From: Clostridia bacterium
GTDB lineage: Bacteria > Bacillota > Clostridia > Oscillospirales > Acutalibacteraceae
Direction: 5' to 3'
DNA length: 64,000 nt
NCBI GenBank assembly: GCA_017507805.1
Contig: JAFWAC010000015.1
Span: forward strand, 124,001 to 188,000
Part shown: piece after piece, positions 1 to 64,000 of the stretch
Layout: every line of letters begins with the position of its first letter
Position numbering within the stretch: position 1 is the stretch's first letter
Program-made: the position numbers and the translations under genes
Notes under the pieces: model-generated
Database searches by the model: none
Told to the model about the DNA's origin: nothing
Seen by the model: only the letters and a program-made list of their open reading frames with translations

Positions 1-387
1 AAACCTAAAAGAGGCGGCCGCAATGAAAACTCGTTGCTTTCGGAAATTGAAGAGCTTGAAAAAAAGATAAAGAGAAACGACGACCGAATGGCACAGATGT
101 ATAGTGATAAGTTGGACGGTCTTATAACACCCGAGCAATTTATTAAATACCGTGAAACATACATTAAAGAATCCTCCGCACACGAAGAACGCATTGTTTT
201 ACTAAAGCAAAAATTAAAAACTTTAACGGGAACCACTGATTATTTTGACCCCGAAAGTGTCCTGAAAAAGTATTGGCATATCGAAGAACTAACCTTTGAA
301 ATTGTCGATGAATTTATCAGTAAAATCTTCATTTTTAAAAAAGAGGACGGCAAAAAACGGGAGATAAAAATCGAGTGGAAAATTTGA
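1..387 (+). CDS. Large serine recombinase, C-terminal part (5' end outside window)
   Basis: The frame is open from base 1, so only the last 128 residues are visible. They are a charged coiled-coil region (EELEKKIKRNDDRMAQMY and onward) followed by the pattern PEQFIKYRETY and a C-terminal block ELTFEIVDEFISKIFIFKK. This is the organisation of the C-terminal end of TnpX/Tn4451-type and phage-type large serine recombinases (DUF4368-like), which cut and join DNA through an N-terminal serine resolvase domain that is not visible here. A TTG at 34 could be mistaken for a start, but the frame continues upstream. The gene ends about 95 bp before the junction with the interrupted amidase gene, so it is the likely enzyme for integration and excision. 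The family call rests only on the C-terminal part. Confidence 0.7.
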   Translation, partial: KPKRGGRNENSLLSEIEELEKKIKRNDDRMAQMYSDKLDGLITPEQFIKYRETYIKESSAHEERIVLLKQKLKTLTGTTDYFDPESVLKKYWHIEELTFEIVDEFISKIFIFKKEDGKKREIKIEWKI

Positions 388-394
388 CGAAAAA

Positions 395-433
395 TGCCGA
401 AAACCCGCATAAATAAAGGTTTTTCGGCACTTT
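395..433 (+). terminator. Terminator of the recombinase gene
   Basis: An 11-bp stem TGCCGAAAACC (395-405) pairs with GGTTTTTCGGCA (418-429, one extra T) and is followed by a short CTTTT run just after the recombinase stop codon. It would separate element transcription from the amidase fragment downstream. Confidence 0.6.
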
Positions 434-481
434 TGAAAAACAGTAATTATTATCAAAGTATAGTGTTAGACGAACCACTCA

Positions 482-1054
482 CACGGCGGGTTTGATGGCG
501 GTGCAGTGGCAGGAGACGGTACGGTGGAAAAGGATATTAACCTTGAAATATGTCTTATGCTCGCAAAGCTTTTGCGTTCAAGCGGATATGATGTTATTAT
601 GACGCGCGAGTCGGATACATCTACCGAGGATAACGAAGGCGATAAAATAGCCGCAAGGAAGAAAAGTGACTTGAAAAACAGGTTGAAGCTAATGTCGGAT
701 TATCCTGATGCGGTTTTTGTGAGTGTTCATCTCAATAAGTTTACTACGAGTGCGGCACAAGGCTCTCAGGTTTTTTATGGCGCATCAAATGAGCAGTCGC
801 GCCTTTTGGGTGAGAAAATTCAAAGCTGTATAATTTCACTTTTACAGCCCGAAAACACCCGTGTCAACAAGCAAGCAACCTCAAGTACATATATTCTGTA
901 TAATGCTACAATTCCGGCAGTATTGGTGGAATGTGGTTTTTTAAGCAACAGTGCAGAGCTAAAAAGGCTCAAGGATACTGAATACCAACAAAAAATGGCT
1001 TTTTGTATTTTTTGCGGGATTAATCAATTTTTTTCAAAACATAAGGAGGTTTAA
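482..1054 (+). pseudogene. cwlD: N-acetylmuramoyl-L-alanine amidase (CwlD-like), 5' part displaced by an inserted element
   Basis: The amidase_3 fold begins in mid-motif: the frame from 482 reads HGGFDGGAVAGDG, the zinc-site motif that normally starts DxGHGGxDxGA. It then runs through EKDINLEICLMLAKLL, MTRESD, the second zinc-site segment VSVHLN and the catalytic-Glu segment VLVECGFLSN to a normal C-terminus. The order and spacing match CwlD, which makes muramic-delta-lactam in spore cortex in concert with a deacetylase. Everything before the His codon (signal peptide and N-terminal domain) is replaced by foreign DNA with a stop at 467-469. A GTG at 506 could start a 182-residue product, but it would lack the first zinc ligand and the export signal. 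Excision of the element could restore the gene. That is inference from the junction. Confidence 0.75.
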
Positions 1055-1055
1055 A

Positions 1056-2420
1056 ATGGCTGGAAAGCTTAAATCTGTTTATATCTGCCGCGAATGCGGT
1101 TATGAATCTCCCAAATGGTTGGGTAAATGCGCCGGCTGCGGAGCTTGGAATACAATGGAGGAGGACGTTGTTGCACCCGTAAAGAATGGTATAACATCAT
1201 CGTCTGCCGTCCATAGCGTTACTGCTAAAGCTCTTTCGGAAATAAGCCTTACAGACGAGGAGCGTATTGTAACCGGAATTGCTGAGCTTGACCGTGTTTT
1301 GGGCGGCGGAATAGTAAAGGGCTCGGTCATACTGCTAAGCGGAGACCCCGGAATAGGAAAATCAACGATTTTACTCCAAATTTGCAACGCATTGCAAAAG
1401 GAATCCAATATTTTGTATGTTTCAGGCGAGGAATCTGCTATGCAGATTAAAATGCGCGCTGAGCGCCTGGGGGTTAAGAATGACAGTGTTTCTGTTATGA
1501 CCGAAACCGATATACAGTCAGTTTGTGAGTATATTTCAGCCCAAAAACCGGATATTGTTATGATAGACTCCATACAAACTATGCACCATAGTGAAATATC
1601 CTCGTCTCCCGGAAGTATAGTTCAGGTTCGCGAATCTACAAATCTGCTTTTGCGTACGGGTAAAAGCTTGGGTATTCCTATTTTTATAGTGGGTCATGTG
1701 AATAAAGGTGGGGACATCGCCGGTCCAAAGGTAATGGAGCATATTGTGGATACCGTCCTTTATTTCGAGGGTGAAAGAAATCAGTCCTACAGAATTTTAC
1801 GCGGTATGAAAAACCGTTTCGGCTCAACAAATGAAATCGGTGTTTTTGAAATGACGGATATTGGACTTCGCGAGGTTGAAAATCCCTCTGCAATGCTTTT
1901 ATCCGGCAGAATGACCGATGTTTCGGGCGGGTGCATTACCTGTGTTATAGAGGGCACGCGTCCTATTTTGGCGGAGGTGCAGGGACTTGTCACCACATCA
2001 GGCTTCGGTAATGCAAGGAGAACGGCAACCGGCTTTGATTATAACCGTTTAAATCTTTTGTTGGCAGTTTTGGAAAAAAGATTGGGACTTTATTTTTCAA
2101 ATCTTGATACCTATGTAAATATAGTTGGCGGTATGCGCCTGGACGAGCCTGCGGCAGATTTGGCAGTGGCAATGTCTTTGGTTTCGGGACTCAGAGATAT
2201 TCCGCTTGACGAAAATCTGATTGCCTTCGGTGAGGTTGGTCTTTCGGGTGAGCTTCGCTCTGTGCCGAGAGCACAGGCGCGAATTAATGAGGCGGCAAGG
2301 TTAGGATTCACAAAATGTATATTGCCGAAATCCTGTCTCAAGCAAATTACAAGCTGTCCTGATTCGTTAGAACTCATTGGGGTAAGAAGTCTCGGTCAGG
2401 CAATTTCGATAATCAAATAA
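1056..2420 (+). CDS. radA: DNA repair protein RadA
   Basis: RadA is a hexameric RecA-like helicase that helps branch migration during recombinational repair. The 454-residue protein shows the full family layout: a C4 zinc finger (Cys11, Cys14, Cys25, Cys28), a RecA-type ATPase with Walker A GDPGIGKST near residue 96, the RadA-specific KNRFG motif, and a C-terminal Lon-protease-like domain. Length matches the family. The ATG at 1056 follows a strong AAGGAGGT site and lies one base after the amidase stop, so radA probably once shared transcription with cwlD and now may depend on readthrough from the element or a local promoter. Its 3' end overlaps a small gene on the other strand. Confidence 0.97.
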   Translation: MAGKLKSVYICRECGYESPKWLGKCAGCGAWNTMEEDVVAPVKNGITSSSAVHSVTAKALSEISLTDEERIVTGIAELDRVLGGGIVKGSVILLSGDPGIGKSTILLQICNALQKESNILYVSGEESAMQIKMRAERLGVKNDSVSVMTETDIQSVCEYISAQKPDIVMIDSIQTMHHSEISSSPGSIVQVRESTNLLLRTGKSLGIPIFIVGHVNKGGDIAGPKVMEHIVDTVLYFEGERNQSYRILRGMKNRFGSTNEIGVFEMTDIGLREVENPSAMLLSGRMTDVSGGCITCVIEGTRPILAEVQGLVTTSGFGNARRTATGFDYNRLNLLLAVLEKRLGLYFSNLDTYVNIVGGMRLDEPAADLAVAMSLVSGLRDIPLDENLIAFGEVGLSGELRSVPRAQARINEAARLGFTKCILPKSCLKQITSCPDSLELIGVRSLGQAISIIK

Positions 2421-2537
2421 TTTTGGCATAAAATGGGGACAGATGTTACCGTAGCTGTTGACTGTACTGCATTTTTCTAATTGACAATAGCCGTCCTTTT
2501 GAAAACGGCAGCTTTCCGAGCATTGAATCAATCCCAT
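2367..2537 (-). CDS. Small Cys-rich protein, putative zinc-binding
   Basis: A 56-residue protein starting MGLIQCSESC. The Cys pattern is C-x3-C-x7-C-x5-C followed by CPHF, with the segment FQKDGYC. This matches a family of short Cys-rich proteins common in Clostridia that databases often mislabel as hydroxymyristoyl-ACP dehydratase. Its function is unknown and metal binding is inferred from the cysteines. The start at 2537 has a GTGAGG site upstream. The 3' end overlaps the last 54 bases of convergent radA, which is unusual but tolerable for a convergent pair. An upstream in-frame start at 2570 would add 11 residues without Cys. It could be a chance frame, but the Cys spacing and KDGYC core argue against that. 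Confidence 0.55.
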   Translation of the reverse strand: MGLIQCSESCRFQKDGYCQLEKCSTVNSYGNICPHFMPKLFDYRNCLTETSYPNEF

Positions 2538-2631
2538 AAATTTTCGCCTCACAAAAGGGTATAAAATCAAATATATTATTAGTTTGTATTTTTAAAATAT
2601 ACAGATAAGACACAAACGGAGGAGTTTTAAA

Positions 2632-2892
2632 ATGGATCTTAAAGGCATATTGCGACCGGTAGACAGAATGGGCAGAATAGTTATTCCGAAGGAAATCAGG
2701 GCGGCGCTTAATATCGAGGAAACAAAGGACAGACTTGAAATTTTTCTTGACGGTGATGTGATTGTTCTGAAAAAGCATATGCCCACCTGTGTTTTTTGCG
2801 ATAATCTTGATGTTGGTGTTGTTTATAACGGATATAATGTTTGCAAAAACTGTATTGACAGACTTAATGAAATAAAGGACACGGCGGAATAA
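2632..2892 (+). CDS. AbrB/SpoVT-family transcriptional regulator with C-terminal zinc ribbon
   Basis: An 86-residue protein. Residues 1-50 form a swapped-hairpin AbrB domain (ILRPVDRMGRIVIPKEIR, then LEIFLDGDVIVLKK), the DNA-binding fold of AbrB, Abh and SpoVT transition-state and sporulation regulators. Residues 53-76 carry two CxxC pairs (CVFC and CKNC), a small zinc ribbon appended to the AbrB domain. AbrB-type proteins act as dimers or tetramers on AT-rich promoters. A GGAGG site precedes the ATG. The gene stands alone between radA and a convergent ABC transporter. The target genes cannot be read from the sequence. Confidence 0.88.
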   Translation: MDLKGILRPVDRMGRIVIPKEIRAALNIEETKDRLEIFLDGDVIVLKKHMPTCVFCDNLDVGVVYNGYNVCKNCIDRLNEIKDTAE

Positions 2893-2914
2893 GCCGTATC
2901 CCTTATTTTCACAA

Positions 2915-4594
2915 TTATTCTTTTATAACCGAAAACACCTTGTTTTCCACATGAACTATGCGGTTGCAGGCTTTAAGGCTTGTGTTACGGTGGGTTACGA
3001 ATAAGACGGTTTTATCACTCATAGCGGTTATGTTGTTAAGCACATTTGTTTCGGTTTCCTCGTCCAAAGCGGAGGTTGCTTCATCAAGTAATAAGACGGG
3101 GGCATTTGTAAGCAGCGCACGGGCGATTGAAATTCGCTGTATTTGTCCCTCCGAAAGACCGGCGCCTCTTTCTGAAAGCGGCGAGTCAAAGCCTTCGGGC
3201 AGGGATTCGATCAAGTCATAAATTTCGGCAGCCTTGGTTGCATTTATAAGCTTTTCCTCAGGAATATTATCATTACAAAGGGTGAGATTTTCGCGTATGG
3301 TACCCGAAAGCACTAAATTTCCTTGCGGTACATAAGCAAACAAGCCTCTCAGCGATGTGTCAAGCTTTATGTTGCCGTTGACCGTGATTTCACCACTCTG
3401 CGGCTCATAAAGACCTAATAAAAGCTTAAAAATTGTGCTTTTGCCGCTACCTGATTCACCTGTAAGAGCAGTTATTTTGCCTTTAGGTATATCAAAGCTA
3501 CAGTTTTTAAGTATGATTTCATCCTTGTAGGCAAAGGTTATATTTTTAACCTCTATTCCTGTGAAATCATTTTTAATTAATTCGAGCTTGTTCTTTTCAA
3601 GTGGAGGGAGATCCTCTTCACCCGATGCAACATCAATTATGCGTTCCGCAGAAGCTAAAGCTGAGTAATATTGCGGTACTATTCCTGAAAAATTTTGCAA
3701 AGGTGTCCTTAATTGCTGTACAAGCTGCAAGAATGCCATAAGTGTACCGTAGGTTATTGCGCCAGTAGAAATCCGACCGGCACCCCAAACAAGAACAGCA
3801 TAGTAACCCAAGGTAAAAAACGAATAAAGACTGAGGGATGTTATTGTCCAAATAGTGTTACGCTTCATTCTGAGTTTGAAGTTCTCATTCATAAACTGAT
3901 TAAGCTTCTTAATAAATGGTGTTTCACTTTCAAAAATTTTAACGATAACGATATTTTCAAAGCATTCCTGAGCAAATGAACGGGTTTTACCCTCTGTTTG
4001 CTGAAAAGCTTTGTGCAGAAGTTTGAATTTACGGTTTAATATTCTGCCGAAGGCAGGAACTACTAAGCCTGTCGCTAAAATTATAATCGCTATCTTTGGA
4101 TTGAGCACAATCAAAGTAGTAATACCGCCTACTATCTTGGAGAGCATTGAACAAAAATTCGGTATTATATTAATTACACTGGATGCAACTACATCGGTAT
4201 CCGAGGTGAAACGGTTTAATAAATCACCAGAATGGTAGACAGTAGCTTCTGAGTATTTTTTGCGGCTTAAAAATCCGAAAAGATAGGTGCGCAAAGTAAT
4301 GGTAAGTTTGCCCAGGGTATAGGTTTTCAATACCGAGTCAGCACCCTGCAATATTATTTGAAGCAACACCACACCTACAATGAGACAGGCATAAAGCATT
4401 AAGTCGCTTTGCATGCTGCCGGTGGCAATATCCAGAACATCCTTAGAAAGCAATGCTAACCAAATATAACTTAATGAGGATATTACGGATAAAACCGAAA
4501 TTAGTATTACCATTGGAAAATACTTTTTTGTTCTCCCGTAAATCCATTTAAGGGTTTTTGAATTGCTTTCTTTTCTTTTATTCGATGATTCCAT
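2915..4594 (-). CDS. ABC transporter, fused permease and ATP-binding protein (exporter type)
   Basis: A 559-residue half-transporter: about six membrane helices in residues 25-310 (ABC exporter type I), then an ATPase with Walker A TGESGSGKST, signature LSEGQIQRISIARAL, Walker B VLLLDEATSALDEE and H-loop VTHR. It would act as a homodimer exporting a lipid, drug or peptide. It starts inside the 3' end of a pqqD-like gene (17-bp overlap), so the two are translationally coupled. No peptidase C39 domain is present, so it does not itself process a leader peptide. PqqD-like proteins bind leader peptides of modified peptides, which hints at a peptide substrate, but no precursor or modifying enzyme is nearby. 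Confidence 0.9.
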   Translation of the reverse strand: MESSNKRKESNSKTLKWIYGRTKKYFPMVILISVLSVISSLSYIWLALLSKDVLDIATGSMQSDLMLYACLIVGVVLLQIILQGADSVLKTYTLGKLTITLRTYLFGFLSRKKYSEATVYHSGDLLNRFTSDTDVVASSVINIIPNFCSMLSKIVGGITTLIVLNPKIAIIILATGLVVPAFGRILNRKFKLLHKAFQQTEGKTRSFAQECFENIVIVKIFESETPFIKKLNQFMNENFKLRMKRNTIWTITSLSLYSFFTLGYYAVLVWGAGRISTGAITYGTLMAFLQLVQQLRTPLQNFSGIVPQYYSALASAERIIDVASGEEDLPPLEKNKLELIKNDFTGIEVKNITFAYKDEIILKNCSFDIPKGKITALTGESGSGKSTIFKLLLGLYEPQSGEITVNGNIKLDTSLRGLFAYVPQGNLVLSGTIRENLTLCNDNIPEEKLINATKAAEIYDLIESLPEGFDSPLSERGAGLSEGQIQRISIARALLTNAPVLLLDEATSALDEETETNVLNNITAMSDKTVLFVTHRNTSLKACNRIVHVENKVFSVIKE

Positions 4595-4844
4595 TTTCTT
4601 TCATGGTGCGTACAAAAACATCAATGTCACCAAGAGCCAAAACGGTAGAAATATCAAAATTTTCTATCAGCTCATTAAGCATCTGGGTTTTTGTAACATC
4701 CTTCTCCTTTAATAAATTCCACAGAAAAACCGCTGTATCGGTAAGAACAATATAGTTGTCAGGCGAAGAAACAGCCTTTTTCTTTGACACAACAACAAAC
4801 TGACCTGAACGGTTAATCAGTTCAAATCCTTCTTTAATTTTCAA
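4578..4844 (-). CDS. PqqD-family peptide chaperone / RiPP recognition element
   Basis: An 88-residue protein with the compact PqqD fold: the segments VVVSKKKAVSSP, IVLTDTAVFLWNLLKE and DIDVFVRTMKENGIIE match the strand and three-helix pattern of PqqD and lasso-peptide B1 proteins. These bind leader peptides and present them to modifying enzymes. I prefer the TTG start at 4844 (MKIKEGFEL), which has a GAGGTG site at proper spacing. A GTG three codons upstream falls inside that site. It is the first gene of a two-gene unit with the ABC exporter. No radical SAM enzyme, cyclase or short precursor gene was found next to it, so it is an orphan pair. Confidence 0.8.
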   Translation of the reverse strand: MKIKEGFELINRSGQFVVVSKKKAVSSPDNYIVLTDTAVFLWNLLKEKDVTKTQMLNELIENFDISTVLALGDIDVFVRTMKENGIIE

Positions 4845-4879
4845 GCTTGACACCTCGTTTGTTAATAAAAGGTAAATTT

Positions 4880-4932
4880 ATTATACAACAAAATAAAAGG
4901 TATTGCAAGTATAATAGGTTTTGTTGTATAAT
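4880..4932. promoter_or_regulatory. Mirror-symmetric divergent promoter
   Basis: A perfect 14-bp inverted repeat, ATTATACAACAAAA (4880-4893) and TTTTGTTGTATAAT (4919-4932), surrounds the palindrome TTGCAA (4903-4908). Rightward, TTGCAA is a -35 with TATAAT at 4927-4932 (18-bp spacer), leading to the gene at 4974. Leftward, the same TTGCAA is a -35 with TATAAT (complement of 4880-4885, 17-bp spacer), leading to the pqqD-ABC unit. Both -35 elements are the same six bases, so the two promoters should be mutually exclusive. Confidence 0.75.
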
Positions 4933-4973
4933 GTTATTTATAAATAATATTATCTTTTTTGAGGAGATATGAC

Positions 4974-5486
4974 ATGGATACTTTTTTTGAACAAATTGTT
5001 TCGGTAAGAAAATCAGGAAAGGCAATAGCTGCAATCACAGGCATTTGGCTTTTAGCACTGCTTTTATCTGTGCTGTTGTTTTTATTTCCGTTTTTAGGCA
5101 GCCTTAATATTCTGCTGATTTGCGGAATACTTTTCGGCGCGTTTAAGCTTTGCGGCAAATTTAATCTGGAGTATGAGTATATTATTACCAACGGTACGAT
5201 GGATATTGACAGAATTATAAATAAAAGCTCAAGAAAGCGTGAGCTTTCCTTAGAGCTTTCCACAGTGTCGCGAATCGAGAAATTTAATGCAGGTCTGCTT
5301 AATTCCATAAACCGACAAAGCCTTACGGTTGCTTGCGATGAAAATGCTGCCGATGCATACCTTTTGGTTGCAGAGCGCGAGGGTAAGGGCAGCGCTTATT
5401 TGGTTTTTGAACCTGACGAGCGCTTGAAGGGAGCCATTGTTAAATTTGTTCCTAAATTTGTTGCAAACAGTGCATTTAAAAGCTAA
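4974..5486 (+). CDS. Membrane protein of unknown function (DUF6106-like)
   Basis: A 170-residue protein with a short cytoplasmic start (MDTFFEQIVSVRKSGK), two closely spaced hydrophobic helices at about residues 20-60, and a soluble C-terminal half with a strand-rich segment (YEYIITNGTMDIDRIINK). It resembles small clostridial membrane proteins grouped as DUF6106, but I give the family name with caution. The ATG at 4974 has a GAGGAGA site, and the divergent promoter ends about 40 bp upstream. The next gene, nnr, follows after 15 bp, so the two are probably co-transcribed. No function can be stated. Confidence 0.8.
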   Translation: MDTFFEQIVSVRKSGKAIAAITGIWLLALLLSVLLFLFPFLGSLNILLICGILFGAFKLCGKFNLEYEYIITNGTMDIDRIINKSSRKRELSLELSTVSRIEKFNAGLLNSINRQSLTVACDENAADAYLLVAEREGKGSAYLVFEPDERLKGAIVKFVPKFVANSAFKS

Positions 5487-5501
5487 AAGGGGAGTGCCGC
5501 T

Positions 5502-6950
5502 ATGAAGGTGTTGACTACTGCTTTAATAAGAAGCGCAGAGGAAAACGCTGTTAAAAGCGGTGCTTTTTCTTTCACAAGGCTTATGGAAGTTGCCGGAAAA
5601 ACTGCCGCAGAGAAAATTTGTGAAAAATTTGATTTCACAGGAAAGAGAGTTGCCGTGCTTTGCGGCAACGGTAATAACGGCGGTGACGGATTTGTTATAG
5701 CCCGTTATTTATATGAACACGGTGCCGATGTTACGGTGATTTGCCCGCTTGGGAAACCGAAAACGGCAGATGCAGAGTATTATTACGAAAAACTGCCGTC
5801 TGTGAAAATAACAGATACATTTACCGATGATTACAGTATTATAATAGACGCACTTTTCGGAATAGGCTTTAACCGTCAGCCAACCCCTGAAATATTACAG
5901 CTTTTTGAAGCGGTTAATAAAGCCGGAGGGGTAAAGATAGCAATAGATATACCGTCCGGCTCGGCGGCAGATACGGGAGAGGTTTTTGGAACGGCTGTAA
6001 GGGCAGATTTTACCGTAACCTTTATAGCCTTAAAGCCGGGGCTTTTATTGCCGCCATGTTCGGACTATGCAGGTGAAATATGTGTTGCGGATATAGGTGT
6101 TCCCATAAAAGAATATAGCTTTTCTGTGACCGAAAAGCCTGTGTTTGAAAAAAGACGGCGTAATTCCCATAAAGGCACATTTGGTACTGCTTTGCTCATT
6201 TGCGGAAGCTACGGTATGGCAGGCGCGGCAATGCTTGCGGCAAGGGCAGCGCTGAGAAGCGGTGTGGGAATTGTGAAGTCTGTTTTGTGTGAGGGGATTT
6301 ATTCTGCCTTTACCGCTGCTGTTCCCGAAGCGGTCTGCTTGCCGAAAAAGCAATCGGAAAAGGGTACTCTTTGTGCCGGAGATATAGATATAAAACAGTT
6401 GATATCGGGTTGCGATGCGGTGCTTTTCGGTTGCGGTATCGGGCAGAGTGACGATACCCGAAAAATACTTGAAATGCTGATAACCCAAAACGAAAAAAAC
6501 ATAGTTATTGATGCGGATGGTATAAATCTGCTGAGTGAAAACATAGAATTACTAAGGAAAAGTAAAGCATCTGTAATTCTCACGCCCCATCCGGGTGAAA
6601 TGGCAAGACTTTGCGGCGCTGCCGTGGCAGAGGTGGAGGCTAACCGCATTGAAATTGCACGCGATTTTGCTATAAGGTATGCTTGTGTTTTAGTGCTCAA
6701 GGGTGCTAATACAATTATAGCAGAGCCTGACGGTGGGATAACCTTTAATTTGACCGGAAATCCCGGTATGGCAACGGGCGGCAGCGGTGATGTTCTTGCC
6801 GGAATAATCGTTGCGCTTCTGGCTCAGGGTATGAAGCCCGAGGAGGCGGCAAAGGCGGCGGTTTATCTGCATGGCGAAGCAGGGGATAGGGCGGCAGAGC
6901 GCAAGGGAGAGCGAGCAATGCTCCCCTCTGATATTATAGATGAGCTTTGA
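5502..6950 (+). CDS. nnr: Bifunctional NAD(P)H-hydrate epimerase / ADP-dependent dehydratase
   Basis: Repairs damaged NADH and NADPH hydrates: the N-terminal half epimerises the R form and the C-terminal half dehydrates the S form using ADP or ATP. The 482 residues show both domains: YjeF_N (about 1-205) with the loop GNGNNGGDGFVIARYL, and the ribokinase-like YjeF_C (about 220-480) with TPHPGEMARL and NPGMATGGSGDVLAGI. Length matches the fused enzyme. The ATG at 5502 has a GGGGAG site. The neighbour upstream is 15 bp away and a lipoprotein gene follows after 28 bp, suggesting one operon. Confidence 0.96.
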   Translation: MKVLTTALIRSAEENAVKSGAFSFTRLMEVAGKTAAEKICEKFDFTGKRVAVLCGNGNNGGDGFVIARYLYEHGADVTVICPLGKPKTADAEYYYEKLPSVKITDTFTDDYSIIIDALFGIGFNRQPTPEILQLFEAVNKAGGVKIAIDIPSGSAADTGEVFGTAVRADFTVTFIALKPGLLLPPCSDYAGEICVADIGVPIKEYSFSVTEKPVFEKRRRNSHKGTFGTALLICGSYGMAGAAMLAARAALRSGVGIVKSVLCEGIYSAFTAAVPEAVCLPKKQSEKGTLCAGDIDIKQLISGCDAVLFGCGIGQSDDTRKILEMLITQNEKNIVIDADGINLLSENIELLRKSKASVILTPHPGEMARLCGAAVAEVEANRIEIARDFAIRYACVLVLKGANTIIAEPDGGITFNLTGNPGMATGGSGDVLAGIIVALLAQGMKPEEAAKAAVYLHGEAGDRAAERKGERAMLPSDIIDEL

Positions 6951-6978
6951 TTTCGGCTTTTCCTGAAGGAAGCTTTGT

Positions 6979-7476
6979 TTGAAAAAGATTTTTTGTTTGT
7001 TGCTGTGTGCTTTAATTCTTTCGGGCTGTACTGCTGTAGGTGACGGTGTGACGGCAATTACTGCCGGAATTTCTTTTGTTGCGGATATTGAGTATGATGA
7101 CGAGATTTACACATACACTGTGGAAATTTCCGAAAACGGTGATACGGTAATGACCGCTGTTTCGGAAAACTGTCTCAAGGGTACGGTTATGCGTTTTTCC
7201 GATAACGAGATATGCTTTGAATGTAACGAAATTTCACAAAGCAACGAAATTTCTACTTTGCCTGAGGGTACAATATCAGATTTTATTTATGCGGTATTTT
7301 CGGATGCCTCAAGAAAAAGTGAAAGCGTTGTGCTTGAGAATGACAAATACTGCTTAAAAGGAAAAACCGATAAATATGATTATAATATGTATTTGGGTGA
7401 AACCGGTTTGCCGATAGAAATAACCGATAAAGCCAACGGAATAACCGCTGTAATAAAAAATGTCGGCATAAAATGA
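6979..7476 (+). CDS. Predicted lipoprotein of unknown function
   Basis: A 165-residue protein with a lipoprotein signal (MKKIFCLLLCALILSGC; lipobox ILSGC, Cys17). The mature part is mostly beta-strand in pattern, with no motif I recognise. It probably sits on the outer face of the membrane. A TTG start at 6979 follows an AAGGA site at normal spacing and gives an intact signal peptide. The consensus promoter of the T-box unit begins 8 bp after its stop, so this is the last gene of the nnr group. Confidence 0.75.
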   Translation: MKKIFCLLLCALILSGCTAVGDGVTAITAGISFVADIEYDDEIYTYTVEISENGDTVMTAVSENCLKGTVMRFSDNEICFECNEISQSNEISTLPEGTISDFIYAVFSDASRKSESVVLENDKYCLKGKTDKYDYNMYLGETGLPIEITDKANGITAVIKNVGIK

Positions 7477-7484
7477 AAAAAATG

Positions 7485-7513
7485 TTGACAAATAAAATTT
7501 ACGGTGGTATAAT
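7485..7513 (+). promoter_or_regulatory. Sigma-A promoter of the Ile T-box unit
   Basis: Perfect consensus: TTGACA at 7485-7490, 17-bp spacer, TATAAT at 7508-7513. Transcription should start near 7520, just before the T-box leader. Confidence 0.9.
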
Positions 7514-7528
7514 ACAGAAAAAATTAAA

Positions 7529-7797
7529 AAGGCTTTGACGAAGACGGTCTAAGTTTCGTGCTTAAAGAGAGTCGGTGTTTGGTGCGAACCGATAGCATTG
7601 TTCTTAATTTGACCCATCCCTTCCGAGCCGGAGCGTTGAACTGCCCAAGTGGGTTTAAGTAGGTGTTCCCGTGATTGCTGCGTAAAGGCATAGGAATTGT
7701 TGGATTCCAAGAGAGGCAGTTTTTAAACTGCAATTTGAGTGGTACCGCGGATGTATTTTAACATTCGTCTCAAAGTGTTGAGACGAATGTTTTTTTT
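7529..7797 (+). promoter_or_regulatory. T-box riboswitch, isoleucine-type (specifier AUC)
   Basis: The leader carries the Stem I landmarks AGAGAG and GGTGCGAA, the specifier region ending in CCTTCCGAGCC, and the T-box sequence TGGTACCGCG (7740-7749). The UGGU bulge pairs with an ACCA tRNA end, so discriminator base A. A terminator follows: stem ACATTCGTCTCA (7761-7772) with TGAGACGAATGT (7779-7790) and eight T. Aligning the conserved 11 bases after the specifier with the other two T-boxes in this window puts the specifier codon at 7616-7618, ATC (Ile). Uncharged tRNA-Ile should therefore allow readthrough into the fusion gene at 7828. Confidence 0.9.
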
Positions 7798-7827
7798 ATT
7801 TTTATTTACTGAAAGGGAGTAATAACA

Positions 7828-10095
7828 ATGACAACCAACACAGCCAAGGAACAGTTAATGGAGATTGGATTGCGAATTAAGGAAATGCGCGAAATTATGG
7901 GCTGGTCTGTTGCAGAGATGGCAGAGAAAACCGAGGTTAGCGAGGAGCAGTACATAACATTTGAAAACGCAAATGCAGATATTCCCTTTAGTTTTATTCA
8001 CAAATGCGCTTTAGCCTTTGATGTTGAGCTTACCGAGCTTTTAGAGGGCCATTCCGCAAGACTTTCAAGCTATACCGTAACCCGCAAGGGTAAGGGACAG
8101 AAAACCGCTAAAGAAGACGGTATCGATATTGCAAACTTGGCGCCTAAATTCAGGGATAAAATAGCCGAGCCTTATTATGTAAGATATGAGTATTCAGCTT
8201 CTCAGCAGAATAAGCCGATACATCTTACAACCCACTCAGGACAGGAGTTTGACCTTGTGCTAAGCGGCTCGCTTAAGGTGCAAATCGGTGAACACACCGA
8301 GATTTTGCGCGAGGGTGACAGTATTTATTATAACAGCTCCACACCCCATGGTATGATTGCCATTGACGGTGAGGATTGCGTTTTCTGCGCAGTTGTTTTG
8401 CCGGGCGAGGATACTAAAGAGGATGTTGTGAGAAAGAGTATCGCTTCAGCTAAAAATTCCGAAAAGCTTGTTTGCGAGAAGTTTGTTAAAACATTCGAGG
8501 ATAAGGACGGTAGGTTGGAGAAAATCAACTTTAAGAATACCGATGTGTTCAATTTCGGCTTTGATATTGTTGACGGTATAGCTGAAAAATATCCCGAAAA
8601 GCTTGCAATGCTTCATATTGATAAAAATAAAAATGAGCGCCGATTTAGCTTTAAGGATATCAAGCGTGCATCTAATCAAACCGCAAATTACTTCACCTCT
8701 TTGGGAATTAAGAGGGGAGATAAGGTAATGCTTGTCCTTAAAAGGCATTATCAGTTCTGGTTCTGTATGGTGGCATTGCATAAAATCGGTGCTGTTGCAA
8801 TTCCGGCAACAAATCAGCTTAAGGAGCACGATTTTGAGTACAGATATAAAGCCGCAGGTGTGAGCGCGCTTGTCTGCACAGCCGATGGGGATACCGCTGA
8901 GATAGCCGAAAGAGCAGCTAAATCCTGTGAGGGAGTAAAGCAGCTTGTAATGGTGGGCGGCAACCGCGAGGGTTGGCACGATTTTGACAGTGAATATAAG
9001 CTTTTCTCCGGAAAGTATGACAGAGAGGAAAATGCCTCTGCGGGTGATGATACCGCCCTTATGTTCTTTACATCGGGTACAACAGGCAACCCCAAAATGG
9101 CTGCACATAAGCATACCTATGCTTTAGGGCATTTTGTAACAGCTAAATATTGGCATTGCTGTGAAAGGGACGGTCTCCACTTGACTATTTCCGACACCGG
9201 CTGGGGTAAGTCACTTTGGGGCAAGCTTTACGGTCAGTGGCTTTGCGAGGGCGCGGTCTTTGTTTACGACTTTGACCGTTTTGAAGCGGATGAAATTCTG
9301 CCTATGTTTGCAGAGTATAACATAACCACCTTCTGCGCGCCTCCAACCATGCTCAGAATGTTGGTTAAAAGCGACCTTTCCAAGTATGATTTATCATCTA
9401 TTCATCATATGACCACGGCAGGCGAAGCTTTAAATCCGGAGGTTTTCCGCCAATTCGAGGAAGCAACAGGTCTGCAGATAATGGAAGGCTTCGGTCAGAC
9501 CGAAACCACCCTTACAATTGCAAATCTCTGGGGCACTGTGCCTAAGATCGGCGCAATGGGTAAGGCTTCACCTCAGTATGATGTTGATATTGTTGACCCT
9601 GACGGTAATCCCGTTGCAGACGGTGAGGTTGGCGAAATCATCATAAGAACAAACAAGGAAACCCCGTGCGGATTGTTTAAGGAATATTATCTTGATGATG
9701 AAAAAACCAACGAGGCTTGGTATGACGATATGTATCACACAGGAGACACCGCTTGGCGCGATGAAGACGGATATTTCTGGTATGTAAGCCGTATTGATGA
9801 TGTAATTAAATCGTCCGGCTACCGTATAGGACCTTTTGAGATTGAAAGCGTTATAATGGAGCTGCCCTATGTTTTGGAATGCGGTGTTTCTGCGGCTCCC
9901 GATGAGGTGCGCGGTCAGGTTGTAAAGGCAAGTATTGTTCTTGTAAAGGGAACAGAGCCAACCGAGGAATTGAAAAAGGAAATTCAAAATTATGTCAAGG
10001 AGCATACTGCACCGTATAAATATCCTCGTATAGTTGAGTTTAGAGACGAGCTTCCTAAGACCATAAGCGGAAAAATTCAAAGAAATAAGCTTTAA
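7828..10095 (+). CDS. XRE-cupin-acyl-CoA synthetase fusion protein (copy 1, Ile T-box)
   Basis: A 755-residue three-part protein. Residues about 12-66 are an XRE-type helix-turn-helix, about 125-190 a cupin (QEFDLVLSG, then GDSIYYNSSTPHGM), and 230-755 an AMP-forming acyl-CoA synthetase of the medium-chain/acetyl-CoA synthetase type. Synthetase motifs are FTSGTTGNPK, GEALNPEVF, EGFGQTET, YHTGDTAW, SSGYRIGPFE and the catalytic-lysine motif SGKIQR at the end. It should activate a short carboxylic acid to its CoA ester. The Ile T-box upstream and the oxidoreductase genes downstream suggest 2-methylbutyrate as the substrate; this is inference. The HTH and cupin may sense the acid or act on DNA. 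A GGGAG site precedes the ATG. A paralogue lies directly downstream. Confidence 0.9.
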   Translation: MTTNTAKEQLMEIGLRIKEMREIMGWSVAEMAEKTEVSEEQYITFENANADIPFSFIHKCALAFDVELTELLEGHSARLSSYTVTRKGKGQKTAKEDGIDIANLAPKFRDKIAEPYYVRYEYSASQQNKPIHLTTHSGQEFDLVLSGSLKVQIGEHTEILREGDSIYYNSSTPHGMIAIDGEDCVFCAVVLPGEDTKEDVVRKSIASAKNSEKLVCEKFVKTFEDKDGRLEKINFKNTDVFNFGFDIVDGIAEKYPEKLAMLHIDKNKNERRFSFKDIKRASNQTANYFTSLGIKRGDKVMLVLKRHYQFWFCMVALHKIGAVAIPATNQLKEHDFEYRYKAAGVSALVCTADGDTAEIAERAAKSCEGVKQLVMVGGNREGWHDFDSEYKLFSGKYDREENASAGDDTALMFFTSGTTGNPKMAAHKHTYALGHFVTAKYWHCCERDGLHLTISDTGWGKSLWGKLYGQWLCEGAVFVYDFDRFEADEILPMFAEYNITTFCAPPTMLRMLVKSDLSKYDLSSIHHMTTAGEALNPEVFRQFEEATGLQIMEGFGQTETTLTIANLWGTVPKIGAMGKASPQYDVDIVDPDGNPVADGEVGEIIIRTNKETPCGLFKEYYLDDEKTNEAWYDDMYHTGDTAWRDEDGYFWYVSRIDDVIKSSGYRIGPFEIESVIMELPYVLECGVSAAPDEVRGQVVKASIVLVKGTEPTEELKKEIQNYVKEHTAPYKYPRIVEFRDELPKTISGKIQRNKL

Positions 10096-10100
10096 TATAG

Positions 10101-10129
10101 TTGACAAATCCTAAATGTTGTGATAAAAT
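10101..10129 (+). promoter_or_regulatory. Sigma-A promoter of the Val T-box unit
   Basis: TTGACA (10101-10106), 17-bp spacer, TAAAAT (10124-10129). It starts six bases after the stop codon of the first fusion gene, with no terminator between, so readthrough from the first unit also enters this leader. Confidence 0.85.
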
Positions 10130-10140
10130 ATACCTTGTTA

Positions 10141-10412
10141 AAGGCGTTGACGATGAGGGCACAGAGAAAAAGTGTTGTCAGAGAGGTAACGGTTGGTGTG
10201 AGTTATCGGTGCTTGCTTTGTGTTTGTAGCTTCTGAGCCGGAAGGAAGAAAACCGATTGGTGAGTAGAACCTTTCCGTGATTGCTGCGTAAAGGCATAGG
10301 AATTGTTGGATTCCAAGAGGGGCGGTTTTAAACTGCAATTTGAGTGGTACCGCGGGTATTGAAGAAATTCATTGCTCGTCTCAAAGTCATAGCTTTGGGA
10401 CGAGCGTTTTTT
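10141..10412 (+). promoter_or_regulatory. T-box riboswitch, valine-type (specifier GUA)
   Basis: Stem I landmarks AGAGAG and GGTGTGA are present, with T-box sequence TGGTACCGCG at 10345-10354 (discriminator A). A terminator follows: GCTCGTCTCAAAG (10374-10386) with CTTTGGGACGAGC (10393-10405) and TTTTTT. The codon just before the conserved block GCTTCTGAGCC is GTA (10226-10228), a Val codon. The 3' half from CGTGATTGCTGCG to the T-box is nearly identical to that of the Ile T-box upstream, so the two arose by tandem duplication with a changed specifier. The Val call depends on alignment of the specifier region. Confidence 0.85.
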
Positions 10413-10434
10413 CGTCCCGAGAATGGAGGATACT

Positions 10435-12732
10435 ATGCAACAAATTACAGGACTTGATTTTAAAATTAAAGAAATGGCGGGGCGTATAAAGGAGCTTCGC
10501 GAAATAGAGGGACTTTCTCCCGAGCAAATGGCGGCTAAGACTGCGGTTTCAGTCGAGGAATACCTTTCCTGTGAAAACGGCGAAAGCGACTTAAACTTTG
10601 CTTTTATTTATCGCTGTGCCTTGGCTTTTAATGTCGATGTTACCGATATTATCGAGGGTTACAGCCCCAAGCTTAAATCCTACACCGTAACCCGCAGGGG
10701 TGAAGGTCAGCGCATCGAAAAAGCTCACGGTATGACCTATTATAATTTGGCCTATGCCTTTAAGAACCGTATTGCAGAGCCACTTTATGTTGAAAGCGTA
10801 TACAGCGAGGAAGCACAGCATAAGGATATTGAGCTTACAACCCACGCAGGTCAGGAATGTGACCTTGTAATCACAGGTCATCTTAAGGTTCAGGTGGGCG
10901 AGCATAAGGTTGTTTTGGGCCCGGGCGACAGTATTTATTACGATAGCTCAACACCTCACGGAATGATAGCTGTGGAGGGTGAAAACTGTACCTTTTATGC
11001 AATGGTTTTAAATCCTACAGGTGAACCAATCCCCGAGCTGTCACAGCTTCAGACAGAGCCTGCTAAAACAACTGCTAAAATCCGCAAAAAGGACGATGCA
11101 GAGCGCGTTTACCGAAAATACATAGATGTTGAGGAAAACGAAAACGGAACTCCCGTTTCGATTAACTTCAAAAATACCGATAAATTCAATTTCGGCTTTG
11201 ATGTAATTGATGCTATTGCAGATAAATCACCCGATAAAACGGCAATGCTCCATATTTCTCGTGACGGTGAGGAGCGCCGCTTCAGCTTCAAGGATATTAA
11301 AAAAGCTACAAATCAGTGCGCTAACTATTTTAAATCCTTAGGGATTAAAAAGGGCGACCGCGTAATGCTGGTGTTAAAACGCCACTATCAGTTCTGGTTT
11401 TCAATCATTGCGCTTAATAAATTAGGCGCTATTGCAATCCCTGCCACAAATCAGCTTGTGGAGCATGATTTTGATTATCGCTTTAAATCTGCAGGCGTAA
11501 CCGCTATTATCTGCACTGCGGACGGTGATACCGCAAATCAGGTTGATATTGCCGCTAAGAACAACCCACAGCTTAAAACCAAGCTTATCGTAAACGGCAG
11601 TAAAGAGGGCTGGAGAAGCTTTGACGAGGAGTACACCCTTTACAGCACCCATTTCAACCGTACTGAGGATACTGCCTGCGGTGATGACTTGATGCTTATG
11701 TATTTCACATCCGGAACATCGGGATACCCGAAAATTGCGGCACATAATTATAAATATCCGTTAGGTCATTTCCACACAGCGAAATATTGGCACAATGTTG
11801 ACCCTGACGGCTTGCATTTCACCATATCCGATACCGGTTGGGCAAAGGCAACATGGGGCAAGATTTACGGTCAGTGGCTTTGCGAGGCAGGAATATTCGT
11901 TTACGATTTTGACCGCTTCGATGCGGCGGAAATTCTGCCGATGTTTGCTAAGCATAATATAACCACCTTCTGCGCACCTCCCACAATGCTCAGAATGCTT
12001 ATAAAGCAGGATATTGCTAAGTACGATTTTTCATCGGTCAAGCATATGACTACTGCAGGCGAAGCATTAAATCCTGAGGTTTACCGCCAATTTGAAAAGA
12101 TTACAGGCTTGCAGATACTTGAGGGCTTCGGTCAGACCGAAAGCACAATGATAATCGGTAATATGACAGGTGCTCCACACAAAATCGGTTCAATGGGTAA
12201 ACCGGCGCCTATATACGATGTAAGGCTGGTTGGCCCGGACGGTAATCCTGTACCTGTTGGTGAAACGGGTGAGATAGTTATCAATATCGAAAATGGCTTA
12301 CCCTGCGGTCTTGCTACCTGTTATTACGGTGACGAGGAAAAGACAAAGGATACCTGGAAAGACGGATACTATCATACCGGCGACACCGCTTGGATGGATG
12401 AGGACGGATTTTTCTGGTATGTTGGCAGAGTTGACGATGTAATTAAATCCTCAGGCTACCGCATAGGCCCGTTTGAGATTGAAAGTGTTATAATGGAGCT
12501 GCCCTATGTTTTGGAATGCGGTGTTTCTGCGGCTCCTGATGAGGTTCGCGGTCAGGTCGTAAAGGCAAGTATTGTTCTTGTAAAGGGAACAGAGCCAACA
12601 GAGGAATTAAAGAAAGAAATTCAAACCTATGTTAAGGAAAAAACTGCGCCTTATAAGTATCCGCGTATAGTTGTATTTAAGGAAAGCCTTCCCAAAACCG
12701 TAAGCGGAAAAATACAGCGCAATAAGCTTTAA
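10435..12732 (+). CDS. XRE-cupin-acyl-CoA synthetase fusion protein (copy 2, Val T-box)
   Basis: A 765-residue paralogue of the previous fusion with the same order: XRE helix-turn-helix (about 15-70), cupin (about 130-195, with QECDLVITG and GDSIYYDSSTPHGM) and AMP-forming acyl-CoA synthetase (about 240-765, with FTSGTSGYPK, EGFGQTES, YHTGDTAW and SGKIQR). I chose the ATG at 10435, which has GGAGGA five bases upstream; an ATG at 10423 lies upstream of that site. It is the first gene of the operon that carries the 2-oxoacid oxidoreductase and aminotransferase, so isobutyrate to isobutyryl-CoA is the most likely reaction given the Val T-box. The substrate is inferred. The C-terminal segment is almost identical in DNA to copy 1, a sign of gene conversion. 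Confidence 0.9.
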   Translation: MQQITGLDFKIKEMAGRIKELREIEGLSPEQMAAKTAVSVEEYLSCENGESDLNFAFIYRCALAFNVDVTDIIEGYSPKLKSYTVTRRGEGQRIEKAHGMTYYNLAYAFKNRIAEPLYVESVYSEEAQHKDIELTTHAGQECDLVITGHLKVQVGEHKVVLGPGDSIYYDSSTPHGMIAVEGENCTFYAMVLNPTGEPIPELSQLQTEPAKTTAKIRKKDDAERVYRKYIDVEENENGTPVSINFKNTDKFNFGFDVIDAIADKSPDKTAMLHISRDGEERRFSFKDIKKATNQCANYFKSLGIKKGDRVMLVLKRHYQFWFSIIALNKLGAIAIPATNQLVEHDFDYRFKSAGVTAIICTADGDTANQVDIAAKNNPQLKTKLIVNGSKEGWRSFDEEYTLYSTHFNRTEDTACGDDLMLMYFTSGTSGYPKIAAHNYKYPLGHFHTAKYWHNVDPDGLHFTISDTGWAKATWGKIYGQWLCEAGIFVYDFDRFDAAEILPMFAKHNITTFCAPPTMLRMLIKQDIAKYDFSSVKHMTTAGEALNPEVYRQFEKITGLQILEGFGQTESTMIIGNMTGAPHKIGSMGKPAPIYDVRLVGPDGNPVPVGETGEIVINIENGLPCGLATCYYGDEEKTKDTWKDGYYHTGDTAWMDEDGFFWYVGRVDDVIKSSGYRIGPFEIESVIMELPYVLECGVSAAPDEVRGQVVKASIVLVKGTEPTEELKKEIQTYVKEKTAPYKYPRIVVFKESLPKTVSGKIQRNKL

Positions 12733-12736
12733 GATT

Positions 12737-13399
12737 ATGGAATATAAAAGATTAACATTGCTTTGCGGTCACTACGGAAGCGGAAAAACAAATGTTGCTG
12801 TTAATATGGCTTATGATTTGAAAAAGCGCTTTGACAGAGTGACGGTTGCCGATTTGGACATTGTAAACCCATATTTCAGGACGAAGGACAGTGCAGAGGA
12901 TTTTAAGGCTCAGGGGATAGAGCTTATCTGCTCAGAATACGCAGGTACCAATGTGGATATTCCTGCAATGCCTCAGCAAATGTATTCACTCACGGATGAC
13001 CGTTCTGTAAGGGGAATACTCGATATCGGCGGTGATGACCGCGGCGCTCTGGCGCTTGGCAGATTGGCTCCTGCGGTTATTGAGGAAAACGATTATGAGA
13101 TGCTTCTTGTAATTAATTGCTTCAGACCTCTCACACCCGATGCTTCGTCCACCGTGGAAATAATGCGCGAGATTGAGCTTGCCGGTAAAATACCCTTTAC
13201 AGGTATAGTAAATAATTCAAACCTGGGCGAGGAAACCACCGCCGAGGATGTGCTTAATTCCTTGGGTTATGCCCGGGAGGTTTCCGAAATTACGAGGCTT
13301 CCGATAAAGTGTACCGCTGTGCGTGAAGAAATTTATAATGAGCTTGAGGGTAAGATACCAAATCTTTTCCCACTAAAGCTTCAAGGAAAAATAAAATAA
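12737..13399 (+). CDS. P-loop ATPase of unknown role in the oxidoreductase operon
   Basis: A 220-residue protein with an N-terminal Walker A GHYGSGKTN and a ParA/MinD-like second motif (VADLDIVNPYF), followed by DIGGDDRGALALG where a Walker B-like strand lies and VINCFRP and GIVNNSNLG further on. This is the SIMIBI NTPase fold used by iron-sulfur carriers, Ni-insertion GTPases and ParA proteins. It lies four bases after the synthetase and 21 bp before the ferredoxin, so it is an operon member. A role in assembling or activating the oxidoreductase is possible but not shown. No Cys pair typical of Mrp/NBP35 carriers is present. Confidence 0.8.
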   Translation: MEYKRLTLLCGHYGSGKTNVAVNMAYDLKKRFDRVTVADLDIVNPYFRTKDSAEDFKAQGIELICSEYAGTNVDIPAMPQQMYSLTDDRSVRGILDIGGDDRGALALGRLAPAVIEENDYEMLLVINCFRPLTPDASSTVEIMREIELAGKIPFTGIVNNSNLGEETTAEDVLNSLGYAREVSEITRLPIKCTAVREEIYNELEGKIPNLFPLKLQGKIK

Positions 13400-13420
13400 T
13401 TTTAGATAAGGAGTGCTAAT

Positions 13421-13627
13421 ATGGCAAAGCTTACCTTCAAAACAGATAAGTGCAAGGGTTGCGGACTTTGTGTTGATGTATGCCCTAAAAAGGTACTTGT
13501 TCTCGCTAAGGAAAAAATCAATAAAAAAGGACATCACCCCGTAGAGGCTGTAAATGAGGCTGATTGTATCGGCTGTGCTTTCTGCGCTACAATGTGTCCC
13601 GATTGTATAATCAAGGTAGAAAGGTGA
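13421..13627 (+). CDS. 2-oxoacid:ferredoxin oxidoreductase, ferredoxin (delta) subunit
   Basis: A 68-residue 2[4Fe-4S] ferredoxin with two clusters: CKGCGLCVDVCP and CIGCAFCATMCP. It wires electrons between the TPP enzyme and free ferredoxin. It sits directly upstream of the alpha subunit (six bases), in the delta-alpha-beta-gamma order of 2-oxoisovalerate and 2-oxoglutarate ferredoxin oxidoreductases. A GGAGTG site precedes the ATG. Confidence 0.93.
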   Translation: MAKLTFKTDKCKGCGLCVDVCPKKVLVLAKEKINKKGHHPVEAVNEADCIGCAFCATMCPDCIIKVER

Positions 13628-13633
13628 TAAAAA

Positions 13634-14698
13634 ATGGCTGATAAAGTTTTAATGAAGGGTAATGAAGCTATTGCCGAGGCCGCAATAATTGCAGGCTGTA
13701 AGCATTATTTTGGCTATCCCATTACCCCACAAACCGAAATTGCCGCGTATATGGCAAAAAGAATGCCCAAAATCGGCGGTGTGTTTTTACAGGCTGAAAG
13801 CGAAATTGCCGCAATCAATATGGTTTACGGTGTAGCTGCCACAGGTCACAGAGTTATGACCTCCTCCTCAAGCCCCGGAATTTCCTTGAAGGGTGAGGGA
13901 CTTTCATATTTGGCAGGCGCTGATTTGCCGTCACTTATAGTAAATGTTCAGCGCGGCGGCCCCGGTCTTGGCGGTATTCAGCCCTCACAGTCGGATTATT
14001 TTCAGGCAACAAAGGGCGGAGCTCACGGTGATTTCCATATGATAGTTTTGGCTCCTGCTTCTGTTCAGGAAATGGCAGACCTCACCGTTAAGGGCTTTGA
14101 GCTTGCCGATAAATACCGTATGACCTCTATGATTTTAGCAGACGGTACAATGGGACAAATGATGGAGCCTGTTGCACTTGACTATGAAATTGCTCCTGCT
14201 CCCGAAAAGCCTTGGGCTACTGTTGGTACTAAAATGGCAAGAGAGCATAATATTGTTAATTCTCTTTTCTTAGCCCCCGAGGAGCTTGAAAGGGTAAACT
14301 TTGAAAGATACGAAAGATATGCGGCTATAAAGGAAAACGAAACCATGTATGAGGAATACATGATGGAGGATGCCGATATTTGCGTTGCGGCTTTCGGTAT
14401 AGCTGCCCGTGTTGCTAAAAATGCAATCAACGAGGCAAGAAAGCAGGGTATAAAGGTTGGACTTATCCGTCCTATCACACTTTGGCCTTTCCCCGAAGCT
14501 CCCTTTAAAAAGGCTGCTGATAAAGTTAAGGCGGTGGTTTCGGTTGAGCTTTCCATGGGCCAGATGATTGAGGATATCCGCCTTGCAACCGAATGTAAGG
14601 TTCCGGTTTCCCTTTGCAACCGCGCCGGCGGTATGATTCCTTCACCCGAACAGGTGCTGGAGGCTATTAAAGCGGCAAATAACGGAGGTGCGAAATAA
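13634..14698 (+). CDS. vorB: 2-oxoacid:ferredoxin oxidoreductase alpha subunit (VorB-like)
   Basis: A 354-residue protein with the pyruvate:ferredoxin oxidoreductase domain I start (GNEAIAEAAIIAGCKHYFGYPITPQTE), the segment SSSSPGISLKGEGLSYLAG and a C-terminal domain II (IRPITLWPFPE). Length and motifs match the VorB/KorA type, which acts on 2-oxoisovalerate or 2-oxoglutarate. Placement next to ilvE and under a Val T-box favours branched-chain 2-oxoacids. The enzyme is reversible; with reduced ferredoxin it carboxylates acyl-CoA. Its stop codon overlaps the beta-subunit start by one base. Confidence 0.92.
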   Translation: MADKVLMKGNEAIAEAAIIAGCKHYFGYPITPQTEIAAYMAKRMPKIGGVFLQAESEIAAINMVYGVAATGHRVMTSSSSPGISLKGEGLSYLAGADLPSLIVNVQRGGPGLGGIQPSQSDYFQATKGGAHGDFHMIVLAPASVQEMADLTVKGFELADKYRMTSMILADGTMGQMMEPVALDYEIAPAPEKPWATVGTKMAREHNIVNSLFLAPEELERVNFERYERYAAIKENETMYEEYMMEDADICVAAFGIAARVAKNAINEARKQGIKVGLIRPITLWPFPEAPFKKAADKVKAVVSVELSMGQMIEDIRLATECKVPVSLCNRAGGMIPSPEQVLEAIKAANNGGAK

Positions 14699-15453
14699 TG
14701 GTAGTTTTTGATAAACCTAATGCTTTGGCAGATGCTTCAATGCATTATTGCCCCGGCTGTACACACGGTATTGTTCACCGCCTTGTTGCCGAGGTTATGG
14801 ATGAGCTTGGTATTGAGGGCAGAACCATAGGTATTGCTCCTGTTGGTTGCTCGGTTATGGCATATAATTACTTTAATTGTGATATGATTGAGGCGGCACA
14901 CGGCAGAGCCCCGGCAGTTGCTACCGGCGTTAAGCGCGCTGAGCCAGACTCTATTGTATTTACATATCAGGGTGACGGTGACTTGGCATCTATCGGTATG
15001 GCAGAAACTGTACACTCAGCCGCAAGAAACGAAAATATAACTATAATATTCATTAATAACGCTATCTACGGTATGACAGGCGGTCAGATGGCTCCTACCA
15101 CATTGCCCGGTCAGGTAACTCAAACCTCTCCCTACGGCAGAGATGTTAATCATTGCGGCTTCCCCATAAAGGTTTGCGAAATGCTTTCTGAGTTGGACGG
15201 TCCCGAATATCTCGAAAGGGTTGCCGTTAATAATGTAAAGAATGTTAAAAATGCTAAAAAGGCAATCAAAAAGGCTTTCCAAAATCAGGTAGACGGAAAG
15301 GGATTTTCTTTGGTAGAGGTAATTTCAAGCTGTCCTACCAACTGGGGTATGACACCTAAAAAAGCCCTTGAGTGGATAGACGAAAAAATGATTCCTTACT
15401 ATCCTTTAGGCGTTTACAAGGATAGAACGGCTGCAAAGGAGGAGACAAAATGA
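14698..15453 (+). CDS. vorA: 2-oxoacid:ferredoxin oxidoreductase beta subunit, TPP-binding (VorA-like)
   Basis: A 251-residue thiamine-pyrophosphate subunit. It shows CPGCTHG near the N-terminus, the TPP motif GDGDLASIG followed by INNAIYGMTGGQMAPT, and the region SCPTNWGMTP. It forms the active site with the alpha subunit. The start codon ATG shares its A with the alpha stop codon, and the gamma gene overlaps its end by four bases, so the subunits are translationally coupled in stoichiometric order. The substrate cannot be told from the motifs alone; the operon context points to branched-chain 2-oxoacids. Confidence 0.92.
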   Translation: MVVFDKPNALADASMHYCPGCTHGIVHRLVAEVMDELGIEGRTIGIAPVGCSVMAYNYFNCDMIEAAHGRAPAVATGVKRAEPDSIVFTYQGDGDLASIGMAETVHSAARNENITIIFINNAIYGMTGGQMAPTTLPGQVTQTSPYGRDVNHCGFPIKVCEMLSELDGPEYLERVAVNNVKNVKNAKKAIKKAFQNQVDGKGFSLVEVISSCPTNWGMTPKKALEWIDEKMIPYYPLGVYKDRTAAKEETK

Positions 15454-15983
15454 GTACAACACAGTTTTTGTTTGCCGGCTTCGGCGGTCAGGGAATACTC
15501 TTTTCGGGTAAGTTTTTAGCATATAAGGGGCTGATGGAGGATAAGAATGTAAGCTGGCTTCCGTCCTACGGTCCCGAAATGCGCGGCGGTACGGCAAGCT
15601 GCTCGGTAATTATAAGCGATACCCCCGTTGGCTCTCCGATAGTTTCTAACCCCGATGTGTTGGTTGCAATGAATTTGCCCTCACTCGATAAGTATGAGGA
15701 CAGTGTTGTTCCCGGAGGAACAATATTTATAGATTCAACCCTTATTGAACGCAAGGTAAAGCGTGACGATGTTACCGTTCACTATATTCCGGCGACCGGT
15801 CTTGCTAATGAAAACGGTATGCCCACCCTTGCTAATATGATAATTGCAGGTAAAATTCTGGCTGCAATGGGTGAGTTTGACGAGGACGGCATAAATGCCG
15901 CTTTGGGTAAGGTAATTTCTGCAAGACATGCAGATAAGCTTGGTTTAAATCTTAAGGCTCTTAACCTTGGTAAGGAGAATTAA
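15450..15983 (+). CDS. vorC: 2-oxoacid:ferredoxin oxidoreductase gamma subunit (VorC-like)
   Basis: A 177-residue catalytic-domain subunit of the PFOR gamma family, beginning [19 protein letters not shown] and including [13 protein letters not shown], both hallmarks of the family. It completes the four-subunit oxidoreductase with the ferredoxin, alpha and beta subunits just upstream. It overlaps the beta gene by four bases (ATGA), and the aminotransferase starts one base after its stop codon. Confidence 0.93.
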
Positions 15984-15984
15984 A

Positions 15985-17049
15985 ATGGAAATTAAAATCA
16001 CTAAAGCTTCCACACTTAAGGAAAAGCCCGATAGCTCTGCGCTGGGCTTCGGTAAAATTTTTACCGACCATATGTTTATGATGGATTGGAATGATGAAAA
16101 GGGCTGGTCAAATGCCCGTATAGTTCCTTTTGAAAACATTTCCTTGCATCCGGCTTCAACCGTTTTGCATTACGGCTCTGAGATATTCGAGGGCTTAAAG
16201 GCCTACCGCCGCAAGGACGGAAAGGTACAGCTTTTCAGACCTATTGAAAATATCCGCCGTATGAACCGTTCTGCTGAAAGACTTTGCTTGCCCCAAATTC
16301 CTGAGGAGGATGCTTTGCAAATTCTTAAGACCTTTGTAGGGGTTGAACAGGATTGGACTCCTTCGGCGGAGGGTACCTCCCTGTATCTGCGTCCATTTAT
16401 GTTCGGTAATGACGAGTCTTTGGGTGTTCATGCAGTACATAATGCTACCTATGTTATAATTGCTTCACCTGTCGGAAGCTACTATAAAGAGGGTATTAAC
16501 CCCGTTAAAATTATGATTGAGGATGAGGATGTCCGCGCCGTAAGAGGCGGTACAGGCTACGCAAAATGCGGCGGTAACTATGCCGCAAGTAACCGTGCGG
16601 GTCAGCGTGCGGAGCAAAAGGGCTATTCTCAGGTTTTGTGGCTTGACGGTGTAGAGCGCAAGTATATTGAGGAAGTCGGCGCTATGAATGTAATGTTCAA
16701 GATTGGCGATGAAATCGTAACTCCGATGCTTTCAGGCTCTATTCTCCCCGGTATTACCAGAATGTCCTGTTTAGAGGTTCTTAAAAAACAGGGCTACAAG
16801 GTAAGCGAACGCTTGCTCAGTATTGATGAGCTTGGTGAAGCACTTGAAAACGGCACCCTTGAGGAAGCTTGGGGCTGTGGTACTGCGGCAGTAGTGTCAC
16901 CAATAGGCGAGCTTTGCTATAAGGATGTTAAGTACACCATTAACAACGGTGAAATCGGTAAGGTTACCCAATATCTTTACGATACCTTAACAGGTATTCA
17001 GTGGGGTAAAATTGAGGATAGCTTTGGCTGGACTTTGTCGATTGAATAA
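15985..17049 (+). CDS. ilvE: Branched-chain amino acid aminotransferase
   Basis: A 354-residue PLP enzyme of the long bacterial/eukaryotic-type BCAT group. It exchanges the amino group between glutamate and the 2-oxoacids of Val, Ile and Leu. The PLP lysine is in AKCGGNY (about Lys194), followed by SQVLWLDGVERKYIEEVGAMN and GSILPGITR, with GTAAVVSPIGEL near the end. I chose the ATG at 15985 with an AAGGAG site at 15972; an upstream GTG gives six extra residues inside that site. As last gene of the Val T-box operon it completes the path from acyl-CoA to amino acid. A strong terminator follows. Confidence 0.95.
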   Translation: MEIKITKASTLKEKPDSSALGFGKIFTDHMFMMDWNDEKGWSNARIVPFENISLHPASTVLHYGSEIFEGLKAYRRKDGKVQLFRPIENIRRMNRSAERLCLPQIPEEDALQILKTFVGVEQDWTPSAEGTSLYLRPFMFGNDESLGVHAVHNATYVIIASPVGSYYKEGINPVKIMIEDEDVRAVRGGTGYAKCGGNYAASNRAGQRAEQKGYSQVLWLDGVERKYIEEVGAMNVMFKIGDEIVTPMLSGSILPGITRMSCLEVLKKQGYKVSERLLSIDELGEALENGTLEEAWGCGTAAVVSPIGELCYKDVKYTINNGEIGKVTQYLYDTLTGIQWGKIEDSFGWTLSIE

Positions 17050-17061
17050 TTGAATTCTTTA

Positions 17062-17098
17062 TAAAAAAACCCTCACACGGCTGTGTGAGGGTTTTTTT
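17062..17098. terminator. Bidirectional terminator after ilvE
   Basis: Stem CCCTCACAC (17070-17078) with GTGTGAGGG (17083-17091), a T run at 17092-17098 and an A run at 17063-17069. It ends the ilvE operon and can also end the convergent gene at 17116. Confidence 0.92.
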
Positions 17099-17115
17099 GT
17101 GTGTTATGTTGAGTT

Positions 17116-17322
17116 TTATGCCTGAGTAGCTTCGTTGGGCATGCAGAGAAGCAAAATTCCGGCAAGAATGTTTACGAAAAGAAGCACACAGATTTTCCAA
17201 CCGGTGGTAAGCTCGTTCTTTTTCATCTTGCTCAAAGCAATTCCACCGAAAATAAGGGGCAGAATATACCAAAAGCCCACTATCATACCGATAATAATAA
17301 ATATCTTTGCAGCTGTTTTCAT
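17116..17322 (-). CDS. Small two-helix membrane protein
   Basis: A 68-residue protein starting MKTAAKIFIIIGM with two hydrophobic helices (about 6-28 and 46-62) joined by a basic loop (LSKMKKNE). The ATG at 17322 follows a GGAGGAG site seven bases upstream; an upstream ATG five codons earlier lies over that site. The arrangement resembles small DUF4190/interaction-type membrane proteins, but no specific family is assigned. Function unknown. Confidence 0.7.
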   Translation of the reverse strand: MKTAAKIFIIIGMIVGFWYILPLIFGGIALSKMKKNELTTGWKICVLLFVNILAGILLLCMPNEATQA

Positions 17323-17413
17323 AGTTTTCTCCTCCAAAACTAATTTTATATTTTCATATTAACAGTTTTTTATATAAATGTCAAGAAGCTTTCTTTTTCG
17401 GCAAATTATTTAA

Positions 17414-18208
17414 TCATAAGCGTTCTTTTAATGCGGCATGGCAGGTAAATTCCCATGTTGCGATATTGCCTGTATAACGTCCTCTGTTTTCACACACAAA
17501 AATTTTTGCGGATATTTTGGCTCCGTTAAGTAATAAGCTTATGCTCTCACTGCCAATATCGGGGATTTTGTCGTTTTCAATAACATAAATATTGATTTTA
17601 ATACTTGAATTTAACGGTGCTGTTACTGTGTCACCGCTGTAAATATTTATTCCGTTATATGTAACTCCTTTCAACCATTCGTTACCAACATGATTGTTTG
17701 CAAGCATGTTAAAAGAATAGTAAATTTTGTAAACCCCTTTTGTTGATTTGGTCATACCTCTAAGTGCGGTATTTAAATCATTGGCAGCCTGTTCTACATC
17801 TTGTATGGTGGCTTCCTCGTTATTTATAACCGCCTGTGCCGAGGAAATTTCAGCGTTGAGTGATAAGCAGGAGGCGGTGGTGTATATATTTTCGTTTATT
17901 GCCAAAGCCTTTTCAACTAAGCCTGCAAGCTCGGACTTATCAGGCTTTGGATACAAATTATCTATGGCTGATTGCAGATTTTTTTCAGCTTTATGAAGCT
18001 TTTCCGTGCTTGCAAATGTTTCTTTTTTTACTGAAATTGCATTTTGGAGCGCGACTTTATATTCTTGATATGAAGCAGGAGTATAGGTATCCTCTGCTTT
18101 AACTTCTTGTTCAATGACCTCCTGTAAGGAGGCTTTTTCTTTTTCGTTACAACCCGATAGTATCAATATAACAATTACAGATAAAATAACGCTTATGATT
18201 TTTTTCAT
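17414..18208 (-). CDS. Surface lipoprotein with FIVAR repeats
   Basis: A 264-residue protein with a lipoprotein signal (lipobox ILSGC). Two helical FIVAR-type segments follow (about residues 40-85 and 90-150), with the typical pattern SYQEYKVALQNAISVKK and AEKNLQSAIDNLYPKP. The C-terminal third is strand-rich and unclassified. FIVAR modules occur in Gram-positive surface and carbohydrate-binding proteins. The ATG at 18208 has an AGGT-rich site (complement of 18214-18218); a GTG at 18220 is less likely. It is transcribed away from the XRE genes, and the intervening region holds an inverted repeat that may control both. Confidence 0.72.
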   Translation of the reverse strand: MKKIISVILSVIVILILSGCNEKEKASLQEVIEQEVKAEDTYTPASYQEYKVALQNAISVKKETFASTEKLHKAEKNLQSAIDNLYPKPDKSELAGLVEKALAINENIYTTASCLSLNAEISSAQAVINNEEATIQDVEQAANDLNTALRGMTKSTKGVYKIYYSFNMLANNHVGNEWLKGVTYNGINIYSGDTVTAPLNSSIKINIYVIENDKIPDIGSESISLLLNGAKISAKIFVCENRGRYTGNIATWEFTCHAALKERL

Positions 18209-18291
18209 AATAAACCTCACACAATAAATATAATATACAATTCACCTGTTAGAACAACTGCAATATACAGTTTAACATAACGGTAATAAAA

Positions 18292-18342
18292 TTACAAGTA
18301 TTGGGTATAAAACCGTTAAGTTTAGCGGTAAAATACTTGTAA
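18292..18342. promoter_or_regulatory. Nested inverted repeat, putative XRE operator
   Basis: A perfect 11-bp inverted repeat, TTACAAGTATT (18292-18302) and AATACTTGTAA (18332-18342), encloses an imperfect palindrome from ACCG (18312-18315) to CGGT (18326-18329). It lies just upstream of the first XRE gene and between divergent genes, a usual place for an autoregulatory operator. That the XRE protein binds here is inference. Confidence 0.5.
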
Positions 18343-18355
18343 AGGCGGTGAGATT

Positions 18356-18667
18356 ATGGATATTCATAAGCGACTTTGTCAATTACTTGATGAGCGCGGT
18401 TGGTCAGAATATAAATTAGCAAAAGAATGTGGATTATCCGAATCTACTCTTGCTAATATTTTTCGCAGAAACACATTGCCCACAGTAGGTACTTTAGAAG
18501 CAATTTGTTCTGGCTTTGGCATTACTTTGTCTCATTTCTTTGCTGATGGTGATATGGTAGAAATGACACCTGAACTCAAGATGCTATTTGAAAATTGGGT
18601 AACTCTCACAGCAGAGCAGAAAAATGTAATACTGCAGATGATGAAAACATTAAATTCGAATAAATAA
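18356..18667 (+). CDS. XRE-family transcriptional regulator
   Basis: A 103-residue protein with a helix-turn-helix in residues 1-60 (WSEYKLAKECGLSESTLANIFR) of the Cro/CI type and a short C-terminal tail (LTAEQKNVILQMMKTL) that resembles the dimer tail of small clostridial XRE regulators. GGCGGTGAG precedes the ATG. It is the first of three small XRE genes in a row, each with its own spacing and probably its own promoter. Targets are unknown; the nested inverted repeat upstream suggests autoregulation. Confidence 0.88.
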   Translation: MDIHKRLCQLLDERGWSEYKLAKECGLSESTLANIFRRNTLPTVGTLEAICSGFGITLSHFFADGDMVEMTPELKMLFENWVTLTAEQKNVILQMMKTLNSNK

Positions 18668-18741
18668 AATTTTATTTAAAGTAAAATACGATAATATCCT
18701 ATACAATTCAAGTGTAAATTAATTGTGGGGGTAATTTGTGT

Positions 18742-19077
18742 ATGGATTATTATAAAATTGGTCAAAAAATCAGAAAATACAGAAAAGCTATGAATATGTC
18801 TCAAGAGAAATTATCCGAATTAGTGGGAATATCTGTAACTCATATGAGCCATATAGAAACAGGGAATACCAGACTAAGCTTACCTGTATTGGTTGACTTA
18901 GCTAAGGTATTAGAAGTTAGAATGGATGATTTATTATTTGATTTTCCTTTAGAGAAGGAAATATCAATAAAGGAGCTTAGTGAAATTTTAGAAACCTGCA
19001 CCCCTCAAGAGATAAAAATAATAACTGAGACTGTTAAAGCATTAAAAACATCGTTTAATAAATACTTATCTAAATAA
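18742..19077 (+). CDS. XRE-family transcriptional regulator
   Basis: A 111-residue protein with an N-terminal Cro/CI helix-turn-helix (IGQKIRKYRKAMNMSQEKLSE, then VTHMSHIETGN) and a helical tail (TPQEIKIITETVKALKTSF). The ATG at 18742 has a GTGGGGGT site about ten bases upstream; a TTG two codons earlier is possible. It is more typical of the immunity/SinR-like group than its two neighbours. Targets unknown. Confidence 0.88.
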   Translation: MDYYKIGQKIRKYRKAMNMSQEKLSELVGISVTHMSHIETGNTRLSLPVLVDLAKVLEVRMDDLLFDFPLEKEISIKELSEILETCTPQEIKIITETVKALKTSFNKYLSK

Positions 19078-19079
19078 AT

Positions 19080-19103
19080 ATGTAGAGATTTCTGTCCCTA
19101 CAT
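19080..19103. repeat. Short hairpin related to the palindromic repeat downstream
   Basis: The sequence from TGTAGAGA to TGTCCCTACA forms a small imperfect hairpin. Its outer bases match the ends (TGTAGGGACAG / CTGTCCCTACA) of the large palindrome at 19495, as if it were a deleted copy. Confidence 0.4.
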
Positions 19104-19153
19104 TATATTACCGCTTAAATTATTATACAATAATAGAAAAAGGGGTGTTGTTT

Positions 19154-19468
19154 ATGGTTGATATGCAGTTTGTTAGAGACCGTATATCTGTACTTAGAAC
19201 AAAAAAGAATATATCAGAATATAAAATGAGTATAGAATTGGGACATTCTAAAAGTTATATGCAAAGCATTTCTTCCGGTAGGTCAGCACCATCTTTAGGA
19301 GAATTTTTGTATATATGTGAGTATCTCGGCGTTACGCCTAAAGATTTTTTCGATGATGATATTAATGCGCCTCAGCTTGTGCGTAAATTATATGATTTAA
19401 CATTAAATATGTCAGAAACGGATTTGAATATTTTAATTAATACTGCTGAAAGATTGAAGGATAAATAA
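19154..19468 (+). CDS. XRE-family transcriptional regulator
   Basis: A 104-residue protein whose helix-turn-helix (ISEYKMSIELGHSKSYMQSISSGRSAPSL shown in part by SEYKMSIELGHSKSYM) resembles that of the gene at 18356, with a tail ending in NMSETDLNILINTAERL. The ATG at 19154 follows an AGGGGTG site; a TTG nine bases upstream is less likely. The three XRE genes share length and tail layout and probably arose by duplication. A large palindromic repeat follows the gene. Confidence 0.87.
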   Translation: MVDMQFVRDRISVLRTKKNISEYKMSIELGHSKSYMQSISSGRSAPSLGEFLYICEYLGVTPKDFFDDDINAPQLVRKLYDLTLNMSETDLNILINTAERLKDK

Positions 19469-19494
19469 ATTCTACACAAGTTAATAAAATCTAT

Positions 19495-19569
19495 TGTAGG
19501 GACAGGCGTCCTCGACTGTCCGTTGATTCAGATGTATTTTGCGGACAGTCGAGGACGCCTGTCCCTACA
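19495..19569. repeat. Palindromic intergenic repeat (REP/MITE-like)
   Basis: Two perfect 28-bp arms (19495-19522 and 19542-19569), beginning TGTAGGGACAGGCGTCC, are separated by a 19-bp loop. The arms are more GC-rich than the surroundings. There is no T run, so it does not look like a terminator. Such elements occur in many copies in some gut Firmicutes genomes, but copy number cannot be checked here. Confidence 0.75.
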
Positions 19570-19679
19570 TTCAAATTCTTAAGTTAATGACACCCCTCGT
19601 CAGAGGGAGGAGAAGCTTGTGCATTTGAAATGTTGAAAAGTGTGATTATTTAAGATATAATCATCGAGAGGTGAGGGAA

Positions 19680-20108
19680 ATGATATATACAGAAAAAACA
19701 AAAAAGGCATTAAAGCTGTGCTTTGAAGCTCATAAAAATCAGACAGATAAAAGCGGTATGCCTTATGTGTTTCATCCTTTCCATTTGGCAGAGCAAATGG
19801 AAACCGAGGAGACTGCCGTTGTCGCCTTGTTGCACGATGTGATTGAGGATACAGATTATACCCTTGAGGATATAAGAAAAATGGGGCTTGGAGAAACGGT
19901 TGTAAATGCTCTGTCTTTGCTGACACATGATGATGCGGTAGAATATATGGATTATGTGCGTGCTATCAAAGAAAATTCCGTTGCAAAGTCGGTTAAGCTT
20001 GCAGATTTAAGGCATAATTCTGATTTATCACGATTGGATGCGGTTGATGAAAAGGCTTTGACAAGACGGGAAAAGTATCTGAAAGCAATTGAATTGCTGG
20101 AAAAATAA
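19680..20108 (+). CDS. HD-domain hydrolase (RelA/SpoT-type HD family)
   Basis: A 142-residue single-domain HD protein. The metal ligands are visible as PYVFHPFHLAEQM (His), ALLHDVIEDTDY (HD pair) and KLADLRHNS (Asp). This is the pattern of the hydrolase half of RelA/SpoT and of stand-alone small alarmone hydrolases of the MESH1 type. The lack of a synthetase domain fits a (p)ppGpp hydrolase or another nucleotide phosphohydrolase, so the substrate is uncertain. The ATG at 19680 follows GAGGTGAGGG. It stands alone between the palindromic repeat and a convergent small gene. Confidence 0.82.
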   Translation: MIYTEKTKKALKLCFEAHKNQTDKSGMPYVFHPFHLAEQMETEETAVVALLHDVIEDTDYTLEDIRKMGLGETVVNALSLLTHDDAVEYMDYVRAIKENSVAKSVKLADLRHNSDLSRLDAVDEKALTRREKYLKAIELLEK

Positions 20109-20151
20109 TTTTTGGTTTGTAATCGAAAAATGAATAATTAAGGTTTGCAAA

Positions 20152-20177
20152 AAATCCCCACCGAAAACTCGGTGGGG
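20152..20177 (-). terminator. Terminator after the small gene at 20186
   Basis: Stem CCCCACCGA (20156-20164) with TCGGTGGGG (20169-20177). On the minus strand it is followed by ATTTTTT. It also lies 3' of the HD gene on the plus strand, but the plus-strand T run is poor. Confidence 0.8.
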
Positions 20178-20185
20178 GTTTGCTG

Positions 20186-20395
20186 TTATTGCTCTTTTGG
20201 CTGTTCAAGGGCAATTGTGAGCACATGTCTGTATATGCCTTTGAATTGCCCTTGTGCTTTCTTTAGAGCCTCAGGGGAAAGCGTACCCTCATCAAAGCGT
20301 TCGCGAAGCTTCTTTGCCTTTTTCTCAAGCCTTGAAAATTCGCGGTTGATTTCTCCTAATGCCTTTGCGGCAGTTGGATCTGAATAATAACCCAT
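20186..20395 (-). CDS. Small conserved-looking helical protein of unknown function
   Basis: A 69-residue, highly charged protein predicted to be helical (INREFSRLEKKAKKLRERF, then LSPEALKKAQGQFKG). I do not recognise a family. It is supported as a gene by an AGGAGG site before the ATG, a good promoter at 20522-20550 and a strong terminator after its stop. A transcribed leader of about 120 bases precedes it. A structural or nucleic-acid-binding role is possible but not supported by any motif. Confidence 0.75.
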   Translation of the reverse strand: MGYYSDPTAAKALGEINREFSRLEKKAKKLRERFDEGTLSPEALKKAQGQFKGIYRHVLTIALEQPKEQ

Positions 20396-20521
20396 AGTTT
20401 TTCCTCCTATATTCTTTTTTTATACAGGAAGGCAAATAAAAAAGCCTATCCTGCAAATGGGCAGAATTCTCCTGTGGAAAATTCAATCCATTGCAAAATA
20501 AGCCAAAAATTTTATGCCCTT

Positions 20522-20550
20522 ATAATATCACAGAGTTTTCGGTTTGTCAA
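20522..20550 (-). promoter_or_regulatory. Sigma-A promoter of the small gene at 20186
   Basis: On the minus strand: TTGACA (complement of 20545-20550), 17-bp spacer, TATTAT (complement of 20522-20527). Transcription would start near 20515, leaving a leader of about 120 bases. Confidence 0.85.
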
Positions 20551-20588
20551 GTGCTTTATCATTAGTAATAAAGAAATCCCTGAAGGTA

Positions 20589-20617
20589 TTGTAAATTAAA
20601 AGTTTTTATCGTATAAT
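20589..20617 (+). promoter_or_regulatory. Promoter of the gene at 20658
   Basis: TTGTAA (20589-20594), 17-bp spacer, TATAAT (20612-20617). A second TATAAT lies at 20622-20627. Confidence 0.65.
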
Positions 20618-20657
20618 ATGTTATAATAAAACTTTGGTTCATAAAGGAAGTTGTATA

Positions 20658-21083
20658 ATGAAAGAAATTATATACACATTCAATAATCGCGGTTGTTATT
20701 TACCGGATAAGTCTGAGGCATTTGAAGCTGAGAATAAAATAAAGCTTGTTATAAAACCGCACGAATTTGAGTTAAAGGTTTCTGAGACGGTTTTAAGAAA
20801 GACATCGTGCGAGGGATATGTTATTGAAGCATCCCGTAATGGAGAGGTGTTCTTTTACGATTATAGCAATAACCTCCTTGCTCAAATCAAAGCAACACAA
20901 AAGGAATTTTCTGAGTTCAGACTTTCCTGGAAGCAAAGCTCAATCTGCCTGAGCTTCGGCTCTCTGCAGACTGTTGATTATTACCCCGACTGTGATGGCG
21001 AATTTGACCGTTGGGGAACCGAATGGGTAACTGAATATGAGGTCTTTTTTGATACGGTCAATAATCATTTGTCGGCTGATTGA
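20658..21083 (+). CDS. Hypothetical protein
   Basis: A 141-residue soluble protein with no signal peptide or membrane segment, starting MKEIIYTFNNRGCYLPDK. It is rich in alternating hydrophobic residues, as in a beta-sandwich, and has a C-terminal acidic patch (DYYPDCDGEFDRWGTEW) that looks like a metal or calcium loop. I do not recognise the family. The ATG at 20658 has an AAGGAAG site; an upstream TTG at 20634 has none. A bidirectional terminator follows. It is a monocistronic gene. Confidence 0.72.
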   Translation: MKEIIYTFNNRGCYLPDKSEAFEAENKIKLVIKPHEFELKVSETVLRKTSCEGYVIEASRNGEVFFYDYSNNLLAQIKATQKEFSEFRLSWKQSSICLSFGSLQTVDYYPDCDGEFDRWGTEWVTEYEVFFDTVNNHLSAD

Positions 21084-21118
21084 ACGGATGATATTCTGTT
21101 GCGATTAATATACATAAC

Positions 21119-21155
21119 TGAAAAAGCCTATCGTTTTTTACGATAGGCTTTTGGT
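21119..21155. terminator. Bidirectional terminator
   Basis: Stem GCCTATCGT (21126-21134) with ACGATAGGC (21140-21148), A run before and T run after. It ends the gene at 20658 and the convergent operon that ends at 21158. Confidence 0.9.
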
Positions 21156-21157
21156 TG

Positions 21158-22174
21158 TTATTTGCCATTATATATGCTGTCACAAATGCCCTGTATTTCC
21201 AAGGCGCGGTCAGCATTTGTATAATCGCGGTTTTGACTTAGAATAAGCTTGTTAAAGGCTTTAAACTGCTTGAGATAAATATTGCCCTTTTTGCCGTAGA
21301 AAAGCTGCGGCTTGGCAACCGAACGGTTTTGCTGTGCTTCATAAGCCCCTTGCGGTGAGTATATATACTTTAACCTGCCTGCTTCCTCCTGACCTAAAGT
21401 ACCCTCGGCATATATGCTGCCCTCTGTACCGTATATTTCAAGCTTGGCAGAGGAACAGTTGTCGGGAATGTTGAAGTTGACATCAATTATACCGTATATA
21501 CCGTTTTTGGAACGGAAGGTGATTACCGCACTGTCCTCAACCTCGTAGCTAAAGGTTTTATTGCCGAAAAAGCTCTTACATTCGGCAATTCGGTCACCGG
21601 TAATGTTATAAAAAAGCTCCATGCAGTGAACTGCAAGGTCCATAATACAACCGCCGCCACTCATACTTTTTTGCTGGCGCCATGCACCCGGAATTTCGGG
21701 ATACCAGCATGAAAACTGCAGTCTAACTGTATTAATACTGCCAAGCTTTCCGGCTTGCACAAGCTGATGCGCCTTGCAATGAAGATTGTGATAACCCATC
21801 ATGTAACCGATAATCAACTGCTTATTTTTGGACTTAAAGGCGTCAACTATTTTCTTTCCCTCTTTATAATTAAGGGCGAGTGGTTTTTCCATAAACACAT
21901 GAGCGTTATATTTAAGAGCTAACATTGCGTGCTCGTAATGGCAAAATACAGGAGTTGCAATATATACTGCATCGCAAGGAACTGCGGCAAGCATTTCCTC
22001 TGCATTGCTGTAATAATGCTCCACACCGTATTTTTCTGCTATTTGCTTGGCAACGGCATCTACCTTGTCCATAACGGCAACAATTTCATTTTGTTTATCG
22101 CAAAGTAATGCCGGAATGGCGCGGCGATCTGCAATTCCTCCGGCGCCGATTATGCACCATTTTATTTTTTTCAT
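21158..22174 (-). CDS. Gfo/Idh/MocA-family sugar oxidoreductase
   Basis: A 338-residue NAD(P)-dependent oxidoreductase. The Rossmann start is KIKWCIIGAGGIADRRAIPAL, and the family lysine motif EKPLAL lies near residue 95. The C-terminal domain has the GGGCIMDLAVHCMELF segment with the conserved Asp and His. The ATG at 22174 has an AGGTGAG site; upstream starts have none. It is the last gene of a three-gene unit with a NagB-like protein and a PIG-L deacetylase, so it may act on an amino sugar or its derivative. The substrate is not identifiable. Confidence 0.9.
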   Translation of the reverse strand: MKKIKWCIIGAGGIADRRAIPALLCDKQNEIVAVMDKVDAVAKQIAEKYGVEHYYSNAEEMLAAVPCDAVYIATPVFCHYEHAMLALKYNAHVFMEKPLALNYKEGKKIVDAFKSKNKQLIIGYMMGYHNLHCKAHQLVQAGKLGSINTVRLQFSCWYPEIPGAWRQQKSMSGGGCIMDLAVHCMELFYNITGDRIAECKSFFGNKTFSYEVEDSAVITFRSKNGIYGIIDVNFNIPDNCSSAKLEIYGTEGSIYAEGTLGQEEAGRLKYIYSPQGAYEAQQNRSVAKPQLFYGKKGNIYLKQFKAFNKLILSQNRDYTNADRALEIQGICDSIYNGK

Positions 22175-22193
22175 AAATCTCACCTGTTTGTTA

Positions 22194-23141
22194 TTAATTA
22201 CATTCTGCCTCAAGCGGACCTGCAAGCTCCTTCAGGAAAAACAATTTTCCTGCAAGGGTGGGAATGTAAGAGGATGTAATCCAAGGGGTTTTGCCGTAAC
22301 GCAAGGTCATCCAAAGGGACATACCCTGCCACTGCATACCTCTGCCAAAGGTTCCGTCTGCGCCGCCAATGGCATAGTCTGCCTTAAGGAATAGACCGGG
22401 ACCTATTGTGTTTGCACGGCAGGGAACAAGTGTGGTTCTGGATTTAAAGCTTGTGAGAGCGTTTTGCTCAACGGTGAGTGGATGAATTTTAGCTCCTATT
22501 CTGTAGGGTGCGTTTTCCCAATCCTGTTCACTGCTGTAATCTGCGGCAAAGGTCGGCTCCCAGAAGGCGATGTGGCACATTCTGCCTATACCGTAAACAA
22601 GAACAAGCTTTGCACCCTCTGCTTTTAAAGCATTTATCTTTTCGGGGTATGTAGGAAGATTTTCTTTTGTGGCAAAGTTGCGTTGTGTTTTTGGAACGGT
22701 AAGCTCACCGAGTGGATTGAAAAGCGCCTGCTCCATGGCATACTGAAATGAGCCCGGGTTATCGGGTGAAAGGGTATTGCCCTCACCGTCTGCCCATTCG
22801 TCCATATTAAAGGTATAAACATGGTCGCAGGAAATGCCCCATTCTTTTATGAAATAAACCACCCATTTATACATACCCATTGGTCCGACAGGCAGAATGA
22901 AAGCAATTTTTTCACCTGCTTCTTTGGCAAGCTTTATCTGCATTGCGATTTCGTGCCCCATATAGGTTTCAAATTCGCCCAAGGTTTCGCATTTGACGGG
23001 GGCGAAGCTTTTGTTCCAATGTGCTTGTCTTTCGGTTATTTTTTCAGGCGTGTCTATGCAGGCATCAATTTTATCAAAATCCCAGCCTGCGGGGTAAAAC
23101 CCTTCAAGAGCAGAGCCTTTTACGGTTGAATTAAAGTTCAT
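22194..23141 (-). CDS. NagB-like glucosamine-6-phosphate isomerase/deaminase family protein
   Basis: A 315-residue member of the NagB/6-phosphogluconolactonase fold. The motif TFNMDEW keeps the catalytic Asp of NagB (Asp72 in E. coli). The second active-site motif, GVGNDGHIAFNEP in NagB, here reads [13 protein letters not shown]: the Asp that takes part in ring opening (Asp141) is replaced by Met, while the His and Glu are kept. An extended N-terminal region of about 60 residues also differs from NagB. The function may therefore be an altered isomerase or a non-phosphorylated-sugar enzyme. An AAGGAGA site precedes the ATG. It lies between the deacetylase and oxidoreductase genes. Confidence 0.85.
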
Positions 23142-23161
23142 AATTATATCTCCTTTTTAAT

Positions 23162-23869
23162 TTATGGTAGCAAACGCTTTGTAGTGCCTTTAAGATATAC
23201 CTGACATTGCCTGAAGCCCTCAGCATAATCAGCTCCGCATTGGAAGCCGCGGTATCTGCAGCAGGTTTTTACCATGTCGGGAAAATCTATATGATCGTGG
23301 TCACGCATCCAAATAATTTGCGATTCGTGACAATTTAGCATTTCTAACTTTTTGTCGATGAATTCGCTCACATCAACATACTCGGTGGGATTGAAGTTGA
23401 CACCTGCAAGCGTATCCATATAATAAAGCGGCACCATGCGGGCGCGTCCTTCAACCTCGGTGCGGTAATTCGGAAGTGTTGCGGTAAAGCAGGCATCGAA
23501 TACAAGCTTTGAAACAGCGGTATGGTCGGGCATATAATCATCGGGTGAATGTGTGATTATAAAATCGGGGTCAACAGATTTTATAACATCTACCACTTTG
23601 TCGCGCGATTCCTTGTTATTGTCGTAAATTTCCAAATCGTCAAACCTTGCGTGCATAATCTCAAAACCGCCAATGGCGGCACTTTTTTCTGCTTCGGCTG
23701 CACGCATAACAGTAAGCTTGTCAGGCTTTATTATTTCGTGACCGAGGTTTCCGCTTGAAAGATGGCAGACAACCACTCTGTCACCGCGGGCTTTGCATTT
23801 TAAAAGTGTCCCTGCACATGCGATTTCCATATCGTCAGGATGGCAGGATATTACCAGAACAGTATACAT
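23162..23869 (-). CDS. PIG-L/LmbE-family N-deacetylase
   Basis: A 235-residue zinc-dependent deacetylase. The first motif HPDDMEIACAGT supplies the His and Asp metal ligands and the second, THSPDDYMPDHTA, the third His. Family members remove acetyl from N-acetylglucosaminyl groups in glycolipids, chito-oligosaccharides or mycothiol/bacillithiol precursors. There is no signal peptide, so it acts in the cytoplasm. It is the first gene of the minus-strand unit with the NagB-like protein and oxidoreductase, and it is divergent from an AraC regulator. An AGGAGG site precedes the ATG. A GlcNAc-containing substrate is likely but inferred. Confidence 0.9.
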   Translation of the reverse strand: MYTVLVISCHPDDMEIACAGTLLKCKARGDRVVVCHLSSGNLGHEIIKPDKLTVMRAAEAEKSAAIGGFEIMHARFDDLEIYDNNKESRDKVVDVIKSVDPDFIITHSPDDYMPDHTAVSKLVFDACFTATLPNYRTEVEGRARMVPLYYMDTLAGVNFNPTEYVDVSEFIDKKLEMLNCHESQIIWMRDHDHIDFPDMVKTCCRYRGFQCGADYAEGFRQCQVYLKGTTKRLLP

Positions 23870-23911
23870 TTATAAAACCTCCTTTTATTTTTAATTATAT
23901 ATAGTTAAGTA

Positions 23912-23940
23912 TTGAAATGGAGTGTAAAATCGGTTATAAT
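23912..23940 (+). promoter_or_regulatory. Promoter of the AraC-type regulator
   Basis: TTGAAA (23912-23917), 17-bp spacer, TATAAT (23935-23940). It excludes translation starts upstream of about 23947. The divergent deacetylase unit has an ATTATA/TATAAT -10 (complement of 23894-23899) with no good -35, as expected for an activated promoter. Confidence 0.8.
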
Positions 23941-23971
23941 ATTTATAAAATCAGTCAAGGTGAGCGCTATT

Positions 23972-24865
23972 ATGAAAGATGATTTTACACGCGTAGGCTT
24001 CGAAAAAAAGTTTAACATTGAAAAGATAATCACCATTTTTTATATGGAGTTTTCCAAGAATTTTTATTATGACGGTGAAAGCCATAATTTTTGGGAAATG
24101 GTGTATATAGATAAGGGTGAGATGATATGCACGGCAGATAAAAATAAATTTGTGCTTAAAAGCGGTGAGATGACCTTTCACAAGCCTAACGAATTTCATA
24201 ATCTTTCGGGCAATAACAGCGTGGCGCCCAATGTCAGTATAATTACCTTTGAATGTAAAAGTCGGGCAATGAGATATATGGAGGGGAAAATTTTTCGCCT
24301 CACCGCAGAGGAAAAAACCTTGCTTTCCATGCTTTTCGCTGAGGGGCTTTCCTGTTTCAAACTTGTGGACGAGAGTAATCCGCTTTTGCAAAAGCTCGAA
24401 ACAATTGAAAACTCGCCTTTTGGAAGCAGCCAGATGACTAAAAATCTGTTGGAAATTTTTCTTATAAAGCTCTGCCGCAACACCGATGTCCTTACCAAAA
24501 AGATGAGGCAAAGCTATGTCATTGACGGCGTGGATATACCTTATGATGTTAAGGAAATTATAGATTTTTTACATAATAATGTATATGAAAAAATAACCGT
24601 GAAGGATATAGCCCGATTTGTCGGCAAAAGCGAAAGTACCGTCAAACAGCTCTTTTCACGCTATCGCGGAGACGGAATAATAAAATATTTTAATTCTTTG
24701 AAAATAAAAGAAGCCAGAAGGCTTATCCGCGAAACCGATTATAATATGACACAGATTTCTGATATGCTTCATTTTGATACACCGCAATATTTCTCAAAAT
24801 GCTTTAAAAGCTTCAATAAAATGACACCCACAGAATACAAGGCATCAATCCTAAAAAAGCTTTAA
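23972..24865 (+). CDS. AraC-family transcriptional regulator with N-terminal cupin
   Basis: A 297-residue regulator. The N-terminal half is a cupin-type sugar-sensing domain (FWEMVYIDKGEMICTADK, GEMTFHKPNEFHNLS). The C-terminal 100 residues hold the two AraC helix-turn-helix units (ITVKDIARFVGKSESTVKQLF and MTQISDMLHFDTPQYFSKCF, then MTPTEYK). The ATG at 23972 has an AAGGTGAG site and lies downstream of the promoter. It is divergent from the amino-sugar unit and followed after 13 bp by an SGNH esterase gene, so it probably controls both. Confidence 0.93.
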   Translation: MKDDFTRVGFEKKFNIEKIITIFYMEFSKNFYYDGESHNFWEMVYIDKGEMICTADKNKFVLKSGEMTFHKPNEFHNLSGNNSVAPNVSIITFECKSRAMRYMEGKIFRLTAEEKTLLSMLFAEGLSCFKLVDESNPLLQKLETIENSPFGSSQMTKNLLEIFLIKLCRNTDVLTKKMRQSYVIDGVDIPYDVKEIIDFLHNNVYEKITVKDIARFVGKSESTVKQLFSRYRGDGIIKYFNSLKIKEARRLIRETDYNMTQISDMLHFDTPQYFSKCFKSFNKMTPTEYKASILKKL

Positions 24866-24878
24866 CGGGAGTGACATA

Positions 24879-25874
24879 ATGGAATATACTATGTTTGACA
24901 AGCCCATAAGGGTTTACGGAATTTATAATTTTGATAAAACACATAAAAATCAACGCCTTACACCTGAGCTTAGAAAAGAGCTTGATCTTGAATATTTGGG
25001 CAGACGCACTCCGGGGGCAAGAATTGCTTTTCGCACAAATTCAGAAAAGGTCAGGATAACTGTAAGGCTTGCTTCGCTTTCACCTGATATTGGCATCTCA
25101 ATATATGGTTGCCAATCGGCAAAGGTATATGTAGGGAAAGGGAATAAGGCTTGTTATAGGTTGCTCATTTCACCGAAAAGCTATACCGAAAAAGAATTTT
25201 CGGGCAGCTTTACAAAGTGTGGCGAATTGGAGGACATTATGATTTTTCTGCCGCGAAACGAGCCGATAGAAAATGTGATAATCGAGCTTCAGGACGGCGC
25301 GCAAATTTTACCGCCCACACCCTATAAATATGAAAAACCAATTTTGTTTTTCGGCTCCTCTATTACCGAGGGCGGCTGTTGCACCACAGTTACAAATGCT
25401 TATACCGCGCTGTTGTCACAGTGGCTTGATTGCGATTATTATAATTATGGCTTTTCGGGTAGCTGCAGAGGTCAGTTACAGCTTGCCGAGCTTTTTTCAG
25501 ATATGGATATAAGCGCATTTGTTTTGGATTATGACCACAACGCACCCACAGCGGATTTTTTAGAAAAAACGCACCGCCCCTTTTTTGAGCTTGTTCGTGA
25601 AAGAAAACCGAATTTACCCATTTTAATGCTGACAGCACCGAATTATGAGTATATGTCTGAGGCAGATAAAAGGCGTGAGATAATCAGGAACACCTATGAA
25701 ACTGCTTTGGCAAAGGGTGACAAAAATGTCTATTTTTTAGACGGTAAGGATTTGTTCGGTGAAGAAAACCGCGAATGCTGTACTGTTGATAGAATTCATC
25801 CCAATGATTTAGGCTTTTACCGAATGGCTAAGAAAATTTATCCTACCTTAAAGCAGATATTGGAAAAAGAATAA
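24879..25874 (+). CDS. SGNH/GDSL-family hydrolase, putative carbohydrate esterase
   Basis: A 331-residue protein. An N-terminal beta-sandwich (about residues 1-145, ARIAFRTNSEKVRITVRLAS) precedes an SGNH hydrolase domain with block I GSSIT (nucleophile Ser near residue 160), block II GFSGSCRGQ, block III DYDHNAP and block V DRIHPND (Asp and His). The layout resembles SsfX3-like acyl esterases that deacetylate sugars. There is no signal peptide. It is co-transcribed with the AraC regulator, and with the deacetylase cluster opposite this suggests removal of O- and N-acetyl groups from an imported glycan. A GGGAGTG site precedes the ATG. Confidence 0.87.
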   Translation: MEYTMFDKPIRVYGIYNFDKTHKNQRLTPELRKELDLEYLGRRTPGARIAFRTNSEKVRITVRLASLSPDIGISIYGCQSAKVYVGKGNKACYRLLISPKSYTEKEFSGSFTKCGELEDIMIFLPRNEPIENVIIELQDGAQILPPTPYKYEKPILFFGSSITEGGCCTTVTNAYTALLSQWLDCDYYNYGFSGSCRGQLQLAELFSDMDISAFVLDYDHNAPTADFLEKTHRPFFELVRERKPNLPILMLTAPNYEYMSEADKRREIIRNTYETALAKGDKNVYFLDGKDLFGEENRECCTVDRIHPNDLGFYRMAKKIYPTLKQILEKE

Positions 25875-25895
25875 GAAAAACAGCTTTTTATGATT

Positions 25896-25933
25896 AGCAC
25901 CCATAGCTTTTTTATGCTTTGGGTGACTTTTTT
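25896..25933 (+). terminator. Terminator after the SGNH esterase gene
   Basis: Stem CACCCATAGC (25898-25907) with GCTTTGGGTG (25916-25925, imperfect), followed by TTTTTT at 25928-25933. Confidence 0.75.
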
Positions 25934-25965
25934 AATGAAATGTTGAATAAAATGCGTTTTTAATG

Positions 25966-25994
25966 TTGCGAACAGGGAAAAAATATGGTATTAT
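25966..25994 (+). promoter_or_regulatory. Promoter of the murI operon
   Basis: TTGCGA (25966-25971), 17-bp spacer, extended -10 TGGTATTAT with TATTAT at 25989-25994. Confidence 0.75.
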
Positions 25995-26046
25995 ATATTG
26001 AATATATTTTAGTGTATTAGATTTTGGCTTGTGAGGAGTTGTCCCA

Positions 26047-26865
26047 ATGGCAGACAGACGCGCAATCGGTGTTTTTGATTCGGGGCTTGGCGGTCTTACG
26101 GTTGTTAAGGAGCTTGCTAAAGCTCTGCCTAATGAGGATATTATATATTTTGGCGATACCGGCAGAGTGCCTTACGGTACGCGCAGTCGCGATACCATAA
26201 GAAAATATGCCGCCGAGGACGAGGCATTTCTTTTGAGCAAGGATGTAAAGCTTATAATTGCGGCTTGCGGAACAGTATCTTCTGTCGCGGCAGATACTGC
26301 TGAGAATTTACCTGTTCCTTTTTTCGAGGTTGTAACACCGGCCGCCCGTGAGGCTGTAAGTCTCACAAAAAACGGTAAAATAGGTGTTATAGGAACTGCG
26401 GCAACCATTAAAAGCGCCCGTCACGAAAAGAATATCAAGGCTTTAATGCCCGAAGCACAGGTCACTGCAACAAGCTGTACTATGTTTGTGCCGCTTGTTG
26501 AGGAGGGATGGCATAACAGCGAGGACATTATTGTCCTGGAAACGGTTAAACGCTACCTTTCGGATATTGTAAAATCAGGGTGTGACACCCTGATTTTGGG
26601 ATGCACCCATTATCCGGTGCTAAGCGATGCAATTCAAAAGGTAGTCGGTCGGGATGTAAGGCTTGTTAATGCAGGAACTGCAACGGCTGAGGCGGTAAAA
26701 GAATATCTTAATAAAAACGGTATAGCTACCGATAAGAAGGATAACGGTGTTTACCGATTTTTTGTGAGCGATAAGCCCGAATCTTTTCGGAATATTGCTT
26801 CATCGCTTCTTGGGGAGACGGTTGACGAGGATATGGTTGAGCAGGTGAGCTTGAACGATTTATGA
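26047..26865 (+). CDS. murI: Glutamate racemase
   Basis: Makes D-glutamate for peptidoglycan. The 272-residue protein has both catalytic cysteines in context, AACGTVSS and LGCTHYP, and the N-terminal signature GVFDSGLGGLTVVKEL with YFGDTGRVPYG. Length is typical. GAGGAG precedes the ATG. It overlaps the next gene by four bases (ATGA), so the operon continues through DUF1934 and argS. Confidence 0.97.
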   Translation: MADRRAIGVFDSGLGGLTVVKELAKALPNEDIIYFGDTGRVPYGTRSRDTIRKYAAEDEAFLLSKDVKLIIAACGTVSSVAADTAENLPVPFFEVVTPAAREAVSLTKNGKIGVIGTAATIKSARHEKNIKALMPEAQVTATSCTMFVPLVEEGWHNSEDIIVLETVKRYLSDIVKSGCDTLILGCTHYPVLSDAIQKVVGRDVRLVNAGTATAEAVKEYLNKNGIATDKKDNGVYRFFVSDKPESFRNIASSLLGETVDEDMVEQVSLNDL

Positions 26866-27311
26866 TTAAGGATGTTTTAATTGAAATAAAAGGCACTCAG
26901 GGTATTGACGGTGATTTTGATACCATTGAATTTGTTACTGACGGCAGATTTGGTATTAAAAACGGAAGGTATTATATAACATACGATGAGGGTGCGATGT
27001 TTGACACGGGCGACAAGGTTAAAACCGCAATTTATATTAAGTCAGAGGATTCGGTTGTTCTGCAACGGACGGGAACGGTAACGAGCAGGATGCTGGTTGA
27101 AAAAGGAAAAAGGAATTCCTGCTTTTATAACACACCCGTTGGTGAAATGGTAATAGGTATTTTCGGTGAAAGCATAGAAAATAACCTGAACGATTTTGGC
27201 GGAGAAATAAAATTAAAATATACAATAGATTCCGATTTGCGCCTTATCAGCCGCAATGAGGTTAATATTAATATCAGAGAGGTAGAAAAGGATGTCAATA
27301 CTTGTAGCTAA
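26862..27311 (+). CDS. DUF1934 family protein (YwiB-like)
   Basis: A 149-residue calycin-like beta-barrel protein of the DUF1934 family, with the family pattern VLIEIKGTQ, TDGRFGIKNGRYYITYDEG and a C-terminal strand LKYTIDSDLRLISRNEVNINI. Its biochemical role is unknown. It lies between murI and argS, overlapping each by 4 and 20 bases. B. subtilis ywiB, of the same family, is also next to argS, which supports the assignment. Confidence 0.9.
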   Translation: MIKDVLIEIKGTQGIDGDFDTIEFVTDGRFGIKNGRYYITYDEGAMFDTGDKVKTAIYIKSEDSVVLQRTGTVTSRMLVEKGKRNSCFYNTPVGEMVIGIFGESIENNLNDFGGEIKLKYTIDSDLRLISRNEVNINIREVEKDVNTCS

Positions 27312-28983
27312 AGCAAAGGAACAGATAAAGGAAGCGGTTATCAATGCTGCAAATAAAGCAATGAAGTGGGGCGCGCTTGAGCAGTGCGAGCTTACGGAAT
27401 TTGCCGTTGAAGTACCTGCAAACCGCGACCATGGCGATTATGCAGTGAATGCGGCGATGGTTTGGTCAAAGCTTTTCAGAAAAGCGCCCCGCCAAATCGC
27501 GGAAACTCTTTTGAGCAACCTTGATTTTTCGGATAACTATATAAAATCCTGCGAAATTGCCGGACCGGGATTTATGAATTTCGTTTTAAGCGATGATTAT
27601 TATGCTGATATTGTTGCCGATGTTATTAACCGTGGTGAGGATTACGGTAAGAGTAATTACGGCGAAAACAAGCGTGTTTTGGTGGAGTTTGTTTCGGCAA
27701 ATCCGACAGGACCTATGCATATAGGTAATGCCAGGGGAGGAGCCTTGGGCGATTGTCTGGCGGCAGTGCTTTCTGCGGCAGGCTTTTATACCGAGAGAGA
27801 GTTTTATATAAACGATGCAGGTAACCAAATTAATAAATTTGCGCTGTCCTTGGATTTGCGATATTTGCAGCTTTATAAGGACGGTATCGAAATGCCGGAG
27901 GATTCTTACCACGGAGAGGATATTGTTGCACACGCAAAGGCATTTGCCGAAATTTACGGCGATTCTTTTGTGAACGATACCGAGGAAGCTCGCAGAAAAG
28001 CTCTTGTGGAGTTTGCACTTCCCAAGAATATTAAGGGACTTGAGGTTGATTTGGGTAAATACCGCATTTCCTATGATACCTGGTTCAAGGAAAGCTCCTT
28101 GCACAAAAATGGTGAAACCGCAAGAATTATTGAGCTGTTAAAGCAAAGCGGATATACCTATATTCAGGATGAGGCTCTTTGGTTCAAGGCTACAGATTTC
28201 GGATGTGATAAGGATTTCGTATTGGTTCGTGCCAACGGTGTTCCGACCTATGTTGTGCCGGATATAGCTTATCATTACAATAAGCTTGTAACCCGTGGTT
28301 TTGACAAGGCAATCGATATTCTCGGTGCTGACCATCACGGTTATGTTCCGCGTTTGAAGGCGGCGCTTACAGCTCTTGGTGTTGATGCTTCAAGACTTGA
28401 TGTCGTTTTAATGCAAATGGTACGCCTTGTAAGAGACGGTGAGGTCATAAAGGCATCAAAGCGTTCGGGCAAGGCAATCACACTCGTCACCTTGCTTGAT
28501 GAGGTACCGATTGATGCCGCAAGATTTTTCTTTAATTTGAGAGAGCCCAACAGCCATTTTGATTTTGACCTTGATTTGGCTGTTAATGAATCAAACAGCA
28601 ACCCTGTATACTATGTTCAGTATGCCTATGCCCGTATCTGCAGTATTATAAGAAATTTGGCTGCGGAGGGAGTTGGCTTAGATCCCGTTCCTTCAAAGGA
28701 TGCGTTGTTAAAGCTTACTGCTCCTGAGGAAAGAGAGCTTATTATCCATCTTGCGGCTCTTACTGATGAAATTGTACTGTCTGCTAAAGCATACGACCCT
28801 GCGCGTATAACCCACTATGTTCAGGAGGTGGCAACGAAATTCCACAAATTTTATGCCGCCTGCCGTGTCAAGGGCGAGTACGAAACACTTGTAAAGGCGA
28901 GACTCTCCCTTTGCTCTGCCACTGCCACGGTTATAAAAAATGTACTGACTCTTATGAAAATTGATGCACCCGAAAAGATGTAA
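27292..28983 (+). CDS. argS: Arginyl-tRNA synthetase
   Basis: Charges tRNA-Arg. The 563-residue class I enzyme has an N-terminal Arg-tRNA additional domain, the HIGH motif as PMHIGNARGG after SANPTG, the KMSKS-like KASKRSG, and a C-terminal anticodon-binding DALR domain. The ATG at 27292 lies inside the 3' end of the DUF1934 gene and has a GAGAGG site, so it is translationally coupled. No T-box precedes it. pncB follows after 14 bp. Confidence 0.97.
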   Translation: MSILVAKAKEQIKEAVINAANKAMKWGALEQCELTEFAVEVPANRDHGDYAVNAAMVWSKLFRKAPRQIAETLLSNLDFSDNYIKSCEIAGPGFMNFVLSDDYYADIVADVINRGEDYGKSNYGENKRVLVEFVSANPTGPMHIGNARGGALGDCLAAVLSAAGFYTEREFYINDAGNQINKFALSLDLRYLQLYKDGIEMPEDSYHGEDIVAHAKAFAEIYGDSFVNDTEEARRKALVEFALPKNIKGLEVDLGKYRISYDTWFKESSLHKNGETARIIELLKQSGYTYIQDEALWFKATDFGCDKDFVLVRANGVPTYVVPDIAYHYNKLVTRGFDKAIDILGADHHGYVPRLKAALTALGVDASRLDVVLMQMVRLVRDGEVIKASKRSGKAITLVTLLDEVPIDAARFFFNLREPNSHFDFDLDLAVNESNSNPVYYVQYAYARICSIIRNLAAEGVGLDPVPSKDALLKLTAPEERELIIHLAALTDEIVLSAKAYDPARITHYVQEVATKFHKFYAACRVKGEYETLVKARLSLCSATATVIKNVLTLMKIDAPEKM

Positions 28984-28997
28984 AAGAGGTATTCAAT

Positions 28998-30449
28998 ATG
29001 CAAGATAAAAAGCTTAATCTTACTATGATAATGGATTTGTATGAGCTTACTATGTCTAACGGTATCTTTAACAGCGAAATGCGTGATACCGTGGGATATT
29101 TCGATATGTTTTTCAGACGCGTCCCCGACAAAGGCGGATATGCTATTATGGCAGGTCTTGAACAGCTTATTGAGTATATGAACAAGCTTGAATTTACAGA
29201 AGCGGATATAGAATATCTTAAAAGTCTTTCGCTTTTCTGTGATGATTTCATTGATTATCTGCGTGATTTTAAGTTTTGCTGTGATGTGTGGGCTGTGCCT
29301 GAAGGAACGGTTATCTTTCCGCACGAGCCGATAGTTACCGTAAGAGGCCCGATTATTCAGGCGCTTATGGTTGAAACAATGTTGCTTTTAACCGTTAATC
29401 ATCAGTCGCTCATTGCAACCAAGGCAAACCGTATAGTAAGGGCGGCTGCAGGCAGACCTGTTATGGAATTCGGCGCGCGCCGTGCTCATGGCTACGGTGC
29501 CGCATATTACGGCGCAAGAGCCGCAATAATCGGCGGCTGCACAGGAACCTCTTGCTTGCTTACCGCCAAAGATTTCGGTGTCAAAGCATCGGGCACAATG
29601 GCGCACAGTTGGGTACAGCTTTTTGACGATGAATACACTGCCTTTAAAACCTATGCAGAAAAGTATCCTGATAGCTGTATGCTTCTGGTAGATACCTATA
29701 ATGTTTTGAAATCCGGCATTCCTAATGCAATTAAGGTGTTTGACGAGGTATTAAAGCCGTTAGGCAAAAGACCGTTAGGCATCAGAATTGATAGCGGTGA
29801 TATTACATATATTACCAAAAAAGCAAGGAAAATGCTTGATGATGCCGGTTACAGTGACTGTAAAATTTGCATTTCGAATTCCTTGGATGAATATCTTATC
29901 CGAGATATGATTTTTCAGGGTGCCTGTGCTGATAGCTACGGCGTGGGAGAAAGACTGATTACTGCTTCAAGCGAAGCCGTTTTCGGCGGAGTTTATAAGC
30001 TTTCGGCTGTGGAAAAGAAGGGCGAGGTTATTCCTAAAATTAAGATAAGCGAAAATGCCGCCAAAATCACACTTCCGGGTGTTAAAATCCCTTGGAGACT
30101 TTATGACCGCGAAACCGGAAAGGCAATTGCCGATGTTATAACCTTGGGACACGAAAAGATTGACAGCAGTGAGCCTTATGAGATTTTTGATCCCAACCAC
30201 ACCTGGAAACGCAAGATAGCGACCAATTTTGTTGCCAAAAAGCTTCAGGTTAAAATATTTGAAAAAGGAAAACAAATATACGAATCTCCTGCTGTTAAGG
30301 ATATTGCTAAGTATTGCGCCGAGCAGGTTGACTCGCTCTGGGATGAGGTAACCCGTTTCGAAAATCCGCATACCTATTATGTTGATTTGTCGGAGGAATT
30401 ATGGAGCTTGAGAAACAGTCTTTTAAACAAGCTCAGAATTAAGGAGTAA
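28998..30449 (+). CDS. pncB: Nicotinate phosphoribosyltransferase
   Basis: Converts nicotinate and PRPP to nicotinate mononucleotide in NAD salvage. The 483-residue protein shows the family start LTMIMDLYELTMSNGIF, the FGARRAHG motif, GTMAHSWVQ and a C-terminal zinc-free extension typical of the long Gram-positive form. An AGAGGT site precedes the ATG. It follows argS by 14 bp and precedes a lipoprotein gene by three bases, so it is in the same transcript. Confidence 0.96.
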   Translation: MQDKKLNLTMIMDLYELTMSNGIFNSEMRDTVGYFDMFFRRVPDKGGYAIMAGLEQLIEYMNKLEFTEADIEYLKSLSLFCDDFIDYLRDFKFCCDVWAVPEGTVIFPHEPIVTVRGPIIQALMVETMLLLTVNHQSLIATKANRIVRAAAGRPVMEFGARRAHGYGAAYYGARAAIIGGCTGTSCLLTAKDFGVKASGTMAHSWVQLFDDEYTAFKTYAEKYPDSCMLLVDTYNVLKSGIPNAIKVFDEVLKPLGKRPLGIRIDSGDITYITKKARKMLDDAGYSDCKICISNSLDEYLIRDMIFQGACADSYGVGERLITASSEAVFGGVYKLSAVEKKGEVIPKIKISENAAKITLPGVKIPWRLYDRETGKAIADVITLGHEKIDSSEPYEIFDPNHTWKRKIATNFVAKKLQVKIFEKGKQIYESPAVKDIAKYCAEQVDSLWDEVTRFENPHTYYVDLSEELWSLRNSLLNKLRIKE

Positions 30450-30452
30450 AAA

Positions 30453-31022
30453 ATGAAAAAAGTATTAGCTTTGTTGTTGACAACCCTTCTTGCTTTGACC
30501 TTTACCGCCTGCAAGGGCGATAAAAATACATCCTCGGGCGATACTGTGGATTTGGAATATTTTTCAAAGCTTGGTCAAATTCCGGAATGTGAATACAGCT
30601 TAGGGGAGAGTGTTACAAAAATCAAGGACGAGCTTTCAGCCAAGCTTGAGAGCCAAGATGAAAATTCCGATTTCTATTATGAGGTTACAGAGGGTGAGAA
30701 TAATACCCTTATCGATAACGGTGCTTTTATGTATTATTATCAGAATGAAAAGGAGGAAAACGGAATTTCTTTCATCGCAAGCTATTCCGAGGCTTACGGA
30801 TTTGCTGTTGGTGATATAATCATTGAGGTTGAAAAGGCAATTGAAAGCATCAACTATAAAAAGACCGAGCTGACCGAGAAAAACACTTTCTTTATGTATG
30901 GTGCTTCAGAGGGGACGGCTATCATTTGCGAGTTTGAAGAAAATAATATTATGTTTGTGTTTGTTGATAACGCTCTTTGTGCGACAGCAATTTATAATAA
31001 TAACGATTGGGATTTGGACTAA
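30453..31022 (+). CDS. Predicted lipoprotein of unknown function
   Basis: A 189-residue protein with a lipoprotein signal (MKKVLALLLTTLLALTFTAC, Cys20) and an acidic mature domain. The mature part has no motif I recognise; its alternating pattern (GISFIASYSEAYGFAVGDI) suggests an alpha-beta fold. It would be anchored on the outer face of the membrane. A TAAGGAG site precedes the ATG. It lies between pncB and lon with gaps of 3 and 10 bp, an unexpected position for a surface protein among housekeeping genes. Confidence 0.8.
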   Translation: MKKVLALLLTTLLALTFTACKGDKNTSSGDTVDLEYFSKLGQIPECEYSLGESVTKIKDELSAKLESQDENSDFYYEVTEGENNTLIDNGAFMYYYQNEKEENGISFIASYSEAYGFAVGDIIIEVEKAIESINYKKTELTEKNTFFMYGASEGTAIICEFEENNIMFVFVDNALCATAIYNNNDWDLD

Positions 31023-31032
31023 GGAGTAAGCA

Positions 31033-33441
31033 ATGCTTGAAATTAAAGAAAATATAATAACCATGCCTCTTTTAGCTCTTAGGGGTATGGTTGTGTTTCC
31101 CAAAACAATAGCTTCGTTTGATATTATAAGGGAAAAATCCTTGAATGCTTTAAGGGCTGCGATGGAGGGTAATCGCAAGCTTTTGGTGGTTACACAGAAA
31201 AATATTTATGCCGAGGACCCAAACCGCAAGGATCTTTATGATATTGGGTGCGTTGTTCGTGTTAAACAGATTTTAAAGGTTTCAGATTCGGTTACAAAGG
31301 TTTTGGTGGAGGGGCTTTACCGTGCAAGCTATGATAATTTCAGAACCATTAAAAATCTCTATCTTGCCAATGTTATTGAAAATACAGAAAAGCCGATAAC
31401 AAACCGCGAAATTTACCGCGAGACACTTTTGCGAAAAATCAAAACACAGTTTCACAAATATATTTCTGTGTTGCCGGGAATTGCACCGGATATTGTTGTG
31501 GCAGTAGATAAGGCTAAGGATTTAGGCTATCTTGCCGATTATATCGCATTTAATATACCTGCGCCTTTTGATGATAAACAGTATGTCTTAGAGCAACTTT
31601 CAATAGTCAACCGCGCCAAAATCCTGATTGAGCTTTTGGATAAGGAACGCGAAATCGGAGAAATTGACCGAAAAATCAATGAGAAAACCCGTGCGGCTAT
31701 TGATGAAAATCAAAAGGAATATTACCTGCGGGAGCAGATTCGTGTTATAAGCACCGAGCTTTACGGTGACGATGCGGCTGATGAGATTGATAACTATTAC
31801 GCGCGTATAGAAAATCTTGATGCGGACGATTCTGTCAAGCAAAAGCTGGCATCCCATGTCAGCAAGCTTTCAAAAATGCCTCAGGGCTCGCATGAGGGAA
31901 CGGTTGAGCGTGGATATCTTGATACTTGTCTTGAGCTTCCATGGAGAAAGAAAACTACGGTAATAACCGATATCGTCCGCGCTCAAAAAATTCTTGACCG
32001 CGATATTTACGGTATGGATAAGGTTAAAGACCGCATATTGGAACTGCTTTCTGTATATGCGCTGGCTCCCGATATTAAGGGACAGATAATTTGTCTTGCA
32101 GGCCCTCCCGGTGTGGGAAAAACCTCTATCGGTAAAACAATTGCCGAATGTATGGGGAGAAGCTTTGCCCGTATTTCCTTGGGCGGTATACATGATGAAG
32201 CCGAAATCAGAGGTCATAGGAAAACATATATCGGCTCAATGCCGGGTAAAATTGTCACTGCAATAAGCAAAGCAGGCTCTAATAATCCGCTTATACTGCT
32301 TGATGAAATAGATAAGCTTGGAAACGATTATAAAGGCGACCCCGCTTCTGCTTTGCTTGAGGTACTTGACCCTGAACAGAATTCCGCATTTGTAGACCAT
32401 TTCATAGAAATACCGTACGATTTGGGAAACACTGTTTTTATCGCTACTGCAAATAACCTGAACACCATTCCTGCGCCCTTGCGTGACAGAATGGAAATTA
32501 TTGAGCTTTCAGGCTATTCCAGAGAGGAAAAGCTTAATATCGCCAAAAAGCATCTTGTTGCAAAGCAGATTGAGCGCCACGGGCTTAAGAGGTCACAGCT
32601 AAAGCTTTCTGACAGTGCAATTTATTCGCTTATTGATTTTTATACACGCGAGGCAGGCGTCAGAAAATTAGAACGGAATATTGCCTCTCTTTGCCGTAAG
32701 TCTGCTAAGCTTATAGCTTCGGGTGAGCAGAATAAGGTCAATATAAAGGCGGCAGATGTTGAAAAAATGCTTGGTAAGCATCGCTATAAGGCTGAGGTAA
32801 TTCTTGAAAACAATGAGGTTGGAATTATTAACGGTCTTGCCTGGACGGCTGTCGGCGGCACGATAATGCAGCTCGAAATCGCAACAATGCAGGGGACAGG
32901 CAAAATTGAGCTTACCGGCTCTTTGGGTAATGTTATGAAGGAATCGGCAACAGCGGCAATCAGCTTCGTGCGTGCCAATGCTGAAAAATACGGTATTGAC
33001 CCTGATTTTTATAAAACTCGGGATATACATATCCATGCCACCGAGGCTGCCGTTCCAAAGGACGGGCCGTCTGCAGGTGTGACAATAACCACCGGTCTTA
33101 TATCCGCGCTCACAGGCAGACCTGTTTTGCGCGATGTTGCAATGACAGGCGAGGTTACTATCAGGGGAAGGGTATTGGCTATAGGCGGACTTAAGGAGAA
33201 GGCTATGGCGGCATATACAGGCGGTGTTAAAACCGTATTTATCCCTACAGAAAATATTCCCGATTTGGATGATGTCGATACAGTTGTCAAGGAAAATGTT
33301 GAGTTTGTCGCCGTTTCCCGGGTGGATGAAATAATCGAAAGGGCATTAGCTAATTGTGAAACAGAGTCTGCCACTCAGGAATGGAAGGTAGAGACAGGTG
33401 TGCTTACGCAGTCTGCAGGCAGACCGGTTTTAAGAAGATAA
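31033..33441 (+). CDS. lon: ATP-dependent protease Lon
   Basis: An 802-residue AAA+ serine protease. It has the N-terminal substrate domain (LALRGMVVFPKTI), Walker A GPPGVGKTS near residue 356, Walker B as ILLDEIDK, and a C-terminal protease domain with the catalytic Ser in KDGPSAGV (about 678) and Lys in GGLKEKAMAA (about 721). Length is typical for LonA. An AAGGAG site precedes the ATG at 31033. engB follows after 15 bp, the same lon-engB order as in Bacillus. Confidence 0.98.
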   Translation: MLEIKENIITMPLLALRGMVVFPKTIASFDIIREKSLNALRAAMEGNRKLLVVTQKNIYAEDPNRKDLYDIGCVVRVKQILKVSDSVTKVLVEGLYRASYDNFRTIKNLYLANVIENTEKPITNREIYRETLLRKIKTQFHKYISVLPGIAPDIVVAVDKAKDLGYLADYIAFNIPAPFDDKQYVLEQLSIVNRAKILIELLDKEREIGEIDRKINEKTRAAIDENQKEYYLREQIRVISTELYGDDAADEIDNYYARIENLDADDSVKQKLASHVSKLSKMPQGSHEGTVERGYLDTCLELPWRKKTTVITDIVRAQKILDRDIYGMDKVKDRILELLSVYALAPDIKGQIICLAGPPGVGKTSIGKTIAECMGRSFARISLGGIHDEAEIRGHRKTYIGSMPGKIVTAISKAGSNNPLILLDEIDKLGNDYKGDPASALLEVLDPEQNSAFVDHFIEIPYDLGNTVFIATANNLNTIPAPLRDRMEIIELSGYSREEKLNIAKKHLVAKQIERHGLKRSQLKLSDSAIYSLIDFYTREAGVRKLERNIASLCRKSAKLIASGEQNKVNIKAADVEKMLGKHRYKAEVILENNEVGIINGLAWTAVGGTIMQLEIATMQGTGKIELTGSLGNVMKESATAAISFVRANAEKYGIDPDFYKTRDIHIHATEAAVPKDGPSAGVTITTGLISALTGRPVLRDVAMTGEVTIRGRVLAIGGLKEKAMAAYTGGVKTVFIPTENIPDLDDVDTVVKENVEFVAVSRVDEIIERALANCETESATQEWKVETGVLTQSAGRPVLRR

Positions 33442-33456
33442 GGCAAGGGGTATAAA

Positions 33457-34047
33457 ATGAATTTTAATAATGCGCAGTTTGAAAAATCATTTGGTGCATT
33501 TTTTCAGCTCAAAGCATCGGATTTGCCGGAAATCTGCTTTTCGGGCAGGTCAAATGTTGGGAAATCCTCCTTGATAAATAAAATTCTCGGCAGAAAATCC
33601 ATTGCAAGGGTAAGCTCAAAGCCCGGTAAAACCGTAACAATCAACTTTTATAAGGTTGACGGAGTCCGTCTTGTGGATTTGCCGGGTTACGGTTATGCAA
33701 AGGTTTCCTATTCGGAAAAAGAACGCTGGGCAGAGCTGGTTGAGGGCTATTTTGGTTCGGGCAGAGATATTAAAATGGTATTTCAGCTTATTGATATGCG
33801 TCATCCTGCGACAGATTACGATATTTCAATGCTTGAGTTTCTGCAACACAATAAAATACCGTATACTGTAATCCTTACCAAGGCTGACAAGCTAAATAAA
33901 ACCGAAACTGCAAACCGTCTTGAACTTATCAAAAGCGAACTTTCTGCATTTTTAGCACATACACGAATAATTCCTTTTTCAATTCAAAATTCCGAGTGTG
34001 CTGAAAAAGTCAGAGAAATTATTACCAATTCGGTTTTTAATGTTTGA
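33457..34047 (+). CDS. engB: Ribosome biogenesis GTPase EngB (YsxC)
   Basis: A 196-residue GTPase needed for large-subunit assembly. G1 GRSNVGKSSLI, G3 DLPGYG and G4 TKADK are all present, as is the TRAFAC switch region PGKTVTINF. Length is typical. It is directly downstream of lon. The promoter of the asparagine T-box unit overlaps its last codons (TTGACA starts at 34044). Confidence 0.97.
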   Translation: MNFNNAQFEKSFGAFFQLKASDLPEICFSGRSNVGKSSLINKILGRKSIARVSSKPGKTVTINFYKVDGVRLVDLPGYGYAKVSYSEKERWAELVEGYFGSGRDIKMVFQLIDMRHPATDYDISMLEFLQHNKIPYTVILTKADKLNKTETANRLELIKSELSAFLAHTRIIPFSIQNSECAEKVREIITNSVFNV

Positions 34048-34072
34048 CAATACCTTGTTTTGATGTTATAAT
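34044..34072 (+). promoter_or_regulatory. Sigma-A promoter of the Asn T-box unit
   Basis: Perfect consensus: TTGACA (34044-34049), 17-bp spacer, TATAAT (34067-34072). The -35 overlaps the engB stop codon. Confidence 0.9.
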
Positions 34073-34092
34073 GGAATAAATTATAGATTATT

Positions 34093-34338
34093 AAAGGCAA
34101 TGACGAAGAAAAGTAGTATCACCTCCGATGCTCAGAGAGTTGCGTAACGGTGCAAGCGCAATCACCGCGTGATATGAAGAACACTTTCGAGCCGCAATCT
34201 GAAAGCCGTGTCAGGCAAGTAGGTGCGCCGTACTGATGCGTTAAATCAACCTTGAGTGACCGTTTATTAACGGTAAATTAGGTGGCACCGCGAATAAGCG
34301 TCTATTCGTCCTGATATGGGAATAATAGGCGCTTTTTT
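34093..34338 (+). promoter_or_regulatory. T-box riboswitch, asparagine-type (specifier AAC)
   Basis: Stem I has AGAGAG and GGTGCAA; the specifier codon AAC (Asn) lies at 34180-34182 before ACTTTCGAGCC. The T-box TGGCACCGCG (34283-34292) has UGGC, which pairs with GCCA, so discriminator G as in tRNA-Asn. The terminator is AGCGTCTATT (34297-34306) with AATAGGCGCT (34324-34333) and TTTTTT. Specifier, discriminator and downstream genes all agree, which validates the alignment used for the other two T-boxes. Confidence 0.95.
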
Positions 34339-34363
34339 ATTTAATAGCTTAGGGGATAGTTTT

Positions 34364-35740
34364 ATGAAGCATATTGATATTATTGATATTTTTGAAAAAA
34401 ACGAGCTTATAGGTACCGAAGCCACCGTTTGCGGTTGGGTGAGAACCTCACGCGATTCCAAAAACATGGCTTTTATTGAGCTTAATGACGGCACAAGCCT
34501 TAAGCATCTGCAAATTGTTATAGATAAAGCTGTTATTTCGGAAATAGCGGATTTTATGAAGCTTGGCACCTCACTTAAGGTTGTGGGAGAGGTTGTTAAA
34601 TCTGCTGTTGCGGCAGACAGTGTGGAAATTAACGCCAAGGAAATTACTGTTTTGGGTGAGTGTCCTCAGGAATATCCGCTTCAGAAAAAGCGCCATACAC
34701 TTGAATATCTCCGAACAATACCGCATTTGCGTGTTCGTACCAACACCTTTAATGCTGTATTGCGTGTGCGCTCGGTAGTATCTGCTTGTATTCATGAGTA
34801 TTTCCAGCAACGCCGATATGTATATATCCATACTCCTCTTATCACCGCAAGCGACTGTGAGGGCGCGGGTGAAATGTTTAAGGTAACCACTATCGGTTAC
34901 AGTAATAATTATAAATCCGAGGAAGAATATAATGCCGATGATTTCTTTGGCAAACGCGCAGCACTCAGTGTTTCAGGTCAGCTTGAGGGTGAGGTTGCCG
35001 CAATGGCTATGGGCAAGATTTACACCTTCGGTCCTTCTTTCCGCGCCGAAAAGAGTAATACACCCCGCCATGTTGCGGAATTCTGGCATGTTGAGCCCGA
35101 GGTTGCCTTTGCGGAGCTTCCCGATATTATTGAAATTGCAGAGGAGCTTATCAAGCATATAATTAACACCGTTCTTGAAAAATGTCCTGAGGAGCTTAAA
35201 TTCTTTGATGCTCACTTTGAAAAGGGACTTATCGAAAAGCTTGAAAGCGTTGCAAGCAATGATTTTGCTGTTATGACCTATACCGAAGCTATTGATGCAC
35301 TTTTAAAGGCCGATGTTAAATTTCAATACCCGGTCGAGTGGGGCTGTGACCTTATGACAGAGCACGAAAGATATATTTCGGAGGTTGTCTGCAAAAGACC
35401 GGTTTTCTTAACCGACTATCCCAAAGAAATTAAATCTTTTTATATGAAACAAAATGCTGATGGTAAGACCGTTGCCGCCACCGACCTTCTCGTGCCGGGC
35501 GTGGGTGAGATTATTGGTTGCAGCGAGCGTGAGGCAGACCTTGATAAGCTGCTTTCGGCAATGGAGGCACGCGGAATGTCGCTCGCAGAATATGAGCACT
35601 ATATTTCTCTCAGAAAATTCGGTTCTGTGCCCCACAGCGGATTTGGCTTAGGTCTTGAAAGAATTATTATGTATGTGACCGGTGTTCAGAATATCCGCGA
35701 TGTTATTCTGTATCCCCGTACGGTTGGCAGCATTTATTAA
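34364..35740 (+). CDS. asnS: Asparaginyl-tRNA synthetase
   Basis: A 458-residue class IIb synthetase: an N-terminal OB-fold anticodon domain (ATVCGWVRTSRDSKNMAFIEL), then the catalytic core with class II motif 2 in GPSFRAEKSNTPRHVAEFWHVEPE and motif 3 in GFGLGLERIIMYVTG. The ATG at 34364 was chosen because the upstream frame runs into the T-box terminator. It is the first gene of the Asn T-box unit, and asnA follows after 15 bp, so tRNA charging and asparagine synthesis are controlled together. Confidence 0.97.
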   Translation: MKHIDIIDIFEKNELIGTEATVCGWVRTSRDSKNMAFIELNDGTSLKHLQIVIDKAVISEIADFMKLGTSLKVVGEVVKSAVAADSVEINAKEITVLGECPQEYPLQKKRHTLEYLRTIPHLRVRTNTFNAVLRVRSVVSACIHEYFQQRRYVYIHTPLITASDCEGAGEMFKVTTIGYSNNYKSEEEYNADDFFGKRAALSVSGQLEGEVAAMAMGKIYTFGPSFRAEKSNTPRHVAEFWHVEPEVAFAELPDIIEIAEELIKHIINTVLEKCPEELKFFDAHFEKGLIEKLESVASNDFAVMTYTEAIDALLKADVKFQYPVEWGCDLMTEHERYISEVVCKRPVFLTDYPKEIKSFYMKQNADGKTVAATDLLVPGVGEIIGCSEREADLDKLLSAMEARGMSLAEYEHYISLRKFGSVPHSGFGLGLERIIMYVTGVQNIRDVILYPRTVGSIY

Positions 35741-35755
35741 TCTGGAGTGGTTTTT

Positions 35756-36745
35756 TTGGAAAAGTATGTTTCGTTATTAAACGAATTTGATACACAAAGC
35801 GCGATTGCGCTTGTAAAGGATAAATTCGCCGCCGAGCTGTGCGACAGCCTTGATTTGTCTCGCGTTTCTGCGCCGCTTTTTGTAAAGCAAGGCAGCGGTC
35901 TTAATGACGATTTAAACGGTGTTGAAAGACCCGTATCGTTTGACATTCTTGAAACGGGCGAGATTGCCGAGGTTGTTCACAGTCTTGCAAAATGGAAGCG
36001 AATGGCACTTTTGAAGTACGGTTTTCCGCTTCACACGGGACTTTATACCGATATGAATGCTATTCGGCGGGATGAAACCTGTGACAGTCTCCATTCAATT
36101 TATGTTGACCAGTGGGATTGGGAAAAGATAATTACTGCTGAGGATAGAAATGAAAACTATTTGAAGGCAACAGTGCGAAGCATTTACGGTGCTGTTTTGA
36201 GAACGGCAAAGGCTGTCAGTGAAAGATTTCCTGTTATTGACTGTTACTTGCCTCAAAATATTACCTTCGTCACAACCTATGAGTTAGAGGAGCGTTATCC
36301 AAACCTTACTCCCAAGCAACGCGAATATGAAATTTCTAAGGAATACGGCGCTGTATTTTTAATGCAGATAGGGGATAAGCTTAAAAGCGGTCAAAAGCAT
36401 GACGGCAGAGCCCCTGATTACGATGATTGGACTCTTAACGGCGATATTTTAATTTATAACCGCGTGATAGATGCCGCTTTTGAAATTTCCTCGATGGGAA
36501 TAAGGGTAGACAGAGAAAGCCTCTTGCGTCAGCTTAAAGCAGAAAACGCAGAGGACCGTTTGGACTTTGAATTCCACAAAATGCTGATTAACGGTGCTCT
36601 CCCGCTTACGATTGGCGGAGGAATAGGTCAGTCAAGACTGTGTATGCTCTTGTTACATAAGGCGCATGTAGGTGAGGTTCAGGTATCAATCTGGCCTGAA
36701 AAAGAAATCAGTAAATGCAAAAAGATGGGTATTAATTTACTGTAA
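35756..36745 (+). CDS. asnA: Aspartate--ammonia ligase (AsnA)
   Basis: Makes asparagine from aspartate, ammonia and ATP. The 329-residue class II synthetase-like enzyme matches AsnA through EVVHSLAKWKRMAL, GLYTDMNAIRRDE, SIYVDQWDWE, AVFLMQIGDKL, HDGRAPDYDDW, LNGDILIYN and GGGIGQSRL. I chose the TTG at 35756 (MEKYVSLLNEF), with a GGAG site at 35744; a GTG at 35747 lies in that site. It is the second gene of the Asn T-box unit. Confidence 0.96.
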   Translation: MEKYVSLLNEFDTQSAIALVKDKFAAELCDSLDLSRVSAPLFVKQGSGLNDDLNGVERPVSFDILETGEIAEVVHSLAKWKRMALLKYGFPLHTGLYTDMNAIRRDETCDSLHSIYVDQWDWEKIITAEDRNENYLKATVRSIYGAVLRTAKAVSERFPVIDCYLPQNITFVTTYELEERYPNLTPKQREYEISKEYGAVFLMQIGDKLKSGQKHDGRAPDYDDWTLNGDILIYNRVIDAAFEISSMGIRVDRESLLRQLKAENAEDRLDFEFHKMLINGALPLTIGGGIGQSRLCMLLLHKAHVGEVQVSIWPEKEISKCKKMGINLL

Positions 36746-36768
36746 ATATTACATTAAAGGATGTTAAT

Positions 36769-38631
36769 ATGAAAAACCGATATTTAAATCTACTTTTTTT
36801 CCTGGGTTTTGATTTTGCATCAGCAATACTTGCAATGGCATTATCCTTTTTAGCTGCTGAAATGCCGATTTTAAACCAACATTTTGGTATACAGAATTTC
36901 TCTTATGTCCTTTGGGCAGTTGTGTTTTTGTTGGTTTCTTATTTGCTTAAAATTTATAATATTTTATGGCGATACGCAGGTTTTCTGCAATATTTGCGTA
37001 TATTTGGGGCTTCTGTTATAACCTTAGGGATATTGTTTGTATCCCAAATGGCTGTTTTTGGTACGCATTTTAAGCTTGCAGTTTATATATTTACATTTTT
37101 CCTTGTAAATACTTTGATTATTGCTCAAAGGGTTGTTTTTAAGCATATAGTGCATAATACGGACGATTCTGCTCAACCTCTGCCGGAGGATGGAGCGCAA
37201 ATGTCAGGAAATATTATGCTCATTGGAGCCGGCTCCGCAGGTGAGATTATAATCAACGAGATGACCTACAAAAAGGAGTATTCCAATTGTAAAATCAAGT
37301 GTGTTATCGATGATAATCCTTATAAAAAAGGTCAGTATATTTCGGGAATAAAGATTGTCGGTGCCCGTGATATGATTCTGTGGGCGGCTGAAAAATACGA
37401 TATTTCATATATTATATTTGCAATTCCAAACTGCAAGCCCTCAGATAAATCAGAAATTCTTAATATTTGTCAAAAAACAGGCTGTACCTTAAGAATTGTT
37501 CCTTCTATTTGCAAGATGTATAACCCGTCTGAATTGTCGTCAGTTATTCGCGAGGTGCAAATTGAAGATCTTTTGGGCAGAGACCCCGTTGAAATTGATG
37601 TTAATGCAATCCTCGATTATGTTAGCGATAAGGTCGTTCTTGTTACGGGCGGCGGCGGTACAATCGGCTCCGAGCTTTGCCGCCAAATTGCTGTTCATAA
37701 CCCTAAACAGCTTATTATATTTGATATTTACGAAAATAATGCGTATGAAATTCAAAACGAGCTTCGCTATAAGTTCCCCGAGCTTGATTTAGTAACTCTT
37801 ATAGGCTCTGTGCGTGATTCTAAGCGCCTTGATTATGTTTTCCGTACCTACAGACCGAATATTGTCTATCATGCCGCGGCGCATAAGCATGTACCCTTGA
37901 TGGAGGATAGTCCGAACGAAACCGTTAAGAACAATGTTTTCGGCACCTTGAAAACTGCAGAGTGTGCTGATAGGTACGGTGTAGAAAAGTTTTTGCTGAT
38001 TTCTACCGATAAGGCTGTTAATCCAACCAATATTATGGGCGCAAGTAAACGAATTTGCGAAATGATAATACAAACCTATAACAAGCATTCCGAAACCGAA
38101 TTTGCCGCTGTTCGCTTTGGTAATGTTCTGGGTTCTAACGGAAGTGTTATACCGCTGTTTAAAAAGCAGATACTTCACGGCGGTCCGGTCACCGTTACCG
38201 ATCCTAATATAATCAGATATTTTATGACCATTCCGGAGGCTGTTTCACTTGTTTTGCAGGCAGGTGCAACAGCCCGTGGCGGTGAAATTTTTGTGCTTGA
38301 TATGGGCGAGCCTGTAAAGATTTTAACATTGGCGGAAAATCTTATAAGGTTGTCCGGCTTTGTACCGTATAAGGATATAAAAATTGAATTCACAGGGCTT
38401 CGTCCGGGCGAAAAGCTGTATGAGGAGCTTTTGATGTCAGAGGAGGGGCTTACTGCCACTGCAAATAATCTTATCCATATAGGAAAACCGATCGATATAG
38501 ATGAGGAGCTTTTCAAGGAAACAATCAATGAAATGAAGGCTGTTATGTATGATGAAACGGTTGATGTAAAAGCACTCGTATGCAAAATAGTTCCTACTTA
38601 TACACCTGAAAACAACAAAGCAGCTAAATAG
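36769..38631 (+). CDS. Membrane nucleotide-sugar epimerase/dehydratase (PglF/CapD/WbpM type)
   Basis: A 620-residue protein with four membrane helices in residues 8-125, a first Rossmann domain (IMLIGAGSAGEIIINEM) and an extended SDR domain (GGGGTIGSELCR near residue 293; STDKAVNPTNIMGASKR, with Met in place of the usual catalytic Tyr as in the family; GEKLYEEL). Such enzymes turn UDP-GlcNAc into UDP-4-keto-6-deoxy sugars for glycans or protein glycosylation. It stands apart from other glycan genes here. A GGATG site precedes the ATG. The product is inferred from the family. Confidence 0.92.
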   Translation: MKNRYLNLLFFLGFDFASAILAMALSFLAAEMPILNQHFGIQNFSYVLWAVVFLLVSYLLKIYNILWRYAGFLQYLRIFGASVITLGILFVSQMAVFGTHFKLAVYIFTFFLVNTLIIAQRVVFKHIVHNTDDSAQPLPEDGAQMSGNIMLIGAGSAGEIIINEMTYKKEYSNCKIKCVIDDNPYKKGQYISGIKIVGARDMILWAAEKYDISYIIFAIPNCKPSDKSEILNICQKTGCTLRIVPSICKMYNPSELSSVIREVQIEDLLGRDPVEIDVNAILDYVSDKVVLVTGGGGTIGSELCRQIAVHNPKQLIIFDIYENNAYEIQNELRYKFPELDLVTLIGSVRDSKRLDYVFRTYRPNIVYHAAAHKHVPLMEDSPNETVKNNVFGTLKTAECADRYGVEKFLLISTDKAVNPTNIMGASKRICEMIIQTYNKHSETEFAAVRFGNVLGSNGSVIPLFKKQILHGGPVTVTDPNIIRYFMTIPEAVSLVLQAGATARGGEIFVLDMGEPVKILTLAENLIRLSGFVPYKDIKIEFTGLRPGEKLYEELLMSEEGLTATANNLIHIGKPIDIDEELFKETINEMKAVMYDETVDVKALVCKIVPTYTPENNKAAK

Positions 38632-38668
38632 TTTTATTTCAGAAAATGCAAGGAAGGAGGGGAAGCTT

Positions 38669-39346
38669 TTGAATAAGAGGTATAATTCTTTATTCATAGA
38701 TTTGGACGATACACTGTTGGATTTTAGCAGTGACGAGAAAAAAGCAATTTTAAATACGCTTGAAAAATACAATCTACCTTGCTCTGAGGATGTTTATACA
38801 GTATATTCCGAAATAGAAAATTGGCAGTATTTTAATTTAGGTCAAGAGTTTGATGCAAAAACCTTAATTACAAGCCGTTTTAAGGTATTACTGAAAATGT
38901 TAGAGGCAGAAAATATTGATGAAATTTCTGATGATTATTACTCTGCTATGTGTAACGGCCATAAGCTTAAAAAGGGTGCACTCAAGGTGTTGCGTTATCT
39001 GAAATCACAGGGCTATAAATTATACCTCACAACAAACGGCTTTCCGAGCTTTCAGTATAAAAGGATAAAGTCCTCCGGAATATCAGGCTTTTTTGACGGA
39101 ATATTTATATCAGAGGAGATTGATTTTAAGAAGCCGACAAAAATGTATTTTGAATATGTTATGAATCATATACCGGAGAGCAATCGTTCTAAGGTCTTGA
39201 TTATAGGTGATGCTCCCACAGCAGATGTATTGGGTGGATTGAACTCAGGGATTGACACCTGTTGGATTTGCGGAAGAGACAAGCAATGCCGATATAGGTA
39301 TACATATAAAGTATCCAATATTGAACAATTGCTGAATATTTTATAA
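38669..39346 (+). CDS. HAD-superfamily hydrolase, YjjG-like
   Basis: A 225-residue phosphatase with HAD motif I DLDDTLLDF, motif II LTTNG, motif III with Lys in DFKKPTKMYF and motif IV IIGDAPTADVLGG. The cap-domain size and start (NKRYNSLFIDLDDTLLDFS) match the YjjG/pyrimidine nucleotidase group, which acts on dUMP and damaged nucleotides. A TTG start at 38669 follows AGGAAGGAGGGG. It is between the nucleotide-sugar enzyme and rpsT. The substrate is not certain. Confidence 0.88.
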   Translation: MNKRYNSLFIDLDDTLLDFSSDEKKAILNTLEKYNLPCSEDVYTVYSEIENWQYFNLGQEFDAKTLITSRFKVLLKMLEAENIDEISDDYYSAMCNGHKLKKGALKVLRYLKSQGYKLYLTTNGFPSFQYKRIKSSGISGFFDGIFISEEIDFKKPTKMYFEYVMNHIPESNRSKVLIIGDAPTADVLGGLNSGIDTCWICGRDKQCRYRYTYKVSNIEQLLNIL

Positions 39347-39376
39347 CTTAAATTTATTGTTTTTCTTAAAAAAGTG

Positions 39377-39405
39377 TTGCAATTTGTGTGAACTTGTGGT
39401 ATTAT
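39377..39405 (+). promoter_or_regulatory. Promoter of rpsT
   Basis: TTGCAA (39377-39382), 17-bp spacer, extended -10 TGGTATTAT with TATTAT at 39400-39405. A small hairpin (GTGAC...GTCAC, about 39424-39448) lies in the leader before the ribosome site. Confidence 0.8.
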
Positions 39406-39469
39406 TAGTTGTACGCGAGTTAAGGTGACTGAAATTACTGTTTGTCACTATGTGTTGGGAGGTGTCATG

Positions 39470-39733
39470 ATGCCGAATATTAAATCTGCTAAAAAGCGTG
39501 TACTCGTAAGCAAGGCTAATTATGAACATAACAAGGCTTATCGTTCTGCTTTAAGAACTGCTCTTAAAAAGGCTGATGCTGCTATTGACGCTAAGTCTGA
39601 CGATATGGCAGTTGCTGTTACAGCCGCTGTTAAGAAAATTGACCAGGCAGCTTCCAAGGGTATTATTCACAAGAATAATGCTGCAAGAAAGAAATCTGCT
39701 TTAGTTACTCGTTTTAACAAGGTTAATGCTTAA
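39470..39733 (+). CDS. rpsT: 30S ribosomal protein S20
   Basis: An 87-residue S20 with the usual start MPNIKSAKKRV and the segment SALRTALKKADAAI, ending in NAARKKSALVTRFNKVNA. It binds 16S rRNA early in 30S assembly. Two adjacent ATG codons (39467, 39470) follow GGGAGGT; the second gives the canonical start. It has its own promoter and terminator. Confidence 0.98.
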   Translation: MPNIKSAKKRVLVSKANYEHNKAYRSALRTALKKADAAIDAKSDDMAVAVTAAVKKIDQAASKGIIHKNNAARKKSALVTRFNKVNA

Positions 39734-39742
39734 TTTGTTTTA

Positions 39743-39780
39743 AAGAGACTGCCTTTTAATAAAGCAGTCTCTTAAATTTT
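39743..39780 (+). terminator. Terminator of rpsT
   Basis: Stem AAGAGACTGC (39743-39752) with GCAGTCTCTT (39764-39773), then TTTTT after three A. Confidence 0.88.
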
Positions 39781-39788
39781 TATCGGAG

Positions 39789-39836
39789 ATTAAAAACAGC
39801 GACAAGGTTAGTTATTTCCTTGTCGCTGCTTTTTGA
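39789..39836. terminator. Second hairpin, bidirectional terminator
   Basis: AGCGACAAGG pairs with CCTTGTCGCT around a short loop, with TTTTT on the plus side and TTTTT on the minus side. It overlaps the 3' end of the decayed transporter frame on the minus strand. Confidence 0.75.
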
Positions 39837-40180
39837 TTATTATCGGCTCTTAATAAATTTATCTTTTCCTTTTTAAGTAAATATGCAAATGCACCAAGTG
39901 AAACAACACTATCAAAGGCATTTCCGATACCGAATAGCAAAGCAATTCCGATAAGTGACGGTGTCCATATTCCTGTTAAATAAAGAATAAATGCAATCCC
40001 ATAATAAACTGTATTAGTTACTACTGACTCAAAAAGCATATAGTTAGTTTTGCCGAGTCCGTAGAATATAGAATCAAATATATTCTGGAATGCATACAAC
40101 ACATAAAAGGGCTCTGTTTCAAGGCTCATATCGAAATTATACCATTTCTTTTCCTCTTTTTTTAAAGAAAAGTGGTTCAT
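39812..40180 (-). pseudogene. Fragment of a MATE-family efflux transporter (C-terminal part only)
   Basis: The frame encodes about 120 residues, of which roughly 100 match the last three helices of a MATE/DinF-type transporter (QNIFDSIFYGLGKTNYMLFESVVTNTVYY, in part QNIFDSIFYGLGKTNYM, and IGIALLFGIGNAFDSVVS). A full protein needs about 450 residues and twelve helices. The first 17 residues (MNHFSLKKEEKKWYNFD) are unrelated, and nothing upstream extends the match. It is therefore a 5'-truncated remnant. It lies between rpsT and a partial tRNA gene, in a region that looks like a deletion or integration scar. Confidence 0.75.
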
Positions 40181-40281
40181 ATCTATTTACAACACAGATT
40201 TTTCTTTGTCTACTGCGGATAAAAATTTGTTCTGCGAAAGGCCTTGACTTTTGGGGCGGGCAGAGTTACCATACAGACGAC

Positions 40282-40326
40282 AAAAAACACCTCGGATGCG
40301 GCGGAAAGCTACATTCGAGGTGTTTT
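40282..40326. terminator. Hairpin with A/T flanks, bidirectional terminator-like
   Basis: Stem CACCTCG (40288-40294) with CGAGGTG (40316-40322), extended by AAAAAA before and TTTT after. The stem sequence equals the acceptor stem of the tRNA-Pro fragment 180 bp downstream, which may be chance or a relic. Confidence 0.6.
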
Positions 40327-40463
40327 GCTTGACCACAGTTTATCCCACAGACATGACCGGAGGACACGGAAACAGTGGAGGTAAGAGTGCGGGAAAGCAT
40401 CTGTTTCCGAGCGAAAAGGGGCGGAAACGGCTAAAACCGAGCGGAAACAGGTACTTCGGATTT

Positions 40464-40509
40464 CTTTGGGAACTAGATGCCGCAGGTTCGAGCCCTGTCA
40501 CCTCGACCA
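40464..40509 (+). other. 3' half of a tRNA-Pro(UGG) gene, probable attachment-site relic
   Basis: From CTTTGGGAACTAG the sequence reads as the anticodon loop (TGG) and 3' anticodon stem. It continues as T-arm GCAGG-TTCGAGC-CCTGT, 3' acceptor strand CACCTCG, discriminator A and encoded CCA. This matches the 3' half of bacterial tRNA-Pro. The 5' half (acceptor CGAGGTG, D-arm, 5' anticodon stem) is not found just upstream. Partial tRNA genes ending at CCA and starting near the anticodon loop are typical of element attachment sites. It cannot make a functional tRNA. Confidence 0.75.
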
Positions 40510-40511
40510 AT

Positions 40512-40553
40512 ATTCCAAATTTAACCTTTGGGTTGAGTTTGGAATTTTCTTTT
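40512..40553 (+). terminator. Terminator after the tRNA-Pro fragment
   Basis: Stem ATTCCAAATTTAACC (40512-40526) with GGTTGAGTTTGGAAT (40531-40545, two G-U pairs), followed by TTTTCTTTT. It looks like the original terminator of the tRNA gene. Confidence 0.75.
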
Positions 40554-40588
40554 ATATATAGTATAAAAACCATTTTATTAAAAAATGC

Positions 40589-40617
40589 TTCCATTTCTTA
40601 ATGATTGATGATATAAT
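40589..40617 (+). promoter_or_regulatory. Promoter of the GH2 gene
   Basis: TATAAT at 40612-40617 with no good -35. TTCCATTTC occupies the -35 region (40589-40597), resembling the TCCAT boxes upstream of the AraC gene at 43181, so activator dependence is possible. Confidence 0.5.
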
Positions 40618-40655
40618 ACCCTAAAATATATCCGCGAAAGGATAAGGTGATTAAG

Positions 40656-42773
40656 ATGAAATATCAAAGTCTTAACGGTGAATGGAGATATAGGGTAGGG
40701 AAGGGAGAACAAACCACAGTTACAGTCCCTTTTTCCTGTTTGCCTGTAGGTCATTCTGAATGTGAGCTTGTTTTTGATTTGGAGGAAAACGGCAAGCATA
40801 TTTTTCTTGAATTTTTGGGTATTACATACGGTGCTGATCTTTATCTTAACGACATATTTTTAGGTAAGATGCTGCCTTACAGTGAGTACCGTTTTGAAAT
40901 AGGAGACATCGCTAAGGAAAAAGGCAATATTTTAAGAGTGGAGCTTGAGGATATTCGGCTTAAATTCGGTCCTACCGAGGGTTGGGAAAACTTCGGCGGT
41001 ATTATCCGCGATGTAAATATTGTTTATGCAGACGAATTTTATTTTGAAGATGTATTCTTTTGGTCGGAGCTTAAAAATAACTACAAGGATGCATTGATGT
41101 ATGTAAAGATTAAGGCTACTCTTGATAAGGAGTGCACAGTAAGGCTTGCCTTAAAGGGTGAGGAGGTTTGCAGCTATACGCAAGCCGCTAATATAGATGC
41201 TATCCCCTTTGAGGTTGAAAATGTTGCCCTGTGGTCAACGGAAAATCCTGTTCTTTATGAGTTGACGGTTGCTTGCGGTGACGAGCTTTATAGCTGTAAT
41301 GTGGGCTTCAGGGAAATTACCTGTGATAAGCATGCCTTTTTGCTTAACGGTAATCCGATATTTATTCAGGGTGTTTGCAAGCACGAAATGTTTGGTGACA
41401 GCGGACATACTCCAACCATCGAGCAAATGGAAACTGACCTCAGAATGATAAAAAATGCAGGCTGTAACTTTGTGCGTCTGGTGCATTATCCGCATAACAA
41501 AAAAATACTTGATTTGGCGGACAAAATCGGTCTTATGGTATCTGAGGAACCCGGGCTTTGGTGGTCGGATACTTCTGACAGCGAGGTCGCAGAGGGAAGT
41601 ATAGAAGTGCTTAAAAGAACGATTATGAGGGACAGAAATCATGCCTCGATCGCTTTTTGGCTCTGCTTTAACGAGTGCAGATTTACCGAACAGTTTTTAA
41701 TTGATTCCGCAAAGACCTGCAAGGAGTATGACCCGACAAGAATGGTTTCGGGCGCTAACTGTATGAGCCTTGAGGACACAAAGAAATATTATAATATCTG
41801 CGGCTTTGATTTTTATACAATGCATCCTTATGCGCCTACATTTGAGCGTTCAAAGCTTTCGGCGGAATATCTCACCGATAAGCCGCTTATATTTACCGAG
41901 TGGGGCGGTTATTATGTTTACGATAATCCGCATTTGCTCAAGGATTTTATTTCTTCGATGAAAAAGCTTTACAATAACCGTTCTGACGAAGCGGCTCTTG
42001 CAGGAATGTGCTTTTGGGAATGGTCGGAGCTTAATGACTTTAACCGTGGCAAGCCTGCTTGTGTAGACGGGGTGCTCCGTGAGGGTCTTACCGATAAATA
42101 CCGTAATCCTACCTTGATTTTTGATGCCTTTTGCGAAGCACTGAAGGATGACGCTATAGAGGATTTAGCATCACTTTATGAGTACAACGGTCTTACTACT
42201 GTTAATGGCAAGGCTTTAAGCGGTAAAGGCGGAAAAGCTTTTGAAGAAGCATTAGAGGGCATAGATGCGCCTATTCCGTCACATTATACCCGTATGAGGG
42301 CGCGTAAAACCGCTATCGGACCTAAGCTTCAGCGCGAGGAAGTAAAAGGGCTTGCCACCACTCCGTTTGTGCTGTCAAAAGGCTTTCCTCTTGAGTTTGA
42401 GGGCGAGTGCGAAACCGATTGCGTTAGCATAATAGGTGCAGTGGCCGTTGCATACGGCTATCCTTTGGCGGGAGAATACGGTGAAGCAGTGGCTGAGGTT
42501 GAAGTGAGCTTTAAAAACGGTGAAAAGCAGACCTTTACCCTTAAAAACGGTGTGGATATTGCCACGGTTTTAACCACACTCGGTTCTTCGAGAATTAATC
42601 CCATAGCTGAAAATGCAGAAGGCTTTGCCAATTTCAGTTATGAAAAAAACCGCGAAAACTACAGAATTAATCTTTTAAAGCTCAAAACCGAAAGCAAGGG
42701 AATTATTGAAAAAATAAGATTTAATTGCGTGGCAGAGGGTTATGATATTTTAATATACGGCGTTTATTGCTGA
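40656..42773 (+). CDS. Glycoside hydrolase family 2 enzyme
   Basis: A 705-residue retaining exo-glycosidase of GH2. It has an N-terminal jelly-roll (LNGEWRYRVGKGE), an immunoglobulin-like domain and a TIM barrel. The acid/base is the Glu in WLCFNECRF (about residue 340) and the nucleophile the Glu in FTEWGGYY (about 415); HYPHNKKILDLADKIGLMVSEEPGLWW lies between jelly-roll and barrel (segment VRLVHYPHNKKILDLAD). There is no signal peptide, so it acts in the cytoplasm on imported oligosaccharides. GH2 includes beta-galactosidase, beta-mannosidase and beta-glucuronidase, and the specificity is not clear. ATG at 40656, AAGGTGA upstream. Confidence 0.9.
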   Translation: MKYQSLNGEWRYRVGKGEQTTVTVPFSCLPVGHSECELVFDLEENGKHIFLEFLGITYGADLYLNDIFLGKMLPYSEYRFEIGDIAKEKGNILRVELEDIRLKFGPTEGWENFGGIIRDVNIVYADEFYFEDVFFWSELKNNYKDALMYVKIKATLDKECTVRLALKGEEVCSYTQAANIDAIPFEVENVALWSTENPVLYELTVACGDELYSCNVGFREITCDKHAFLLNGNPIFIQGVCKHEMFGDSGHTPTIEQMETDLRMIKNAGCNFVRLVHYPHNKKILDLADKIGLMVSEEPGLWWSDTSDSEVAEGSIEVLKRTIMRDRNHASIAFWLCFNECRFTEQFLIDSAKTCKEYDPTRMVSGANCMSLEDTKKYYNICGFDFYTMHPYAPTFERSKLSAEYLTDKPLIFTEWGGYYVYDNPHLLKDFISSMKKLYNNRSDEAALAGMCFWEWSELNDFNRGKPACVDGVLREGLTDKYRNPTLIFDAFCEALKDDAIEDLASLYEYNGLTTVNGKALSGKGGKAFEEALEGIDAPIPSHYTRMRARKTAIGPKLQREEVKGLATTPFVLSKGFPLEFEGECETDCVSIIGAVAVAYGYPLAGEYGEAVAEVEVSFKNGEKQTFTLKNGVDIATVLTTLGSSRINPIAENAEGFANFSYEKNRENYRINLLKLKTESKGIIEKIRFNCVAEGYDILIYGVYC

Positions 42774-42788
42774 TGAAACAATTTTGGT

Positions 42789-42816
42789 GGGGACTGCAAT
42801 TGCAGTCCCCTTTTTT
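42789..42816 (+). terminator. Terminator after the GH2 gene
   Basis: A perfect palindrome GGGGACTGCAA/TTGCAGTCCCC (42789-42810) followed by TTTTTT (42811-42816). Confidence 0.93.
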
Positions 42817-42830
42817 AGAGGTGTAATATT

Positions 42831-43085
42831 GAAAAAGTCCATTTTAAATTAAAAAGTGCAGTATTTGAATTTTGACACAGCTTTAAAAATAAGTCAAAAA
42901 AAGAAAAGGAATTTTTTGCTGATTTTTAATTGCGGTTTAAAATTGAAATTATAGATTTATTACCTTAATATGGATGGTTTTTTATTAATTTTCCATATTT
43001 GCTGTTTTTTTCTATGTGTTTTTGTGAAAAATTCCATCTTTAATTGAAAAAATCCATTTCATTTATATGCTTGAACTGTTATAAT
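42831..43085 (+). promoter_or_regulatory. AT-rich promoter region with repeated GAAAAANTCCAT boxes
   Basis: The gap 42817-43180 has no gene. Three copies of GAAAAANTCCAT lie at 42831-42842, 43026-43037 and 43046-43057. An inverted repeat AATATGGA (42967-42974) / TCCATATT (42992-42999) shares the TCCAT core. A TATAAT at 43080-43085 lacks a -35, and the last box ends where the -35 should begin, as for an activated promoter. Binding by the AraC protein encoded downstream is inference. Confidence 0.55.
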
Positions 43086-43180
43086 AAAAACAACTAATAG
43101 GGGAATTGGATTTTGCGGTATATCCGAAATTCCAAGAATGAAAAAATCTATGTTTTGTGAAAAGTGGGGTGCCTGAGGTT

Positions 43181-44050
43181 TTGAAAAAACAACACAGTTA
43201 TTTTATTTTCGGCAGAGACAGTCAGTTTTTATTGGATTCCAATTATGCTACCGATGAATACGATTTGTTTGTTAATGGTTGCGGTATAGACTATTATACA
43301 GAGCTTAAGAAAAATTATGTTATGAGCCGAAAAAACGGTCGCAAGGATTACCTTTTGCTTTTTATTGAAGAGGGAAGCTGTGTTTTTGAGCATGACGGCA
43401 TCAGAAATACTGTTGACGAAAACTCCATTATTTTGTTCAAACCAAACCAATCTCAATTCTATTCTTATTTTATGGACAGAACAACAAGAGTTTTTTGGGT
43501 TCACTTTACCGGAAGGAAAGCAGAACAAATTTTAAAAAATGCAAATATAGACCTACCCTTTGCAACACTTTATTATAAGCCTACCCATCTGGAAACAGCA
43601 ATTTATAATATAATAGCTGAATTTAAGAAGCCCACGCAGTATTATAGGGAAATCTGCAGTAGCTACCTTAATATTTATCTTAATTATATAGGCGATGCTT
43701 TGAACAATGATAACGAAAGCAGTAATGTCAATGATAAGCTTGCAGAGGTAGCCCGGAATATTTCAACCACCTATGACCAGAATTTACCTATAGAGTATTA
43801 TGCCAATATTTACGGTTGCTCTGTCAACCAGTTTACTATTATTTTCAGAGAAAATTTCGGCTGTACTCCGCGTGCATATATTACTCAACAGCGGCTTAAC
43901 ACAGCAGAAAATCTTTTGCTTAACAGCAATTTGAGTATAAAGAAAATAGCCGAATCGATAGGTTATGACGACCCGCTTTATTTTTCAAGAATATTTAAAA
44001 AACGATACGGATATTCACCCAGAGAATTTAAAGAACTATATATGCAATAG
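43181..44050 (+). CDS. AraC-family transcriptional regulator
   Basis: A regulator of about 289 residues: an N-terminal cupin-like sensor (YLLLFIEEGSCVFEHDG, FKPNQSQFYSYFM, WVHFTG) and a C-terminal pair of AraC helix-turn-helix units (LPIEYYANIYGCSVNQFTIIF and LSIKKIAESIGYDDPLYFSRIFKKRYG, then PREFKE). The sensor layout is that of sugar-responsive AraC regulators next to CUT1 transporters. The start is uncertain: I prefer the TTG at 43181 (MKKQHSYFIF) with GGGGTG upstream; a GTG at 43157 has no good site. It opens the transport operon and probably activates it. Confidence 0.92.
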   Translation: MKKQHSYFIFGRDSQFLLDSNYATDEYDLFVNGCGIDYYTELKKNYVMSRKNGRKDYLLLFIEEGSCVFEHDGIRNTVDENSIILFKPNQSQFYSYFMDRTTRVFWVHFTGRKAEQILKNANIDLPFATLYYKPTHLETAIYNIIAEFKKPTQYYREICSSYLNIYLNYIGDALNNDNESSNVNDKLAEVARNISTTYDQNLPIEYYANIYGCSVNQFTIIFRENFGCTPRAYITQQRLNTAENLLLNSNLSIKKIAESIGYDDPLYFSRIFKKRYGYSPREFKELYMQ

Positions 44051-44079
44051 CGGATATTTTGCAAATTGGAGATTTGTTT

Positions 44080-46857
44080 ATGAAACGGTTGTTTGCGTTT
44101 TTAATGGTTGCGGTTTTAATATCGCTTACGCTTATTGTGGCGGCAGATAATACCCAAGGTTTACAGGAAGCAGAAGCTATAATTACATATTTTGATTACA
44201 GTAATACCCTTTTGCCCGATGCAGAGGATGGGATAACACTGCTTGAAGGCGATGAGGTTACACTTGGCTCAGGCGATAAGAAAAGCTTTGATTTTGAGAC
44301 CTTGACTGACGGAAGCTATATAATTGAGGCTGAGTATAACGCAAAAAACAGCAAGGACGAACTTGAAATAGCTTTGAAAATAGACGGTGAATATTTTTTC
44401 GAGGAAATATCCTCTGTGAAATTGCCGAGAATATGGGTTAATGACGGTGATAAAAAAACCGATAAAACAGGTAATGAAGCCGCCCCTGCGCAAATTCTTT
44501 GGGACGGCTATACAAAGCAGTATTTAACCGATTTTGAGGGTATTGCTCTTGAAGCCTATAAATTCTCATTAACCGCAGGCTCGCACAGCTTGGAAATAGA
44601 AATTCTTTCGGGCGATATTTCTATCAGAAAATTGGCATTTGTTCAGCCCATAAAAACGGTGGATTATAAAACCTATAAAAGCAATAACGGTGATAAATCC
44701 AATTATAACGGTGAGCCTGTTGTTATCGAGGCAGAGGACGCAGTTTATAAAACCGACAAAACCTTAATCCCAAAGGCCGATAACAGCGACCCGGGCATCA
44801 GCCCTGCAAGCGCCACCAAAACCCTTCTTAACACAATCGGTTTTAATAGCTGGAATTCACCGAATGAGTCGCTTACCTGGAAGTTCAGCGCCCCGAAAAG
44901 CGGATTTTATAAGCTGGGCTTTAAGTTCAAGCAAAGCGAAGCGCTTAATAACATATCATACCGCAAAATTTTAATTGACGGCGAGACTCCCTTCACGGAA
45001 GCGCTTAACATACCCTTTGGTTACGGCAACGGTTGGCAGTTTGATGAATTTTCAAACGATGACGGCAACCCATATCTTATTTATTTAAGCGAGGGTGAGC
45101 ATACCCTTACAATGACAGTAACATTAAGCGAGGTAGCCAAATATTACAGAAGGTTAGAGGAAATTGTAAACAGCCTCGGCGATATTTACATTAATATTTC
45201 TATGATAACGGGTGAGTCGCCCGATAAAAACCGCGACTATGACCTGTTCCGTCAGATACCTGATTTGAACGATAGTTTGCAGAGCAATTATGATAAAATA
45301 ACAGCTCTTGCAAAAGAAATGAAAGCTTCTACCGAAATGTCGGGCAGTTCTATGATAGCGGCAATGAATAATATGGCGCGAGTGCTCAAATCTATGATAG
45401 ATAACCCGTATACCGCGCAAAGGTATTTGACAGATTATTATTCTAATTATACAAGCGTTGGCGGTTGGCTTTACGATATGAAATCAATGCCACTCTCGTT
45501 AGACAGGATTATTTTTTCCTCCCCTGACGACAGTGATGTTGAAAATAAATCGGGCTTTTTCACAAGGCTGTTTTTCGGTATTAAAAGATTTATTTCATCC
45601 TTTAGCTCTGAGTACAATACATTAGGCTCTGTCAGTGAGGACGGCGCCACCATTAAAATATGGGTTAATTGGGGCAGAGATCAGGCAGAAATTCTCGGCA
45701 ATATGATTGCCGATGATTTCACCCCCGAAAGCGGTATTAATGTTAAGCTTGAAATTGTTAATGCGGGTATAATTAAGGGTATTCTGGCGGGAAATCCGCC
45801 CGACCTTTCTCTGCATATGGCAAGAAGCGAGCCCGTAAACCTTGCAATGCGCGGCGCACTGTATGATTTAACCGAGTTTGACGATTATGACGAGGTTTGC
45901 AAAAGATTTGCAAAAACAGCATCGGTGCCTTATATGTATGAGGACGGTATTTATGCCTTACCCGATACACAGGCTTTTTATGTAATGTATTACAGAAAAG
46001 ATATTCTTGAAAAGCTTGGAATAAAGGTGCCGACAGATTGGCAGGAATTTATTGACGCAACGGTTACTATTCAGCGGAATAATATGCAGGTTTGGCTGCC
46101 GTACCTGAAAATCACAACCGCAACCACAGTTAATACAGGTGTTGGCGGACTAAGTCTTTTCCCCACGCTTATGCATCAGTCGGGACTGAGTATGTATAAC
46201 AAGGAGGGCACAGCCTGTACCTTAGGCACGACCGAGGCTTTAGAGGTTTTTAAATTCTGGACAGATTTCTATACACAGTATAAGCTGCCTAAAGAGGCAA
46301 GCTTTTATAACCGTTTCAGAATAGGTACAATGCCTTTGGGTATTGAAAGCTATACCCTTTATCAAACCCTTGTTAATGCAGCTCCCGAAATAAGAGAAAA
46401 TTGGGCTATTGCTGAAATTCCCGGTACCAGAAACAGTGACGGAACAGTCAACAATGTAACGGCAGGCTCAGGCACAGGCTGTGGAGTTATTGCCGATACA
46501 GGTAATGAGGAATACGCTTGGAAATTTATCAAATGGTGGACTGAGGCTGAAACGCAGCTTAAATATTCCGATAGGGTGGAGACTATCTTAGGCACACTCG
46601 GCAGGGTGGCTTCTGCTAATATGGAAGCTGTTTCGGGTATGGCTTGGAATAGAGAGGACTTAAAGGTTATTATGTCTGCCTGGGATAAGGTGGAAGAGGT
46701 AGAGGAAGTCCCCGGAAGCTATTATCTTACCCGTGCGGTTGACCAGGCTTATTGGGCTGTGGTCAACGGAACAACTACTGCAAAAGAGGCTCTTATTACC
46801 TGGAGTAAGGTTGCAGATAACGAAATTACGAGAAAAATTAACGATTACAAAAATTAA
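44080..46857 (+). CDS. Sugar ABC transporter binding protein fused to N-terminal carbohydrate-binding-like domains
   Basis: A 925-residue exported protein. After a signal peptide (MKRLFAFLMVAVLISLTLIVA, no lipobox Cys) come two beta-sandwich domains of CBM6/35-like pattern (about 30-195 and 210-380; the second has VVIEAEDAVY). A helical linker follows, then a family 1 solute-binding domain (about 535-925, IKIWVNWGRDQAEILGNMIADDF and LAGNPPDLSLHMA). The binding domain is C-terminal, the reverse of a normal lipoprotein, so it may stay membrane-bound by an uncleaved signal or the amphipathic segment near 515. It heads a transporter operon with two permeases next door. Substrate inferred to be an oligosaccharide. 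Confidence 0.88.
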   Translation: MKRLFAFLMVAVLISLTLIVAADNTQGLQEAEAIITYFDYSNTLLPDAEDGITLLEGDEVTLGSGDKKSFDFETLTDGSYIIEAEYNAKNSKDELEIALKIDGEYFFEEISSVKLPRIWVNDGDKKTDKTGNEAAPAQILWDGYTKQYLTDFEGIALEAYKFSLTAGSHSLEIEILSGDISIRKLAFVQPIKTVDYKTYKSNNGDKSNYNGEPVVIEAEDAVYKTDKTLIPKADNSDPGISPASATKTLLNTIGFNSWNSPNESLTWKFSAPKSGFYKLGFKFKQSEALNNISYRKILIDGETPFTEALNIPFGYGNGWQFDEFSNDDGNPYLIYLSEGEHTLTMTVTLSEVAKYYRRLEEIVNSLGDIYINISMITGESPDKNRDYDLFRQIPDLNDSLQSNYDKITALAKEMKASTEMSGSSMIAAMNNMARVLKSMIDNPYTAQRYLTDYYSNYTSVGGWLYDMKSMPLSLDRIIFSSPDDSDVENKSGFFTRLFFGIKRFISSFSSEYNTLGSVSEDGATIKIWVNWGRDQAEILGNMIADDFTPESGINVKLEIVNAGIIKGILAGNPPDLSLHMARSEPVNLAMRGALYDLTEFDDYDEVCKRFAKTASVPYMYEDGIYALPDTQAFYVMYYRKDILEKLGIKVPTDWQEFIDATVTIQRNNMQVWLPYLKITTATTVNTGVGGLSLFPTLMHQSGLSMYNKEGTACTLGTTEALEVFKFWTDFYTQYKLPKEASFYNRFRIGTMPLGIESYTLYQTLVNAAPEIRENWAIAEIPGTRNSDGTVNNVTAGSGTGCGVIADTGNEEYAWKFIKWWTEAETQLKYSDRVETILGTLGRVASANMEAVSGMAWNREDLKVIMSAWDKVEEVEEVPGSYYLTRAVDQAYWAVVNGTTTAKEALITWSKVADNEITRKINDYKN

Positions 46858-46881
46858 GAAGGGAAGAGGAAGGCTTTGAAA

Positions 46882-47778
46882 ATGCAGAACAAATCTAAAA
46901 ACCGTTTTCGGAATGAATTTTCCTTCTATGTAATGCTTGCTCCCTTTACCCTGATGTTTTTACTTTTTCTTGTTTTGCCGATTATAGCATCGGTTGCTTT
47001 GAGTTTTACTTCATACGATATGGTTCATAAAATGGACTTTGTCGGTTTTTCTAACTATTTCCGTATGTTTGTGGATGACGAGGTGTTTTTGACAACCGTT
47101 AAAAATACAATTCTGTTTTCATTCTTTACGGGACCCGTCGGCTTTTTGCTTTCATTTGTGCTGGCTTGGTTTATAAATGAATTTAAAACAGGTATCCGCA
47201 CATTTTTATCCTTCCTGTTTTATGCGCCCGCATTGGTCGGTAATGCATATTATATCTGGCAGGTGGCATTCAGTAATGATTCATACGGCTATATAAACAG
47301 TGTTTTACTTTCAATGAACCTTATAACCGAGCCTATCGCTTGGCTTAAAAATGAGGCTTATGTTCTGCCTGTTATTATGATTGTTCAGCTTTGGCAGAGT
47401 ATGGGTATTTCCTTCCTTTCTAATATATCCGGTCTGCAAAATGTTAATGACGAGCTTTATGAGGCAGGTGCTATTGACGGTATAAGAAGCCGTTGGCAGG
47501 AGCTTTGGTACATAACACTGCCTGCTATGAAGCATATGCTTTTATTCAGCGCTGTAATGCAGATTCAGTCAAGCTTTACTGTGGGAACCATTGCAGTAGA
47601 GCTTGCAGGTTATCCAAGTGTCGGCAATGCGGCGGATACAATGGTAGCCTATATGTCGGATGTGGGTACTGTAAGATATGAGCTGGGCTATGCTTGCTCT
47701 GTTGCAGTCTGTCTTTTTGTGATTATGGCATTTGCCCGTTGGCTTATCGGAAAAGTGCTTAACGGCGTTGGTAAGTGA
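46882..47778 (+). CDS. Sugar ABC transporter permease (CUT1, MalF/LplB type)
   Basis: A 298-residue permease with six predicted helices and the EAA motif region ELYEAGAIDGIRSRWQELWYITLPAM, which contacts the ATPase. It belongs to the MalF/UgpA half of CUT1 importers, usually for oligosaccharides. The ATG at 46882 has GAGGAAGG upstream. It lies between the large binding protein and its partner permease; no ATPase gene is present. Confidence 0.94.
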   Translation: MQNKSKNRFRNEFSFYVMLAPFTLMFLLFLVLPIIASVALSFTSYDMVHKMDFVGFSNYFRMFVDDEVFLTTVKNTILFSFFTGPVGFLLSFVLAWFINEFKTGIRTFLSFLFYAPALVGNAYYIWQVAFSNDSYGYINSVLLSMNLITEPIAWLKNEAYVLPVIMIVQLWQSMGISFLSNISGLQNVNDELYEAGAIDGIRSRWQELWYITLPAMKHMLLFSAVMQIQSSFTVGTIAVELAGYPSVGNAADTMVAYMSDVGTVRYELGYACSVAVCLFVIMAFARWLIGKVLNGVGK

Positions 47779-47791
47779 GAGGTAAAAAGCT

Positions 47792-48700
47792 ATGAGAATT
47801 AAAAACGAAAAAATAAGAGCAGCTTTATCAATGCAAAAGTCGGGCTCAAATGTCAGAAGATACACACGCTCTAAGGTAGGAAATTTCTTTTATTTTCTTT
47901 TCCTGATTTGCGGAGGGTTATTTTCTGTTTTACCGCTTATTTACTGTGTTACAACCTCCTTCAAGCCGATAGATGAGCTTCTCAAATTCCCGCCAAGCCT
48001 ATTCTGGGTGCAAAGACCGACACTGCAAAATTATCTTTCTTTGCCCAATTTGCTTTCTAATCTTAAAATTCCGCTTTCGAGATACATATTCAACAGCCTG
48101 TTTGTAAGCGTTGCCACAACTGCACTTTATGTAATTATTGCGGCAATGGCGGCATTTGTGCTTGCAAAAAGTAAGCTTAAAATCCGCAAGGCATATTTTA
48201 CCGTTGTTCAATACGCCCTGCTTTTCACCTCATATACCCTTGCGGTTCCGCAGTATCTTATATTCTCAAAGCTTGGGATGATAGATACCTATTTGGTCTA
48301 TATACTTCCTCACCTTGCTACTACAATGGGTGTATTCCTTTTGAAGCAGTATATGGAAGGCTCTGTACCCGATTCTTTAATAGAGGCTGCCGGAATGGAC
48401 GGTGCAGGAAATTTCAGAATTTTCTTCCAAATTGTTTTTCCGATAATTAAGCCTGCGTGGTTGACCTTAACCCTTTTCACCTTCCGCGACATCTGGGCGG
48501 CAGTTCCTCAGGGTACAATATTTGCGGAATCCCTGAAAACTCTGCCGCAGATTATGGCACAGATAACTGCCGGCGGTATTGCCCGTTCAGGTAGTGCTAT
48601 GGCAGTAACGGTTATTATGATGATTCCGCCTATTCTGGTTTATTTTATTTCACAAAGCAATGTTGTAGAAGCAATGTCAAGCGCAGGAATAAAGGAGTAA
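47792..48700 (+). CDS. Sugar ABC transporter permease (CUT1, MalG/YtcP type)
   Basis: A 302-residue permease with six predicted helices and the EAA loop SLIEAAGMDGAGNFRIFFQIVFPIIKP. It is the MalG-type partner of the permease just upstream (13-bp gap). The basic N-terminal tail (NEKIRAALSMQKSGSNVRR) is longer than usual. GAGAGG precedes the ATG. The next gene starts four bases after its stop codon. Confidence 0.94.
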   Translation: MRIKNEKIRAALSMQKSGSNVRRYTRSKVGNFFYFLFLICGGLFSVLPLIYCVTTSFKPIDELLKFPPSLFWVQRPTLQNYLSLPNLLSNLKIPLSRYIFNSLFVSVATTALYVIIAAMAAFVLAKSKLKIRKAYFTVVQYALLFTSYTLAVPQYLIFSKLGMIDTYLVYILPHLATTMGVFLLKQYMEGSVPDSLIEAAGMDGAGNFRIFFQIVFPIIKPAWLTLTLFTFRDIWAAVPQGTIFAESLKTLPQIMAQITAGGIARSGSAMAVTVIMMIPPILVYFISQSNVVEAMSSAGIKE

Positions 48701-48704
48701 TGCT

Positions 48705-50834
48705 ATGAGATGCTTTAAAAAAATTGTTTCATTTTTATTACTGCTTGCAATCAGCTTTTCGGTTTTGACGGTATCGGCGGCAACCGCGCTTGATTCACCC
48801 GAGCTTTCCTTTGACTCCTATACCTATTGGCAGGACTATGCAGGGCAGGAGAAAAAGGCGGTTTACTGTAAGCCGATGTATGAGCCGTCCTTTGCGATGG
48901 ATTATAAATATCTGGGTGCTGCCGAGCTTATACAGATTAACGATGTTTGTACCGATAAGGACGGTAATGTTTATATCCTTGACGGCGGAGCCGGCATAAT
49001 TTATATTCTTGATAAAAACTATAAGCCGGTTTCTAAAATTGAGGTTATAAAATCGGAGCAAAACGAGGAATATTATTTTGATAACGCTTCGGGCATTTTT
49101 ATTAAGGATGACGGTACAATTCTTATTGCTAATACAGATTATGAGACGGTTTTGGCTTGTGACAGAAACGGTAAATATCTGTACGAGCTAATTTTGCCGG
49201 ACAGTAATATTATCCCGGAGGATTTCACTTATGCTCCCATCAAGGTGGCGGTTGACGCTAAAGGTAATGTTTATGTGCTGAGCCAAGGCTCATTTTACGG
49301 TGCATTGCTTTATTCGCCGGATAACGATTTTTTGGGCTTTTTCGGTGCTAATACCGTTGCGAGTACGGTTGGCGAGTCGCTGAAAGCGCTGTTCACCGAG
49401 CTTTTTATGACTAATGAGAAAAAGGCATTGTCGGACAGTAAGCTTCCTTATCAGTTTGTGGATTTATGTATAGATAAAGAAAATTTCGTTTACACAGTAA
49501 CAGGTGTCACCGATTCAACTTCGATAGAGGTACAAAAGGGACAGGTCAAACGCTTTAATCCGGGCGGAGTAAGCGTTTTGGGCAAAGACGATTTTAACTA
49601 TGCCGATGCTACCGTTTCAAAGGTTTTGAATGTCACAAAGGCGCAGGACCTTATGGGGATAGCGGTGGATGATAACAATTTTGTTTATGTTGTCGATTCA
49701 ACCTATGGCAGAATTTTTATGTATGACCGTGAAAATCAGCTTTTGTGCGTGTTTGGCGGCGGTATTGGCAGAGGCAACAGCCTTGGTACATTCAGCCTGC
49801 CTTCGGCGATAGCTCTTAACGGGGACGATGTTTTAGTAGCTGACGGGGAGCTTAACAGGGTTACGGTATTTAAAATAACCGAATACGGAAGGCTTGTCAA
49901 AAAGGCGGACAATACCGTAATATCGGGCTATTATGATAAGTGCAAGGAAGATTGGCTACAGATAATGTCTCTTGATAAAAACAATCAGGTGGCATATAAA
50001 AGCCTTGCTAAAATTTATCTGTCAGAGGGAAATTATGATTTGGCGCTTGAATATGCCGAAACAGGCTACGACAAGCAGACCTATTCATTAGCCTTTAAAA
50101 GTGTAAGACGCGAATTTTTAGTCAAGTATTTTCCGGTTATTTTTGTCTTAATAATCGTGCTTATAATAGTGCTTGTCGTGTCAGTGCAGAGGGCATCTAA
50201 AAAGGAAAAGAATGTAATTAAAAACCAAAAACTCAGAACAATGCTCAACTGCTTAATCCATCCGTTTGAGTATTTTGACAGGGTAAAGTATAAGGATGAA
50301 GGCTCTGTATCGGGTGCATTTGTGCTGATTGCAATTTTTTATTGCACAACCGTTTTGAAAACTACGGCAGGCGGATTTTTGTTTACAGATTATGACCCTG
50401 CAGAGTATAACGCATTTTTAAAGTTTATACAAACCTTTGGTTTCGTATTTTTATGGACAGTTTCAAATTGGGCTGTATGCACCCTTTTTGGCGGAATAGG
50501 TAAGCTTAAGGAGATTTTCGTGGTAATATCCTATGCCTTGATGCCGCTTATCATTTATAACGCTTTGTTCCTCGGTCTGTCGCATTTCTTTGTTGCTAAC
50601 GAGGTTGGCTTCTTAACCGTATTTAATGTAGTAAGCCTTTTGTATTCAGGTATACTTATTACGGTTGGCAGCCTTAAAATACACGATTTTTCTTTCGGCA
50701 GATTTGTCGGTACGGCGTTGCTGTCGCTTTTCGGTATGGTGGTTGTAGTATTTTTAATATTTATAAGCGCTACCTTGGTACAGCAGTTAGGCGGTTTTAT
50801 CGTGACCGTTGCAAGCGAATTAATTTATTCTTAA
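48705..50834 (+). CDS. Exported NHL-repeat protein with C-terminal Yip1-like membrane domain
   Basis: A 709-residue protein with four parts: signal peptide (about 1-26); an extracellular six-bladed NHL/beta-propeller (about 70-400; blades marked by INDVCTDKDGNVYILDG, KVAVDAKGNVYVLS and GIAVDDNNFVYVVDSTYGRIF); a TPR-like pair (NQVAYKSLAKIYLSEGNYDLALEYA); and a membrane helix near 475-497. A Yip1-like domain with about five helices follows (515-709, MLNCLIHPFEYFDRVKYKDEGS). A propeller on a Yip1 anchor between two sugar transporters suggests a surface glycan sensor or scaffold. Function is not known. It starts four bases after the permease. Confidence 0.85.
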   Translation: MRCFKKIVSFLLLLAISFSVLTVSAATALDSPELSFDSYTYWQDYAGQEKKAVYCKPMYEPSFAMDYKYLGAAELIQINDVCTDKDGNVYILDGGAGIIYILDKNYKPVSKIEVIKSEQNEEYYFDNASGIFIKDDGTILIANTDYETVLACDRNGKYLYELILPDSNIIPEDFTYAPIKVAVDAKGNVYVLSQGSFYGALLYSPDNDFLGFFGANTVASTVGESLKALFTELFMTNEKKALSDSKLPYQFVDLCIDKENFVYTVTGVTDSTSIEVQKGQVKRFNPGGVSVLGKDDFNYADATVSKVLNVTKAQDLMGIAVDDNNFVYVVDSTYGRIFMYDRENQLLCVFGGGIGRGNSLGTFSLPSAIALNGDDVLVADGELNRVTVFKITEYGRLVKKADNTVISGYYDKCKEDWLQIMSLDKNNQVAYKSLAKIYLSEGNYDLALEYAETGYDKQTYSLAFKSVRREFLVKYFPVIFVLIIVLIIVLVVSVQRASKKEKNVIKNQKLRTMLNCLIHPFEYFDRVKYKDEGSVSGAFVLIAIFYCTTVLKTTAGGFLFTDYDPAEYNAFLKFIQTFGFVFLWTVSNWAVCTLFGGIGKLKEIFVVISYALMPLIIYNALFLGLSHFFVANEVGFLTVFNVVSLLYSGILITVGSLKIHDFSFGRFVGTALLSLFGMVVVVFLIFISATLVQQLGGFIVTVASELIYS

Positions 50835-50847
50835 AGGAGGAAAAGCT

Positions 50848-53079
50848 TTGAAGCTGAATAAAGGTTCACTTTTAACCGTAGCCGTTCTTTGCCTTTCGGT
50901 TTTGTTTTCCTCCTGCTCGGTAGCAAGCGTTGAAACAAAGCTTTATAAAACTCCTGAGGAATACAGCATATCGGAGGATTTCACAGTTGCCGATACAGGG
51001 GATTACAGCCTTGATTTTATTGAGGATATGGCTTCGGTTGTCCTTAGAAATAAGGAAGGGGAAATCGTCTGGTCAACCTCTCCGATTGAATCCTATGAGG
51101 AAAGGCTTGATGAATACGGTGATCCGATACCGCTTCATTCAAAGGTGAAGTCGGCCATAATAATTGAATATATTGAGCCCGGCACCTCAAAGATTTCAAC
51201 AGCATATTCCTTTAAAGAATGTGCTGGCACGGGTAGCTATAGCGTTAAAGAAATAGCAGACGGTATAGAAATTACATATTATTTTGACGAGATAAAAATT
51301 TCCGTTCCCGTAGAGTTTACATTTAAGGATAATGTTGTAAGAATTTCGGTAGAGCCGTCTCGGATAACCGAGGGTGAATACCGGCTTTACAGCATAGCGG
51401 TGGCTCCGTATTCCTGCGGAATTTATAACCTTTCCCAAAACGGATATTTGTTTGTGCCGTCAGGCTCGGGAGCTATAATTGAGCCTTGTCAATTAGAGGA
51501 GGGAAGCCTTACCTACAGCCGTGAGCTTTACGGTGACGATGCTACAAGATACAGAGAAAGAGAGCTTGATACAGAAAAGTATCCCGAGAACCGTTTGGCG
51601 ATTTTCGGTGCTAAGATTTATGATGACTCGGCTATTTGTGCCATCATAGAAAAGGGTGCAGAGCACGCTTTTATTGAGGCTGAAACAGGCGCTGTCAATA
51701 CAGGCTACAGCAGTGTTTGGGCAAAGTTTGCACTGAGAGCCTATCAGTGGTCAAAAATCAGAAATGAACAGCAGGTAAAGCTTTACAGTAAAAGTATGTC
51801 ACAGGATACCGTAACTGTTGCTTACCGTTTGCTAAGCGGTGAAAATGCCGATTATGTCGGAATGGCAGATACCTACAGAGAGTATCTTATTTCAAAATAC
51901 GGTATGAAGCCGCAAAATGCAGATTCACTGCTCAATTTAAAAATTGTGGGCGGCGCCAATATCACCGAAACATTTTTAGGCTTTAAGTATGATAAATTCT
52001 TTTCCGCCACCACTTTAGACCAAGCGGAAAATATGATTTCTGAGGTAAAGCCTTTGGTGGACGGTAAAATAACGGCAGATTTAATTGGCTTTGGAAAATC
52101 GGGAATTGATGTTAAGACTATTGCCGGCGGCTATACCGTAAACAGCGATTTGGGCGGAGAAAAGGCTTTGAAGACATTGGCGGATTATGCCAAAGAAAAC
52201 GATTGCAAATTGTTTTTCAATGCTGATGTATTAGGTCTTTCAAAATCGGGTAGCGGTGTATCTAAGGCATCGGATACAGCGCTTTCACAGGATAAACGAA
52301 AAATAAAGCAGTATTATTATAATCTTTATTTGAGAAAGAAAACTACTGAGCATACACCGTATCTGTTAGTTGCAAGAAAGCTTATTCCCGATATAACCGA
52401 AAAATTAGCTGTCAGCTTTTCGGACATCGGTATCCACGGTTTCGGACTTGATACTCTCTCTACGGTTTGCTATTCGGATTATACCGATTCTAAATATTTC
52501 AGCAAGGGTAATATGGCAAATGATGTAGGTCAGGCAATAAAAAGCATAAAAGAAAAGGGCTATGCAGTTGCAGTTAATGAGGCTAACGATTATGCTGCCG
52601 CAAATGCCGATATTATTTATGATTTACCGCTTACTTCCTCAAAAAACAATATTTTCAGCTTTGATGTTCCGTTTTACAGTATTGTATTTAAAGGCTATAT
52701 TCCGCTGTCGGTCGAGTCTTTAAACCTTACCTCCAATGCAGATAATATGCTTTTAAAGGCAGCAGAGGTAGGGGCAGGGCTTTCCTATACCCTTGTGAAC
52801 AACGGCAGTACAAAGCTGTTTGACAGTTTTTCCTCTGTTTTTTACGGTTCGGTTTTCGAGGATATAAAGCCTTTGATAGAAAAGGATATTGAAAAATACC
52901 AAAACGATTTTAAATTAATTGAAAATGCAAAAATCAGCAATCATTCGATTTTGGAGAATGGTTTACATAAAACCGAATTTGATAATGATGTAACGGTTTA
53001 TACTAATTTTGCGCAAAATGCACTGTCCGTAAACGGCAGGACAGTGGAGTCGGGTAGTTACCTGTTTGTAAGGGAGTGA
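50848..53079 (+). CDS. DUF5696-type lipoprotein
   Basis: A 743-residue protein with a lipoprotein signal (MKLNKGSLLTVAVLCLSVLFSSC, lipobox FSSC). The first half is beta-rich (YSLDFIEDMASVVLRNKEGEIVW). The second is TIM-barrel-like with segments such as DADVLGLSKSGSGVS and VSFSDIGIHGFGLDTLS, as in remote glycoside hydrolase-like folds. It matches proteins grouped as DUF5696 that accompany CUT1 permeases and Yip1/NHL proteins in Clostridia; the name is from memory. No catalytic pair is evident to me. TTG start with AAAGGAGG. It may be a glycan-binding or unrecognised hydrolase lipoprotein. Confidence 0.78.
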   Translation: MKLNKGSLLTVAVLCLSVLFSSCSVASVETKLYKTPEEYSISEDFTVADTGDYSLDFIEDMASVVLRNKEGEIVWSTSPIESYEERLDEYGDPIPLHSKVKSAIIIEYIEPGTSKISTAYSFKECAGTGSYSVKEIADGIEITYYFDEIKISVPVEFTFKDNVVRISVEPSRITEGEYRLYSIAVAPYSCGIYNLSQNGYLFVPSGSGAIIEPCQLEEGSLTYSRELYGDDATRYRERELDTEKYPENRLAIFGAKIYDDSAICAIIEKGAEHAFIEAETGAVNTGYSSVWAKFALRAYQWSKIRNEQQVKLYSKSMSQDTVTVAYRLLSGENADYVGMADTYREYLISKYGMKPQNADSLLNLKIVGGANITETFLGFKYDKFFSATTLDQAENMISEVKPLVDGKITADLIGFGKSGIDVKTIAGGYTVNSDLGGEKALKTLADYAKENDCKLFFNADVLGLSKSGSGVSKASDTALSQDKRKIKQYYYNLYLRKKTTEHTPYLLVARKLIPDITEKLAVSFSDIGIHGFGLDTLSTVCYSDYTDSKYFSKGNMANDVGQAIKSIKEKGYAVAVNEANDYAAANADIIYDLPLTSSKNNIFSFDVPFYSIVFKGYIPLSVESLNLTSNADNMLLKAAEVGAGLSYTLVNNGSTKLFDSFSSVFYGSVFEDIKPLIEKDIEKYQNDFKLIENAKISNHSILENGLHKTEFDNDVTVYTNFAQNALSVNGRTVESGSYLFVRE

Positions 53080-53083
53080 GAGA

Positions 53084-53977
53084 ATGGCTAAAAAGAAGCA
53101 TAAAGGCACAGAAGCCATAAAGCGCCGTAACGGACAGCTTTTTCTGCTTCCGTGGAGCATTGGCTTTATTCTGTTTTTTCTCTTTCCGTTAGCGCAATCG
53201 CTTATGTACTCATTCTCAGAGGTAAAGCTCGATTACGGTGAGGTTAAGCTTAAATTTACAGGTCTTGAGAATTTCAGAGCTCTGCTGTTTGAAAACCCTG
53301 ATTTTATAGATAATCTGACAACAAGTCTGACAAAATTCATAGCCTCATTTCCCGTAATATTGATTTTAAGCCTTGTGCTTGCAATTATACTTAACCAAAG
53401 GTTCAGGGGCAGGCTTCTTTTCAGAGCAATGTACTTTTTGCCTGTAATTATTGCAAGCGGTGTGGTAATAGAATTTCTGATGCGCACTAATTACAGCGTG
53501 CAGGGCTTGGGAGTTTCCTCAAGCCTTCAGGAGGATATGTTCTCCTCAACACAAATACTTGACTTTTTGGGGCTTCCGCCTCAGCTTGAGACCTATTTCC
53601 TCTCTATAATGGGTAATTTAATGACTGCTCTCTGGAATTGCGGAATACAGATAATTTTGTTTATTTCCGGTATGCAGGCAATTCCCGACCTGCTTTATGA
53701 GGTAGCTCATGTGGAGGGGGCTACTAAGTGGGAGGAATTCTGGTATATTACATTCCCTCAGTTAGCAAGGGTAACCGTTCTGGTTATCGTTTTTACTACG
53801 GTAGAAATGCTGACCTCAAAAACCGATGTTGTAATGGAAACGGCATATTCTTATATGCAATCTCAAATGTATGCCGAAAGCTCGGCTATGCTTTGGATTT
53901 TCTTTGCGGTTATAAGCTCCTTTATGGGACTTCTTATACTGCTCTTTAATCGGTTTTGTATGAAGCGTTGGGATTAG
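53084..53977 (+). CDS. Sugar ABC transporter permease (CUT1, MalF/LplB type), second system
   Basis: A 297-residue permease with six helices and the EAA loop LLYEVAHVEGATKWEEFWYITFPQL. It has a basic N-terminus (MAKKKHKGTEAIKRRNGQ) and starts four bases after the DUF5696 gene. It pairs with the permease at 53989 and the lipoprotein at 54971 to form a second importer. It differs clearly from the permease at 46882, so the two systems are not a recent duplication. Confidence 0.94.
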   Translation: MAKKKHKGTEAIKRRNGQLFLLPWSIGFILFFLFPLAQSLMYSFSEVKLDYGEVKLKFTGLENFRALLFENPDFIDNLTTSLTKFIASFPVILILSLVLAIILNQRFRGRLLFRAMYFLPVIIASGVVIEFLMRTNYSVQGLGVSSSLQEDMFSSTQILDFLGLPPQLETYFLSIMGNLMTALWNCGIQIILFISGMQAIPDLLYEVAHVEGATKWEEFWYITFPQLARVTVLVIVFTTVEMLTSKTDVVMETAYSYMQSQMYAESSAMLWIFFAVISSFMGLLILLFNRFCMKRWD

Positions 53978-53988
53978 GAGGGGATAGT

Positions 53989-54948
53989 GTGAATAGCAGT
54001 GATTTAAAGCTTAACCGTTATAAGCGGGCAGAGCAGATTAAAAAAATATCCTATGAAATATTCAGATATTTCATCCTTTTTTCAATAGGCTATCTTGTAA
54101 TTTATCCGCTTATTTATATGATAAGCGCGGCATTCAAATCACCTGAGGATTTTTTAAACCCCGGTATAGTGTGGTTGCCACAGAGCCCCACGGCTGAAAA
54201 TCTTAAAAACGCCTTTAAGGTGCTTAATTTTAAAAGCGCCTTTGTGAATACCCTGACACTTGAAATGGTGAGCGCATTTTTAGAGATTATTTCCTGCTCG
54301 GTTGCGGCTTACGGTCTTGCAAGATTTGATTTTAAAATGAAAAAAATCACAATGGCGGCTTTAATGATGACCATTATCGTACCCTCTACAATGATTATTA
54401 TTCCAACCGTTGTCAATTTTTCAAATCTTGACTTTTTAGGAATAATAGGTCTTATAAATAAGCTCACCGGCTCCGAAATAAGACTTAATATTCTTGACAC
54501 ACCGTTGACCTTTTATCTGCCGTCAATATTTGGCGTAGGCTTAAGAAGCGGTATTATGATATTCATATATATGCAGTTTTTTAAAGGGCTTCCCAAGGAG
54601 CTTGAGGAGGCAGCTCAGATTGACGGCGCAAATGCGCTTGCAACCTTTATAAGAATTGCGTTACCGTCCTCAAGAGTGGTAATTTTAACGGTCAGCGTGT
54701 TTGCAGTTATCTGGCATTGGAACGATTATTTTCTTGCTGTTATGTATACCTCACAAAACTATCCTCTTGCGGTGTCTGTTGCTAATATGATTGTAAATAT
54801 AACATCCTCTGTAAGCACTAATACCGATGTTATAACCGCAACCACAATGGCAGGCTGTTTAATGTTTATTTTACCTGTTTTAATTCTTTATATGTTCGTG
54901 CAAAAGGGCTTTATTAAGAGCATTGACCGTGTGGGAATTACAGGTTAA
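53989..54948 (+). CDS. Sugar ABC transporter permease (CUT1, MalG type), second system
   Basis: A 319-residue permease with six helices and the EAA loop ELEEAAQIDGANALATFIRIALPSSRV. I chose the GTG at 53989, which has AGGAGGGG five bases upstream; an ATG at 53956 overlaps the previous gene by 22 bases and lacks a site. It is the MalG-type partner of the permease upstream. The binding protein gene follows after 22 bp. Confidence 0.93.
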   Translation: MNSSDLKLNRYKRAEQIKKISYEIFRYFILFSIGYLVIYPLIYMISAAFKSPEDFLNPGIVWLPQSPTAENLKNAFKVLNFKSAFVNTLTLEMVSAFLEIISCSVAAYGLARFDFKMKKITMAALMMTIIVPSTMIIIPTVVNFSNLDFLGIIGLINKLTGSEIRLNILDTPLTFYLPSIFGVGLRSGIMIFIYMQFFKGLPKELEEAAQIDGANALATFIRIALPSSRVVILTVSVFAVIWHWNDYFLAVMYTSQNYPLAVSVANMIVNITSSVSTNTDVITATTMAGCLMFILPVLILYMFVQKGFIKSIDRVGITG

Positions 54949-54970
54949 TTATAAAAAGGAGATTGATTTT

Positions 54971-56356
54971 ATGAAAAAGCTTTTATCTGTCTTATTGCTT
55001 ATAGCAATATGTCTCGCTTCCTTTTCCGCTTGCGGAAAAACCGAAAACAGCTCGGGGCAGACAACAAACGAAAATGTTTCTGATACATCGGCAGACGATA
55101 CCGGTGCAGATACCGGAAGCACAGACGGTACTTCTGTGGATGACACTTCCTCAGATGACGGCGGTACAGCCTCAAACAGCTCACAAGGCTCTGACATTGA
55201 GTCATTAAGAGGTACTACCGTTACCTTCGCAAGCTGGGAGGACTTTAACGGCACAGAGCGTGCTAATGTTATTCAGAAGTTTACAAAAGAAACCGGTATT
55301 AAGGTAAAGGTTGTTCCTGTTACACAGAACGACTATATCGTTAAAATGGCTTCAAGACTGAGCGCAGGTAAGTCTGTTGATATTTTTATAGACAATCAGG
55401 AGTTTCCGAGAACATTATCCTTCGCACAGCCAATCACAAACGCAGGCATTGATGTTAAGGATTCCAAATGGAACAAAACCATTACCGAAACCACAACCAT
55501 TAATGGTAAAACCTATCTTGTAAATGCTCAGTGGGATTTAAAATACTTTGTTCTTTCCTACAATAAGTCATTGTTTGAAGGCATTACAAGCCCTGAGGAC
55601 TATGTAAAGCAGAACAATTGGACTTGGGATACCTTTGCTAAGGCGGCAAAGGCAATTGCGGGCCTTGGAAGCGAATATATGGGCGCACATTTCTCAACCC
55701 CGATATTTATGGCGGCTTATGGTGCTTCCTATGTTAAGTATGACAACAAGAAGCAGGAATTCTACCGTTCAACCGATGAAGCTAAATTCACAGAGGTTTG
55801 GCAGTACATTCTTGACGGACAAAAGGGCGGCTACCTTAACCCGACATATAATTCCGCAAAGCTTGTTGCAGGCACCTGCGGTATGTCTATAAACGATGTA
55901 TTTGCTTTGCAGGCAGACGGCTATTATACCTCAATGAAGGCGTCTGATTGGGGCTTTACATATTTGCCTAAGCAAAAGGCAAGCGACCCCGATTATCCAA
56001 AAGCGGCTTTGATGTTTGCTTACGGTCTTATGAAGGGTGCTCCCAATGCTAAGGGTGCAGGTGTATTCCTTAACTACTATCTTGATGAAAAGAATTGGAA
56101 CTTTGATAAATACTATGCTAACGCAAAGGCAAAGGAATTTGCTAATGTTCTTAATAAGAGAATTCCTGAAAGCACAGATTATATGTTTATCTGTAAAGGT
56201 CCTCTTACTATATCTTACACCTACGGCTATTCCGAAATTGATAAGATTTTCTTAAAGCTCAATTCATCACAGCTTAATAAGGGTATTCAGCAGTCTAAGA
56301 ATAAGATTGAGAATGCCGTTACTAAAGCTAACGATATGATTAAAGCTGTTGGATAA
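54971..56356 (+). CDS. Sugar-binding lipoprotein of ABC transporter (second system)
   Basis: A 461-residue family 1 solute-binding protein with a lipoprotein signal (MKKLLSVLLLIAICLASFSAC, Cys21) and an acidic, Ser/Thr-rich linker of about 50 residues (TSADDTGADTGSTDGTS). The binding domain begins about residue 82 (TVTFASWEDFNGTERANVIQKF). It would deliver an oligosaccharide to the permeases at 53084 and 53989. The ATG at 54971 has AAGGAG. The long linker would raise the domain above the peptidoglycan. Confidence 0.94.
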   Translation: MKKLLSVLLLIAICLASFSACGKTENSSGQTTNENVSDTSADDTGADTGSTDGTSVDDTSSDDGGTASNSSQGSDIESLRGTTVTFASWEDFNGTERANVIQKFTKETGIKVKVVPVTQNDYIVKMASRLSAGKSVDIFIDNQEFPRTLSFAQPITNAGIDVKDSKWNKTITETTTINGKTYLVNAQWDLKYFVLSYNKSLFEGITSPEDYVKQNNWTWDTFAKAAKAIAGLGSEYMGAHFSTPIFMAAYGASYVKYDNKKQEFYRSTDEAKFTEVWQYILDGQKGGYLNPTYNSAKLVAGTCGMSINDVFALQADGYYTSMKASDWGFTYLPKQKASDPDYPKAALMFAYGLMKGAPNAKGAGVFLNYYLDEKNWNFDKYYANAKAKEFANVLNKRIPESTDYMFICKGPLTISYTYGYSEIDKIFLKLNSSQLNKGIQQSKNKIENAVTKANDMIKAVG

Positions 56357-56366
56357 GGATTAATTT

Positions 56367-58604
56367 ATGATTAAAAGAAAGAATGCTTTAAACAAAATTC
56401 TTTCTTATCTGCTAATATTTTCTATTATCGCTTCACTGCCTTTGGGGATAAGCTCGTTTGCGGCAACCGTAAACGGTAAAGTGGATTTTGAAAGCTATAA
56501 ATTAGGCTATCCCCAAACAAGCGAAAACGGAATTATATTAAGTACAGATAAGAAAAATGCTGTGAGTGGTAAAAAAGCTCTGCGTTACGGTTACGAATGG
56601 GAAGTATCAAATGCAAAGGACGGAGCTTTTGCATTGCTCTCCCTGGACGGCAGTAAAACAATAGAGCTAAAGCCTGCAACACAGTATCAGGTTAAATTCA
56701 AATATATGCTCAAGGGCAGTACCGCCTGCAGTGTTGATTTAAGCTTTTTTGCAAGCAGTGCGCTTACCCCTAATTCACCGAATTTGAGAAGCGAAATCGG
56801 CAGAGCAGAAAAAGCTGTTACTGTGACGACCAAGAAAAATGTCTGGTTGCAAAAAACGGTTAATATCGCTACCGATGAGGTCTTTAAGGAATTTTCCGGT
56901 GACGACTGCAACGCTTTGGCAATTGGCTTTAATGCTTATATTGATTCGGGTATGGGTACGGGTACCTTTATTTATCTTGACGATGTTGAGATAAAGGAAA
57001 TAGGTACTGCGCCTACATATACAATCAAGTTTGAAACAAACGGCGGAAATGCGGTTGCCTCGATTAGCGGTTTGCTTAATAAGGAAATTGTTTTGCCTCA
57101 AACCCCTGTTAAGGAAAATTATGTCTTTGCAGGTTGGTATACCGATAAGGCGTTGACAAATAAGTTTTCTGACGGTATTTTTACACGAAACCTTACCTTA
57201 TACGCCAAGTGGATAGCATCGTCAGGTTACTATATCGACTTTAACAGCGACAGCTATGATGCTCCTTATAAGGATTCGGCAGGAGTACAGACCGCAATTT
57301 CAAAGGAAAGCTTTAATTCGCCCGGAAAGAGCCTTAAGTATCGCGATATCGGTGCTTACGGCGCACGCCGACTTCTTATAACCGAGAATGGCGAGCGTGT
57401 TACCGTTAAGGATAAAACCTTATATAAGGTAAGCTTTTCTTACAGAAACTATTCCCGCACACCTGCATATTTTGAAGCTATGACAAGCGGCACCTCGCTT
57501 TATACGGGAACTCAGGTTTTTGGGGGCACATTTGTCCTCTCAAAGGAGGATGAATGGAAGCACGCTACCTACTATTTCTATACCGAGCTTTTCAGCCCCG
57601 AGGAAAATTACCTTGTTTTCTATATAACAGGTGATGATAACAACAAATCCGATATTTTTATTGACGATATAGAAATTACCGAGGTTGCAACTCCGAAAAA
57701 CGAGCCTGTTACTATGATAATTGATTATAGTGACGGTGAAAATTCTACTTATATGACAGGTAAAGAGGATGCACCTTTAAGCATAAAAGAGCCTAAAAGG
57801 GACGGCTATAAATTTATTAGCTGGAGCGAGGATAATTGGCATATAAACGAATTTTGGGACGATGGCTTCTATTTCAGTAAGCGAATTTATGCCAAATGGG
57901 CAAAGCTAAAGCAAATTCAGAATTTTGACGATACCTATGACCACACGGGTATATCCTTGGGTTATGACCTTGATATGGAGATTTACGATGCCACAAAAAG
58001 CGGTAATAAGCAGAACGATGTGGTATCAGCTCCTAACTCAATGCACAGAATAGGGGATAAGAACCTTAAAAAGGCATTTACTTTGTTTGATGACAGTATG
58101 GAACCCTTGGTTCCCGACCAGAATTATCTTGTAACCTTTGCAGTGAAGGTTGACGAGCTTGATAATGCTGACGGTGAAATTCTCATAGCCCACACAACAT
58201 CACCTGATTATGCGTGGTCTTGTGATGATGACAGTACATATTTTGTGACCATGCTCAGCGATTTGCCAAAGGGTAAGTGGGTAAAGGTAAGCTACCTGAT
58301 GACTGTTTTCGATAAATATCTTTCTGTATTCACAACAGGAAATAACAGTGTTTATTTTGATGATTTTACCATTGAATGGATGCCTGATGATGCCCAGCTT
58401 CCAAGCGGTGAATCCGTGGAAATCAGCAAGCTTGATGTTAATACTGAAATTCTCACAGGAGATGACAGTGCAAGCGGCTCGCTTTCCGATACGGGAGACA
58501 GCAGCAAGCCGTTACAGTTTGTAATTCTTGCAGTGGTATCTGCCGGTATGCTTGCCGTTATTTACTGCTACAGAATTAAAAAAAGGAGGCAGAATGATGA
58601 ATAA
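56367..58604 (+). CDS. Wall-anchored protein with carbohydrate-binding-like domains and InlB-type repeats
   Basis: A 745-residue exported protein. After a signal peptide (about 1-32) come a CBM4/9-like beta-sandwich (35-212), an InlB B-repeat (215-280, YTIKFETNGGNAVASISG through YAKW), a second sandwich (285-450), a degenerate B-repeat (452-515), and a third sandwich (520-690). The end is Thr/Ser-rich with LSDTG, a membrane helix and a basic tail KKRR, a sortase-signal layout with Ser in place of the Pro of LPxTG. It would hold polysaccharide at the cell surface. It starts ten bases after the binding protein gene and overlaps the GH16 gene by eight bases. Confidence 0.85.
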   Translation: MIKRKNALNKILSYLLIFSIIASLPLGISSFAATVNGKVDFESYKLGYPQTSENGIILSTDKKNAVSGKKALRYGYEWEVSNAKDGAFALLSLDGSKTIELKPATQYQVKFKYMLKGSTACSVDLSFFASSALTPNSPNLRSEIGRAEKAVTVTTKKNVWLQKTVNIATDEVFKEFSGDDCNALAIGFNAYIDSGMGTGTFIYLDDVEIKEIGTAPTYTIKFETNGGNAVASISGLLNKEIVLPQTPVKENYVFAGWYTDKALTNKFSDGIFTRNLTLYAKWIASSGYYIDFNSDSYDAPYKDSAGVQTAISKESFNSPGKSLKYRDIGAYGARRLLITENGERVTVKDKTLYKVSFSYRNYSRTPAYFEAMTSGTSLYTGTQVFGGTFVLSKEDEWKHATYYFYTELFSPEENYLVFYITGDDNNKSDIFIDDIEITEVATPKNEPVTMIIDYSDGENSTYMTGKEDAPLSIKEPKRDGYKFISWSEDNWHINEFWDDGFYFSKRIYAKWAKLKQIQNFDDTYDHTGISLGYDLDMEIYDATKSGNKQNDVVSAPNSMHRIGDKNLKKAFTLFDDSMEPLVPDQNYLVTFAVKVDELDNADGEILIAHTTSPDYAWSCDDDSTYFVTMLSDLPKGKWVKVSYLMTVFDKYLSVFTTGNNSVYFDDFTIEWMPDDAQLPSGESVEISKLDVNTEILTGDDSASGSLSDTGDSSKPLQFVILAVVSAGMLAVIYCYRIKKRRQNDE

Positions 58605-60435
58605 AATTGATTTTAAAAGTAAAAAATTCATTTTAATTTCTGCTTTGGCACTCCTTTTGATAACTGCAATCGTGCTTTTAACTGTATTCTGGCCTTTTGG
58701 CGGTGATGATAAGACACCCTCAAAGAATAAAAAGCCTTCGGGTAATACCTCGAATGTGGACGATGAGCTTGATGAAGATTCTGATGGCATAGATGTTGAC
58801 GATGATTTTGATTACGGTTTTGAGGATGAAGAGGATAATATACTTTATCTAAACGAATTTGATTATTTTTCACATCAGATTTGCTATCCCGATTCAATGG
58901 AGGAAGCTGAGGTATTGCTTGTAAACCGAGTTTATACACAAGCTCACGAAAAGTATACGGCATTAGCAACGCCTACTACGGACGCAGAGCCTGTACCCGA
59001 GGCACAGTTTGAATTGCTTATTGGTAATACAAACCGTCAGATTTCCAAGGATGCGTTAGCATTGCTTAATAAAAATAAAAACAAAAATGCAAACGACTAT
59101 ATTATTCTTGAAAAGGACGGCAATATTGCAATAACAGCTCTTTCCACAGCGGCGCTCGAAAAAGCGGTTGACTATTTTATAGCAAGCTTTATGAGCGAGG
59201 ATTATCCCGAAATGGAAAAGGGATATTGCTATGTTTATCAAAAAAGTCCTGTTATTAAAAAGGCAAATATTGCAGGGGTTGATTTCCGTCAATGGAAGAT
59301 TGTAGTCCCTAACGGCTGTTCTTATATCTACACCCGTTATTTGTATTCTGTTATTGATGAAATACGCGAAGCCACAGGCTACGAAATCCCGCTTTGCTTT
59401 GATAAAAATACTCCTGCCACAGCCTATGAAATTTTAGTTGGTGACACTAACAGAAAGGAAAGCACCGCAGTTTCTGACAGAGATTCTTATTATATTAAAC
59501 AGGTTGGCAAAAAGCTTGTAATAAACGGCGGTCATACCTATTCACTTTCCCGAGCAACTAAGGCTTTTTACGATTTGGTAAAAAGCGCGGTAGGTAAAAA
59601 ATCGGGCAATCTTATAAAAAGCGGCCTTAATTCAAGCGGTAAATACAAGGACTCCGATACCGATTATAACATCGCCTTTGCCGATGAATTTGATGATGAC
59701 AGTCTTTCTAATTGGGTAAACCGTCCGGGTTATTTGAATACGGTTACAGGTATTGCAACAGGCGGTACAGTCACCTTTACGGAGGATGAACGCGTCAGAT
59801 ATGTTAAGGACGGCAAGCTTGTATTTAAGCTTTACAGCGAGGATATGAAGGATTGGTATCAGGCTCCCGAGCTTATATCGAGAGACAGAGTGACCTATGA
59901 TTACGGCTACCTTGAAATGAAGGCAAAGCTTCCTAAGGGCAACGGTGTTTATCCGGGCTTCTGGGTTGCAAGAAATTACACGGCATATCCAAACTCGCCT
60001 GAAATTGACCTTATGGAGCAGTTTAGTATTGATAATCAGTTTGCGGCTAATGTTCATGTTTGGTGGTATGTCCCTGATGCTACAAATAAGCTGGTTTCCA
60101 AGCATATAAACAAGGGCGACCAGCATTGGTTTGCAAGAAAGATAACCCTGCCCGAGGGACAAACGCTTAATGACGAATGGCATACATACGGCTGTGAGAT
60201 TACCGAGGATCAAATAAACTTCTATTTTGACGGTATAAAATTCGGTGAATGCAGTCTTGAAAAGGACCGTATGGATATGTTTGCACAGCTTAAGGAAATA
60301 AGAATAGGCTATAACAAAATAGGCTCTAACAGCTCGGTGCCTATGCCTGATAAAACCACTGTTTCTGATTTCGAGGTCGAGTATATTCATATTTACCAGA
60401 CCAAGGCTTTAGGTCAGATTGCAGACCATTTTTAA
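58597..60435 (+). CDS. Membrane-anchored GH16 glycoside hydrolase
   Basis: A 612-residue protein: an N-terminal signal anchor (about 12-34, no lipobox Cys), an acidic linker (DELDEDSDGIDVDDDFDYG), then two related alpha-beta units each with a GxTNR motif (FELLIGNTNR and YEILVGDTNR). The C-terminal GH16 beta-jelly roll (about 365-600) has catalytic motif EIDLMEQ (Glu469, Asp471, Glu474 approximately). GH16 enzymes with EIDxxE cut beta-1,3- or mixed beta-1,3/1,4-glucans. ATG at 58597 after AAGGAGG. It gives the locus its probable beta-glucan target; the exact linkage is not determined. Confidence 0.9.
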   Translation: MNKIDFKSKKFILISALALLLITAIVLLTVFWPFGGDDKTPSKNKKPSGNTSNVDDELDEDSDGIDVDDDFDYGFEDEEDNILYLNEFDYFSHQICYPDSMEEAEVLLVNRVYTQAHEKYTALATPTTDAEPVPEAQFELLIGNTNRQISKDALALLNKNKNKNANDYIILEKDGNIAITALSTAALEKAVDYFIASFMSEDYPEMEKGYCYVYQKSPVIKKANIAGVDFRQWKIVVPNGCSYIYTRYLYSVIDEIREATGYEIPLCFDKNTPATAYEILVGDTNRKESTAVSDRDSYYIKQVGKKLVINGGHTYSLSRATKAFYDLVKSAVGKKSGNLIKSGLNSSGKYKDSDTDYNIAFADEFDDDSLSNWVNRPGYLNTVTGIATGGTVTFTEDERVRYVKDGKLVFKLYSEDMKDWYQAPELISRDRVTYDYGYLEMKAKLPKGNGVYPGFWVARNYTAYPNSPEIDLMEQFSIDNQFAANVHVWWYVPDATNKLVSKHINKGDQHWFARKITLPEGQTLNDEWHTYGCEITEDQINFYFDGIKFGECSLEKDRMDMFAQLKEIRIGYNKIGSNSSVPMPDKTTVSDFEVEYIHIYQTKALGQIADHF

Positions 60436-60450
60436 AGGAGGATTATAAAA

Positions 60451-62517
60451 GTGAAAAAACATATCAGCTTTAAAAGAATTTTACTTTGCGTAATCCTCAT
60501 AGCAAGCATTGTTATAGGCACCTTTGCGGTCTCGGGTGACAGCACCTCAACCTATACCTTCGATTTTGAGGAGGCAACCTCTGGCGCATATAACGGCAGT
60601 AGCGGTTGGAGCTATGATAAACCGACAGGCGGCTTAGCAGGAAATGAGACCTCAATTCTTAAATTTGACCCGCCGGCAAGGAATACATATAACATAGCTT
60701 TCATTATGCCTGAAAACAGCGACCGAAAATATTATCTTGATTATAACTGTCAGTATGAGGTTACATTCAAGTATTACAGCGAGGGGATAGGCAACGGTGT
60801 CGTAAGTGACTTTATGTTCCGCGACAATGTCTCTCTTTTAGGCGGCGCTACACTTGAAATAGATAATAGAAACGGCACAAACGGGGAATGGAAAACCGCA
60901 ACTGCAACCTTTGAACCTACTGCTGAGAATAAGTATCTTTATTTGGGTATCACCGTATCAGGTCAGTATTCAAGGGTATGTATTTACTTTGATGATTTTG
61001 TAATCACAGAAAAGAAAACTCTGCAAGGCCCTGCTGATGAAACCTTTTTAAATACCGCAGACGATGTAATCAATTTTGACGGTGAGAACAAAAGCATTAA
61101 TTCCACAGGACTTAAATATGTAAGCGGCGAGAAAAGGTATGTTGAGGGTAACTCAACAACAATGCTTAAATTCACCGCCGTTGCAGCAGGCACAGATTAC
61201 GGTGTGGCTTTTTATAACGGAATGGATGCTGTACCTATGAATTCGGGTAAGTACTATACCGTTAAATTTAAGTATTACAATCCCTCTGAAACGGGAAATA
61301 CCGTATTTACCGTGGGAACAAGCGCAGAAAACAGCGCTTGGACTAATTATCAGATAGGCGATACAGTTACCCTTTCAAATGCTACAGAGGGGTGGGTAGA
61401 CGGCGAGGCTTCGTTTGTTGTAACCCCCAAGGCAGAAAACGCGAATTATATGTTTATACGCGTGAAATCAAATGTTATGGGCAATGAAACCTATTTTGAT
61501 AATTTCAGGATTGTGGAAGAACCCGATATGGATATTGATATTATTGATATTGACCTTGAGGGTACAAATGCCACACTGACCTCTGCAGCTTGGGATTGGG
61601 TGGACGGAAGCACCGAGCCGATTGGCGGCAATTCCACCACAATGATGAAATTTGACCCCGATGAAACAAAGCTTAAATACTATGTATCAAAGCTTTATAA
61701 AAACAAACGCACAGTTCCTATTAATGACGGTGCTAACTATAGCCTTTCTTTTGATTATTACTGTGGAGCTTATGAGGGAACCTTGGGCGAGTTTTACATT
61801 AAAAATAAATCGGGCGAAAATTTATTTAAAGCCGACCTTGATGCAACCCCCGAAAAGGGAACAGACGGCAATTGGAAACGGGCAAATTTTGTATTTACTG
61901 CAAATGCTGATACCGAAGATATATTACAGATAATGTGCTACGCAAAAGAGGAGAATACCTCTGCAGTAGTCTATTTCGATAATTTCAGGATAGTAAGGCT
62001 TGATAATATTATAGCGGCTGAAAATATGATAGAGGCTCAAAAGGATTCGTTTAATGTCTCGGTAACCGGGGCAGACGGTGATTTTGAGGGCTATGCCGAT
62101 ATTTCAATGCTTTTCAAGCTTAATTTCAAGTCTACATACGGTAATAAAAAGGTTATCGATATTGCGGGCGAAAAATACTTAGTTTCCGATTACGGTACGG
62201 TTTACCGACCAAAGCAATTCAGTATTATGGGACCGCTTTGCTATGATGAAACCGCTTTGAGTGAACAGCTTATCTCCTGCGGCTATCATACGAAGACTAC
62301 TGAAAACGCTAAAGACTATATTAAATTCACTTCAAGTATTATAAATATCCGTTCACTTTATAAGGATATGGATATTGAGGTGAAGCCCTTTATTGTTATT
62401 TCTCCTATGAATGGAACAGGCACAGTTTATACCTATGGCGAAGCTATCACATTAAATGTGTCGGCAGTAGCCCAAAATTCACAGGACAGCGCTGTGAAAC
62501 AGTTTGTATCCAAATAA
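60451..62517 (+). CDS. Secreted multi-module carbohydrate-binding protein
   Basis: A 688-residue protein with a signal peptide (about 1-30) and three tandem CBM4/9-like modules (about 32-195, 205-360, 365-515). Each has a start like FDFEE/INFDGEN, a core GN(E/S)T..(I/M)(L/M)KF, an aromatic face (VTFKYYSEG, VKFKYYNPS, LSFDYYCGA) and an end YFDNFRIV. A C-terminal domain (525-688) is unclassified. There is no catalytic motif and no lipobox or wall signal, so retention at the surface is unclear. It starts with GTG after AGGAGG, 15 bp after the GH16 gene, and probably binds the same glucan. Confidence 0.83.
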   Translation: MKKHISFKRILLCVILIASIVIGTFAVSGDSTSTYTFDFEEATSGAYNGSSGWSYDKPTGGLAGNETSILKFDPPARNTYNIAFIMPENSDRKYYLDYNCQYEVTFKYYSEGIGNGVVSDFMFRDNVSLLGGATLEIDNRNGTNGEWKTATATFEPTAENKYLYLGITVSGQYSRVCIYFDDFVITEKKTLQGPADETFLNTADDVINFDGENKSINSTGLKYVSGEKRYVEGNSTTMLKFTAVAAGTDYGVAFYNGMDAVPMNSGKYYTVKFKYYNPSETGNTVFTVGTSAENSAWTNYQIGDTVTLSNATEGWVDGEASFVVTPKAENANYMFIRVKSNVMGNETYFDNFRIVEEPDMDIDIIDIDLEGTNATLTSAAWDWVDGSTEPIGGNSTTMMKFDPDETKLKYYVSKLYKNKRTVPINDGANYSLSFDYYCGAYEGTLGEFYIKNKSGENLFKADLDATPEKGTDGNWKRANFVFTANADTEDILQIMCYAKEENTSAVVYFDNFRIVRLDNIIAAENMIEAQKDSFNVSVTGADGDFEGYADISMLFKLNFKSTYGNKKVIDIAGEKYLVSDYGTVYRPKQFSIMGPLCYDETALSEQLISCGYHTKTTENAKDYIKFTSSIINIRSLYKDMDIEVKPFIVISPMNGTGTVYTYGEAITLNVSAVAQNSQDSAVKQFVSK

Positions 62518-62551
62518 ATTAATATAAAAATTCAAAAAGGAGCGAAACACT

Positions 62552-64000
62552 ATGAAAACATTTAAAAAGCTATTGGCACTTCTTTGCACAGCAGCCCTTC
62601 TGCTGACAACCCTTTCCGTGGGTACGGTGTTTGCTGCTGACACTACAGTAGCAGTTGATTATTCCAATATCAATTTTGACGGCGAAAACGGCATTACAGG
62701 TAGTATGGGTAGTACCAAGTGGTCATTCTATGACGCAAGTGAAAGCCCTGTAGGGGGAAATGCTACTAAAATGCTAAAGGTTAAAGCCGATGGTACAGGA
62801 CCTTTTAACGCTCGGCTTTTGGCAGACGGTAACTATGTTGCTATTGAAAGCGGCAAAGCTTACGCACTCACTTTTGATTACTATGTTGATGCAAACGTGG
62901 ATCTGAAAGGTTTAACTGTAAGAGATTCTGCTGCAATTGTAACCGATAAGAGCGTTTCCTCAGGCCTTATCCCTGCAAGTGAATTGGGTGTTACAGCCGA
63001 TGGCACTTCAGGCGCTTGGAAAAGAATCAAGCTTACCTTTGCGGCTGATGAAGACGCTAATCTCGGGATTGGAATAAGCTACAATATAGCTGCTACAACT
63101 GAAATTTTTGCCTATTTCGATAATTTCTCACTTGTGGAGATGCCTGCTGAAGCAGAAAACGATTATTCTGCAATAACTTTTGATACCGAAAATGGTACGG
63201 CAGGAACCCTTGGTAGTACGGTATGGGAATTCTATTACGATGCGTACAAAGCTCCTGTTGCAGGAAATAATACAAGAATGCTTCGCCTTAGCACAACTGC
63301 GGCTGCTAATTACCAATTTAATGTTACATACGGTGCAAATCCGGTACCGCTGACAGAAGGTGCGCAATATCGCCTTGATTTTTGGTATTATGCCGAGGCA
63401 GGTGTAAATGTTAAGCAGGCTACCGTCAGAAATCAAGTGTCAAATATTCAGATTGTAAAACTGTCTATTGATCCGACTACCGGCACAAATGGCGCTTGGG
63501 TAAAGCAGTCTGTAACATTTATAGCACCGGAGGGCTCAACCTCACTTAAGATGGGTGTTGAAACCAATAGCGGAACACAGGGCTCTTTATATCTTGATAA
63601 TTTTTCACTTGTGATGCTATATCCTCCTGAAAAAATCAATGATTATACAGATATTAATTTTGATACAGCTAATGGTATTAAAGGTTCTACAGGCAGTAGC
63701 TATGTAACTTTCTATGATGCTCGTGAAAAGGGTATTATTGCAGGAAATGATACCAGAATGTTAAGTTATTTTGCTAAGGGCACTGATAACGCTCAGTTTA
63801 ATGTTCTTTATGGTGGTACTAATGTGCCGCTTATGCCAGGTAAGCAATACCGCATTGAATTTGATATTTATGCTGAGGCTGGTATAGATATTAACAAGGC
63901 TACTATTCGTGATGTAGAGAATAATTGTCTTAAAGATAATGTTCTGCTCCCTGTAGACGCTAACGGAACAAATGGCAAATGGGTTCGCTTTACTGCATTC
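62552..64000 (+). CDS. Secreted multi-module carbohydrate-binding protein (3' end outside window)
   Basis: An open frame of 483 codons with no stop before the window ends. After a signal peptide (MKTFKKLLALLCTAALLLTT and a cut near AxA) come at least three tandem modules of about 160 residues, starting near 62654, 63154 and 63634. Each starts I(N/T)FD(G/T)xNG, has GN(A/N/D)T(K/R)ML, an aromatic strand (FDYYVDA, FWYYAEA, FDIYAEA) and ends (Y)FDNFSLV. The same module type occurs in the preceding protein, so both arose by module duplication. Modules 2 and 3 are the most alike. ATG at 62552 with AAAGGAGCG. Whether a catalytic or anchoring domain follows cannot be seen. Confidence 0.85.
   Translation, partial: MKTFKKLLALLCTAALLLTTLSVGTVFAADTTVAVDYSNINFDGENGITGSMGSTKWSFYDASESPVGGNATKMLKVKADGTGPFNARLLADGNYVAIESGKAYALTFDYYVDANVDLKGLTVRDSAAIVTDKSVSSGLIPASELGVTADGTSGAWKRIKLTFAADEDANLGIGISYNIAATTEIFAYFDNFSLVEMPAEAENDYSAITFDTENGTAGTLGSTVWEFYYDAYKAPVAGNNTRMLRLSTTAAANYQFNVTYGANPVPLTEGAQYRLDFWYYAEAGVNVKQATVRNQVSNIQIVKLSIDPTTGTNGAWVKQSVTFIAPEGSTSLKMGVETNSGTQGSLYLDNFSLVMLYPPEKINDYTDINFDTANGIKGSTGSSYVTFYDAREKGIIAGNDTRMLSYFAKGTDNAQFNVLYGGTNVPLMPGKQYRIEFDIYAEAGIDINKATIRDVENNCLKDNVLLPVDANGTNGKWVRFTAF

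Follow-up and report, generated by a model that had tools for sequence, protein, structure and literature searches.

In tracer papers on the rumen from 1966-1971, isobutyrate, 2-methylbutyrate and isovalerate were reportedly converted to valine, isoleucine and leucine by reductive carboxylation, the same chemistry, in a similar habitat, as proposed here. Isobutyrate and 2-methylbutyrate are named as precursors of valine and isoleucine in PMC7356843, which has three such rumen titles among its references, and isoacid feeding is still under study, for example in yaks. The T-box-controlled ilv/leu operons of Firmicutes have the RNA mechanism and the amino acids in common with the units described below, but they control ilvBCD, whereas the present T-boxes control what we propose to be a salvage route. 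Two acyl-CoA synthetases come closest to the enzymes of this route. Macs of Methanosarcina acetivorans (PDB 3etc) prefers 2-methylbutyrate (PMC10455477). MbcS of Staphylococcus aureus is active on 2-methylbutyrate and isobutyrate and poor on isovalerate, and in Staphylococcus its branched acyl-CoA products prime the synthesis of membrane fatty acids (PMC10026030).

The locus belongs to a Clostridia bacterium (GTDB: Bacillota; Clostridia; Oscillospirales; Acutalibacteraceae) and lies in assembly GCA_017507805.1, contig JAFWAC010000015.1, positions 124,001-188,000 of the forward strand. Coordinates refer to this analysed stretch of 64,000 nt, the window, and all features are on its + strand. The locus is as it had been described from the DNA alone, with two T-boxes, two synthetase fusions, a 2-oxoacid:ferredoxin oxidoreductase (VOR) and a branched-chain aminotransferase (BCAT). 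We consider it probable, at roughly 0.8, that T-box-controlled biosynthetic salvage from isoacids replaces de novo synthesis of the branched-chain amino acids in this organism. The chemistry is old; what is added to the rumen work is its link to a gene set, to T-box control, to the loss of the de novo pathway, to a leucine unit and to an uncultured bacterial group.

Results

T-box leaders of the locus

Both leaders matched RF00230 over the full model length. The first (7526-7775) scored 103.3 bits, above the gathering threshold of 93, and the second (10138-10386) 79.0 bits, below that threshold, with an E value of 3e-16 when scanned locally and of 1.7e-17 when the genome was searched. Taking as specifier the codon that lies 9 bases upstream of the 'GAG' in stem I, we read AUC (Ile, 7616-7618) and GUA (Val, 10226-10228), both branched-chain codons, a point on which the sequence-only reading had made itself depend. 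Elsewhere in the genome the same rule gave AAC before asnS, UUC before pheS, ACC before thrS and UGG before a trpB homologue, these genes being named from their translations without a family search. Each leader contains UGGUACCGCG (7740-7749 and 10345-10354) and is closed by a terminator hairpin with a U-run (approximately 7760-7791 and 10373-10406; fold z −5.8 for Ile and −7.4 for Val); specifier codon, UGGN antiterminator bulge and competing terminator are thus all present. The base N of UGGN was U before the synthetase genes p1 and p2 and before leuA of this genome, C before asnS and A before thrS, which we take to agree with the discriminator bases of the tRNAs. Promoter-like sites were seen by eye ahead of both units, at 7485-7513 (TTGACA, 17 bases, TATAAT) and 10101-10129 (TTGACA, 17 bases, TAAAAT). 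Inspection of the promoter regions, by eye only, revealed no operator for the HTH domain of the synthetases.

Gene order and specifiers are kept in dozens of relatives, and the order synthetase-VOR-ilvE under Ile and Val T-boxes recurs within the genus and beyond it. Among the leaders with a single candidate codon at the loci examined, ATC was found in 44 of 44 for p1, a Val codon in 60 of 62 for p2 (57 GTA, 3 GTC) and a Leu codon in 24 of 25 for leuA. When a further 72 leaders, each with more than one candidate or with none, and one atypical leuA leader were read by eye and included, the tally became ATC for 74/75 p1 leaders (one truncated), 86 GTA, 5 GTC, 1 ATC and 1 unreadable for the 93 p2 leaders, and 32 CTC and 3 CTG for the 35 leuA leaders. 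Variation of the Val specifier among orthologues was synonymous only. A T-box core was not found before 7 of 91 p1, 3 of 105 p2 and 9 of 48 leuA genes. At one order-level locus (L072; below 60% identity and outside the tallies) the rule gave CTA, which is not an Ile codon. Because the terminators, gene order, specifiers and neighbouring genes are conserved alike, a chance T-box can be ruled out. No VOR context was seen when plasmids were searched for named carriers, the Prevotella record being without annotation.

Acyl-CoA synthetases and shared enzymes

After each T-box lies the reported synthetase fusion, p1 at 7828-10095 and p2 at 10423-12732, analysed by profile, structure-database and alignment comparisons. 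Pfam matches to HTH, Cupin_2, AMP-binding and AMP-binding_C were obtained for both; in p2, HTH_19 fell just below its cut-off (27.7 versus 30.2) and HTH_3 just above (23.5 versus 23). In Parabacteroides distasonis, cupin and ligase are two adjoining genes beside proB. The nearest solved structure was 3etc, with 624 bits for p1 and 608 for p2, the next structure reaching 340 and 361. The Trp of the branched-acyl pocket of Macs appears, as we place it, to be retained within TAKYW in both proteins of this genome; Macs differs in being archaeal, and its match lies outside the HTH-cupin part. MbcS (NF047394) was the nearest named family to the ligase domains (446 and 424.2 bits), both scores lying below its curated cut-off of 850. 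Its match covers only residues 253-755 of p1 and 267-769 of p2, so the HTH-cupin part is an extra. Aromatic acids, raised earlier as substrates that would speak against the salvage pathway, can be ruled out, since the nearest enzymes, Macs and MbcS, use 2-methylbutyrate or isobutyrate and no Phe or Trp specifier precedes these genes. We predict 2-methylbutyrate as the substrate of p1 and isobutyrate as that of p2.

At 16 positions p1 and p2 each carry a fixed but different residue. A pair of sites next to the DTGW motif tracks the specifier: the residue following DTGW is Gly in 80/80 p1 and Ala in 88/89 p2 proteins, and the one exception labelled p2 (L065) has an Ile specifier. This Gly/Ala residue may serve as a predictor of the acid preferred by each synthetase.

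Downstream of p2, under the Val T-box, follow a conserved P-loop ATPase of the CbiA/ParA type (12737-13399; Pfam match and locus comparison), which the earlier description did not contain, a 2x[4Fe-4S] ferredoxin that is probably the VOR delta subunit (13421-13627), the VOR alpha subunit VorB (13634-14698), the TPP-binding beta subunit (14698-15453), the gamma subunit (15450-15983) and an aminotransferase of IlvE type II (15985-17049), where the operon ends. VorB scored 542.6 bits for NF005507 (curated cut-off 399), and the aminotransferase 487.3 bits for NF009897 (cut-off 307) and 401.1 bits for TIGR01123 (cut-off 250.05). The beta and gamma subunits and the ferredoxin matched NCBIfam models below their cut-offs and passed those of Pfam. 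These family matches agree with the gene content first read from the translations.

Distribution of the de novo pathway

The de novo pathway was traced through four markers, ilvB, ilvC, ilvD and LeuC. In the genome itself (87.6% complete), where the absence of ilvBCD had been put forward as a check, no ilvB, ilvC, ilvD or true LeuC was found above cut-off. An ilvC match of 30 bits over 75 positions is not a real ilvC, and the sole LeuC-like match (356 bits against a cut-off of 410, within a frame of 651 aa) was read as aconitase. Among the 49 genomes of the genus, many of the compared genomes being incomplete metagenome bins, all four genes were present above cut-off in the same 7 and none in the other 42. 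The fusion was found in 1 of the 7 (G008) and in 41 of the 42; the Fisher p of 3e-6 overstates the evidence because the genomes are related. Two of the de novo genomes have a T-box with CTC as first candidate codon before ilvB, roughly 0.1 kb away in G030 and 1.8 kb away in G025. Of the 57 genomes across the order that carry a p2-class fusion, 52 had no ilvC and five had both pathways (G137, G240, G302, G376, G428). Among the 337 without p2, ilvC was absent from 138; p2 is hence not the sole answer to the loss of ilvC. Genome G062 retains ilvC and ilvD and lacks p2 and true LeuC, while keeping p1, VOR, BCAT and the whole leucine unit.

The pathway could be right with p1 and p2 both using both acids, so that the two T-boxes set total dosage only: MbcS takes both acids (PMC10026030), and of the 16 fixed differences only 5 fall in the ligase domain, with 11 in the HTH-cupin part. 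Against this stand the two positions beside DTGW that follow the specifier, and G062, in which p1 is kept without p2 when ilvC and ilvD are there. We regard such shared use as the less probable arrangement, though one that deserves serious weight.

The leucine unit

A further unit (L081), at another place in the genome, is made up of a Leu T-box (CUC/CUG), a LeuA homologue and a third acyl-CoA synthetase, whose substrate is probably isovalerate. The homologue has the HMGL barrel and LeuA_dimer domain in common with 2-isopropylmalate synthase LeuA. It differs from that enzyme in lacking the catalytic motifs, in sitting before a synthetase and in occurring in a genome where no true LeuC was found. 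Its score of 225.1 bits lies far below the curated leuA_bact cut-off of 598.7. When the metal and substrate motifs DTTLRDGxQ, HxHND and GxGERxGN were examined, none of the 46 distinct Leu-unit copies, the present one included, contained LRDGxQ, HxHND or GxGERxGN (two of the 46 are cut and lack the region of the first motif), versus 5 of 5 true LeuA (L175-L179) with each of the three. The regulatory-domain motifs were present in 46/46. Two more distant HMGL proteins from de novo genomes (L180, L183) kept the last two motifs. Mean identity among 44 distinct Leu-unit sequences was higher in the regulatory domain (69%) than in the barrel (45%), the opposite of true LeuA (50% and 66%, from only 5 sequences).

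We infer from these sequences that the protein senses leucine and that the synthetase next to it acts on isovalerate. It might instead be a working enzyme of changed chemistry, as its retention, judged by bit score, in 45 of 80 searched genomes (the present one among them), nearly whole in length in 43, and the single His of the HxHND site persisting in a few copies (L064, L171/L187) would allow. The complete loss of three catalytic motifs beside intact regulatory ones, and the inverted conservation of the two domains, make this unlikely.

Discussion

Salvage of 2-methylbutyrate and isobutyrate via reductive carboxylation is well supported. In the proposed pathway, p1 would activate 2-methylbutyrate and p2 isobutyrate from the gut to the acyl-CoA at the expense of ATP; VOR, running reductively, would combine these with CO2 and reduced ferredoxin to give 3-methyl-2-oxopentanoate and 2-oxoisovalerate, which the aminotransferase would convert to isoleucine and valine. 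Uncharged tRNA-Ile would release transcription of p1, and uncharged tRNA-Val that of p2 and the shared enzymes. As VOR and BCAT are found only under the Val T-box, shortage of isoleucine alone would raise p1 only. The L081 unit would do likewise for leucine with its own T-box, the dead LeuA with its leucine-binding domain and the third synthetase. The isoacid salvage proposed by the sequence-only reading is supported by the specifiers, the conserved order, the absence of ilvBCD and the nearest enzymes, with direction and substrates that we likewise infer; it was incomplete in that the leucine branch, with its T-box, synthetase and dead LeuA, had been missed.

The synthetases might rather feed branched acyl-CoA primers to membrane fatty acids, with amino acids imported, as suggested by the lipid role of MbcS, their closest named family (PMC10026030). 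This is quite improbable, since the sharing of a unit with VOR and BCAT, the separate Ile and Val specifiers and the exchange with the de novo pathway fit amino acid supply, and a lipid supply needs neither tRNA sensing nor BCAT. Both VOR and BCAT can work in either direction, and peptide fermentation involves VORs, yet an oxidative, Stickland-type route from branched-chain amino acids via VOR to acyl-CoA and free acids is more improbable still, because genes switched on when charged tRNA-Ile, -Val and -Leu are lacking would serve poorly for breaking these amino acids down, as had been argued before, AMP-forming synthetases consume ATP and would act in the opposite direction, and the operon stands in for ilvBCD in the genus.

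Returning to isoacid salvage, the regulon appears undescribed: its genes, control and replacement of the de novo pathway were not found in the openly licensed PMC papers, a body that does not cover the Vitreschak 2008 T-box survey. The main text of Wels 2008 (PMC2494555) contains no oxidoreductase, acyl-CoA, AMP-binding, ilvE, carboxylation or aminotransferase, and that of Sun 2013 (PMC3766115) no ketoisovalerate, acyl-CoA, ferredoxin or branched-chain. A wider view, which we hold tentatively and at slightly less than even confidence, is that three tRNA-sensed isoacid modules replace the whole pathway in a large group of animal-gut Clostridia, each T-box having its own synthetase and a putative protein sensor (HTH-cupin for Ile and Val, dead LeuA for Leu). 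Each branch would then be sensed at two levels, through the charging of tRNA and through a protein that binds a ligand. If confirmed, the survival of a dead LeuA for the sake of its leucine domain would clearly exemplify the conversion of an enzyme into a sensor.

These uncultured gut bacteria appear to have given up the usual synthesis of valine, isoleucine and leucine and to rebuild them from branched fatty acids excreted by their neighbours. The operon would predict which uncultured bacteria need isoacids from others, and may serve as a marker for gut cross-feeding on the products of protein fermentation and as a hint for bringing its carriers into culture.

T-box leaders and their specifiers

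The source genome (2.34 Mb, 36 contigs, estimated 87.6% complete) yielded eight T-box matches, six of them above the gathering threshold of 93 bits of the Rfam model. The first leader in the window (7526–7775) scored 103.3 bits over the full model length, and the second (10138–10386) scored 79.0 bits, below gathering yet also at full model length. Specifiers were read as the codon nine bases upstream of the stem I 'GAG'. This rule holds in this genome, because control leaders gave AAC, UUC, ACC and UGG before asnS, pheS, thrS and a trpB homologue, respectively, these names being by-eye readings of the translations. The Asn T-box, which served as a positive control, lies in the window at 34091–34316 with an AAC specifier and a UGGC bulge. 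By the same rule the first leader reads AUC and the second GUA, and the Rfam matches and the control-checked rule together confirm the Ile and Val leaders of the sequence-only reading. Both leaders end in a strong hairpin and a U-run. By eye, each unit has a separate promoter, the second beginning six bases past the stop of the first unit's gene. A Leu specifier, CUC, was read in the T-box of L006; the genes behind it, at L082:4655–6309 on the minus strand, were identified by eye as those of an Lrp-like regulator and an aminotransferase.

Proteins of the Ile and Val units

Each leader precedes a fusion in which HTH and cupin domains are joined to a full-length AMP-binding ligase, here p1 (7828–10095, behind the Ile T-box) and p2 (10423–12732, behind the Val T-box). 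Downstream of p2, the second unit encodes a P-loop ATPase, a small ferredoxin, the alpha (VorB), beta and gamma subunits of a 2-oxoacid:ferredoxin oxidoreductase (VOR) and a branched-chain aminotransferase (BCAT). VorB exceeded its curated cut-off and BCAT two cut-offs, and the family matches bear out the gene content first read from the sequence. The ATPase (12737–13399), which stands between p2 and the ferredoxin gene in most copies, matched CbiA best, at 27.5 bits. The top NCBIfam match of p1 and p2 was MbcS, at 446 and 424 bits against a cut-off of 850, so that they are not members; among solved structures, Macs of Methanosarcina acetivorans matched best, scoring 624 and 608 bits (runner-up 340 and 361). 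Macs is described as preferring 2-methylbutyrate (PMC10455477), and MbcS as active on 2-methylbutyrate and isobutyrate and weak on isovalerate (PMC10026030). Elsewhere in the window, at 2915–4853 on the minus strand, a PqqD-like small protein is followed by an ABC transporter. This layout is known from peptide-modification clusters.

Conservation in relatives

The synthetase-VOR-BCAT order under T-boxes, which the sequence-only reading had suggested looking for, recurs in other genomes. The order p1, p2, ATPase, ferredoxin, VOR, BCAT was repeated in the fetched genus relatives whose contigs extended far enough; the few deviations include genome G001, where p1 is located apart; in the wider set BCAT directly follows p2 at some loci. 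Among leaders with a single candidate codon, the specifier was ATC in 44/44 for p1, Val in 60/62 for p2 (57 GTA, 3 GTC) and Leu in 24/25 for leuA, the LeuA homologue of a third unit. In 72 further leaders with several or no candidates the codon in an N-CTTCY-GAG context was picked by eye, with a possible bias toward expectation; including these, the tallies became ATC 74/75, Val 91/93 (86 GTA, 5 GTC) and Leu 35/35 (32 CTC, 3 CTG), the GTA/GTC and CTC/CTG variation being synonymous. Of the two p2 exceptions, L133 could not be read, and the single-copy order-level gene L065 has ATC. Each set of identical leaders contributed one count, and p1/p2 genes below 60% and leuA genes below 40% identity were left out. 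A T-box core was not found upstream of 7/91 p1, 3/105 p2 and 9/48 leuA genes.

The best 80 matches listed from the named genome collection came without exception from metagenome bins, most of which bear the label Clostridia, Oscillospiraceae or Ruminococcaceae, and the body sites in the titles of these loci were cecum, colon, rectum, rumen or feces. The order-level genomes of L065–L069 carry one fusion gene each, in most cases preceded by an Ile T-box. None of the single-copy genes L065–L076 has a VOR next to it. In Parabacteroides distasonis (L188:8992–11214) the fusion seems to be split, cupin part and ligase being adjoining genes beside proline genes, without VOR.

Proposed division of acids between p1 and p2

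Comparison of 80 p1 with 89 p2 proteins revealed 16 positions fixed differently (at least 90% per class); the ligase holds 5 of them, and the remaining 11 fall within the HTH-cupin part. The residue after DTGW, whose acetyl-CoA synthetase counterpart lines the acyl pocket, is Gly in Macs and in 80/80 p1 proteins and Ala in 88/89 p2 proteins; only L065, which is labelled p2 and has the Ile specifier, departs from this. All nine order-level single-copy proteins L065–L073 have Gly; an ATC specifier could be read for L065, L066, L068 and L069, L072 gave CTA by the rule and the others gave no reading. Because Gly or Ala follows the p1/p2 class and the Ile specifier, a reasonable guess is that p2 has a smaller pocket, for isobutyrate, and p1 a larger one, for 2-methylbutyrate. 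The gene content of genome G062 fits this division: it has ilvC, ilvD and a partial ilvB at a contig end and lacks p2 and a true LeuC, and it retains p1 with its Ile T-box, VOR, BCAT and the entire Leu unit.

The Leu branch

Behind the Leu T-box of the source genome (locus L081, contig C25) lie a LeuA homologue (L081:1619–3004), a fusion of a TIM barrel and an AMP-ligase (3009–5510) and an amidohydrolase of the Amidohydro_2 family (5515–6321). By eye, the barrel of the fusion has apparently retained a metal site. The LeuA homologue was present inside the stretch fetched around p1/p2 at 42/118 relative loci (some genomes twice), often adjoining the operon, and no true LeuC partner was found for it. 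The motifs LRDGxQ, HxHND and GxGERxGN each occurred in 0/46 distinct homologues (two of them cut, missing the first motif) versus 5/5 true LeuA, one His of HxHND being retained in a few; two regulatory-domain motifs were present in 46/46. Mean identity among 44 homologues was 69% in the regulatory domain and 45% in the barrel, versus 50% and 66% in the five true LeuA, a small control. We take the homologue as a putative leucine-binding regulator of the adjoining synthetase. This third synthetase would be the isovalerate enzyme, a substrate predicted from context alone, since among NCBIfam models the protein comes nearest to one for general fatty acid CoA ligases and scores below its cut-off.

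Proposed replacement of the de novo pathway

The relatives comprised 80 genomes, 49 of the same genus, the source genome included. The same seven genus genomes (G008, G009, G020, G023, G024, G025, G030) had ilvC, ilvD, ilvB and LeuC above cut-off, and the remaining 42 had none of them. The source genome itself, at 87.6% completeness, showed no ilvB, ilvC or ilvD above cut-off, as the proposed replacement predicts. A p2 match extending into the HTH-cupin part was found in one of the seven de novo genomes (G008) versus 41 of the 42 others, the sole miss being G016, 79% complete (Fisher p 3e-6, kinship ignored). The LeuA homologue was likewise confined to G008 among the seven and present in 38/42 others (missing in G005, G016, G035 and G043; p 1e-4).

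Across the order (n = 394), an HTH-cupin match was found in 210 genomes (ilvC present in 64) and was lacking in 184 (ilvC present in 140). When the p2 class was set at E 1e-76 or better, a threshold chosen after the values were seen, 52 of its 57 genomes lacked ilvC, compared with 138 of the other 337; p2 and ilvC were thus both present in five. Weaker match classes showed a far smaller tendency to lack ilvC (present in 50/122 and 9/31). Eight genera (g1, g19, g20, g42, g44, g90, g123, g158) mix members with p2 without ilvC and members with ilvC without p2.

Proposed mechanism

In the rumen, 2-methylbutyrate and isobutyrate are described as precursors of Ile and Val, respectively (PMC7356843, whose reference list includes 1966–1971 papers on valine, isoleucine and leucine). 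Searches of openly licensed PMC papers found no account of these genes being controlled by T-boxes. Three features lead us to infer that the reaction runs in the reductive direction: regulation by starvation, synthetases that consume ATP, and the absent de novo genes. One weak point of the mechanism is that the common genes, VOR and BCAT, are under Val control only. Most likely, the three units are tRNA-sensed: when charged tRNA-Ile is scarce, transcription would continue into p1; when charged tRNA-Val is scarce, into p2, VOR and BCAT; and when charged tRNA-Leu is scarce, into the Leu unit. Because each T-box governs its own synthetase while VOR and BCAT are common to the branches, acid activation by a dedicated synthetase would be the step at which supply is set for each amino acid.
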